Of a stretch of 35,008 nucleotides of DNA, positions 1-35,008 are shown one piece after another. Under the pieces are notes generated by a model. It made no database searches, was not told where the DNA came from, and saw only the letters and a program-made list of their open reading frames with translations. Numbering within the stretch: the first letter of the stretch is position 1; every line of letters begins with the position of its first letter. Position numbers and translations under genes: made by a program. Origin of the DNA: a virus; the IMG/VR virus record IMGVR_UViG_3300025759_000303, positions 1 to 35,008 of that record; one strand, given 5' to 3'.

Positions 1-219
1 GAGGATTGACTCCTGCTGACTGGCGTCAGACTGCATCGCAATCTTCTGCAACTCAAACTGACGCTGGCGTTCCGCTTCTTTTTCAGCTCGCTTCAAAGCC
101 TTCGTATTGGCCGGCTGGCGAAACGTCCGACGTGGCTGCACGGAACCACCGAACGTACTACCGCCTCGGAGGTTGGCACCTCGCAGGATATTCAGGTCGA
201 CTGCACTTAGACGGCTCAT
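1..219 (-). CDS. virion-associated protein, N-terminal part (runs off left edge)
   Basis: An open frame begins at an ATG at 219 and stays open for 73 codons to the window edge. It starts MSRLSAVDLNILRG, then becomes basic and glutamine-rich (KRAEKEAERQRQFELQ), which suggests a coiled coil. The start lies 8 bases after the stop of the upstream gene on the same strand, so it is probably the next gene of the late operon. The opening MSRL is shared with two neighbours (228-878 and 1493-2608). No family is recognised. Position after the nozzle-like gene suggests an internal or ejected virion protein, which is inference only. Confidence 0.6.
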   Translation of the reverse strand, partial: MSRLSAVDLNILRGANLRGGSTFGGSVQPRRTFRQPANTKALKRAEKEAERQRQFELQKIAMQSDASQQESIL

Positions 220-227
220 TGTGTCTC

Positions 228-878
228 TCAGGAGTTGCGGTAATTGCTGTTAGACGCAAGAGCGCCACCGGCTGCACCTCTGCCGAATGCAGACTGGACA
301 CCACCGCCATTACGACTGAACGAGAACGTCGGCTGTGCTCCCGTGTAACCACCACGCAACCGGGCATCGAAAAAGTTTGCAGCAGACTGATTCAGGCTAT
401 TCGTAAAGATCGGCGACCCACCACCATACTGAGCGTATTCAGCCTGCCGAATTGGTGCCAAGGCCGCCTGCTGCTCTGCCCGCTTCGCCGCCATACTTTG
501 ATTCTGCTGGTAGCTTTGCTGATTCGCCTGAAACGCCAACTGCTCGCGATTCTGCTGCTCCGTCAACGCCAACTGCTGCTCGAACCGAGCCTGCTCAAGC
601 CTGGCCTGTTCTTCGCTCAATGCCTGCGACCTCGCCTGCTCATCTCGCTGCTGAGCGGCTGCGGCTTCCTGAGCAATCTGCTGCTGCTGAGCGATCGCGG
701 CGTTTCTGGCATCAGCCTCACGCTGAGCCTGAGTCGCCTGTTGTGATTGCTGTGCGGCAGCGAACGAAGCCGCCTGACCGGCAATGCCCGTTGGATTCTG
801 AGCAAACACCGATCCCGCCTGACGAGCATTCGGATCGTAGGTACTGCCATAGAGGAATCGTGAATTCAAACGTGACAT
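228..878 (-). CDS. Gln/Ala-rich coiled-coil virion protein
   Basis: This 216-residue protein has three visible zones. Residues 1-35 are a short N-terminal stretch opening MSRLNSRFLYG. Residues 38-145 are almost pure Q, A, E and R (for example AQREADARNAAIAQQQQIAQ), typical of a long alpha-helical coiled coil. The C-terminal third is rich in G, N, S and aromatics (GGGSPIFTNSLNQSAANFFDARLRGGYTG in part). There is no signal peptide or membrane segment. It starts 4 bases after the stop of 883-1482 and sits in the late operon downstream of the tail genes, where short-tailed phages often carry internal or ejection proteins. That role is inferred from position; the family is not recognised. Confidence 0.75.
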   Translation of the reverse strand: MSRLNSRFLYGSTYDPNARQAGSVFAQNPTGIAGQAASFAAAQQSQQATQAQREADARNAAIAQQQQIAQEAAAAQQRDEQARSQALSEEQARLEQARFEQQLALTEQQNREQLAFQANQQSYQQNQSMAAKRAEQQAALAPIRQAEYAQYGGGSPIFTNSLNQSAANFFDARLRGGYTGAQPTFSFSRNGGGVQSAFGRGAAGGALASNSNYRNS

Positions 879-882
879 CGGA

Positions 883-1482
883 TTATCCCGTGAACTGTGC
901 CGCCAAAGGCAGGAATGGTTTCAGTTGAGTCGTCGGAGCCAGTTGGTACATGCTTCGGCCAGTCGTCGGATCGAAGATGTTGACCAGCCGATTCGACGTG
1001 TACTGCTGCGGCTGAGCCGCGGCCCGAACTTCCGCCCTGGCCGCATTCTCACCAGCAATCGAAGCGTTCTGACGCCCGACAACCGGTTCCAGATACATTC
1101 GCTGCAACGCCGCAACTTCTGGTGGAACGCCTGCAAAATCGCCCGAGAAGCTCCGGCTCTCGTAGTCGCCAGTCTCCGCATTCCGCTGCTGGTCGTAAGT
1201 CAGAAACGGCGTCGGAACCGGAATGTCTCCAAGCCCCTGTTTCGCACGGTTGATGTGCCAGTCGCGGAATGCCTCGTTGACCGGAAACGCCACGGACTCG
1301 TCGATGTTCAGTTGGTTCGGCAGTGACGTGATCGGCGAGAACTGCGGCTGTGCGTTGGCAACCGGAGGCGGAACGGTCCCGGCCGGTAATTGCGAGAAGA
1401 CCGACTGCTGCTGTCGAGCCTGCTGCTCCTGAGCGCGACGGTCGATCTCGTCTTTTGAGAATGGATTGTAAGCAAGAGCCAT
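883..1482 (-). CDS. hypothetical late-operon virion protein
   Basis: The 199-residue product begins MALAYNPFSKDEIDRRAQEQ, with a glutamine-rich amphipathic N-terminus (about residues 10-30). A proline-rich stretch follows (PAGTVPPPVANAQPQFSP), then a central region with ESVAFPVNEAFRDWHINRAKQGLGD. An alanine/arginine helix comes near residue 145, and the end is hydrophobic. No enzyme motif, membrane span or signal peptide is seen. It lies in the late operon, 10 bases after 1493-2608 and 4 bases before 228-878. The composition matches the neighbouring low-complexity proteins, so a structural or internal virion role is likely but unproven. Confidence 0.75.
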   Translation of the reverse strand: MALAYNPFSKDEIDRRAQEQQARQQQSVFSQLPAGTVPPPVANAQPQFSPITSLPNQLNIDESVAFPVNEAFRDWHINRAKQGLGDIPVPTPFLTYDQQRNAETGDYESRSFSGDFAGVPPEVAALQRMYLEPVVGRQNASIAGENAARAEVRAAAQPQQYTSNRLVNIFDPTTGRSMYQLAPTTQLKPFLPLAAQFTG

Positions 1483-1492
1483 TTGCCCAACC

Positions 1493-2608
1493 TTAATAAA
1501 GCGATGTCACATTCGACTTCGGAATCCAGCCAATGCCACCCTTCACGAAGTAGGCAGTGGCAGTTTGATTACCAATTTGATCTGGAGTAAACGTCTGACC
1601 GCCGTACGAAGTGTTGTTACCAGCCTGAGCCGTAAACCCAGCATTCACCCGATACGCCTTTGGCAATCCGAGACGCGACTGCTCCACAGCGTTGAACTGA
1701 CTGGCGTCCTTGTAAGGCACGTCCACCTGATCGAACGTGCTTCCGGTCGTGCTCGCCACTTGCGGAGGCAACGCACCGCCAAAGACCTCGCGTTGATCAC
1801 CACCAAGCCGACGAACAGGTGTATCCGGCAACTGCTCCTGCAACTGCTGCAAATTAACAAATGGGTCTGGAGCATCTGGCAAAGTCGGAGCTGTCGGCAA
1901 CTGCACCGTCGGCTGAGTCAGACTATCGCTCGTGAATGCACCAGTAAACATGTGCGACAAAGATGGATACTGATTCCTCAGACTGGATGAATACCCATCA
2001 AACAGACTCTTGTTCTGCTGATAAAGATTATTGTAGATGTTGTAATCACCAGAGTTCCGAACGTAGAACGGGTCGTTTAAGATCGACTCGTAAAACTTGT
2101 AATTTGTGTACCTGTCGTTGAGCGACCGAATGTCCGCCTGCCGTTCCTGATACCCAGCCACATCTCGATCGTACGCCGCGTAAGCATCTTCGTACGCAGC
2201 CTTCTGGGTATTGTAGGCATCAGTCAATTGACCAGTCTGCTGTTCGTAAGCAGCTACCTCAGCAGCCTTCGCTGCCCTCGCTGCATCGTTAGCGGCTGTC
2301 GCTGTCGAGTTGTAGGTATTGACATCCTGATTCGCCGCACGCTCACCTCGCTTACCAAACGTGTCGCGGCCCGGCCCGTTGCTTTGCACCGCCCCGAATG
2401 TCTGCTCGTTTGGTGACGCATTCGGCAGAGCACCCGCCACACTCCCTGCAAACGTCGTCCCTCGCCGACTGGAACTCGTCGGGCGAACGGTCGGAGTTGC
2501 CGGCAAAACAGTCGTCGCGGAAAACGCAGACGCACCGGGATCGCGAACCGACGATTGAACTCGATTCTGCACACCGCCTGTGAAGAACTTGTTGCTGAGC
2601 CGACTCAT
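1493..2608 (-). CDS. low-complexity coiled-coil virion protein
   Basis: The 371-residue protein opens MSRLSNKFFTGGVQNRVQSS, continues with a serine/threonine/proline-rich disordered section to about residue 90, then an alanine-rich helical section with YEQQTGQLTDAYNTQKAAYEDAYAAYDRD (about 118-150). After that come tyrosine/asparagine-rich and proline-rich segments. The C-terminal 80 residues look folded, with glycine and aromatic residues ending in GGIGWIPKSNVTSLY. The start codon overlaps the stop of 2605-2826 as ATGA, indicating translational coupling. It resembles its downstream neighbours in composition and in the MSRL N-terminus. Internal core or tail-tip protein is a positional guess. 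Confidence 0.78.
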   Translation of the reverse strand: MSRLSNKFFTGGVQNRVQSSVRDPGASAFSATTVLPATPTVRPTSSSRRGTTFAGSVAGALPNASPNEQTFGAVQSNGPGRDTFGKRGERAANQDVNTYNSTATAANDAARAAKAAEVAAYEQQTGQLTDAYNTQKAAYEDAYAAYDRDVAGYQERQADIRSLNDRYTNYKFYESILNDPFYVRNSGDYNIYNNLYQQNKSLFDGYSSSLRNQYPSLSHMFTGAFTSDSLTQPTVQLPTAPTLPDAPDPFVNLQQLQEQLPDTPVRRLGGDQREVFGGALPPQVASTTGSTFDQVDVPYKDASQFNAVEQSRLGLPKAYRVNAGFTAQAGNNTSYGGQTFTPDQIGNQTATAYFVKGGIGWIPKSNVTSLY

Positions 2609-2826
2609 TCTGGAGTCCCTTGCTGCGGCATCGACTTCTGTGTGTAGCTCGGACGAAAGCCCTTCAATCTCTGACCATCAGGAAACGAAAAATTCGCCAC
2701 CACAACCTCACCAGTCTTGAAGTCTGGCTTCGCGCGGTCATGCGGCGAAAATGAATCGGCTGCGTCCGTCAACGGAGCAAACGACGTGATTTTCTGAGCA
2801 AATTTGAAGTCGCTGAGCTGTGACAT
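2605..2826 (-). CDS. small hypothetical late-operon protein
   Basis: A 73-residue soluble protein (MSQLSDFKFAQKITSFAPLT...) without recognisable motif. Its ATG overlaps the stop of the nozzle-like gene by one base (TAATG), and its own stop overlaps the next start (ATGA), so it is tightly coupled on both sides. This argues that it is a real gene of the late operon. The function is unknown. Confidence 0.7.
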   Translation of the reverse strand: MSQLSDFKFAQKITSFAPLTDAADSFSPHDRAKPDFKTGEVVVANFSFPDGQRLKGFRPSYTQKSMPQQGTPE

Positions 2827-5501
2827 TAGAGCACCTTCGCGTCAACCATCTCACCACGAAACCACTCCAGACCGAACGGCTCGTCATCCACCGAATCGAA
2901 ACGCACCGCCAACGATCTTCCCGAAACACGAGGATGATGCACGTTGGAAAACTCAGACCGAAACTCCGTCTCGTAAGCAACAACACCTTCCTCAATGACG
3001 TGTTCGGCATCCTCACCAGTCAACACTGAAACGGTCGCATTGGAACCCCGAGCCAGAGCACCATCAATCGCATTCAGCATTACCTGCGTGCCAATCCCCG
3101 CCTGGCTCACCCACGGTCCCAGCACGTAGTACGCATCAATCTGCAACCCGTCATCGTCTGTTGCTGTATCGTCGATCTGCCTCACGTAGCCGTCATTGCA
3201 ACCAATCAGAATCGACCTGTCCTCTGGACTGTCAAAGTCAACAGTCGCAATGCACGTCGGATTGTAGTCCGACGAGCCGAAGATGTACGGGAACCAGCCT
3301 TCGGTACGGAAGTCATAGAAAAACTGCTCGGCCTCGGAGTCGTCATTCGGGCGAACGAAAACATGCACACCCTGGCGGATAGCGTCCCACGTCAGATGAA
3401 CGACTGAATTGGCGATGTCGATCATGCCCAGCTTCGCATCGATCGCACGATTTGATAACCGTTCAGGCGAAGCGCTCAATGGCAATTTGTAAAGGCCACC
3501 GGAATTCCCCAGAAAGTAAACCGCGCCGTAGCCGTCTTTGCACCACGCTCTGCCGGGAGCAATTCCGATCGTGTCACTGATCAGATTGAACTGGCCGTCG
3601 ACAGCCGGATCGAGAGAAAGCTGGTAGAGCGTATGGTCGCCGCCGAATACGACCAGATCGTCGTTGTAGGGAATCACGCCAAAGATTCGACCAGGAAACA
3701 GACCGGCCGGCGAGGTACGCCCTGAAATCGAAGCACCAACCACGTTCGACTGCTGCTTCCAATCGAACGGATTGTTTTCCGCCGACATATACCAGTTTGA
3801 CGGGTCATCGGAGAGACCGAAGATCACAAGCCGGTTGTTCCAGAATTCAATGTAAGGGAAACCGCCGTTGCTGTCGTTCGGCAGAATTCCATAGACAACC
3901 TCGTTTCTCCAGTTGTAAACCTCGTCGTCGGCTGCGTTGTAGTAGTACGCATTCACGCCGTCCGCGAAGAAGGTCAGGATCCCGAAGTTCGTCGCGAAGA
4001 TGGTATTCGCCGAACTCGAAAGCACACTGGTACCTCCGGTCACCGCCGCTGGAGAAATCGCCGCACCAGCATTCGCAATCTTGTAGACGGTGCCATCCGC
4101 AACCGCCAACGCCACCTGATACCGCGTTGCGCCCTGCTCATCGGCCCCGGAGTTCCAAAACAGGTTGATACAAACTCTGTTCTGGTCATTGGCGTTTGTC
4201 GTCACGGTCCAGTCGTACGTCAGCGAAGACAGGTCGGCAGCCAGGCGAATCACCTGAGTCCCGCTCGACCGCCACATATAGTAGTTGCCGTCGGTATCGC
4301 ATCGGACGCAGGTCCATGCCGCTGAACTCTTTGGCTTGCAGTATTCAACCAAACCCTTCGAATCAACATCGATCAGCGCGAGACTGATATCTGCATCCTC
4401 AAACAGCGTGTCTCCGCAAATCGCCAGCATCGAACGCTTGATGTTCCAACTGATCGACATTGGAGTGCATGAACTCGACATCTGGATTTCCCAGATACCA
4501 TTTCCCGCCGAATCAATCTTTCGCAGATAGTTGGTGTCGTCAGTACCGTCGTCCCGCATCAGCACGTAGATGAAACCGTCGAGACCGAACTCAATGTCAC
4601 GGATTATTCCTTTGTCGGTCGACGAATTCGTCCCATCAAGGCCGAGGTCATGGACGGCATCAATAATGCCTGTCTTCAGGTCCATGACATAAAGCACCAA
4701 CTCATGCTCCAAAGCAGTTCCGCCGTCTTTCAACGGCGCACCAACAACCGCCAGCTTCCCCTGGTAAAGTTTCATCCCGTGATGCGACGTCGATGGAAGC
4801 ACGTCCCAACCGGCATTCGCAACACCACCGAAGACCTTCTCGATACTGGTCGCGTCGTTTTCCGCCCGAATCCAGACGCCTTTGGTCGAGCTGTCTTTAT
4901 TCACGCCGCTGAACGTGAACCGCATGATTCCTTCGCCGACATTATCGATCTCGGAATACCAGATGAAAATAGTATCTTCGTCGGCTGCCATGCCGAGGAG
5001 CTTCTTCTCCGCAGGAGTATTGCTGTCGGTGAAAATCGGAGATGCAAAACTGGCTGCCCCGCCTGCCAGAGCGTAAGAAGTCAGAACAACGGTCGATCCT
5101 GAACTGTAAACGGCATAGACGCGATCATCTGGACCAAAAATTGCCCCGAGAAATGAGTTGCTGCTTGTCAGCACTTGCTCAGTGCCGGCAGCAGAAGACA
5201 GAAGAGCGATTCCCGTCGTCCCAGAAGTCGTTCCTTTGATCAGAACTTCCGCGCTGCCAAGCACCGGCTTTACCAGTGTCGCGGAAACGCTTTGGAGACA
5301 TTGGATTCGCTCGCCAGCATCAACAACGTCCGCATGGAACTTAGACAATCCCGGCCGCTTAGCACCGCGAAGCCGTCCGTCGGAACCGAACGGGAACACA
5401 TTCTCCATGTCCGGGCTGGTGCCTTCTTCCTGATCAGAAAACGGAGTCACCTGAGAAAGACCGTTGACGGGAAAACCTGATTCAATCGGATACGGTGTCA
5501 T
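2826..5501 (-). CDS. tail nozzle / tail tubular protein B-like
   Basis: The 891-residue protein is almost entirely short beta strands with repeated aspartate/glycine turns. Residues 553-585 contain FWNNRLVIFGLSDDPSNWYMSAENNPFDW. Residues 604-640 contain GRIFGVIPYNDDLVVFGGDHTLYQLSLDP. The pattern of a measured or compared surface, a field such as NPFDW, then a conserved VVFGGDHTLYQL strand pair, matches what is known of short-tailed phage nozzle proteins (T7 gp12 / P22 gp10 type beta-propellers). Gene order also fits, because it directly follows the adaptor-like gene and a 109-residue protein. Its start overlaps the stop of the preceding gene (TGATG). The assignment comes from pattern and context, not a search. 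A generic propeller-type tail protein is the alternative. Confidence 0.6.
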   Translation of the reverse strand: MTPYPIESGFPVNGLSQVTPFSDQEEGTSPDMENVFPFGSDGRLRGAKRPGLSKFHADVVDAGERIQCLQSVSATLVKPVLGSAEVLIKGTTSGTTGIALLSSAAGTEQVLTSSNSFLGAIFGPDDRVYAVYSSGSTVVLTSYALAGGAASFASPIFTDSNTPAEKKLLGMAADEDTIFIWYSEIDNVGEGIMRFTFSGVNKDSSTKGVWIRAENDATSIEKVFGGVANAGWDVLPSTSHHGMKLYQGKLAVVGAPLKDGGTALEHELVLYVMDLKTGIIDAVHDLGLDGTNSSTDKGIIRDIEFGLDGFIYVLMRDDGTDDTNYLRKIDSAGNGIWEIQMSSSCTPMSISWNIKRSMLAICGDTLFEDADISLALIDVDSKGLVEYCKPKSSAAWTCVRCDTDGNYYMWRSSGTQVIRLAADLSSLTYDWTVTTNANDQNRVCINLFWNSGADEQGATRYQVALAVADGTVYKIANAGAAISPAAVTGGTSVLSSSANTIFATNFGILTFFADGVNAYYYNAADDEVYNWRNEVVYGILPNDSNGGFPYIEFWNNRLVIFGLSDDPSNWYMSAENNPFDWKQQSNVVGASISGRTSPAGLFPGRIFGVIPYNDDLVVFGGDHTLYQLSLDPAVDGQFNLISDTIGIAPGRAWCKDGYGAVYFLGNSGGLYKLPLSASPERLSNRAIDAKLGMIDIANSVVHLTWDAIRQGVHVFVRPNDDSEAEQFFYDFRTEGWFPYIFGSSDYNPTCIATVDFDSPEDRSILIGCNDGYVRQIDDTATDDDGLQIDAYYVLGPWVSQAGIGTQVMLNAIDGALARGSNATVSVLTGEDAEHVIEEGVVAYETEFRSEFSNVHHPRVSGRSLAVRFDSVDDEPFGLEWFRGEMVDAKVL

Positions 5502-5830
5502 CAGGCTATTTTCTCCCGCACTTCGAACTTCTCTTTCTGTGTCCGAAACTGACTGTCTGACGTGTTCTTCACCACGTCAACCTGCATTGTCCACTCACCA
5601 ACCGTCGTGATCGTACTGGCTTCCATGTCGTAATAGAGCACGCCATCAGTACCGTCCGTCAGGAACGACATCCCCTTCGTGACGACAGTTGTACCATCAG
5701 GCTTCCACATGACGAGGTTCTTCGTCGTGGCGTCAGCGATATCAACAACAGCACCATCCTGGTCACGAATCGTGCGTTCGATGCGAAACCCGTAGTCACC
5801 GTTGAAGAAGATTGGCTTGCGACGTGCCAT
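5501..5830 (-). CDS. small Ig-like/BppU-N-like tail protein
   Basis: A 109-residue protein with an all-beta pattern: FFNGDYGFRIERTIRDQDGAVVDIADATTKNLVMWKPDGT, followed by VLYYDMEASTITTVGEWTMQVDV. A charged strand, D-G turn, 'WKPDGT' and a final 'GEWTMQV..' strand are typical of small immunoglobulin-like domains found at the N-terminus of baseplate and fibre proteins. It sits between the adaptor-like and nozzle-like genes, 3 bases after the former, and overlaps the latter by one base. A role as a tail accessory or decoration protein is inferred. Confidence 0.65.
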   Translation of the reverse strand: MARRKPIFFNGDYGFRIERTIRDQDGAVVDIADATTKNLVMWKPDGTTVVTKGMSFLTDGTDGVLYYDMEASTITTVGEWTMQVDVVKNTSDSQFRTQKEKFEVREKIA

Positions 5831-5833
5831 CGG

Positions 5834-8800
5834 TCAGGATCCAGACGGATAAGTGATCGGACTGAAATTCTCGTAACGGCCATCAGGACGACGATCCGCC
5901 CGACCCCGACGGCCAATTCCATCGCCGTTGTACCCCAGAATTTGCGGCTGATGCGTCTGCATGTCGGCCTGCAGGCTCGCAACCAGTCGCTTCTGGAAAT
6001 CGGCCTCGTACGCACCTGCTTTGCCGTTTTTCTCAAGCTCCGCGACCGCACGGCACGAGGCGAGAATCGTGTCGCGATGCGCTCGACCACCCAATGGATA
6101 CGGAGCGTCTGCCGTGATTGAATCAGGATCGAGCATTCGCGTGGCGGAAATCGTGTAGACGGCAGTCGGAGTCGGCCACAACAGCAGTTCCCAAACGTGC
6201 TCGCCAGTGCCGTCACTTGTCGTCGGCCGCTCGGCGAAGACCGTCGGATGGCTGGTGTAAGTGACGTTGTCGGATCGGTACGAAAGGATGTTCTCGACGG
6301 ACGTCTTCGTGATCTCGCCCAGAACATTACTTCCGGCTGTGATGAACATCGGGCCGATGACCCCGCCGTGATCGGCCGAAAGAGTATAATCTTCCTGATC
6401 AGCCACGGTTGTGAGGGTGTACGAAACAGTCAGGAATGACCAGCGATAAAGCCCCTCACCCGGCATTTGCGGCCGATAGAATCGATCCAGTGCTGATGTC
6501 AGGAGTCGCTGAACGGTCGCCTTCTCGCCATGAGTGAGCTGATGCAGATTCCACTTGTCGAAGACTCGGCCAGCGATCTCGCGACGGAACCAATCAAAAG
6601 TGCCGACCGTCGGAGCAGTGACCGCTTGAAGGTCGCCAGCCTTCTTGATCTTCATGTCCTGATCGATCGCCGCCAGCAACAGCCTCTGAAATCGCTCGTC
6701 ATGCCGAGCCGACTGTTCAGGATTTGTTTCTTCGCAGGCCGCTGCCAGAACTGACTCCAACAATGCCTGCTGGTGGCTTTCGTTCCCGAGCGGATAATGC
6801 GTGTTCGTCGTGTCGATCTGGCCAGGCAAAACAGCGACTGTGTAAGCGATCGCGTAGGTGTCGTCGGGAGTCGGATAGAACGTGATCTCGTCCAACTGAA
6901 TCGATGACGCCGTCGTCACCTGATTCACCGGCTGAATTGCAGCGTAGAGCGGCACAGCAGACGCAGCCGCTTCTGAAGCCTGCGCTTGCGTCAGATCCGA
7001 CTGCAACACGACTTCAATTTCAGGCTGGCCGGAAACCGACGTGATCTGCAGTTTCCTCAGCTTCCCACCAAACGAAGCGGGCAAGGTGTACGTGGCAGTG
7101 CCAGCAACCGTGTTCAAAGTCTGTTCCGTCTTGAGGAATGACCACTCGTGAAAACGGTCCTGCCCTGGAACCAGCGGGAAGTACAATCGATTCAGACCGG
7201 ACGTCAGAATTGATTCTACGCTCGCCTTCTCGCGATGCGTCAACTGATGCAGATTGCGTTTCTGGAACCGCTTCCCTGCAATCTCCCGTCGGAACCAATC
7301 GAAAGAACCGGTCGCCGGAGCCGTGATCGCTTCCAGTTCCCCGGCTTCTTTCAGCTTGGCATCCTGATCGACAGCACCAACCAGCAGAGATTCAAACCGT
7401 TGCTGGTGAGGATTCTGCTGAGCTTCCGGGTTCTTGTACTCGAACGCAACGGCCAGAGCTGACTCAAGCAGCAACTGTTGGTGGATCTGATTCCCGAGCG
7501 GGTAGTTGTCCAGAACGCTGGTGACTTCACCGGGCAAAACCGCCGACGTGTACGCGATCGTGTAGGTGTTGTCGGGAGTCGGATAAAACTCAATCTCGCA
7601 CCGCTGCTCATTGGCCGAGTCCGTCGTGACGCTGGAGACCTGAACCGCGGCATAAACGGGTGTCGAATCAGGAGCATTTTCCGATCCGCGAGACTGTGTC
7701 AATTCCGACTGCAAGACTACTTCGATTTTCGGCTTACCGGCAGCAGAAGTAATCTGCAAATCGATCAGCCTGCCGCCAAACGTCGCCGGCAAGTCGTACG
7801 TCGCTGTCCCGCTGGTCGTCGTCAATGTCGACTGTAACCGCAGGAATGACCATTCGTGAAACCCATTCTGTCCCGGCACGGTCGGGAAATAGAACCGATT
7901 CAAAGCTGAAATCATCAGCTTCTCGACAGTCGCCTTTTCGCTGTGCGACAACTGGAAAAGATTCCACTTGTCGAACATCTTCCCAGCAATCTCACGACGG
8001 AACCAATCAAACGTGCCAGTCGCTGGAGCGGTCACAGCCTGAGTCGCAGCAGCCTTCTTAAACTCAACATCCTGCGATATTGCTGCAGCCAGCAGTTTTT
8101 CGAATCGCTGCTCGTTCGCGTTTTGCTCAGCCGGCGCATCAGGATTCTTATCAGCTTCGGTGACGGACAGAATCGATTCCAACAGAGCCTGCTGGTGAAT
8201 CTCGGTGCCAAGCGGGTAGTAACTGTGAACCGCATCCACTTCGCCAGGCAGCACCGCCGCTGAGTAGGCAATCGTGTAGGAATCGTCGGGAGTCGGGTAA
8301 AGCTCAATTTCCCATCGCTGTTCGTCGGACGCTGAAGTAACGTGAGTATCGACCTGCAAAGCCGCATAAAGCGGAACACCATTGGATGCTGCTTCCGATC
8401 CCCGAGACTGAGCCATCTCTTCGTGCGAGACGATTTCAATCAGGCGATTGCCAGACTCTGAGGTAATCTGAAGATACTGCAGTTTTCCACCAAAACTATC
8501 AGGCAGCGTGTACGTTGACGTACTGGCGACAGTCGTGAAAGTTTTCTGAATCCGCAGGAACGACCACTCATGGAATCGATTCTCACCCGGAGAAAGGGGG
8601 AAATAGAACCGATTCAGGCCGTAGATCAGCAGACGCTCGACTGTCGCCTCTTCGCTATGGGTAAGCTGATGCAGGTTCCACTTATTGAACCGTCGCCCAG
8701 CAATCTCGCGCCGATACCAGTCGAAAGTGCCGGTCGCCGGAGCCGTGATCGCCTGAAGCGAAGACTCTTCTTTCAGCTTAACATCACGATCGATCGCACC

Positions 8801-10894
8801 GGCCAGCAACTTCTCGAACCGTTGCTGATGCTGATTTTCCTCGGCCGGCGACGTAGGATTCCTGAACGCATAAGCCTGCGAAAGAACAGACTCGCGAAGT
8901 GCCTGCTGGTGAACCTCAGTGCCAAGCGGATAATACGTGTGTGTTGTGTCGATCTCGCCTGGAAGAACCGCCGACGTGTACGCAATTGTGTAGGTGTCGT
9001 CGGGAGTCGGATAGAACTCGATCTCCCATCGTTGCTCATCAGTCGCCGACGTTGTGTGTCCGGTAGTCTGCACCGCTGCGTAGTTTGGAACGCCATTGGA
9101 TGCCGCTTCCGATCCCCGAGACTGAGTCAACTTGTCCTGACTCACCACCTGAATCAAAGGCTTGCCGCTTGCCGACGTGACCTGCAAGTCTCGAATACGA
9201 CCGCCGAACGATGCAGGCAGAGCATAGGTTGAAGTCCCACTGCTCGTCGTCAGTGTCTTTTCAATCTGCAGGAACGACCATTCATGCGACTCACCATTCG
9301 CCGGATTCGTCGGGAAGTAAAGTTGATTCAGACCGGATGTAAGCAATCGCTCAACGGTCGCTTCTTCGTTGTGCGAGAGTTGAAACAGATTCCACTTGTC
9401 GAAAGCAACACCGGCAATCTCTCGGCGATACCAGTCGAACGTGCCAGTCGCTGGAGCCGTGATTGACTGAAGAGCCTCAGCCTTTTTGAAATCAACATCC
9501 TGAGCAATCGCTGCTGCCAGCAAGCCCCCAAATCGCTGTTCGTGTGGATTCTGCTCAGCCGGCGCATCAGGATTCTTGTCGGCTACCGCAACAGCCAACA
9601 CGGACTCCAACAAAGCCTGCTGGTGGATTTCCGAACCCAACGGATAGTACGAATGCGTCGTGTCAATCTCGCCCGGCAAAACCGCCGAGGAATACTTCAC
9701 CGTGTAAGACGCATCGGGCGTCGGGTAGAACTCGATTTCCCATCGTTGCTCGTCGGTCGCAGACGTCGTGTGAGTGTCGACCTGAAGTGAGGCGTATCGA
9801 GGGACGCCGTTTGACGCCGCTTCCGATCCGCGAGACTGCGTCATCTCTTCCCGAGTGACCATATCGATTCGAGACTTGCCACTCGACGATGTCACCTGAA
9901 GCGAATTGATCTTCCCGCCAAACTTGTCTGCCAGCGTGTACGTCGCCGTACCTGATGTCAGGCTAATCGAATCCTCAATCCGCAGGAACGACCATTCGTG
10001 AAAACGAGACTCACCTGGGACCAGTGGAAAGTAGAGTCGATTCAGGCCAGAAGTGAGCAACCGCTCAACCGTCGCCTTCTCGCCGTGAGTGAGTTGATGC
10101 AGGTTCCACTTATTGAACCGCTTCCCGGCGATCTCGCGCCGATACCAGTCGAAAGTGCCATCTACTGGAGCCGTAACCGCTTGAGGCGTTGAACTGTTTT
10201 TGAATTTCTGATCGCGTTCAACGGCCGATCCCAGCAATGCCTCGAACCGCTGCTGATGCGTGTTCTGCTCAGGCGGCATGTCAGGATGCAGATACTCGAC
10301 GGCAACTGACAATGCCGCCTCGATCAGTGCCTGCTGGTGTATCGCGCTGCCGAGTGGATAATAATCCAGAGTGTCCGACAACCCGTCTGGCAGAACAGAA
10401 GACGTGTATGCCAGCACGTAAGCCGCATCAGGAGTCGGATAAAGCTCAACTTGCCAACGCTGCCCGGCAGAAGCGGACGTCGTGTGACCAACCACCTGGA
10501 CGGCACCGTAAAGCGGCACACCATTTGACGCCGATTCTGAACCGCGAGACTGCGTGAGGCTCGCCTGCGTGACGATCTCAATCAGCGATTTCCCAGAAGC
10601 CGAGGTGACCTGCAGCGATTCCAGTTCGCCTGCCGAACTATCCGGCAGCGAGTAAGTCGCAACCCCCGCAGTCAGGTTGATCGACTGCTCAATCCGCAGG
10701 AACGACCACTCGTGACAACGCGACTCGCCTGCAACCGTCGGGAAATAGAATCGCGACAAAGCATCCTGGCGAATCAATCCAATCGTTTCTAACTGCTCTG
10801 GATTGTATGCCGAGACCTTGTTGCCGTAGCCAAGACGCATCCCGATGCGACGGTCAAGGTCTGATCGGGAAATTGAAAGCGTTGATTCAGTCAT
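5834..10894 (-). CDS. giant head-tail adaptor-like protein made of seven tandem domain copies
   Basis: A 1686-residue protein made of seven copies of one domain. The core tryptophan of the WSFL motif falls at residues 63, 301, 539, 777, 1015, 1251 and 1485, a spacing of 238, 238, 238, 238, 236 and 234. Each copy has a helix ending (N/D)RFYFP, then HEWSFL, a strand ending TYxLP, FGG, LQ(V/I)TS, a YPTPD strand and YPLG..HQQALLES. The first copy has its own N-terminus (DLDRRIGMRLGYGNK). Copies 2-7 begin with FDW(Y/F)RREIAG linkers, and only copy 7 has the tail QILGYNGDGIGRRGR. In remembered phage genomes this is a single-copy protein of about 220-240 residues between capsid and nozzle genes, so an adaptor / tail tubular A role is inferred. 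The gene has no internal stop or frameshift. Confidence 0.8.
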   Translation of the reverse strand: MTESTLSISRSDLDRRIGMRLGYGNKVSAYNPEQLETIGLIRQDALSRFYFPTVAGESRCHEWSFLRIEQSINLTAGVATYSLPDSSAGELESLQVTSASGKSLIEIVTQASLTQSRGSESASNGVPLYGAVQVVGHTTSASAGQRWQVELYPTPDAAYVLAYTSSVLPDGLSDTLDYYPLGSAIHQQALIEAALSVAVEYLHPDMPPEQNTHQQRFEALLGSAVERDQKFKNSSTPQAVTAPVDGTFDWYRREIAGKRFNKWNLHQLTHGEKATVERLLTSGLNRLYFPLVPGESRFHEWSFLRIEDSISLTSGTATYTLADKFGGKINSLQVTSSSGKSRIDMVTREEMTQSRGSEAASNGVPRYASLQVDTHTTSATDEQRWEIEFYPTPDASYTVKYSSAVLPGEIDTTHSYYPLGSEIHQQALLESVLAVAVADKNPDAPAEQNPHEQRFGGLLAAAIAQDVDFKKAEALQSITAPATGTFDWYRREIAGVAFDKWNLFQLSHNEEATVERLLTSGLNQLYFPTNPANGESHEWSFLQIEKTLTTSSGTSTYALPASFGGRIRDLQVTSASGKPLIQVVSQDKLTQSRGSEAASNGVPNYAAVQTTGHTTSATDEQRWEIEFYPTPDDTYTIAYTSAVLPGEIDTTHTYYPLGTEVHQQALRESVLSQAYAFRNPTSPAEENQHQQRFEKLLAGAIDRDVKLKEESSLQAITAPATGTFDWYRREIAGRRFNKWNLHQLTHSEEATVERLLIYGLNRFYFPLSPGENRFHEWSFLRIQKTFTTVASTSTYTLPDSFGGKLQYLQITSESGNRLIEIVSHEEMAQSRGSEAASNGVPLYAALQVDTHVTSASDEQRWEIELYPTPDDSYTIAYSAAVLPGEVDAVHSYYPLGTEIHQQALLESILSVTEADKNPDAPAEQNANEQRFEKLLAAAISQDVEFKKAAATQAVTAPATGTFDWFRREIAGKMFDKWNLFQLSHSEKATVEKLMISALNRFYFPTVPGQNGFHEWSFLRLQSTLTTTSGTATYDLPATFGGRLIDLQITSAAGKPKIEVVLQSELTQSRGSENAPDSTPVYAAVQVSSVTTDSANEQRCEIEFYPTPDNTYTIAYTSAVLPGEVTSVLDNYPLGNQIHQQLLLESALAVAFEYKNPEAQQNPHQQRFESLLVGAVDQDAKLKEAGELEAITAPATGSFDWFRREIAGKRFQKRNLHQLTHREKASVESILTSGLNRLYFPLVPGQDRFHEWSFLKTEQTLNTVAGTATYTLPASFGGKLRKLQITSVSGQPEIEVVLQSDLTQAQASEAAASAVPLYAAIQPVNQVTTASSIQLDEITFYPTPDDTYAIAYTVAVLPGQIDTTNTHYPLGNESHQQALLESVLAAACEETNPEQSARHDERFQRLLLAAIDQDMKIKKAGDLQAVTAPTVGTFDWFRREIAGRVFDKWNLHQLTHGEKATVQRLLTSALDRFYRPQMPGEGLYRWSFLTVSYTLTTVADQEDYTLSADHGGVIGPMFITAGSNVLGEITKTSVENILSYRSDNVTYTSHPTVFAERPTTSDGTGEHVWELLLWPTPTAVYTISATRMLDPDSITADAPYPLGGRAHRDTILASCRAVAELEKNGKAGAYEADFQKRLVASLQADMQTHQPQILGYNGDGIGRRGRADRRPDGRYENFSPITYPSGS
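6598..10153 (-). repeat. 714-base tandem repeat inside the adaptor-like gene
   Basis: Units begin at each FDW(Y/F)RREIAG linker: 10153, 9439, 8725, 8011, 7303 and 6598. The first three intervals are exactly 714 bases, the later two 708 and 705. Long stretches are near-identical between copies at the DNA level, for example the WSFL and YPTPD coding segments. Linkers alternate between HQLTH and FQLSH (H,F,H,F,H,H). Copies 2 and 4 share DKNPDAPAEQN and QVDTH, which suggests that a two-unit block was duplicated. Confidence 0.9.
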
Positions 10895-10911
10895 GTGTTA
10901 TCCCTGAACGA

Positions 10912-11139
10912 TCAGTCGATCGTCACTGTTCGTGAATCAACCCGAATAACCGACACCGTCTTCCGCCAGACTGAATACGTCGCCGGTGTCAATGCTGCCG
11001 CTGCAGACCGATAAAGACCCAATAACTGAAACCGATCAGCCTTAACACCAAATCCACCGTCAGGATTTGGCATTAGCAGGCCAACCGAATGAGACAGTCC
11101 CATCATCGAAAACCGCTTGTCTCGGCTGTCAACTGCCAT
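10912..11139 (-). CDS. small hypothetical head/tail protein
   Basis: A 75-residue protein (MAVDSRDKRFSMMGLSHSVG...) with a basic N-terminus, a glycine/proline central turn (LLMPNPDGGFGVKADRFQLLGLY) and a beta-rich end. The ATG overlaps the stop of the fibre-like gene by one base (TGATG), and the adaptor-like gene starts 17 bases downstream. Small proteins of this kind often sit between head and tail genes, and the opening pattern is reminiscent of small phage proteins beginning MA..S.RKRFSM. No function can be assigned. Confidence 0.7.
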   Translation of the reverse strand: MAVDSRDKRFSMMGLSHSVGLLMPNPDGGFGVKADRFQLLGLYRSAAAALTPATYSVWRKTVSVIRVDSRTVTID

Positions 11140-13481
11140 CAGGAGAATTCTCCTCTGGTTGCCGTCGTCCCATCGTCCGAAACCGTTGACGTCGCCACGT
11201 TCCCTGAATCCGCATCGTTTCGCACCACGACTGTCGTCGCCGTCTGAGTCACCTTGTTGCGTGCCAGCATGAACAGCCAGGCAATCTTATCTGCCAGACT
11301 CGCCGTCGCTGCCGGCACAGCGCCAAGTTCGGCATACGTGTCTGTATCGAGTGCGTCAACCACTTCGGCATTCACCTGAGCTGCGGTCAGGCTCGAAAGC
11401 GTTGCACCCGGATCGTGACCGCTCAGGGTATTCAAGGCAGACGCATCAATCCGAGTCGCATCATCAACGATCGCATCCCGAATCTGATCCGTCGCGTCAA
11501 CGCCTTCAATGAGTGAAACATCGACCCGGCCAGTTGAAGCCGTGATTGCAAGGTCTGCAAAGTTCGACGGCAGATCAGTCGTCGCCATTACATTGAACGC
11601 AACCAGAGCGTCATTCACTTCACTCTGAACCTCAGCATCCCACGAGGCATTCCACGGGACTGCCGTCAAGCCTGCTCCGGCTGCGCCTATCTCGGCTGTG
11701 TCAACAAGGATCGAAGCGATCTCCGTCGCTATCTCACCGAAACTGCCTGCCGAAACATGACCAGATTGAGCCTCATCCCAGACCGCATCAGCAATCGCTG
11801 CCGCACTCGCGCCCGGAGCGTTCTCCAGAGCATTCGCCGTGAAACGGGAAATGCCGCCGTCGCTCTCGAATATCTCATTCAAAAGAGATGTCGATGTTCC
11901 CGGCTTCGATGCCGGGTCGTAATCCACAGCCAGCAAATGATCGAGATGAATCGCAACCAGAGCGTCGTTGCATTCTGACTGAACCTCAGCATCCCACGAG
12001 GCATTCCAAGGAACCGCCGTCAAACCAGCACCGGCCGCGCCGATCTCGGCTGTGTCAACAAGGATCGAAGCGATCTCCGTCGCTATCTCACCAAATGAAC
12101 CGGCAGTCACATGGCCGGCCTGCAGCTCATCCCAGACGGCATCGGCAATCGCCGCCGCTGTCGCGCTCGTCGCGTTCTCCAGAGCGTTCGCTGTAAATTG
12201 CGAGACACCGCCGTCATCACCAATCAATTCGTTCAACAGTGCCGTGGAAGTCCCTGGCTTCGAAGCCGGGTCGTAATCCACTGCCAGAAGATGATCGAGA
12301 TGAATCGCAACCAAAGCGTCATTCACTTCGCTCTCGACTTCGGCCTTCATCCCTGTTGACATACCACCCAGATCAGTCAACCCAGCCCCTGCAGCCCCGA
12401 TCTCCGCAGTGTCAGCGAGAATGTCAGTCAGACTGTGCGTGTCCTTGACGAATGAAGTGCCTTTAATGTCCGTCAGGTGTGCAATGATCGTTGTCTGATT
12501 GGCTTCCGTAGCGTCACCGCCACCGCCGCCACCGCCGCCAGACGGACCAAGCTCTAGAGCATTCGCTGTGAATTGAGAGACGCCGCCATCATCACCGATC
12601 AGTTCATTCAGCAACGCTGTCGAAACACCAGGCTTGCTCGCCGGGTCATAATCAACAGCCAGAAGATGATCGAGATGATTAACCTCAATCGCATCCTGAA
12701 CCTCAGATTGGACTTCAGCATCCCAGGCGGCATTCCAAGGGATTGCCGTCAAACCTGCACCGGCCGCGCCGATTACTGCCGTGTCGACAAGAATCGCATC
12801 GACGACCGCTTTACTCGCCACGAACCCGGACGCCCCGTTTGCCAGAGCATAAGAATCACCGGTCTGCACAGTGTTTCCGGTGTATGTCGTGATCGTGTCA
12901 CACAACCGAATGTCAGTCGCAGACAGGTCAACGGCCGAAGACGGGTTCTCAACATTCGCCCAATCAATGCCGATATTGCCACTGGCCGTCAGGTTCAGCG
13001 TCTGTGGAATCTTTGTGTCATTAAGCGAGTTCGTATCAACAAGGATTGCTGCAATCTCTGTCGCTATCTCGCCGAAACTGCCTGCCGAAACATGACCAGA
13101 TTGTACCTCGTCCCAGACCGCATCGGCAATTGCAGCGGCCGTCGGCAATGCAGCAGCCGAAGAACCATACATCTCGTCGTACTTGGCAATCGTCAAGACC
13201 TCAAATTCCATGAACACTGGAAGTGCCCCTGAAACCTGACATGAAACCTGCAACCTGCCAACAGTTCCAGTGTCGGTGCCATCAAGCGTGATCGTATAGT
13301 AACCAGCCTCGTCATGCGTGCCGCCGCCAGAATTCTTGGCAGCCATATTGCCGCCGTTCTTCGAAAGGCGAATATCAGTATTGGCAATCGTCAATCCGGT
13401 TTCTGGCGTTTTCCCATCGGTCTCGTCAAGGAATGGCCCAAGCAGGACCGATTGATTTGCAGTGCCATTTCTCAAGTGCAT
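11139..13481 (-). CDS. repeat-built fibre-like structural protein
   Basis: A 780-residue protein. Residues 1-105 form a beta-rich domain (SVLLGPFLDETDGKTPETGL, TDIRLSKNGG, GYYTITLDGTDTGTVGRLQV) that looks immunoglobulin-like. The body consists of repeats. IADAVWDE occurs near 118, 445 and 564. The segment GSFGEIATEIA(A/S)ILVDT follows each, GAAGAGLTA(I/V)PWNA(A/S)WDAEVQSE appears three times with a diverged fourth, and HLDHLLAVDYDPASKPG appears three times. An eight-glycine run lies at about 315-322. Such a head domain followed by helical repeats suggests a fibre, tape-like or virion-surface protein. It is flanked by the propeller gene and the small gene 10912-11139. The exact role is unknown. 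Confidence 0.7.
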   Translation of the reverse strand: MHLRNGTANQSVLLGPFLDETDGKTPETGLTIANTDIRLSKNGGNMAAKNSGGGTHDEAGYYTITLDGTDTGTVGRLQVSCQVSGALPVFMEFEVLTIAKYDEMYGSSAAALPTAAAIADAVWDEVQSGHVSAGSFGEIATEIAAILVDTNSLNDTKIPQTLNLTASGNIGIDWANVENPSSAVDLSATDIRLCDTITTYTGNTVQTGDSYALANGASGFVASKAVVDAILVDTAVIGAAGAGLTAIPWNAAWDAEVQSEVQDAIEVNHLDHLLAVDYDPASKPGVSTALLNELIGDDGGVSQFTANALELGPSGGGGGGGGDATEANQTTIIAHLTDIKGTSFVKDTHSLTDILADTAEIGAAGAGLTDLGGMSTGMKAEVESEVNDALVAIHLDHLLAVDYDPASKPGTSTALLNELIGDDGGVSQFTANALENATSATAAAIADAVWDELQAGHVTAGSFGEIATEIASILVDTAEIGAAGAGLTAVPWNASWDAEVQSECNDALVAIHLDHLLAVDYDPASKPGTSTSLLNEIFESDGGISRFTANALENAPGASAAAIADAVWDEAQSGHVSAGSFGEIATEIASILVDTAEIGAAGAGLTAVPWNASWDAEVQSEVNDALVAFNVMATTDLPSNFADLAITASTGRVDVSLIEGVDATDQIRDAIVDDATRIDASALNTLSGHDPGATLSSLTAAQVNAEVVDALDTDTYAELGAVPAATASLADKIAWLFMLARNKVTQTATTVVVRNDADSGNVATSTVSDDGTTATRGEFS

Positions 13482-13482
13482 C

Positions 13483-14511
13483 TTAACACCTCAACAACTG
13501 ATAATGATGCCAGAATACAGGCACATTAACGGAGGGGGCCGCACCTTCATCGGTAATGGATACCCCGAACGCATGACTGGCCGGCAGCGTTGCCGGATTG
13601 GAATACTTTGTCCCAAACCCAGAACTCCAAGGATACGCCGAAACGTAAGGCGAAGTGTTATGGGCAAGGATGACATCTGAATCATCCGACGTGAAAGTGA
13701 CCTTGTTTGAATTGCCCGTTGGCAGCGTTGCCGGATCGGAATACTTTGTCCCAAAACCGGAACTCCAAGGATACGCCGAAACATAAGGCGAAGTGGTATG
13801 GGCAACAACAACATCAACATCGTCAGAAGAAAAGGTAGCGCTATTAGAGAAACCCGTTGGCGTCGTTGCTGGATCAGAATACTTTGTCCCAAACCCGGAA
13901 CTCCAGGGATATGCCGAAATGTTCCCGCCTCCCGTATGGGCAACAACAATATCAGCACCGTCAGATGAAAACTCAACTCCATAGCATGTACTGGTCGGCA
14001 GCGTTGCCGGATCGGAATACTTTGTCCCAAACCCGGAACTCCAGGGATATGCCGAAATAACAGGCGAAGAAGAATGTGCAACAGCAATCGCCGAGCTTCC
14101 CGGATTAAAGCTCACCCCTCGTCCTATACCAGATGGCAGCGTTGCTGGATCGGAATACTTTGTCCCAAACCCGGAACTCCAGGGATACGCCGAAACGTAA
14201 GGCGAAGTGCTATGAGCAACAGCAACGGCAGAACCATCTGGAGCAAATCCTACCCCTCGACCCAGACCCGTTGGCGTCGTTGCCGGATCAGAATACTTTG
14301 TCCCAAAACCAGAACTCCAGGGGTACGCCGAAACATAAGGCGAAGAAGCATGGGCAACAACAATATCAGCACCGTCAGAAGAAAACTGAACCCCATAGCA
14401 TGTACTACCAGGCAGCGTTGCCGGATTGGAATACTTTGTCCCAAACCCAGAACTCCAAGGATACGCCGAAACGTAAGGCGAAGAAGCATGGGCAAGGATG
14501 ACATCAGACAT
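13483..14511 (-). CDS. seven-bladed beta-propeller protein of near-identical blades
   Basis: A 342-residue protein made of seven 46-residue repeats. Each contains a strand VxVAHxxSP, then YVSAYPWSSGFGTKYS(D/N)P, AT(L/T)P and a variable GxGxGVxFSxDG strand. The SAYPWSSGFGTKYS core is present seven times without change. Seven repeats of this size is the classic beta-propeller number. The N-terminal SDVILAH strand matches the strand that closes each blade, so the ring is probably closed by pairing the N-terminus with the last blade. There is no signal peptide or enzyme motif. It lies in the late operon, 1 base before the fibre-like gene. A receptor- or ligand-binding virion protein is inferred. 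Confidence 0.75.
   Translation of the reverse strand: MSDVILAHASSPYVSAYPWSSGFGTKYSNPATLPGSTCYGVQFSSDGADIVVAHASSPYVSAYPWSSGFGTKYSDPATTPTGLGRGVGFAPDGSAVAVAHSTSPYVSAYPWSSGFGTKYSDPATLPSGIGRGVSFNPGSSAIAVAHSSSPVISAYPWSSGFGTKYSDPATLPTSTCYGVEFSSDGADIVVAHTGGGNISAYPWSSGFGTKYSDPATTPTGFSNSATFSSDDVDVVVAHTTSPYVSAYPWSSGFGTKYSDPATLPTGNSNKVTFTSDDSDVILAHNTSPYVSAYPWSSGFGTKYSNPATLPASHAFGVSITDEGAAPSVNVPVFWHHYQLLRC
13528..14493 (-). repeat. seven 138-base tandem repeats in the propeller gene
   Basis: The DNA coding for SAYPWSSGFGTKYS recurs seven times at 138-base spacing with only scattered substitutions. The inter-core stretch coding for the GxGV/FSxDG strand is much more variable. This mix of a frozen core and diversified loops points to recent amplification, or gene conversion with selection on the loop side. 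Confidence 0.88.
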
Positions 14512-14525
14512 CTAAGCCACCTCGA

Positions 14526-15080
14526 CTACACACTAATCGAAGAATGAACAAAAGTAACAATCCCATCTTCAGTGACGGACATTATTCTTCGTTTCGTTGT
14601 GGAGTCAGCTCGCGTAATCAAAACTGACGCCACCAGAGTCGCCCCGTACAAGGCAATTGTATTCTCGTCAACACTCCACTCCAGTATCTCGCCAGACAAC
14701 CGAAGAGACTCAAGATGACGAATACCAATTTCCTGCTGACTGACCGGATGATGCCTGTCTTCTTCAGGCAGTGTCTTTTCGATCGCAGCCAAGTGCCGCC
14801 TGCACACATTGAGTTCAAACCGAACTTCTCGCAAAGCACCAACTGAACGGTCACGAATCAGAAGATTCTGAACTAAATCAAGTTCACTGTCGGCAACACC
14901 AGCGATAATCGCAGACCGATTCGCTGACTTGAACTCAGCCAGATGAGCAGGCCATTCGTCAGGCAGATCATCTGGCAACCCATCAATAGAATTCAAATGC
15001 AACTGTTCCTCGGCTTCGTACCGCGAGATTTCAGCCTTTCTCGCAATCCATGACCTCTGCAAGTCTTTAACCGAATCCAC
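14526..15080 (-). CDS. hypothetical protein of the late operon
   Basis: A 184-residue protein read from a GTG start at 15080, preceded by GAGG at good spacing. The first 100 residues look helical and charged (DLQRSWIARKAEISRYEAEEQLHL..., later LREVRFELNVCRRHLAAIEKTL). The last 60 are beta-like (TIALYGATLVASVLITRADSTTKRRIMSVTEDG). No known motif is seen. It lies between the small 15128-15349 gene and the propeller gene. A head or tail accessory role is possible; the function is unknown. Confidence 0.68.
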   Translation of the reverse strand: MDSVKDLQRSWIARKAEISRYEAEEQLHLNSIDGLPDDLPDEWPAHLAEFKSANRSAIIAGVADSELDLVQNLLIRDRSVGALREVRFELNVCRRHLAAIEKTLPEEDRHHPVSQQEIGIRHLESLRLSGEILEWSVDENTIALYGATLVASVLITRADSTTKRRIMSVTEDGIVTFVHSSISV

Positions 15081-15127
15081 AAATCACCTCTGGGCTTCAA
15101 ATTGAGAAATAACAGTACCCGCCGACA

Positions 15128-15349
15128 TTACGCACCAGCCACTGCATTGAAATCACACGAGGTGTTCGAACCTTCGTTGACGTACAGCGAAGTCCCGGCA
15201 CTACCGTCAGTGTGGCGAAACAGGCAACCTGTCGCGTAACCGGAAGCGCCGTCGGTCGGAACCGTTGCCCCGTAAGCGTCGATAATCCCGTTACCAGGGA
15301 TTTCGGTAATCACGCCAGTGCCATCATGCAGCAACGAAGGCTTACTCAT
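15128..15349 (-). CDS. small head/decoration-like protein
   Basis: A 73-residue protein. The ATG at 15349 is preferred over an upstream GTG at 15364 because GGAG lies 9 bases ahead of it. The sequence runs MSKPSLLHDGTGVITE, then DAYGATVPTDGASGYATGCLFRH, TDGSAGTSLYVNEGSNTSCDFNAV. The pattern 'GYA.G..F..TDG...LYVN.G....C.FN' is common in small phage virion proteins that decorate heads or fibres. The assignment comes from pattern memory and position among structural genes. Confidence 0.65.
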   Translation of the reverse strand: MSKPSLLHDGTGVITEIPGNGIIDAYGATVPTDGASGYATGCLFRHTDGSAGTSLYVNEGSNTSCDFNAVAGA

Positions 15350-15391
15350 CGAACGACTCTCCACATTTAACTGAATGCAACCTGTCGCGAG

Positions 15392-15976
15392 TCAGGAAAC
15401 TGGCGACGTTTCAACCAAAGCAACTTCCGACTCATCAAACTGCCTTGAACCAGTCGGCATGTTTTCCAGACGAACCAGCAACTTCCCACTGTCATCCTTA
15501 ATGCCGACAAACTTACCGGCAACAGGAGGCCGACCTTCCTTCGTAACCAGCACCTCGGCACCAGCCTCGACAGCAGCCCACTTACTCTGCGGAGCATCAG
15601 GCTCTTCCGGCGATTCCGCTGCGTTCTCGTCATCCCGATCAGCAGCGAGAACGCTGACAAAATCACCATCAGCAGCAGAAAGAACAACATCAACGCCTGC
15701 CTGCAGCTTCTGCTTCTCAACTGCCTTCGCCCGCTCATTCAGGTCAGCAACCGGCCTTACTGAGTCGGACGAGATAACATCATCAGGGCAATTCATCTCC
15801 CAAACAACAAGCACCAGAGCGTACGTCGCCCCGCTAAACTCACGAGGTCCGTAGTTCTGCATGAAGTGAGCCATGCGATCGTGAATTTCACAGAGACTCT
15901 TTGGCAACGGATAGAGTTCATCTACCCTCAGCATCGCCCGGTAAACAGCAGCGTGTGTCCCATTCATTTTCGGCAT
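15392..15976 (-). CDS. hypothetical late-operon protein
   Basis: The frame is open from a TTG at 16036, but the ATG at 15976 (MPKMNGTHAAVYRAML) or 15967 is the likelier start. The N-terminal part (VYRAMLRVDELYPLPKSLCEIHDRMAHFMQ) looks helical. A hydrophobic patch (YALVLVVWEMN) and an acidic, alanine-rich linker (DRDDENAAESPEEPDAP) follow. A small beta module with a KOW/SH3-like pattern (AGAEVLVTKEGRPPVAGKFVGIKDDSGKLLVRLEN) ends the protein. It lies between the 39-residue gene and 15128-15349. No family is recognised. Confidence 0.65.
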   Translation of the reverse strand: MPKMNGTHAAVYRAMLRVDELYPLPKSLCEIHDRMAHFMQNYGPREFSGATYALVLVVWEMNCPDDVISSDSVRPVADLNERAKAVEKQKLQAGVDVVLSAADGDFVSVLAADRDDENAAESPEEPDAPQSKWAAVEAGAEVLVTKEGRPPVAGKFVGIKDDSGKLLVRLENMPTGSRQFDESEVALVETSPVS

Positions 15977-16069
15977 AGACCTGCTCGGCACGATCAAAAG
16001 CTGAGCCGAGCGTGCCGATCCGCTCGACCCAGCCAAGGGAGAATGACAATGCCATTCCTCGCCTGAAGA

Positions 16070-16189
16070 CTATTTCGCAGACTGAGCAGCCGCGTTGGCA
16101 GCAGCCTGGGAACCATCACTGGTTGTTGAAGGCATGTGACAACTGTCGTCACCCTTCTGGATACTGAATCGCCGTCCGGTTGACCCCAT
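16070..16189 (-). CDS. 39-residue small protein
   Basis: A short frame MGSTGRRFSIQKGDDSCHMPSTTS..., ending in an alanine-rich tail (AAANAAAQSAK). The sequence AAAGGTGGTGATCTG directly before the ATG gives a strong ribosome binding site (AGGTGG, 8 bases away). It is the first gene after the terminator at 16213-16250 and precedes 15392-15976. Small size and lack of homology memory keep the confidence moderate. Confidence 0.5.
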   Translation of the reverse strand: MGSTGRRFSIQKGDDSCHMPSTTSDGSQAAANAAAQSAK

Positions 16190-16212
16190 CAGATCACCAC
16201 CTTTCTTTGAAT

Positions 16213-16250
16213 TACAAAAAGATGCCCGGAGAGATTGAACTCTCCGGGCA
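16213..16250 (-). terminator. Rho-independent terminator after the capsid gene pair
   Basis: A perfect 11-bp stem (TGCCCGGAGAG with CTCTCCGGGCA, loop of 6) is followed on the minus strand by a T-rich tract (ATCTTTTTG). It lies 48 bases after the stop of 16298-17128 and should end or thin the capsid transcript before the downstream tail genes. Confidence 0.88.
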
Positions 16251-16297
16251 AGTCATGAACCTGAAGCTCACTCACTCACGCTTCTGTATCGACACAA

Positions 16298-17128
16298 CTA
16301 CCGAAGTTGAGCGATTCGAAGCAGTCGCAGATTTGCTTTGACTTCGGCTGCTGAGCCAACCTTGGTCGCCAGCAGGAAAGTCAGCTCTTCACCATCCGGG
16401 AACGTCGCAGCAGCGATGTTCGCAGCAGTGACATAAACACCCTGCTCCACGCCATTGACGTAGAACTTGATCTTCTCGGCAGCAGTAGCTGCCGGATCGT
16501 AGACCATGCCCAGCGAGTAATAAGTGCTCGCCGCGATCGCCTGATGGGCATCTGAGACAGCCTGCTTTGCCTGCCCGGCCTTGCGGTAGATGATGTCCAG
16601 CGAATCGCCATCATCCTGCAGGCAGTGGAAACCAATCAGGTCTTTACTGGCAACTTCACCAGTGTTGTCGACCAGAGTGTCTGCCGCAGCAAGCCCCTCT
16701 TCGGCCAGACCGAGAAAGAACGCCAAGCCGTCATCAGCCACGCTCGCCTTGCTGAAGACTGCCTCGAAAGCCAGCTTCTTCGCAACGCCCGCCGTGTCAC
16801 TGATAACGAAGCTCGCACCAGTGCCACCGTCGAGAGTAATCGAACCCTCGTCGTTGTCGGCGTCGTTGCCGGCGATCTCCAGACCAGCGTCGACAACTGC
16901 CGACCCCTGAATGGTCACGCCAGTGTCCTGGTACGTCACCATCCCATTCTGAGAGACGGTCGTCGCAAACTTCGGCGTACCGTTCATGAAGTTAAGAAGT
17001 ACCGAACGACCCAACGCCGGATTGTCCAGAAACTCACTGTGGTCAGGGATCCGATTCCCTTCAAAAATTGCCGGAGACAAACCGAATCGGCTTGACTCAT
17101 CGACCGAACGAACAACTTGATTCCCCAT
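16298..17128 (-). CDS. virion protein following the major capsid (head decoration-like)
   Basis: A 276-residue protein. Residues 1-60 are an extended arm (VVRSVDESSRFGLSPAIFEGNRIPDHSEFLDNPALGRSVLLN). The rest is a beta sandwich pattern with SITLDGGTGASFVISDTAGVAKKLAFEAVFSKASVADDGLAFFLGLAEE and a closing TYYSLGMVYDPAATAAEKIKFYVNGVEQ. Together these resemble the concanavalin/LamG type of jelly roll in phage head proteins. It directly follows the capsid gene and precedes a strong terminator, so it is probably made in high amount. A major decoration or minor capsid role is inferred. Confidence 0.7.
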   Translation of the reverse strand: MGNQVVRSVDESSRFGLSPAIFEGNRIPDHSEFLDNPALGRSVLLNFMNGTPKFATTVSQNGMVTYQDTGVTIQGSAVVDAGLEIAGNDADNDEGSITLDGGTGASFVISDTAGVAKKLAFEAVFSKASVADDGLAFFLGLAEEGLAAADTLVDNTGEVASKDLIGFHCLQDDGDSLDIIYRKAGQAKQAVSDAHQAIAASTYYSLGMVYDPAATAAEKIKFYVNGVEQGVYVTAANIAAATFPDGEELTFLLATKVGSAAEVKANLRLLRIAQLR

Positions 17129-17178
17129 CGTTATATCCTCGTTTGAGGTGAACTTGATTTTGAAAAACTCAACGACTC

Positions 17179-17200
17179 ACATCGCAACCTGTTGCGATGT
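17179..17200 (-). terminator. hairpin right after the capsid stop codon
   Basis: A 10-bp inverted repeat (ACATCGCAAC / GTTGCGATGT) begins at the capsid gene's stop. A run of five T's follows only after 12 bases, so it may be a weak terminator, an RNA-stabilising hairpin or a processing site that sets the ratio of the capsid to the next protein. Confidence 0.5.
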
Positions 17201-18285
17201 TACTTGCCGAAAACAGCGTTTCGGCGACGGTCAATGCACAGGTAGTTGTAAGTCAGGTCGACAAACACCCGGAAAGCGTTGTGCTGATTCGGAACCTTTT
17301 CAGGCTCTGACTCACGCAGGAAGTCGCCTTTCAGGCAAACCGGGCTGAACGTCGAGTGATCGATCATGTAGACCGGATTCGTAGCAGCCGTGTAGACACT
17401 GGTGTCGTCGAGCTGCGGAACCCAGATGATCGGATGCTTACGGAACGTAAGCTGCCCTTCGATATCCTTGACGTCGCGACCACCGCCGCCGCCAGTCTCG
17501 ATCGAAGCCAGGTCACGACCGAGATTCTCGTTCTGAGCTTCGCCCAGATCCTCGAATGCAGCGATCGTGGTTTCGTCAGTGTAAATCCGCATGTCGCGAC
17601 CCATCGAGCCACGATAATCGTCGATTGAAACCGGCGACTTCCAACCAGTCTTGCGATGCGCAGTTCGCATCGCCTTGATCAGATCAGTTTTACTGACGGC
17701 CGTGTAGTTCGCCGTGTAATTCTTGAACTTGGGCGCATCCGTCGCCAGATTCAAGCCGGCCAGTGACGTATGAGTACCAGGGTAGCCGCCGTTGAACCCG
17801 GTCACTGAGTTGTAAACAACCCAGTATGGAACACCCCAGGGATCGTTGACATTGTCTGGCTCGGGAGCCGACCACGCCTTCGCTTCCAGTTCTTCCGTCA
17901 GATTGATCATCGCACCAGCGCGACGTGGCTTGATGACATTGAAGATCAGGCTTTTGCCACGATTCATCAGGATGTCAGTCTGGTACAGGAACGACCAGCT
18001 CGTCTGAGCATGTCGCCAGTCAACCCGCAACTGCTCCATCAGGTTCGGAAGAACCGCGCCGTCAGTTTCGAGCAACCCAACGTGAGCCGCATTATTCTGA
18101 AGACGAGTCATCAGGTTCTTTTGGATGCCCCGGCCGTCGTCAAACGTGACGCGACCCTTCTTCATCCAGTTCCCCATCACCTCGTAATGCTGCAGATTCT
18201 GAGCAATCTGCTGAAACTTCGGTCGACCAAGGTCATCGAGCGTACCTTTGACGAGGTCGATAATATCACTCGCGTGAACACCCAT
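17200..18285 (-). CDS. major capsid protein (probable)
   Basis: A 361-residue protein beginning MGVHASDIIDLVKGTLDDLGRPKFQQIAQNLQ, with WSFLYQTDILMNRGKSLIFNVIKPRRAGAMINLTEELEAKAW near residues 95-137 and a C-terminal FRVFVDLTYNYLCIDRRRNAVFG. The capsid call rests on size, mixed alpha/beta character, the position after portal and scaffold-like genes, a strong ribosome binding site (GGAG 8 bases before ATG) and hairpins on both sides of the gene. An end such as 'F.V...YNL.C..RR..' is common in phage coat proteins of this size. Whether the fold is HK97-like cannot be seen from the sequence. Confidence 0.78.
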   Translation of the reverse strand: MGVHASDIIDLVKGTLDDLGRPKFQQIAQNLQHYEVMGNWMKKGRVTFDDGRGIQKNLMTRLQNNAAHVGLLETDGAVLPNLMEQLRVDWRHAQTSWSFLYQTDILMNRGKSLIFNVIKPRRAGAMINLTEELEAKAWSAPEPDNVNDPWGVPYWVVYNSVTGFNGGYPGTHTSLAGLNLATDAPKFKNYTANYTAVSKTDLIKAMRTAHRKTGWKSPVSIDDYRGSMGRDMRIYTDETTIAAFEDLGEAQNENLGRDLASIETGGGGGRDVKDIEGQLTFRKHPIIWVPQLDDTSVYTAATNPVYMIDHSTFSPVCLKGDFLRESEPEKVPNQHNAFRVFVDLTYNYLCIDRRRNAVFGK

Positions 18286-18304
18286 CTGAGAATCTCCGCA
18301 TTAA

Positions 18305-18322
18305 ATCACACGGGCGTGTGAT
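18305..18322 (-). promoter_or_regulatory. intercistronic hairpin before the capsid gene
   Basis: A perfect 7-bp stem (ATCACAC / GTGTGAT) with a GGGC loop lies between the scaffold-like stop and the capsid ribosome binding site. There is no T-run, so it is more likely an RNA-processing or mRNA-stability element than a terminator. Confidence 0.45.
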
Positions 18323-18328
18323 GTTGGT

Positions 18329-19435
18329 TCATATTTCATCATCGAATCCGTCGGATGCGTCGTCGTGCGAAGCATTCGCTTTGAAAAAGGTTGTCACCCT
18401 TTCCGCCGCACGCTCTTCGCCCGTCAATGCCCGGCCAGCAGACTGACTTGGCCTTGAAGTCACCGACTGACTCGACTTTCGTAATTTTGACTTAATCTCT
18501 TTCCTCGCGAGTTCTTTGACTCGACTGCCGAACTCGGCATTCACCGCCATTTCGAACGCGCGGCTATCGGAAGGAACATCCCAGCCCTTCTGCTGAGCCA
18601 GCTCCTTCAAACCCGAAGCAACCTGAAAAACACGAGCACGGTTCGCAAACTCCTGCGTCCCCTGACTCATGGTTGCAGACGCCCCCTTCCCGAACAGGGA
18701 GGAATACTCATCTCCCAATGATTCGAGGTATCCGTCCATTGACCGCTCAAACTGCACTTCCGCAGCTTGCTGCGCTGCAATAGAAGCCTCGGTCTGTGTG
18801 TTTCGCGACTGCTGCTGAAGCGACTCGATAATCTGAGCCTGCCGTAACGCCATGTCGTTCTGCTGGTGCATGACGGCAACTGCCTCGTCGCCATACCCTT
18901 CAGCCGCCAACTGTTCGATCTTCTCTTTCTGAGCGGCGTGAAACTGCTCGTACTCACTCGGGCGAGACTGCTGCTGACCAGACTGAGCAGGATTCGCAGC
19001 CTGCCGCTGTTGCTGTTCGAGAATACTTCGAGCCAGAGCCTCTGATCGCTCAACCGCAATCTTCAAGCTGGCATTGCTGCCAAACTGTTTGACGTCGTTG
19101 AAGTTGTAGCCGACAGCAGCGGCGCGATTCAGCAGCGACTCTTCAAATTCATCAGCAGACTCCGCGGCCTCGCCTGAATCATCTGCACCGTCAGCCTCGT
19201 CAGCCTCGCCAGCACCTTCGGGCGATTCTTCGTCGTCCTGGTCACCGACTTCAGCGGACTCGCCACCGCCAACCGTCTCATCATCCGACTCATTGGCAAA
19301 CAGATCGACTTCACCTTCGTCGCCGTAGTCGTAGTCGCCGCCGTCATCAGCAACAGCCGCACCACCGCCAGACGATGCACCATCGCCAGACTCTTCAGCG
19401 AACAACAATCTTTCCATCGGCAGAAAATTCAACAT
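18329..19435 (-). CDS. scaffolding-like protein
   Basis: A 368-residue protein. The first 115 residues are extremely acidic and glycine-rich (DDGGDYDYGDEGEVDLF and similar). The middle is glutamine-rich and helical (QQQRQAANPAQSGQQQ, EKIEQLAAEGYGDEAVAVMHQQNDMALRQAQII). The C-terminal part is basic (ELARKEIKSKLRKSSQS). An acidic arm, a long helical centre and a basic C-terminus, located directly before the capsid gene, is the usual form of a phage scaffold. The ATG at 19435 has AAGGTG 7 bases upstream. An internal ATG at residue 7 (MERLLFAEE) is an alternative start. Confidence 0.72.
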   Translation of the reverse strand: MLNFLPMERLLFAEESGDGASSGGGAAVADDGGDYDYGDEGEVDLFANESDDETVGGGESAEVGDQDDEESPEGAGEADEADGADDSGEAAESADEFEESLLNRAAAVGYNFNDVKQFGSNASLKIAVERSEALARSILEQQQRQAANPAQSGQQQSRPSEYEQFHAAQKEKIEQLAAEGYGDEAVAVMHQQNDMALRQAQIIESLQQQSRNTQTEASIAAQQAAEVQFERSMDGYLESLGDEYSSLFGKGASATMSQGTQEFANRARVFQVASGLKELAQQKGWDVPSDSRAFEMAVNAEFGSRVKELARKEIKSKLRKSSQSVTSRPSQSAGRALTGEERAAERVTTFFKANASHDDASDGFDDEI

Positions 19436-19452
19436 CGCAACACCTTGTGAAA

Positions 19453-19839
19453 TCAGTTTCGGCTACCACGCTGCGGATCACCGTATCCGCCGTTTCGATC
19501 GAAAAACCCTTGAGCCTCGCAATACTCCCGACGATGCCTTGGGCCAGTAAATATCGGCCGGCCAGCCTTGTCGTAATCTGTGTCGCGAACTCCGCGTCTC
19601 CTGTCTTCCGCCTTCTGCCGCCCGATATCCTCTGGATTGACCGCCAGTGCCTCACTCGCCATCGGGTAATTCGATGGACAAGTGCTGATCCCGGCGTGCG
19701 CAGAGAAATCCATCTTTCCGACAACGCCACCGGGCAACTCAAATCGACCATCCCGCTTGCGGCGACTATTCAACTCGGAGATCGTGAAAATGAACTCATG
19801 CCGAACAGAATCGTCATCAATAAATGCGTAACGAGGCAT
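19453..19839 (-). CDS. small conserved-looking protein between portal and scaffold
   Basis: A 128-residue protein: MPRYAFIDDDSVRHEFIFTISEL at the start, then GGVVGKMDFSAHAGISTCPSNYPMASEALAVNPEDIGRQKAEDRRRGV, and HRREYCEAQGFFDRNGGYGDPQ at the end. The N-terminus resembles the start of FmdB-type regulatory proteins but lacks their zinc-binding cysteine pairs. The central 'P M ASEALAVNPEDI' and final 'HR..Y....GF.DR.GGYGD' elements look like a conserved phage family. It sits 10 bases after the portal gene. A role in head assembly is possible; the function is unknown. Confidence 0.7.
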   Translation of the reverse strand: MPRYAFIDDDSVRHEFIFTISELNSRRKRDGRFELPGGVVGKMDFSAHAGISTCPSNYPMASEALAVNPEDIGRQKAEDRRRGVRDTDYDKAGRPIFTGPRHRREYCEAQGFFDRNGGYGDPQRGSRN

Positions 19840-19849
19840 CCACCAACCC

Positions 19850-21586
19850 TTAACCAGCCGACGCAGCAGCCATGAGTTGCTGTGTCATTTGTTGATCATC
19901 AGCCTGTTGGGTCCGCCCTGCGGAAACGCTTCTACGAACGTACTCGCGAGATGACGTCGGCGACTTGCCAGGTTGTCCCTGTATCGACGCATCGCCAAAA
20001 GTCGAAATCGCCGGAACAATATCGGCAAGTTCCGGCATGTTCGAATACTTCGCAACAAGGGCCAAATAAGCGTTCACGTCCGGCTGAACTCCGAATTGAG
20101 TCAGCGGCATGATGTCTTGCGTGAACACCTGACGAAGAAGTTGCAGCCGTTCGCCTGGCGACAAATCCTGCATCGAGAACGGCTCGATGTCGAAATCGTA
20201 CTGGTCGAACTCGCCTTCCCGGGCATCGATCTCAACGCCGAACTCGTCCTGCTGGAACGGCCATTTCGTGTCCAGTTCGACGTCCGTCCCGGGTATCTTC
20301 TGCGTCAGATCCATCTCCAGCATCGGATCATGGAACAACCAGAAAGCGATGTCCGCGACCACTTTTTTGATCGCAGAGCTGACGCCGCCCTGCATTTGTT
20401 TGAGCCGATCGGAAGAAGACTCCTTGATGATCTTCTCCTGGCCGAGAGTGTCGGCCGTCGTCGAGCCACCAGTCAGAGCGTCAAGATTGCCCATGATGTA
20501 CGAGTTGACGCCCCGCATGTTCAACGCAAATGCAAGCGTAGCCTGATCCACGCCGCCGTATTTCGCCTCTTTCACCGAATTCGGATTCTGAACCATGACG
20601 GTCTCGCCGTCGTTGGCACTGATCACCGTGCGAGCGTCATCCTTGCCCATCGGTGTCGCGAACGTGACTGTCTTCTGCCGGGATGCCTGCTCGCCAAGTT
20701 TTGTGTAGAGCAGATTGAACAGATCATGCGAGTCAATCCAGTTGGCGACTGGCGGCAAAGGCATGATGTTGTTCAGCACACGATTGAAGCCGAGCAACCG
20801 ATACGGACCATGATCCGGCCCCGTCCACTCCTGCTCGCGAAGTGGCTTTGACTGAGTCTCGCTGAACGTCACGACCACGTTGTCCCGAGGAATCCAAATG
20901 TCCCAGAGTTCAACCGAAGGATCAAAGTCTGCGTCGTCAACCGATTTCTCTCCCGACAAATCTTCAATCCGTTCCTCGCCGATCCGCTCTTCGCGAAGAC
21001 TGGTAGACAATTTCGCAACCATTTCCTGGTCGAAATATGGATTCGCCTCTACGTCTGCGATCTTCATCTTGTACCGATGGCCGCAGAACGACACTTCGCG
21101 ACCCCATCGTTTCGCCCGAACATCATGCACCCAATCGTCCAGCATGATCGCTTCAGCGAAAACCTGCGTGTTCGCGAACGTCTCGTCGTCGATCTCGTGA
21201 AAGCCGGAAGAATAGGTGCCAATCTTCATGATCCCGATGCTGAACAGCGCCGACATCACCCAGAGCTGAAGCTCCGATTCGAAGTCCATCCGCTTCAAAG
21301 ACTCGTTGATTGCGAGTTCGAACTCTTTCGCGGACGCACGAAGCTCCCGCTTGTGCGTATTTACCAGCACCTGCGGAGCGCGCGCGGCGAGTTGCTGCAC
21401 GTATGTCGTGACGGCCATTTCCAGCATGTTGACCGGAACCGATTGAGATTTCGTGCGATCACCATAATGCGGACCCAGATACTGCATCATCGCTTCCCGC
21501 TGGCCGTCGCGGAACGGACGCAAGCCCTTGTGGGACTCATTAACTGCGTCCTTGAACTTGATGAAGCTGTCGCGGCTCATTGCCAT
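19850..21586 (-). CDS. portal protein
   Basis: A 578-residue protein in the classical place, overlapping the terminase gene by 10 bases. Early motifs include FRDGQREAMMQYLGPHYGDR and LEMAVTTYVQQLAARAPQVLV. The central YRLLGFNRVLNNIMPLPPVANWIDSHDLFNLLYTKLGEQASRQKTV and the later SYIMGNLDALTGGSTTADTLGQEKIIKESSSDRLKQMQGGVSSAIKKV resemble the wing/stem region and long helices of phage portals. The C-terminus is glutamine-rich and probably disordered. Portals form a dodecameric ring at one capsid vertex for DNA entry and exit. The start has AGG 6 bases upstream. Confidence 0.85.
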   Translation of the reverse strand: MAMSRDSFIKFKDAVNESHKGLRPFRDGQREAMMQYLGPHYGDRTKSQSVPVNMLEMAVTTYVQQLAARAPQVLVNTHKRELRASAKEFELAINESLKRMDFESELQLWVMSALFSIGIMKIGTYSSGFHEIDDETFANTQVFAEAIMLDDWVHDVRAKRWGREVSFCGHRYKMKIADVEANPYFDQEMVAKLSTSLREERIGEERIEDLSGEKSVDDADFDPSVELWDIWIPRDNVVVTFSETQSKPLREQEWTGPDHGPYRLLGFNRVLNNIMPLPPVANWIDSHDLFNLLYTKLGEQASRQKTVTFATPMGKDDARTVISANDGETVMVQNPNSVKEAKYGGVDQATLAFALNMRGVNSYIMGNLDALTGGSTTADTLGQEKIIKESSSDRLKQMQGGVSSAIKKVVADIAFWLFHDPMLEMDLTQKIPGTDVELDTKWPFQQDEFGVEIDAREGEFDQYDFDIEPFSMQDLSPGERLQLLRQVFTQDIMPLTQFGVQPDVNAYLALVAKYSNMPELADIVPAISTFGDASIQGQPGKSPTSSREYVRRSVSAGRTQQADDQQMTQQLMAAASAG

Positions 21587-23586
21587 CGGTTACCTGCCTG
21601 TGTTTCGTACGGCGACCAGTAGGATCGGTTACGCGAATCATTCATCGCTTTCTGGCGTCTCAGTCGACGGCCAAGAAACGAATCGTCGGGAATTTCGGCT
21701 TCCGGCTGCTGTTCAGGACGCACCGGCCAGTCCTCTACGCCATACCAGCCCAGAGCGATCGCAATCGCCATGTCTCCATGTGCCTTGCCTCGCGCAGACT
21801 CGTCGGTTTCGGATTGCTCGCCGGAATGGACAACTTTTCCGTTCTTGTAGAAGTATCGACCCATTTCCCGCAGGCCGATCGTTGAGTGAACGTGTGCCTC
21901 TCTCGCTTTAATGGCTTTCTGCAGCGATTTGAAGATCATGTCGCCGCCGTCCTGATTCGTGTAACCAGGGATCATCGTTCGATCCGAACCAGAAAGCTCC
22001 TTCTTTCGCCGGTGAAACAGGTTTCCGTAGCCAAGCTCCGTCACCCGCTTGATGAACATCGCCCCCGCACCGTTCGCTTCAGGAATCAGGTAGGCATTGT
22101 GAAAAAGCCGGCACAGATAGACGCCCAATTCCGCGAACTCCAGCGGATCCATCCGATTCGACCGCCATTCCATCACCTGCTCACCGGTTCGCTTGTCGAA
22201 ACCAGCGATCGCCGAGTAGCTCGACAGCGAGCCGCCCGTACCAAGTGCAATGTCAAAACCGAACGAGTATTCACTGAGCGGAGGCTTCCCTTCTTCCATC
22301 GGGCACCACAGTGTCATCGCCCCTTCGCTCTGAATGTCCATCTTCCATTCGGATTTGTTGTCGGGATCCCGATAGACTTCGGCGAACGACATCGGCGGCG
22401 ACACCCGAGCCATCGCCGACTTCAGAATCGATGAATCGAAAACCTGAGCCGCCGCACCGGTCGGATTCCGATCCAGTTCTGCCGCAATCGAATGTGCCGT
22501 CGCCCCGGGGCGATTGCATTCGAAGTCGTAATAGAGTGACCGCTTCTTGCCATCCAGAATGAACGCATAGTTCTCGCCGTCGACTGTCGGACTCCGGTAC
22601 GTCTTTTCGTCGACTTTGAATTCGCTCCAGAATTTCTCATCCAGAATCTTCAGCTCGAAATAGTCAGACTCTCCGAGCCGAGTCGATTCGTAAAGACCTC
22701 GAGCTTTCTGCTCGTCGTCCTTCCAGTCAATCTCGATCAGCTCGAGGTTTCGAGCGCCGCTGTTGATCACGTCGTAGAACGCGCCGGATTCGCCCCGACG
22801 TCGGTTCGCCGTGGAAACGAAGATTCGACAGCGAGTGACGTGCTGACTGGATTCCAGCGACTCCGAATCTGGACCGCTTGGAAAAAAGTGAAACTCGTCG
22901 AACAGGAACCACTTCTTTCGACCACCACGACCGATGTTTCCCGTCGCCGCGTAACCGCTGATCGTCGAGCCGTTCTGAAGATTCGACAAAGTGTGCGTCG
23001 TCAGATTTCGATTGAACTGCTTCGGATGAAGCAGCCAGTTGGGCAGCCGCTTGATCAGGAAGTCAATCTTCGAAAACAGGCTGTCTGGATCGTTCGCATC
23101 ATCGACCGACGCTTCGTCCTTGGAAGCCAGACCGATATGCGTTCCGGGATGAAACAGCCAGTCCCAGACCGCAATCGCAATGTAGATCCAAGTCACGCCT
23201 GTTTCGCGAGACTTCGGAACGCCGATGTCCCGTTTCCCGAGCACCTTCACGGATCGACGGATCACGTCGGCCTGATACTCGCGAGTGATGAACGGGATGT
23301 CGTTGGCCGAACCCAGCGGGTTTTCAATCTGCCACTCTGCCGCCGAACGAGCCTCAAGAATCCAGCAGAACGTGTTGATAAAAAACAGGCAGTCGCGAGC
23401 ACAAAGAATCGCAATCTCTTCAGCCATCGCCGGATCGTCGTAGCCCGCCTGAAGCACATCCCGTCGCCACTTCAGATTGGTCGACAGTTCGCGAGGCACG
23501 ATACGAGAAAGGACGTCGGAGTCTGTCTCCTGAAGACCGTCCTTTCTGTACCGCGTGAGAAATTCGGTGAGGGCCGATTCGCTCAT
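21577..23586 (-). CDS. terL: terminase large subunit
   Basis: A 669-residue ATPase-nuclease that pumps DNA into the prohead and cuts it. The N-terminal ATPase shows an atypical Walker A (VPKSRETGVTW, about 123-133), a Walker B WFLFDEF (about 226-232) and a coupling-like FVSTANRRRGE (about 256-266). The C-terminal RNase H-like nuclease has the expected acidic residues: D445 in FGFDIALGTGG, E503 in IPEANGAGA and D605 in AHGDMAIAIALGW. Its length is normal or slightly long for the family. The gene starts overlapping the stop of 23583-24578 by 4 bases and ends overlapping the portal start, so it lies at the head of the packaging operon. Confidence 0.93.
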   Translation of the reverse strand: MSESALTEFLTRYRKDGLQETDSDVLSRIVPRELSTNLKWRRDVLQAGYDDPAMAEEIAILCARDCLFFINTFCWILEARSAAEWQIENPLGSANDIPFITREYQADVIRRSVKVLGKRDIGVPKSRETGVTWIYIAIAVWDWLFHPGTHIGLASKDEASVDDANDPDSLFSKIDFLIKRLPNWLLHPKQFNRNLTTHTLSNLQNGSTISGYAATGNIGRGGRKKWFLFDEFHFFPSGPDSESLESSQHVTRCRIFVSTANRRRGESGAFYDVINSGARNLELIEIDWKDDEQKARGLYESTRLGESDYFELKILDEKFWSEFKVDEKTYRSPTVDGENYAFILDGKKRSLYYDFECNRPGATAHSIAAELDRNPTGAAAQVFDSSILKSAMARVSPPMSFAEVYRDPDNKSEWKMDIQSEGAMTLWCPMEEGKPPLSEYSFGFDIALGTGGSLSSYSAIAGFDKRTGEQVMEWRSNRMDPLEFAELGVYLCRLFHNAYLIPEANGAGAMFIKRVTELGYGNLFHRRKKELSGSDRTMIPGYTNQDGGDMIFKSLQKAIKAREAHVHSTIGLREMGRYFYKNGKVVHSGEQSETDESARGKAHGDMAIAIALGWYGVEDWPVRPEQQPEAEIPDDSFLGRRLRRQKAMNDSRNRSYWSPYETQAGNRWQ

Positions 23587-24578
23587 ACGGCACTCTTTTC
23601 GCCAACCGGAAACGAGACCGACCAGCCAAGTTTGCGAAGCGACTGAGCCACTTCGGCCGGAAACTGTTTCGCCAGATCCGTGACAACCGAATCAGAACTC
23701 GACCGGATGTTTCTTTCCATCCGTTCGATCATCTTGAACTGCGTCCGCTGATCCTCTTCGTGTTCCCGATCGGCGGCAGTCATTTCCTTTCGCCGCTTCT
23801 CTGCCCACTGCAATGTTTTCTCAGTGAACTTCACCGAGTTGTTGCGGGCGTACTCCAGAATCTTCCACGCACCAGGACTCGGCGCGTCGCGAGGCATCAC
23901 CTTCAGCGCCTGATTGTTGAATGCCCATTCCCAATCGCGATCGATGTCGAACTCGAAACCGCCGTCGGCCAGTTCCTGAAGCTGTGCTGCGATCTCCGGG
24001 TCAAGATCATCGTCGGGGATGCTCGCGGAAGTGGAGGCAGTCTGTTTCGAGGTCAACTTGATCCCCTGCTTGATCTGCTCCTCTTCTTTTTTCAGCCTCG
24101 ACTCCTCGCTCGATATCCTCTTCGCATCAAGAAGCACCTGGCGTTTATAGTCAATCAGCTCACGACGAACCTTGTTCTTCTGCTCCTGGCGGGCCAGTTT
24201 CTTTTCTTCTCTGGCCTGCTCCTTCCGAATCTTCGCCAAATCTTCCCGCGTCTGGACCGTCTTCTTCTTCTCAGCCTCCTCATCCAGATCGAGCATCCGC
24301 AGCTCTTCGGCTTTGGCCTGCTCCTTCTCGTACCCCGGCTCAAGGATTGGCGGGAACCTGCGGACAACCTCGTCGTAAGCCTTCTTCTGAACCAGAGTCT
24401 GCTTCTGCTTCCCGATCTTTCGGATGTTGTAAAGCTCAAAGAACCAGACCTGATACTTCCGAAACTCTTCGAGTCGCCCTTCCTGCAGGAGACGTTGGGC
24501 AGATTGCCAGCGAGGTTCCAACTCTGGATCCCATCGCCCGACGTATTTTGCCGGTCTACCAGGTTTATTTTCTGACAT
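23583..24578 (-). CDS. charged coiled-coil protein, candidate terminase small subunit
   Basis: A 331-residue protein. An upstream TTG frame extends to 24716, but MSENKPGRPAKYVGRWDPEL at 24578 is the likely start, because the extra 46 residues overlap an RNA-structure element and look non-protein. The first 90 residues resemble a helical DNA-binding unit (GRPAKY, then WQSAQRLLQEGRLEEFRKYQVWFFELY). A long K/E/Q/R coiled coil covers about 95-205, and the C-terminal domain ends in LAKQFPAEVAQSLRKLGWSVSF. The stop overlaps the TerL start by 4 bases. Its place before TerL makes a small-terminase role plausible, though it is longer than usual. Confidence 0.65.
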   Translation of the reverse strand: MSENKPGRPAKYVGRWDPELEPRWQSAQRLLQEGRLEEFRKYQVWFFELYNIRKIGKQKQTLVQKKAYDEVVRRFPPILEPGYEKEQAKAEELRMLDLDEEAEKKKTVQTREDLAKIRKEQAREEKKLARQEQKNKVRRELIDYKRQVLLDAKRISSEESRLKKEEEQIKQGIKLTSKQTASTSASIPDDDLDPEIAAQLQELADGGFEFDIDRDWEWAFNNQALKVMPRDAPSPGAWKILEYARNNSVKFTEKTLQWAEKRRKEMTAADREHEEDQRTQFKMIERMERNIRSSSDSVVTDLAKQFPAEVAQSLRKLGWSVSFPVGEKSAV

Positions 24579-24657
24579 TTTTCGCTCGGCACGATTACAG
24601 GGACTTGCGATTTCTGTATCGACCGATAGTCTCTCAGTGCCGCGTCTCGCACATGGC

Positions 24658-24722
24658 AAGGTATTCGGACTGATCCTCCGCGAGGTGGGATGGCTTTCTG
24701 GTCGCCTCCCACCCAATACCTT
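24658..24722. other. three-way-junction-like inverted repeat between divergent operons
   Basis: An 8-bp outer stem (AAGGTATT 24658-24665 with AATACCTT 24715-24722) encloses two hairpins. One is CGGA/TCCG (24666-24680). The other is GGTGGGA/TCCCACC (24684-24713) with a 16-base loop. It lies in the 182-base gap between the packaging operon and the recombinase gene, where promoters for both directions are expected. It could be an operator, a structured leader or a recombination site. Confidence 0.45.
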
Positions 24723-24760
24723 TCACTAATCGATCTCGACCAGAGACCAGGAACCCCGCT

Positions 24761-25522
24761 ATGGAACGTGCCCTGCTCTACGCGCGATTCTCTCCACGCC
24801 CAAAAGTCAAGAAGCGAAACCGCGTCGAAGACGGCGAGACCATCGAACTGCAGTTGAAGAACTGTCGTCGGTACTGCCAGATGCGAGACTTCGAAGTCGC
24901 CGAAGAAATCTCCGACACTTTCGAGTCAGCTCGGACCACGCCGCTCTTTGAGCGACCGGGTGGAAAGCACCTGCGAGAACTGCCCGAGAACGTCACCCAC
25001 ATCGTCACGTCGAAGATCGACCGACTCTTCCGAAACATGCGTGACGGACTCGATATGCTCGACCATTGGGACGCGAAAGGAATCACTATCCACTTCGCCG
25101 ATCAGGGCGGCAACTCAATCAACGTCTCGACCGCAATGGGCAGACACTTCGTCCGGTTCATGCTCTCCAACGCAGAATTCGAAGCCGACCTTACGTCGGA
25201 ACGGACGAGCCAGATGATGCAGCATCGACAGAAAAACGGCGAGCGAATGACGCACAAGAATCTTGTCCCGTACGGAAAGATGATCGACCCGAACGACGCC
25301 AACCGGATCGTCGACAACCCGGATGAAATCCGAATGATCAGCGAAGTCCTACTACTTCGCGACGAAGGATTCTCGTACCGAGCCATCTGCGAGCAGATGG
25401 AATGCAACGATCGCCAGCTCCGAAAAGGACCGTGGCACCCTCAGAAAGTCAAAGACATGATCAAGACGGGCCTTGCGTCTGCCGCTCTTCTTCACGAGCC
25501 AGTCGCCGCCGAGCGTGCTTGA
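24761..25522 (+). CDS. serine recombinase (resolvase/invertase family)
   Basis: A 253-residue protein. The N-terminal catalytic domain opens ERALLYARFSPRPK, with the expected nucleophile Ser11. It continues with ESARTTPLFERPGG, then THIVTSKIDRLFRNMRDGLDMLDHWDAKGITIHFADQ carrying the conserved D-R-L-x-R cluster, and the long E-helix (GRHFVRFMLSNAEFEADLTSERT). The C-terminal part (RIVDNPDEIRMISEVLLLRDEGFSYRAICEQM) resembles the small recombinase DNA-binding domain. It is much shorter than large phage serine integrases. It may be the element's integrase or resolvase. It lies alone on the plus strand, opposite to the packaging operon, with AGGA 8 bases before the ATG. Confidence 0.85.
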   Translation: MERALLYARFSPRPKVKKRNRVEDGETIELQLKNCRRYCQMRDFEVAEEISDTFESARTTPLFERPGGKHLRELPENVTHIVTSKIDRLFRNMRDGLDMLDHWDAKGITIHFADQGGNSINVSTAMGRHFVRFMLSNAEFEADLTSERTSQMMQHRQKNGERMTHKNLVPYGKMIDPNDANRIVDNPDEIRMISEVLLLRDEGFSYRAICEQMECNDRQLRKGPWHPQKVKDMIKTGLASAALLHEPVAAERA

Positions 25523-25670
25523 GCTGCAAATCAATATCCGTCAACCTCGAAGTGAGAAACTCCCGCTGCGTTGACGACATCTGATTGTTCGAAAGCTGAA
25601 ACTCAACAGCGTCACGCGAACTGTTCAGTTGCGATATCAACCTCAGCTCACGGTCAGTTGATTCGCTCAT
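25461..25670 (-). CDS. small coiled-coil protein convergent with the recombinase
   Basis: A 69-residue charged helical protein: MSESTDRELRLISQLNSSRD, then a heptad-like stretch ending LTDIDLQLKHARRRLAREEE. The ATG at 25670 is preceded by GAGGTGAACC, a good ribosome binding site. Its last 62 bases overlap the 3' end of the recombinase gene on the other strand. The strong start signal supports a real gene. The function is unknown, and a regulator or partner of the recombinase is only a guess. Confidence 0.55.
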   Translation of the reverse strand: MSESTDRELRLISQLNSSRDAVEFQLSNNQMSSTQREFLTSRLTDIDLQLKHARRRLAREEERQTQGPS

Positions 25671-25785
25671 GGTTCACCTCAGAGAGTGTATCGTCACGCG
25701 ATCAGCTCCAGCAGACGGCAAATTAGATCAATCCAGCATCGCCATCTGCCATGCTTACCTGTCTTCAGGGTATTATGTGGAATCC

Positions 25786-25828
25786 AGATAACTCTATATT
25801 TCGGAATCCGTATAATTCAGAGTTATCC
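25786..25828. repeat. attC-like site F (left end of the RNA cassette)
   Basis: A 9-bp inverted repeat (GATAACTCT / AGAGTTATC) carries core-like ends AGATAAC (25786-25792) and GTTATCC (25822-25828), with a small CGG/CCG inner stem. The right core GTTATCCTG is the exact reverse complement of CAGGATAAC at the other end of the RNA cassette (26082-26090). This is the match expected for the two ends of one integron cassette. The site is short, so the attC call is tentative; an operator dyad is the alternative. Confidence 0.5.
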
Positions 25829-25835
25829 TGACAAA

Positions 25836-25907
25836 GCGATTGGTCGGAGTCGAACCGACACGGCGAGCATACGTCCTCGCTATGGCTGCCATTACCATCA
25901 CAATCGC
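25836..25907 (-). tRNA. tRNA-like gene with non-canonical anticodon loop
   Basis: Read on the minus strand, the 72 bases fold as a cloverleaf. The 7-bp acceptor is GCGATTG/CAATCGC. The D-arm is ATGG/CCAT with a GG in the loop, and the anticodon-like stem is GCGAG/CTCGC. The T-arm is GTCGG/CCGAC with the canonical loop TTCGACT. CCA is not encoded (TTTG follows). The anticodon loop has 8 bases (GACGTATG) and no T at position 33, and the variable loop has 3, so no amino acid can be assigned. It lies in an ORF-free cassette, about 120 bases downstream of the hammerhead cleavage site on the same strand. It could be a degenerate tRNA, a frameshifting tRNA or a tRNA mimic. Confidence 0.65.
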
Positions 25908-26026
25908 GGGTGCTGGGCTTCGTATCCGGCTACCACATCCGCCCCGTCCGGTCTTCGCCTCAAACCCACTCCGAAGAATGACCTTGAGGCTGGGCGGCCT
26001 TGTCCACTCACAACCCAGCTAGTGGC

Positions 26027-26075
26027 CTAAGCGACGCTAGAAAGCGTTTCGTCCCCACGGACTCATCAGGCTTAG
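26027..26075 (-). ncRNA. hammerhead ribozyme, type I
   Basis: On the minus strand every hammerhead element is present in order. Stem I 5' strand CTAAGC is 26075-26070, core CTGATGA 26069-26063, stem II GTCC-GTGG-GGAC 26062-26051, GAAA 26050-26047 and stem III CGC-loop TTTCTA-GCG 26046-26035. The cleavage dinucleotide TC is 26034-26033, and stem I 3' strand GCTTAG 26032-26027. All core nucleotides (CUGAUGA, GAA, the A15.1-U16.1 pair, C17) match the consensus, and all stems are perfect. Cleavage is predicted between 26033 and 26032. It lies 95 bases after the stop of the TGT-like gene and upstream of the tRNA-like gene, so it would separate the two on a read-through transcript. Confidence 0.92.
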
Positions 26076-26083
26076 AAAATGCA

Positions 26084-26173
26084 GGATAACCAAAACATGC
26101 ACGGGAGTTGCGGGTCTCGCGTGTTCTGAATGGAAAGCAACTTGCCGCAACCCCGTGATATTAAACGTTCTAC
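26084..26173. repeat. attC-like site E
   Basis: On the plus strand it starts with core GGATAAC (26084-26090) and ends with GTTCTAC (26167-26173). Between them is a hairpin of CACGGG + GTTGCGG (26100-26113) with CCGCAAC + CCCGTG (26145-26157). The 13-bp stem has a single unpaired A at 26106 in the 5' arm. Core sites, 90-base length and one extrahelical A in the 5' arm are the features known for integron attC sites. The stop codon of the TGT-like gene lies inside GTTCTAC. There is no T-run, so it is not a usual terminator. Confidence 0.7.
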
Positions 26174-26904
26174 GCAAACAGTCGCAGTTGCTCGGGCTTC
26201 TCAATCCCACACCACACTGCCGCCGATTGATGTGCCTCAATCCGCTCCGCGATGATCGCCATGCGTGTGCTCGCATTCGGCGGCACGTACTGGCCGAAGC
26301 GTCCATAGTTGCTCGAATTTCGGACCGCGTTGGTGGAATCCGCCGACGCGAATGGCAACTGCTGAAAGATCGCCGGGTCAAGCATTCGCAGCCCATGCAG
26401 CTTGCACCGTGGACGGCCCGCATCGTCGCAGATCACACGCATCGCCTCGGCCATCCGTGCCCACCATTTATCTGTGCCCGGATTCGGCCATTCGCCGGAA
26501 CTGCCGATTGCAAGTCTCGGCCAAGTGCACAGCCTGTCAAGCCGCTCCAGTGATTCGTGCATATGCCACACCGGCACGCCTTCTATGTGACTCGGCCATT
26601 CGTCGAGCAGCGCGTCATTCTCTTCTTCGCTGCCGTCGATAACATCCGGGATCACAGCCCAATCGAACGCCGGATGTCGGTGCAACGCCTCGCAGAAGCC
26701 GTAATACGGTCGCCACGTTGTGACAGCCTGCCCGGCCATCCAGGCACTGAAAGCGCCGTTGTCTACCGCAAACGACTGGCAGACCTCTGCAGCCGTACCG
26801 ATGTCTTCTGGCCGGAAAAACGAGATGAAGGCGTGCCGCCCTTTCAAGAATCGGGCGACATCTTGCCGTGTTCCGCCGCATGGTGTCCCGTGGTAATGCA
26901 GCAT
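26170..26904 (-). CDS. TGT/DpdA-superfamily-like TIM-barrel protein
   Basis: A 244-residue protein whose strand order fits a TIM barrel like tRNA-guanine transglycosylase: HAFISFF, FAVDNGAFSAW (compare the TGT DSGGFQ strand), DWAVIPDVIDGSEEEND, VPVWHMHES, RLAIGSSGEW, KLHGLRML, and FASADSTN (compare the catalytic aspartate strand). Family members exchange guanine for a 7-deazaguanine base in tRNA, or in DNA for the DpdA branch. There is no zinc site at the C-terminus, and the protein is shorter than classical TGT. No preQ0 synthesis genes are in the window. It fills a cassette exactly between attC-like sites E and D, next to the RNA cassette. The superfamily call is from pattern; substrate unknown. 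Confidence 0.62.
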   Translation of the reverse strand: MLHYHGTPCGGTRQDVARFLKGRHAFISFFRPEDIGTAAEVCQSFAVDNGAFSAWMAGQAVTTWRPYYGFCEALHRHPAFDWAVIPDVIDGSEEENDALLDEWPSHIEGVPVWHMHESLERLDRLCTWPRLAIGSSGEWPNPGTDKWWARMAEAMRVICDDAGRPRCKLHGLRMLDPAIFQQLPFASADSTNAVRNSSNYGRFGQYVPPNASTRMAIIAERIEAHQSAAVWCGIEKPEQLRLFA

Positions 26905-26907
26905 CGC

Positions 26908-26998
26908 GTAGAACCATAAAATACACCGGAGCGTGCGGCTGGCCGGTTCGTGTTGTTGAGAGTCACCGCCGCACGCCCGGTGATTTTGGTCGTTATGT
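26908..26998. repeat. attC-like site D
   Basis: The plus-strand ends are GTAGAAC (26908-26914) and GTTATGT (26992-26998). The hairpin is CACCGG + GCGTGCGGC (26924-26939) with GCCGCACGC + CCGGTG (26968-26982). The 15-bp stem has one unpaired A at 26930, the same position as in site E. AAAAT/ATTTT extends the outer stem. The left core GTAGAAC is the exact complement of GTTCTAC at the other end of the TGT-like cassette. The ATG of the TGT-like gene is 4 bases from the core. Confidence 0.72.
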
Positions 26999-27000
26999 GG

Positions 27001-27285
27001 TTACTGTCCGCCGCGAATCGACCCTGTTCGATCGAAATAGTTTGCCAGTGACAAATTCAGTGTGTGCAGCTCACCGGTCTCATAGGCATTTCGAAGCCGG
27101 GCGATTGCGTACCCGGTGCTGTTGTATCGATTCTCCAGCTCCTCCCAGTCAACACCGTTCAGCAGCAGCATCAAAACTTCATTCAGCAAATACAGATCCT
27201 GCATCGGCCTGCCGTCAATGTGGCACGGAGCCACATAACAAGGCCGGTCAACCGGAGCACTCTGCATTCCCGTTTGTGTAGTCAT
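27001..27285 (-). CDS. small cassette protein
   Basis: A 94-residue protein. The ATG at 27285 is chosen because GAAAGG lies 6 bases upstream; an in-frame TTG 6 bases earlier is less likely. The sequence includes CYVAPCHIDGRPMQDLYLLNEVLMLLLNGVDWEELENRYNS and ends TGSIRGGQ. It seems soluble and mostly helical, with one hydrophobic leucine cluster. The stop is 3 bases from the core of site D and the start is next to site C, so it occupies one cassette. The function is unknown. Confidence 0.65.
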   Translation of the reverse strand: MTTQTGMQSAPVDRPCYVAPCHIDGRPMQDLYLLNEVLMLLLNGVDWEELENRYNSTGYAIARLRNAYETGELHTLNLSLANYFDRTGSIRGGQ

Positions 27286-27325
27286 CGTCAACCTTTCGTG
27301 CCCGGTTACCGCCGGGGCGTTATCT
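27286..27325. repeat. possible short attC-like site C
   Basis: A core-like CGTCAAC (27286-27292), a GCCCGG/CCGGGGC hairpin and GTTATCT (27319-27325), where the TAA stop of the next ORF lies inside the core. It is only 40 bases long and the two cores do not pair, so it is a weak member of the series. Confidence 0.4.
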
Positions 27326-27559
27326 CGTTCTCACTTCGTGCTCTGTTTCGACCCAGCACTTCGCTCCGCACCGTAGCGGATCATCTGGGCGATAAACCAC
27401 CGTCGCAACAATTTTACCATCGACAACGATTTCGGCTTCAAATGCCTTGCGGTTGCTTTTGTAGTCCTTCACGGTCAAAGGTGGATCAACGCCGCATCCT
27501 TTCGCGTTTGCCTTAATAACGTGTTGGTTTACGTGAATACGAGATAACAATGCAATCAA
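27320..27559 (-). CDS. small conserved-looking cassette protein
   Basis: A 79-residue protein: RIHVNQHVIKANAKGCGVDPPLTVK, then AFEAEIVVDGKIVATVVYRPDDPLRCGAKCWVETEHEVR. The pattern 'HVNQHVI..N.K....PPLTVK ... VVYRPDDPL.CGA..W.ETE.EV' is one I associate with small proteins on planctomycete and cyanobacterial phage-like elements. There is no ATG near the start. TTG at 27559 or 27550 must be used, the latter having a weak CAGG 9 bases ahead. The TAA stop lies in the GTTATCT core of site C. Small beta-rich soluble protein, function unknown. Confidence 0.68.
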   Translation of the reverse strand: MIALLSRIHVNQHVIKANAKGCGVDPPLTVKDYKSNRKAFEAEIVVDGKIVATVVYRPDDPLRCGAKCWVETEHEVRTR

Positions 27560-27631
27560 CCTGAGCGGCGTGGTCGGTCTGTCTTGGTGGCACGCCGCAT
27601 TGCGCCGCCAAGTTATTGCTGGTCGTTATCT
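27554..27631. repeat. attC-like site B
   Basis: Plus strand: core-like AATCAAC (27554-27560), then CCTG + unpaired A (27564) + GCGGCG, pairing with CGCCGC + CAAG (27603-27612). GTTATTG and a second GTTATCT (27625-27631) follow. The single extra A in the 5' arm repeats the pattern of sites D and E. A competing inner stem GCGGCGTG/CACGCCGC also exists. The TAA stop of the 70-residue ORF is inside the GTTATCT core. Confidence 0.5.
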
Positions 27632-27838
27632 GGCTACCTTCTCGCGGTACTGACGCTTCGCTGCCGCCAACGCCCATCCAGCTTGCGCCATCGACGGCTG
27701 AAGATCGTCGCACTTGAACCCGTCCACTTTGAACAAATCCCAGCAGCTTTCCAGATCAAGAATCTCCGGGTGGTCTGGGATCAACGCAACAATACGGTCT
27801 CTCAATTCATGTCCCACAGAAGCGTAGACTTGGCTCAT
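27626..27838 (-). CDS. small cassette protein
   Basis: A 70-residue helical protein: MSQVYASVGHELRDRIVALIPDHPEILDLESCWDLFKVDGFKCDDL... ending AAAKRQYREKVAR. The ATG at 27838 is preceded by AAGGGACAAC, a strong ribosome binding site. It lies between attC-like sites B and A on the same strand as its neighbours. No motif is recognised. The tryptophan/cysteine-rich middle and basic end could bind nucleic acid or a protein partner, but nothing further can be said. Confidence 0.68.
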   Translation of the reverse strand: MSQVYASVGHELRDRIVALIPDHPEILDLESCWDLFKVDGFKCDDLQPSMAQAGWALAAAKRQYREKVAR

Positions 27839-27885
27839 GTTGTCCCTTTTTCACCTGAATCGCCGCACACCGAAGCAATATCACT

Positions 27886-27924
27886 GCCCGTTGCTTTGCG
27901 GCCCGCACAAACCGGGCGTTAGCC
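27886..27924. repeat. possible attC-like site A
   Basis: A hairpin GCCCG/CGGGC with inner TTTG/CAAA, ending in GTTAGCC (27918-27924) on the plus strand. The partner core at the left is degenerate (TATCACT), so this is the weakest site. It sits just after the stop of the 76-residue gene. Confidence 0.35.
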
Positions 27925-27925
27925 G

Positions 27926-28156
27926 TCAGCAATTCACCAGCGGCAACGCATACAGCTTCATCTTCGGCCCGCCATTCAGCGGAGTCCGCTCGATCTCCCG
28001 CAAAGACAACTCCTCGCGAATCATCGACCTGACCGCAGTCTGAGTCAGGCAGCAACCGTTCGCAATCGACTCCCGGCTGCACCAACCGTTGCAATAAAGA
28101 TATCGCAACACCCGGCGAACACGCTCCGGCGAATGTTTGTATTTACCCTGCGACAT
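27926..28156 (-). CDS. winged-helix-like small protein
   Basis: A 76-residue protein beginning MSQGKYKHSPERVRRVLRYLYCNGWCSRESIANGCCLTQTAVRSMIREELSLREIERTPLNGGPKMKLYAL. Helix, turn, helix (RESIANGCCLTQTAVRSMI) and a closing beta pair (REIERTP... MKLYAL) fit a small winged helix DNA-binding protein. The ATG at 28156 has GGAG 7 bases upstream; an in-frame TTG at 28162 is not needed. It may regulate this arm. It is separated from the 255-residue gene by 15 bases. Confidence 0.65.
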   Translation of the reverse strand: MSQGKYKHSPERVRRVLRYLYCNGWCSRESIANGCCLTQTAVRSMIREELSLREIERTPLNGGPKMKLYALPLVNC

Positions 28157-28171
28157 CACCAATCTCCAGAA

Positions 28172-28939
28172 CTAAGAACCACTGCCCGAACGACCAAACC
28201 CCTCACCAGCAACTCGCGACCACTCAACAACAGCCAGAATCAATGCCCGGTGCAAATCAGGATTCCCCCCGCTCGACAACAACGCCTCGCCCGCAAGACG
28301 AAAACCAGCAGACAACAACTGGCGCTGGTGCTCAAACAAAAGCTGAATCAGCTCGTCCTTCGAAGACTCGGCAGCACGTCGGTCCAGTTCCGACTGAGCG
28401 GACTGAGCGACAGGGACGTCGGTGGTAGCAGGGACGTCGGATGAAGGTGAGGCCGCATGAGCTTCCGCCTGAACTTCGCCCGGAAGCAGGTTCCACTCTG
28501 GCATCGTGCCATTACAGATAAACACCCCTTCGCGAGTGAAAAATAAACGCTGACCACGATTCACGTCGCCGCTCGCTGCCACCACGCAACGGGCCTCGAT
28601 CGGGTGCGGATACATCAAGTGGCTCCCTGCCCCGGTCGCACTGACAACCTCGAAAATATCGTCAACCCCATTCGCATACCGCTTGCCAACCTCAAACAGC
28701 GGAGAAACAGCAGGCCCGGACGTTGGCTCGATCGTCGACCTGTCTGGCGGAAACACCATCCGGTAGCGGACAGTCTTAGCATTGAATGCGAAATCTCCCC
28801 GCTGAGACAACCAGCCACCATCCTTGAACTGAATCTCAAACTTCGCACCGAGATCCTGCAGGTCCAAAGCCACAGCACAAAGATCTGTGTCCGCTCCCGT
28901 GAACTCCTGCATCAACGCCAAATCAGATCGAATCCCCAT
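28172..28939 (-). CDS. hypothetical protein, 255 residues
   Basis: The ATG at 28939 has GGGAG 8 bases ahead. Residues 1-160 look folded (ALDLQDLGAKFEIQFKDGGWLSQRGDFAFNAKTVRYRMVFPPDRS, then LFEVGKRYANGVDDIFEVVSATGAGSHLMYP). A serine/proline/alanine linker and a helical C-terminal section (DELIQLLFEHQRQLLSAGFRLAGEALLSS) follow. It is the first gene of the minus-strand series reading from the control region at 28940-29537, so it probably shares a promoter there. Function not recognised. Confidence 0.7.
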   Translation of the reverse strand: MGIRSDLALMQEFTGADTDLCAVALDLQDLGAKFEIQFKDGGWLSQRGDFAFNAKTVRYRMVFPPDRSTIEPTSGPAVSPLFEVGKRYANGVDDIFEVVSATGAGSHLMYPHPIEARCVVAASGDVNRGQRLFFTREGVFICNGTMPEWNLLPGEVQAEAHAASPSSDVPATTDVPVAQSAQSELDRRAAESSKDELIQLLFEHQRQLLSAGFRLAGEALLSSGGNPDLHRALILAVVEWSRVAGEGFGRSGSGS

Positions 28940-29065
28940 AGCATTCTCCCTTCCACATCGGCCACCAAATCACAACCCCATGCAATACCGAACGCGATTT
29001 CTAATCGCCAACAACAAAAACACCACAACAAAACGGCCGCAATCCGGGAAATTAAAGAAAATAAA

Positions 29066-29119
29066 GGGATAGAAGGGACAGGTGGGAGAAATGGGAGTAA
29101 CGGGAATATAGGTAGCGGG
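29066..29119 (+). repeat. 9-base-period G-tract array (G-quadruplex motif)
   Basis: GGG occurs at 29066, 29075, 29084, 29093 and 29102, and GG at 29111, each exactly 9 bases apart, with a further GGG at 29117. Five G3 tracts with 6-base loops satisfy the usual quadruplex rule. It lies in the 600-base region between divergent gene sets and just upstream of a promoter-like sequence, so a regulatory role is possible. Confidence 0.75.
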
Positions 29120-29125
29120 TGAAAA

Positions 29126-29153
29126 TTGAAAATCAACACTTCAGCTATATATG
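29126..29153 (+). promoter_or_regulatory. promoter-like sequence
   Basis: TTGAAA (29126-29131) and TATATG (29148-29153) are spaced 16 bases, a reasonable sigma70-type pair in an otherwise GC-rich region. It points toward the plus-strand accessory genes, though the first gene starts only at 29538. The rest of 28940-29537 holds no ORF I can support, only hairpins, a CACCTGT direct repeat near 29425-29445 and a weak hairpin near 29252-29275. Confidence 0.35.
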
Positions 29154-29348
29154 GAACCAAGGGCACGTTCGCCGGGTGGGGGTCGGGGCGAAGTTCCTGA
29201 CCGCCGATGGGGCCCCCTTTTCAGGCTTTCGGAAGCGATCGCGACCGTCCTGTCAGCGAGGTGTCGCTCACTGACGGACATCGGCAACGCCTTCAACCTT
29301 CATTCTACAGCCAAAAACGGTAGGAATGCTGCCGATGGCCTGTCTGAG

Positions 29349-29378
29349 CTTAAATTGGACCTCGATGTCCAGTTTAAG
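29349..29378. promoter_or_regulatory. 12-bp inverted repeat, operator-like
   Basis: CTTAAATTGGAC and GTCCAGTTTAAG form a 12-bp stem (one G-T pair) with a 6-base loop. No T-run follows, so it is more like an operator dyad or a leader hairpin of the plus-strand operon than a terminator. The winged-helix proteins at 27926-28156 and 33952-34380 are candidate binders. Confidence 0.5.
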
Positions 29379-29537
29379 ACGAGTCAATCTTGGCCTTTGT
29401 TGTGCTTCTTCCCAGATTGCTGCCCGCACCTGTCACCTGTCACCCGTTACTTATGTGATGGGTTTTCACTCATCGCCGGGCACCTGCTCGCATGGAGAGC
29501 CACCCCGGCCACCTGACACTAATGGAGATTGAAGGCG

Positions 29538-29804
29538 ATGCGAATTGAATCAACAGACATCGTGGGACAGTTCGAGACGGTTGACGGAGCTGCGGAGCGA
29601 TTCGCCCGAATGCAGAGCGACCGCCCGAAGATTGAGCATGCAGAGAAGGGCGACGGCCTTCCGTACTGCATCACGTTTGCTCTGAGCGCGACGAATGAGC
29701 GGCGAGGGATCCACCGGTACGGCGTCCGGTTGATGGATCGATTCGTAGGTTGGCGAGTTGAACGGCTGGAAGGCGTGAAGCAGGAGCGAGCAGAGCAGGA
29801 GTAA
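29538..29804 (+). CDS. hypothetical small protein, first gene of the accessory series
   Basis: An 88-residue protein, MRIESTDIVGQFETVDGAAERFARMQSD..., with LPYCITFALSATNERRGIHRYGVRLMDRFVGWRVERLEG. The ATG at 29538 has GGAG 10 bases upstream; a TTG three codons earlier is not favoured. It seems to be a small alpha/beta soluble protein. The sequence after its end begins the T-poor leader of the next gene. No function is recognised. Confidence 0.6.
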   Translation: MRIESTDIVGQFETVDGAAERFARMQSDRPKIEHAEKGDGLPYCITFALSATNERRGIHRYGVRLMDRFVGWRVERLEGVKQERAEQE

Positions 29805-29879
29805 AGAGGAGCGGCGAGGAAGAGTAGAGCAGAGCGGAACCACCACCACAAACAAGAACCAGGAACGAGGACAAAAACG
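29793..29879 (+). repeat. T-poor repeated leader, copy 1
   Basis: It starts with GAGCAGGAGTAAAGAGGAGC and GGCGAGGA. ACCACC and ACAAACAAGAACCA words follow, then GAACGAGGAC right before the ATG of 29880-30404. Thymine is nearly absent for about 85 bases. The first 28 bases and the GAACGAGGAC box recur before 30475-30672. The box provides a GAGG ribosome binding site. Confidence 0.7.
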
Positions 29880-30404
29880 ATGACGATCACAGAACGAGAA
29901 GCGCGAGAGTTTGGAGTCGATGTTGAGAACCTGCCGAAGGACGTAGGAGAAGGAACGGCGAACGGCGAAGCGAAGCGACCGAAGCGAGCGAGGGGAGATT
30001 ATGAAGAGAACATCGAGCTGGCTATTCAGCTTAAACATGCTCTGGAAGCAGGCGACCGGGAGATACTCCCAGCAATCCGAGCGGCCAGGGTCGAGGCCTT
30101 CGCCCGATACCTCGAAGCGTACGGTCAAGACGAGCTGGATGAGTTGCAGGAGATCACAGACCGGGAGTTGATCAGAGTCTACCCGCTGAAGTCTCTCGGG
30201 ATCGACTACCAAGCCAGCGGCCGTCTGGTCGCGTGGTGGTGGGACATGCGGCGGGATTGTTGGTTGGTGCTGGTGGAGAGCGGCGGACCTGTCACGCCGT
30301 GGTGTGTAGCGCACTACCGCGACGGCGAGAGCGAGCGGGACTCAGGGCGCTATTACGGGAGCTTAAGCGAAGCGGCTGCCGTTTGGGAGATGGAGCAGGA
30401 GTAG
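29880..30404 (+). CDS. hypothetical accessory protein, 174 residues
   Basis: The protein has a basic, flexible first part (GTANGEAKRPKRARGDYEEN), a helical middle (ENIELAIQLKHALEAGDREILPAIRAARVEAFARYLEAYG) and a beta-like C-terminal half (GRLVAWWWDMRRDCWLVLVESGGPVTPWCVAHYRDGESERDSGRYYGSLSEA). GAGG lies 9 bases before ATG. The tryptophan cluster WWWDMRRDCWL is striking. It belongs to the plus-strand accessory series. Function unknown. Confidence 0.65.
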   Translation: MTITEREAREFGVDVENLPKDVGEGTANGEAKRPKRARGDYEENIELAIQLKHALEAGDREILPAIRAARVEAFARYLEAYGQDELDELQEITDRELIRVYPLKSLGIDYQASGRLVAWWWDMRRDCWLVLVESGGPVTPWCVAHYRDGESERDSGRYYGSLSEAAAVWEMEQE

Positions 30405-30474
30405 AGAGGAGCGGCGAGGATCGGCGAGCGGAAACCAGAACCAGAACCAGAAACCAAGAACGAGGACGAGAATG
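30393..30474 (+). repeat. T-poor repeated leader, copy 2
   Basis: Opens with GAGCAGGAGTAGAGAGGAGC and GGCGAGGA, matching copy 1 at 27 of 28 bases. Repeated ACCAGA words and then GAACGAGGAC follow, 9 bases before the ATG at 30475. The first part overlaps the end of the preceding gene, as in copy 1. Confidence 0.7.
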
Positions 30475-30672
30475 ATGACACTTAAACCCGCGGCTCATCG
30501 AGCCAGACTCGACGAAATGATCGGACTCGACGATCCGGGGAACTACGACTGCTCTGACGCGGCAGTGGAATCGATAACTTCAGAACTCGAAATGACGTAC
30601 GACCTGTCAGGCGAAGACTGCGACGAGATCGCCGAAGTGGTCGAACGATGGTTCCTCGCAGGGGATGAGTAA
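30475..30672 (+). CDS. small acidic protein
   Basis: A 65-residue protein MTLKPAAHRARLDEMIGLDD..., with an acidic C-terminal half (LEMTYDLSGEDCDEIAEVVERWFLAGDE). The second of two adjacent ATGs (30475) is chosen because it has the same spacing to the GAACGAGGAC box as the neighbouring gene. It seems to be a small helical soluble protein. Function unknown. Confidence 0.6.
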   Translation: MTLKPAAHRARLDEMIGLDDPGNYDCSDAAVESITSELEMTYDLSGEDCDEIAEVVERWFLAGDE

Positions 30673-30769
30673 GCGGAGCGGAGCGGAACCACCACAAACA
30701 AGCCGGACGCGAGCGGATCAGGTTCGCGCCCGGCATTCATCGGAAAAACAAATCAAGGACCAGAAGACG

Positions 30770-31441
30770 ATGTACGAGATCAGCGGTACGAGAGTTGTGA
30801 GAGTGAGCCACGACAGGAAGACGGGACCAGTGGCGGCGACTTACAGACAGGTCGGGCCGACCTGCCCGTCGAGCTGCGGACTGCTCGGGAATGGATGCTA
30901 CGCCGAGCGGGGCCGAGTGGGGATCCACCAGCGGGCAACCGGAGCCGATCACGTCGGCGACTTGGACGAAGCCGCAGGCATGGATCTCTTACGGCATATG
31001 GTCGCGGGCGATTGGTTCCGGCAGTGGGGGCGATGGAAGCGACTCGACGTGGCCTACGTGCTGCGGGTAATCGAGTGGCACCGAGAACAACCGAGGACGC
31101 AGGGCTGGAGTTATACGCACGACTTCGAGGCCTGGGACCGTGCTGGGGTAGGGCCGAGTTCGGGATTGTGGCCGAGCAATTTTATGGTGCTCGCGAGCTG
31201 CGAAACGAAGGACGCAGCGAGGCGAGCAAAAGCAGCCGGCTGGAAGACGGCGCGAGTCGTCGAAGACCAAGACACGGACGGACGGGATCCGGGCGAAGTC
31301 TATTGTCCATATGACAAAGCGAAACACAGCCAGCGAGGCGGGGCGAAGTCAACGCCCGATGTAACGTGCCGAACTTGCCGGCTCTGCTGGGAGCCTGCGG
31401 GCGACGGGCTTCAGAAGGACATCGCGTTTTTGAAGATTTGA
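30770..31441 (+). CDS. cysteine-rich, metal-binding-like phage protein
   Basis: A 223-residue protein. The frame is open from 30665, but the ATG at 30770 (MYEISGTRVVRVSHDRKTG) follows an AAGGACCAGAAGACG leader like those of its neighbours. Near the start, KTGPVAATYRQVGPTCPSSCGLLGNGCYAERG carries three cysteines in a TCPxxCxLxxxxCYA pattern. Near the end, EVYCPYDKAK and TCRTCRLCWEP carry four more, so one or two metal sites or an iron-sulfur cluster are possible. I recall the TCP..C....GCYA pattern from uncharacterised phage proteins. No function is known to me. Confidence 0.68.
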   Translation: MYEISGTRVVRVSHDRKTGPVAATYRQVGPTCPSSCGLLGNGCYAERGRVGIHQRATGADHVGDLDEAAGMDLLRHMVAGDWFRQWGRWKRLDVAYVLRVIEWHREQPRTQGWSYTHDFEAWDRAGVGPSSGLWPSNFMVLASCETKDAARRAKAAGWKTARVVEDQDTDGRDPGEVYCPYDKAKHSQRGGAKSTPDVTCRTCRLCWEPAGDGLQKDIAFLKI

Positions 31442-31518
31442 GCGGATATCACACGGTGTTGCGATTGATAATGTTAACCAGAAACGAGAACCACAAACCA
31501 GAAACGAGAACCGAAGCT

Positions 31519-31815
31519 ATGAGCGGAGCACGAACAAAAATCAAGACGGGGACGCTAGTCAGGTATCGGACGGAATTCCTTCGAGGCATCGGGTGGTCGA
31601 CCGACATTCCGATCAATGGGATCGTGATCGGAATGAAGGGGCCGCACCTGGCGAGGGTCTGGTGGTGCGATGCCGAGACCGGAGAGGCTTCGAGCGTGAA
31701 TACTGCCAATCTGGAGATCGACAAGAAGGGCGAGAGCCTGATCACCGACAACTACCGCGCGGCGTTGCTTGATGAATGGCGACGCGTGAGCGATTTAGAG
31801 TTCGTCACGGGCTGA
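31519..31815 (+). CDS. small beta-rich accessory protein
   Basis: A 98-residue protein; the start MSGARTKIKTGTLVRYRTEF at 31519 follows a T-poor leader (ACCAGAAACGAGAACC repeated). The upstream part of the frame overlaps the previous gene and is unlikely. Residues TGTLVRYRTEFLRGIGWS...NGIVIGMKGPHLARVWWCDAETGEASSV look like an SH3-like small barrel, as found in many phage accessory proteins. Function unknown. Confidence 0.62.
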   Translation: MSGARTKIKTGTLVRYRTEFLRGIGWSTDIPINGIVIGMKGPHLARVWWCDAETGEASSVNTANLEIDKKGESLITDNYRAALLDEWRRVSDLEFVTG

Positions 31816-31837
31816 GTAAAGACTCGAAATCAAGCCA

Positions 31838-31890
31838 ACCACCACCACCACCACCACCACCACCACCACAAAACACAAAACACAAAACAC
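31838..31890 (+). repeat. (ACC)10 microsatellite and ACAAAAC triple repeat
   Basis: Ten ACC units (31838-31867) are followed by three 7-base ACAAAAC units and AAGGAC. It forms the leader of 31907-32137 and is the most regular version of the ACCA-rich leaders seen before neighbouring genes. Confidence 0.85.
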
Positions 31891-31906
31891 AAGGACTTGT
31901 GAGATC

Positions 31907-32137
31907 ATGCCGCAATACAACGCGAGAATGAGCACGTTGCAAAACCTGGACTCGTTCGGATTTGAGGCGAGGAAGCAGCCAGGCAGCGAGTTGACGCGGG
32001 AAATCTACGACCAGGCCGGCGAATGCGTTTTTGTCGGTACGCCGTGGCAGATCTTGGTGTGGCTGAAAGCCGGAGCGCCACGACCTGACCGGGCTGGGGA
32101 TGACAGCAACCGAACCACAAACAGAAAACCGAGGTAG
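31907..32137 (+). CDS. hypothetical small protein
   Basis: A 76-residue protein MPQYNARMSTLQNLDSFGFE..., with TREIYDQAGECVFVGTPWQILVWLKAGAPRPDRAG. It begins after AAGGAC and GTGAGATC. The alpha/beta pattern with 'TPWQILVWLKAG' may be a small regulator-like fold, but no family is recognised. The last residues (NRTTNRKPR) are encoded by the leader of the next gene, so the end is probably a relic of that sequence. Confidence 0.55.
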   Translation: MPQYNARMSTLQNLDSFGFEARKQPGSELTREIYDQAGECVFVGTPWQILVWLKAGAPRPDRAGDDSNRTTNRKPR

Positions 32138-32141
32138 AGCG

Positions 32142-32381
32142 ATGCACGGACTGAGACTGAAAACAGACGCGCGGGCCATTGATCGCCGGATCGCTGAGAT
32201 TGAGGATCTGCTCGACGGCGGGCCGGACAGGGCCGGCGAATGCGATACCTGCCACCGCGAGGCCGGAGTGTGGCTCGACGGCGAGAGTGAGGACTGCGGC
32301 GATTGGCAATTCTGCAGAGGGTGTCTGAGTAGGGAGCTGACCAGGCTGCGGGCGTTGAAGCGGATGAGGGCAGCCGGATAG
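32142..32381 (+). CDS. small zinc-finger-like protein
   Basis: A 79-residue protein. The ATG at 32142 is preferred over 32100 because GAGG lies 9 bases ahead and overlap with the previous gene is avoided. The helical N-terminus LKTDARAIDRRIAEIEDLLDG is followed by ECDTC and, 22 residues later, CRGCLSRELTRL, a likely four-cysteine zinc site. DksA/TraR-type or other small zinc proteins have this layout, but I cannot assign a family. Confidence 0.6.
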   Translation: MHGLRLKTDARAIDRRIAEIEDLLDGGPDRAGECDTCHREAGVWLDGESEDCGDWQFCRGCLSRELTRLRALKRMRAAG

Positions 32382-32482
32382 ATCCCACGATCGGGAGCCT
32401 TGCCAGATAGATGGCCGGGCTTCCATTCGTCGGATTTACTGAGGGCACACCCACCACCAGGCCAGGAACGAGGACCAGAACA

Positions 32483-32803
32483 ATGAGCATGAAAGACCCA
32501 CACGCCGACATGAGGCGGAAATGGGCGGCGACACACGCCGCGAGACGAGCCGAGCCGGAGAGCACCGAGGCCGAGGCCGAGCCGGAATCGAAACCGGAAT
32601 CGCCGTTCGCGCTGCTGGCATTGCCGGCAGTCGTCGCTGTGAGGCCGAAGCCGGCGAAATTCGAGAACGTCGCGACAACGCAGCGCCCGCTATTTATTGG
32701 CGCGGACGACGAACCGGGGCAGACTTATCTGTTCGGGACGGGAGTCGAGCCGGGATTTGCCGAGAGACTGGCGGGATCAGATCAGGCGGGAGGTGGCATT
32801 TGA
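32483..32803 (+). CDS. hypothetical accessory protein
   Basis: A 106-residue protein starting MSMKDPHADMRRKWAATHAAR at 32483, 9 bases after the GAGG in a GAACGAGGACCAGAACA leader. A glutamate/proline/serine stretch (STEAEAEPESKPESP) follows, and the end has PLFIGADDEPGQTYLFGTGVEPGFAERLAG. Probably partly disordered. No function recognised. Confidence 0.55.
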   Translation: MSMKDPHADMRRKWAATHAARRAEPESTEAEAEPESKPESPFALLALPAVVAVRPKPAKFENVATTQRPLFIGADDEPGQTYLFGTGVEPGFAERLAGSDQAGGGI

Positions 32804-32969
32804 TCCAGATGATTTGCGAATGCACGCCGTTTTTGATTGTCACGGGCATCCTCGCGATGATGATGCGGAGGAAGTGACGAGGAGAGGGAGAGAGGGAGAG
32901 ACGAGAGGGAGAATGACGCGGCGGGGATCACTCGCCGGTCGCAAAATACAACCGGCCTGCGGGCCATAA
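32793..32969 (+). CDS. possible small His/Asp-rich ORF
   Basis: A 58-codon frame from a GTG at 32793, overlapping the previous stop, with AFDPDDLRMHAVFDCHGHPRDDDAEE and a basic tail. HxHP and acidic residues could bind metal. There is no convincing ribosome binding site, and an internal ATG at 32820 is an alternative. The purine-rich tail looks low complexity. Confidence 0.3.
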   Translation: MAFDPDDLRMHAVFDCHGHPRDDDAEEVTRRGREGETRGRMTRRGSLAGRKIQPACGP

Positions 32970-32982
32970 TGGAGATCAGACG

Positions 32983-33882
32983 ATGGAAGACACACAAACA
33001 CTCAACATCGACATTAACGCCTCGGATGAAACTCATGGTTCATGCAGCGGGACCAACGTGACAGCGTACCTGGTCCCGGCAGAAGAATCAGCAAACGGAC
33101 AGCCGAAGATTTATCTGTTTCCAAATGTCGGCAGCGGCTGGCCGATGATGGCACACAACAGCAGACACCTCTGCCTCGGATCAGTCAATGTGGATTTCGT
33201 GGCGGAATCACTCGTTGAGAAACTGGAATCTCAAAAGGAGAAGCTATTGAAGATTGCCGGTTGCTACGAAGGGAGTGAGTGGGACGGCAGCAACCACATT
33301 GGACATTGGGCGGACGCTGAGTGGATCGACGAGACGATTCACTACCTGGACCTTGAGTGCGAATACTACTGTGACGCCGGAGACTGGATGGGAAATGAGT
33401 CGTCAGCGTCTATCTGTGACCAGCTCGACGATCACAACTTCGACATTCAGTCAATGTCAGAGTCGATTGTTGATGAAGCAGAAGGTGAAGCAAGGCTGGA
33501 TGTTGACGACGTTGCAGAAGTGATCCGATCTCGAATGGGCGATCACCTCAACGAACTTCGAGACACGCTTCAGAACGAGCACCTTGATGAACCATTCACC
33601 TACCGGACGACAGGCTACACTCACGACGTAGCTAACGACCAGTCCTCGGCTGGTGGTGTTCACCTGCACTGCGTTCAACACACAGCAGATGGATATGAGT
33701 ATGTGATCTGCCAGTCAAATGGGAACCGCCAGGCTTACGGAGAGTACGAACCAGTCACCGAAGAGGACGCACTTGACCGACTGTCGAGGATCGACACGGA
33801 CAACCCGGACTTTGTTGACGACGCGGAAGTCAAAGAGCTTGCAAGATTAATGATCGCACTGAAGAAATGTCTCGGCTGTTGA
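32983..33882 (+). CDS. acidic hypothetical protein, 299 residues
   Basis: The product starts MEDTQTLNIDINASDETHG and is rich in Asp and Glu with few basic residues (for example WADAEWIDETIHYLDLECEYYCDAGDWMG, SIVDEAEGEARLDVDDVAE). The N-terminal 100 residues look beta-rich (VTAYLVPAEESANGQPKIYLFPNVGSGWPM), the centre helical, and VHLHCVQHTADGYEYVICQSNG is a small sheet. Its base composition is less GC-rich than the preceding small genes. A terminator follows at 33899. DNA-mimic or anti-defence roles are known for acidic phage proteins, but nothing specific supports one here. Confidence 0.72.
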   Translation: MEDTQTLNIDINASDETHGSCSGTNVTAYLVPAEESANGQPKIYLFPNVGSGWPMMAHNSRHLCLGSVNVDFVAESLVEKLESQKEKLLKIAGCYEGSEWDGSNHIGHWADAEWIDETIHYLDLECEYYCDAGDWMGNESSASICDQLDDHNFDIQSMSESIVDEAEGEARLDVDDVAEVIRSRMGDHLNELRDTLQNEHLDEPFTYRTTGYTHDVANDQSSAGGVHLHCVQHTADGYEYVICQSNGNRQAYGEYEPVTEEDALDRLSRIDTDNPDFVDDAEVKELARLMIALKKCLGC

Positions 33883-33898
33883 TATGTAGTGAAAATCC

Positions 33899-33938
33899 AA
33901 GCTCCAGCCACCTCATCGAGGCGGTCTGGAGCTTTTTT
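33899..33938 (+). terminator. Rho-independent terminator
   Basis: AAGCTCCAG and CTGGAGCTT form a 9-bp stem with an extra inner CCTC/GAGG pairing, followed by TTTTTT. It ends the plus-strand accessory transcript after 32983-33882. Confidence 0.9.
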
Positions 33939-33951
33939 GCGAGGAATGACG

Positions 33952-34380
33952 ATGACGATGACAGCCGAAGCTAAACCAAAGCGAAAGCGAGCAGGTCGAC
34001 CGCGAAAGCCAAAACCGCCGAAACCGCGAAGACGCCGCCTGACTCCAGAGCAGCAGGCAACGTACGGCGTGCTGATTAAGCTGCACCTGTCGACCGGGAT
34101 TTCACCATCACTCGACGAGATCGCTGACTCATTGCTGGTCAGTAAGAATTCGGTGGCGAGGCACCTGCGAGGTCTGGAGGCTCACGGGATGGTCGAGCGT
34201 CCGCAGAATACTCGCCGGAGCTGGCAGGCTACAGCAGCGGAGCACACGCCCGTCGGATTACTCAGACTGCTGGCGGAAATGGTTGTCGTACGAAAGGGGA
34301 TCGTCGGCGACTTCGAAGCGTTGAACGGACGGCTGAGCGAAAAGGCGAGCGCCGGATTGAAGCTGGTGAGGGGAGAGTAG
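33952..34380 (+). CDS. LexA-like winged-helix regulator with AT-hook-like N-terminus
   Basis: A 142-residue protein. Three ATGs lie close together; 33952 is chosen for GAGG 7 bases upstream. The start is basic and proline-rich (KPKRKRAGRPRKPKPPKPRRRR) and contains the AT-hook-like GRPRKP. A winged helix follows: LTPEQQATYGVLIKLHLSTGISPSLDEIADSLLVSKNSVARHLRGLEAHGMVERP. This matches the DNA-binding half of LexA (LTPRQQE...GxxPTxxEIAxxLG) but lacks the serine peptidase domain. It sits between two terminators, so it is transcribed alone. It is probably a regulator of this element. Confidence 0.72.
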   Translation: MTMTAEAKPKRKRAGRPRKPKPPKPRRRRLTPEQQATYGVLIKLHLSTGISPSLDEIADSLLVSKNSVARHLRGLEAHGMVERPQNTRRSWQATAAEHTPVGLLRLLAEMVVVRKGIVGDFEALNGRLSEKASAGLKLVRGE

Positions 34381-34406
34381 GGACGGCGACAAGTTGAGAA
34401 ACAAAG

Positions 34407-34444
34407 AAAGCCCGCCAGGTTCTCGTACTTGGCGGGCTTTTGAT
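34407..34444. terminator. bidirectional terminator
   Basis: AAGCCCGCCA pairs with TGGCGGGCTT, loop of about 12 bases, with T-rich tails on both strands. It ends the winged-helix gene on the plus strand and the small membrane protein gene on the minus strand. Confidence 0.88.
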
Positions 34445-34456
34445 TTTATACAGCAG

Positions 34457-34621
34457 CTAAACGAATCCCGACGGGTAGCGTACAGGACACGAGAACAATG
34501 TCTGTCGCTGTATCGTTGACGTGACTGGAATCGAAAGTTCGTCGGATGGTTGCCAGGCGTTCGGCTCAACGAGGCCGATCACTTGGAACCAGATTACGAC
34601 GAACACAGCCACGAATCGCAT
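34457..34621 (-). CDS. 54-residue secreted or membrane peptide
   Basis: The frame MRFVAVFVVIWFQVIGLVEP... has a hydrophobic N-terminal helix (about residues 3-18) with one basic residue before it, and a polar C-terminus (DELSIPVTSTIQRQTLFSC). The start is preceded by AAGGAATCTCA, a strong ribosome binding site. It lies 42 bases after the HNH gene on the same strand and ends before a terminator. A signal peptide or a single membrane helix is likely. A lysis accessory (spanin- or holin-like) is possible, not shown. Confidence 0.55.
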   Translation of the reverse strand: MRFVAVFVVIWFQVIGLVEPNAWQPSDELSIPVTSTIQRQTLFSCPVRYPSGFV

Positions 34622-34663
34622 TGAGATTCCTTCGGCAAAAAGTCCCTGCTCAGACCTGTATCG

Positions 34664-35005
34664 TCACCTCGAATTGATGATTCGCTCGCGCCAGTAGGCA
34701 ACGTCGGCTCGGACGATCGGGTTCGCCCGCTGGTAGTTTCCGAGATGGCCGATCAGCAGATGGCAGTTCAGACCGAATCGACCTGCCTCGCAGAGTGGAA
34801 TCAGGTTCGATTCATCGAGTTCCAGATCCGGCGCGAGGTGGAACGGCACTTCATGGTGAGCGACCAAAGACTTTCGCCCGCCGCAGACCGCACAGCATTT
34901 CCCTCGCAGGAATTCGTTACGAATCTTCGACCAGAGCGGCGACCGAGTGGCGCCAGGCGGTGCTTTCCCGTCGAGTCTTTCGGTGAGGTCGCGCCAATTG
35001 CTCAT
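34664..35005 (-). CDS. HNH endonuclease
   Basis: A 113-residue protein. CCAVCGGRKSLVAHHEVPFHLAPDLELDESNLIPLCEAGRFGLNCHLLIGHLGN contains the CxxC, HH and N...C...CH residues of an HNH nuclease, where the histidines bind the catalytic metal and the cysteines a zinc. The preceding SPLWSKIRNEFLRGKCC is typical of phage HNH proteins that help terminase cut DNA or act as homing nucleases. The ATG at 35005 is close to the window edge. Located upstream of the 54-residue peptide gene. Confidence 0.85.
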   Translation of the reverse strand: MSNWRDLTERLDGKAPPGATRSPLWSKIRNEFLRGKCCAVCGGRKSLVAHHEVPFHLAPDLELDESNLIPLCEAGRFGLNCHLLIGHLGNYQRANPIVRADVAYWRERIINSR

Positions 35006-35008
35006 TTG

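What the first reader, a model, noticed from the sequence alone, without database searches (positions are those of the whole stretch)
26027..26075. Complete type I hammerhead ribozyme on the minus strand
All core nucleotides and three perfect stems are present in 49 bases, with predicted cleavage after C at 26033. Chance occurrence of the full pattern with paired stems is very unlikely. It is located between a TGT-like gene and a tRNA-like gene, not inside a coding region. Hammerheads are known in phages, but one acting as a gene separator in a cassette is unusual.
Basis: partly seen in the sequence, partly recalled or inferred. Interest (0 to 1): 0.86.

Follow-up and report, generated by a model that had tools for sequence, protein, structure and literature searches.

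The report
Self-cutting RNA heads new phage RNA
A phage genome carries what looks like a complete self-cutting hammerhead RNA at the front of an intricately folded RNA that matches no catalogued family, and similar pairings in other phages suggest that phages use such cutters to make the front ends of structured RNAs.

Summary
The hammerhead is real as a sequence motif: window 26027-26075 (-) has the full type I core and three stems, and Rfam Hammerhead_1 matches end to end (28.2 bits, E 5.8e-5, below the gathering score of 34). It is probably more than a gene separator. The 121 nt starting at the predicted cut (25912-26032, -) are conserved in one other phage (L205). On a structure-blind alignment 10 of 32 pairs changed on both sides and still pair; sliding the partners gave 0-1. 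Two helices are pseudoknots. No Rfam family reached its threshold there. A tRNA-like element with an 8-nt anticodon loop starts 4 nt later. A second RNA with a similar layout, not shown to be homologous, follows a hammerhead in 13 of 13 distinct loci kept, 4 of them with a tRNA within 10 nt. In 3 of 135 hammerheads the predicted cut falls exactly at the start of a tRNA. Best reading: phage hammerheads can make 5' ends of structured RNAs. Cleavage and the RNA's role are untested; RNase P at the tRNA-like element is a weaker guess.

The parts
26027..26075 (-). type I hammerhead ribozyme; predicted cleavage between 26033 (C17) and 26032
   Evidence: RF00163 28.2 bits, E 5.8e-5, gathering 34; core and stems read directly; conserved in L205
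25912..26032 (-). structured RNA (called A-type here), 121 nt, starting at the predicted cleavage site
   Evidence: 71% identity over 175 nt (ribozyme included) to L205, E 4e-21 within the loci compared; 10 of 32 pairs with a change on both sides; 0 of 2000 column shuffles reach the observed total score; no Rfam match in the window
26013..26019 (-). pseudoknot 1, 5' strand (loop of the first hairpin), pairs with 25912-25918
   Evidence: 7 of 7 pairs kept in L205, 3 with both-side changes
25912..25918 (-). pseudoknot 1, 3' strand at the 3' end of the RNA
   Evidence: found as best shared helix
26004..26025 (-). first hairpin of the RNA (CCACU/AGUGG)
   Evidence: 5 of 5 pairs kept, 1 with both-side change
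25939..25997 (-). helix CCGCCC/GGGCGG enclosing a long hairpin (25957-25990)
   Evidence: long hairpin 11 of 11 pairs kept, 5 both-side changes; the enclosing helix fits both sequences only with a one-base shift by hand, 2 of its 5 aligned pairs fail
25926..25951 (-). pseudoknot 2, CCGG (25948-25951) with CCGG (25926-25929)
   Evidence: CCGA/UCGG in L205, 4 of 4 pairs kept, 1 both-side change
25836..25907 (-). tRNA-like cloverleaf with 8-nt anticodon loop (GACGUAUG), no U33, no encoded CCA
   Evidence: tRNA-Sec model 26.8 bits, gathering 47, E 0.003 in the 421-base search, 0.25 in the whole window; ARAGORN -ps95 'tRNA-???(cgta)'; default ARAGORN finds none
26170..26904 (-). upstream gene, TGT-like
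   Evidence: phrog_887 queuine tRNA-ribosyltransferase, E 2e-72; no Pfam match
21577..23586 (-). probable terminase large subunit downstream on the same strand (context)
   Evidence: phrog_5989, E 3.1e-18, residues 60-236; no Pfam family

Best explanation
The hammerhead is the 5'-end maker of a structured phage RNA. Transcription of the minus strand past the TGT-like gene makes the ribozyme, which cuts itself after C17 (inferred from the intact core). This releases a 3' product with a 5'-OH end that begins with the leftover stem I strand GCUUAG and folds into a compact, twice-pseudoknotted 121-nt RNA (structure supported by covariation between two phages). In the window a tRNA-like cloverleaf starts 4 nt after that RNA; RNase P cutting at its 5' side could set the RNA's 3' end, as at mascRNA-type elements (recalled analogy; weakest step). 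The product may act on its own, or protect the 5' end of the downstream packaging-operon transcript.
For: Ribozyme. Conserved RNA directly after the cut. A similar layout (hammerhead, hairpin whose loop can pair with the 3' end, variable middle) occurs with a second RNA (B-type) in 13 of 13 distinct loci kept from 22 stretches, 4 of 13 with a tRNA within 10 nt. Its loop-3' end pairing is intact in 11 of 11 aligned members; one pair is G-C in 7 and A-U in 4. In other phages the predicted cut coincides with the first base of a tRNA (3 of 135 hammerheads: L107, L109 twice; a fourth, L165, leaves one extra base).
Against: Only two distinct A-type members were found, mostly by exact patterns. The tRNA-like element is not in L205. 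The B-type model does not match the window or L205, so the two RNAs may be unrelated. The B-type scan required AGACAGC, itself the stem I strand, so '13 of 13' is partly built in. The B-type pairing is thin evidence: 4 of its 5 pairs never vary, RNAalifold finds only a weak consensus, and L224, left out of the alignment, would break the one pair that varies. The window RNA's folding energy is ordinary (z -1.4). No transcript data. No sigma-70-type promoter or terminator was found nearby. The Rfam score is under the gathering threshold. A loop II-stem I contact, needed for fast cleavage at cellular Mg2+, is only guessed (GUGG with the adjacent CCAC) and at best partial in L205.
Confidence: 0.6

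Rival explanations
1. Gene separator: the ribozyme merely cuts a long phage transcript between the TGT-like message and the downstream messages, as proposed for prophage hammerheads; the downstream fold is incidental.
For: Hammerheads flanking genes in prophages (PMC3088659, passages); several contigs here carry many hammerheads, e.g. seven in L130 (their gene context was not worked out).
Against: The downstream 121 nt is constrained as RNA structure, and in the 13 B-type loci the ribozyme is likewise joined to a conserved RNA.
Confidence: 0.15
2. Protective leader: ribozyme plus pseudoknot is the 5' leader of the downstream late (packaging) transcript; a 5'-OH end and a closed 5' fold keep 5'-end-dependent RNases off the message.
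For: Both A-type loci lie upstream, on the same strand, of terminase genes. In other phages similar 81-aa genes have either hammerhead plus a simple 5' hairpin (L111) or hammerhead plus B-type RNA (L214) in their leader (similarity by eye).
Against: In the window a tRNA-like element lies between the RNA and the next gene, and the terminase is more than 2 kb away; 4 of 13 B-type RNAs run into tRNAs, not messages.
Confidence: 0.2
3. Retrozyme-like or circular RNA element bounded by ribozymes.
For: L205 has a weak Twister-sister match 315 nt downstream of its hammerhead (27.6 bits, gathering 34).
Against: No second ribozyme was listed in the window, and the motif scan found one hammerhead only.
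Confidence: 0.03
4. The conserved stretch is a DNA element (cos/pac-like site near the terminase genes) and not an RNA.
For: Position upstream of terminase genes in both phages.
Against: Crossing helices kept by both-side changes, G-U exchanges, and a fused ribozyme point to RNA.
Confidence: 0.04

Closest known systems
Type I hammerhead ribozymes of phages and prophages (Rfam RF00163; PMC3088659, passages seen)
   Same: Core, three stems, open stem I, phage setting
   Different: Here it is joined to a conserved pseudoknotted RNA and followed by a tRNA-like element; the passages seen describe flanked genes, not structured RNAs or tRNAs
Theta ribozymes, HDV-like, next to phage tRNAs (PMC10879173; start of abstract and passages seen)
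   Same: Self-cleaving ribozyme beside tRNAs in phages, with a proposed tRNA maturation role
   Different: Different ribozyme class; theta ribozymes are proposed to trim the tRNA 3' trailer, whereas these hammerheads lie 5' of the tRNA or structured RNA
HF1-group haloviruses with a hammerhead and tRNA-like sequences (PMC7230728, one passage seen)
   Same: Virus carrying both a hammerhead and tRNA-like sequences
   Different: The passage says their functions need study; it mentions no fused structured RNA
mascRNA-type tRNA-like elements (recalled)
   Same: A tRNA-like fold directly 3' of a noncoding RNA could guide RNase P
   Different: Eukaryotic lncRNAs; not tested here

Membership tests
Type I hammerhead ribozyme | Invariant core CUGANGA / GAA / A15.1-U16.1 / H17 | tested here: met
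   Read directly; scan
Type I hammerhead ribozyme | Three helices with stem I open and stems II and III capped | tested here: met
   6, 4 and 4-5 pairs
Type I hammerhead ribozyme | Rfam covariance model at or above gathering score | tested here: not met
   28.2 against 34 bits, though E 5.8e-5 over the full model. This is a curator's cut-off and not a defining feature of the molecule; L205 scores 28.4
Type I hammerhead ribozyme | Stem I-loop II tertiary contact for fast cleavage | tested here: inconclusive
   Loop II GUGG could pair with CCAC next to stem I in the window; only about two pairs possible in L205 (by eye)
Type I hammerhead ribozyme | Self-cleavage | not testable with these tools
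   Needs in vitro transcription
Canonical tRNA (the 25836-25907 element) | Cloverleaf with acceptor, D, anticodon and T arms | tested here: met
   Fold (26 of 200 shuffles fold as well), ARAGORN -ps95
Canonical tRNA (the 25836-25907 element) | 7-nt anticodon loop with U33 | tested here: not met
   8-nt loop GACGUAUG
B-type RNA found here (L116, L214 and others) | Match to covariance model R1 | tested here: not met
   Window and L205 not hit at E up to 10, default filters; two held-out B members hit at 38.6 and 36.4 bits
Theta (HDV-like) ribozyme | HDV-like fold 3' of a tRNA | tested here: not met
   cmscan of the region lists no HDV-like family at E up to 10; hammerhead core instead

The most novel reading that the evidence does not exclude
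Phages use hammerheads as a general 5'-maturation device for a hidden set of structured RNAs and tRNAs, replacing host RNase P or RNase E at the 5' end, with tRNAs or tRNA-like decoys marking the 3' end. The window's A-type RNA would then be a free-standing phage RNA, possibly tied to DNA packaging because both known copies lie upstream of terminase genes.
Probability: 0.3. Interest if true: 0.85.

Novelty: new variant of a known kind. Interest (0 to 1): 0.66.

Why it matters
What hammerheads do in phages has stayed open; a 2017 review says so for prokaryotes in the passage seen (PMC6155905). Here the predicted cut lies exactly at the start of a covarying RNA fold and, in other phages, exactly at the first base of a tRNA. 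That gives a concrete, testable role: making 5' ends. It also supplies candidate RNA families that no Rfam model matched at its threshold, and modular arrangements (one kind of ribozyme, different downstream RNAs) useful to RNA biologists and engineers.

Tried and rejected
L202 matched a ribozyme pattern by chance in a coding-looking stretch. L226 and L227, L209 and L210 from Halobiforma matched short motifs of the RNAs but, read by eye, show neither a hammerhead nor the rest of the fold; I judged them chance. L213, L217 and L223 were dropped from the B-type count for the same reason, and L095, L215, L216, L219, L222 and L225 as near-duplicates (by eye). L002, L150 and L203 lie in one contig; L002 and L150 are identical to the window over 6431 and 8851 bases, so this contig gives no comparative evidence. 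The type I scan found no hammerhead in the other TGT-relative loci held, L003-L081 (these are among the best 80 of 367 found). The narrow ribozyme pattern gave 12 viral stretches, the window's twin included, and none in genome contigs. BLAST of the window element against 50,697 phage records gave no match, nor did two B-type queries; a third (L116) matched only the hammerhead part of four OLIVR records, E 0.04. That A-type and B-type RNAs are one family was tested with a covariance model and not supported. RNAalifold on the B-type alignment gave only a weak consensus. A tRNA in L205 was sought and not found. At looser ARAGORN settings an implausible tRNA-Ser over the ribozyme also appears, so those settings prove little alone. 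Literature searches for hammerheads with phage tRNAs or structured RNAs (held open-licence papers only) returned no paper that, from its listing or the passages read, describes this arrangement. I read passages of four papers and no paper in full.

Full report
Observation. The minus strand at 26075-26027 carries the complete type I hammerhead core with stems of 6, 4 and 4-5 pairs. A focused Rfam search matched RF00163 end to end at 28.2 bits, E 5.8e-5, below its gathering score of 34; the whole-window search did not list it. At the observed stringency one hit arose in 1500 random windows, and the folding energy of the 49-mer is matched by 10 of 200 shuffles. So chance is unlikely but not absurd from the motif alone; conservation is the stronger argument.

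Comparison. One of them, L089 (extended as L205, from a different 51-kb contig), has the same stem I, a different four-base loop II and a changed stem III loop. The similarity runs on past the ribozyme: 71% over 175 nt, E 4e-21 within the loci compared. The contig holding L002 and L150 is identical to the window over the stretches compared and was not counted as evidence.

The RNA after the cut. Aligned without regard to structure, the 121 nt of the window and 126 nt of L205 support five helices: a first hairpin; a pairing of its loop with the 3' end (pseudoknot 1); a helix enclosing a long hairpin; the long hairpin; and CCGR/YCGG (pseudoknot 2). Of 32 pairs, 10 changed on both sides and kept pairing; 2 pairs of the enclosing helix fail in the window unless it is shifted by one base. 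96.9% of cells pair; sliding the partners gave 27-46% and 0-1 both-side changes, and 1 of 500 shuffles reached the observed values. I drew this structure by hand from both sequences, which favours it over the slid versions. A search for shared helices that knew nothing of my structure, over a region whose end I had set at pseudoknot 1, found pseudoknot 1 as the best helix; 0 of 2000 column shuffles reached the total score or the number of both-side changes, and 2 of 2000 reached the best single helix. Single-sequence folding energy is unremarkable for the window (z -1.4) and strong for L205 (z -5.5). No Rfam family matched this stretch in the window at E up to 10; in L205 only miRNA and lncRNA families far below their gathering scores did. 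Model R2 was run on 130 of the 228 sources held and found no further member: besides the two it was built from (and the reverse strand of the L205 copy), the best match was 14.7 bits, E 0.56.

The tRNA-like element. 25907-25836 folds as a cloverleaf with an 8-nt anticodon loop lacking U33 and no encoded CCA. It starts 4 nt after the 3' strand of pseudoknot 1. Support is moderate: tRNA-Sec 26.8 bits, gathering 47, E 0.25 in the whole window. L205 has no tRNA there; it has instead a weak Twister-sister match further down.

A second RNA with a similar layout. One search lists 12 loci with stem I CUGUCU/AGACAG; 7 of them continue into what I call B-type RNA, and 5 (L082, L091, L111, L117, L157) into a short hairpin and a small gene. 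A scan for the 5' motif of B-type RNA gave 22 stretches. It did not ask for a ribozyme, but it did ask for AGACAGC, the strand that forms stem I. Three were judged coding chance matches and six near-duplicates, leaving 13 distinct loci. All 13 directly follow a type I hammerhead, recognised by its core motif and by eye, three of them with long stem III inserts. The loop-3' end pairing is intact in 11 of 11 aligned members, but only one of its five pairs varies (G-C in 7, A-U in 4); L116 and L224 were left out of that alignment, and in L224 the varying pair would not form. Four of 13 (L116, L125, L191, L212) have an ARAGORN tRNA starting within 10 nt of the RNA's end. A model of B-type RNA found the two held-out members but not the window or L205, so a similar layout is all I claim.

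Hammerheads at tRNA starts. Among 135 hammerheads called in L082-L201 (near-duplicate contigs included), the predicted cut lies exactly before the first base of a tRNA in 3 (L107, L109 twice), with 7 of 7 acceptor pairs, and a fourth (L165) leaves a one-base leader. For the first L109 case the tRNA was not called by ARAGORN; Rfam gives a partial tRNA match there (33.6 bits). In these cases the 5' acceptor strand doubles as the 3' strand of stem I. 17 of 136 hammerheads (the window's copy counted once) lie within 500 nt of a tRNA on either side.

Setting. The window is an IMG/VR record with a probable large terminase (PHROG match to residues 60-236; no Pfam family), a structural protein and a resolvase. 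In L205 the order is hammerhead, RNA, small terminase joined to a GIY-YIG domain, large terminase, portal. In the window the terminase also lies downstream on the same strand, more than 2 kb away, with a resolvase on the other strand between them.

Known work. Hammerheads between prophage genes and possible message processing were described in PMC3088659 (passages). Theta ribozymes beside phage tRNAs were proposed to trim 3' trailers in PMC10879173 (passages). A review calls prokaryotic roles an open question (PMC6155905, passages). The searches made showed no paper that, from its listing or the passages read, describes hammerheads joined to structured phage RNAs or to tRNA 5' ends.

Verdict. 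The more interesting thing is the covarying RNA that the ribozyme would release. Structure and linkage rest on sequence comparison of two A-type copies plus the B-type analogy; cleavage, RNA accumulation, 3' processing and function are inferred.

Noticed in passing
L109:6478-6756, L107:8394-8525, L165 3315-3438 (reverse-complement coordinates): Hammerheads whose predicted cut falls exactly on (L107, L109 twice) or one base before (L165) the first base of a tRNA, so stem I shares the acceptor strand.
   Followed up: partly
L218, L221, L212, just upstream of the B-type RNA: Hammerheads whose stem III loop is replaced by an insert of roughly 50-100 nt that looks structured (L218 and L221 similar to each other); possibly a natural ligand-controlled ribozyme.
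   Followed up: no
L111:1877-2212 (minus) and L214:5253-5687 (minus): Similar 81-aa genes (MTKTE...) preceded by hammerhead plus a simple hairpin in one phage and by hammerhead plus B-type RNA in another: an exchangeable leader module.
   Followed up: partly
L205:6384-6454 (+): Weak Twister-sister ribozyme match (27.6 bits, gathering 34) about 315 nt downstream of the hammerhead.
   Followed up: no
L208:3961-4008 (Agrobacterium phage OLIVR1, MT234338.1): Type I hammerhead (by eye) with no such annotation in the features listed, just after what looks like a tRNA 3' end with CCA; gives a cultivated phage for tests.
   Followed up: partly
L130: Seven type I hammerheads in one 10.8-kb stretch.
   Followed up: no
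window 25802-25842: Inverted repeat (GATAACTCT...AGAGTTATC) soon after the tRNA-like element and near the resolvase gene 24761-25522; might be a recombination site.
   Followed up: no
window 26076-26170 (-): Strong hairpin between the TGT-like gene and the hammerhead (z -3.2).
   Followed up: no
L125 and L207 upstream of their hammerheads; L191 downstream: A further conserved-looking RNA in the tRNA arrays (motif ...GAAAACTTCA.TTCTAGA...GGTGAGACGCAGCA.ATAG...), not examined.
   Followed up: no
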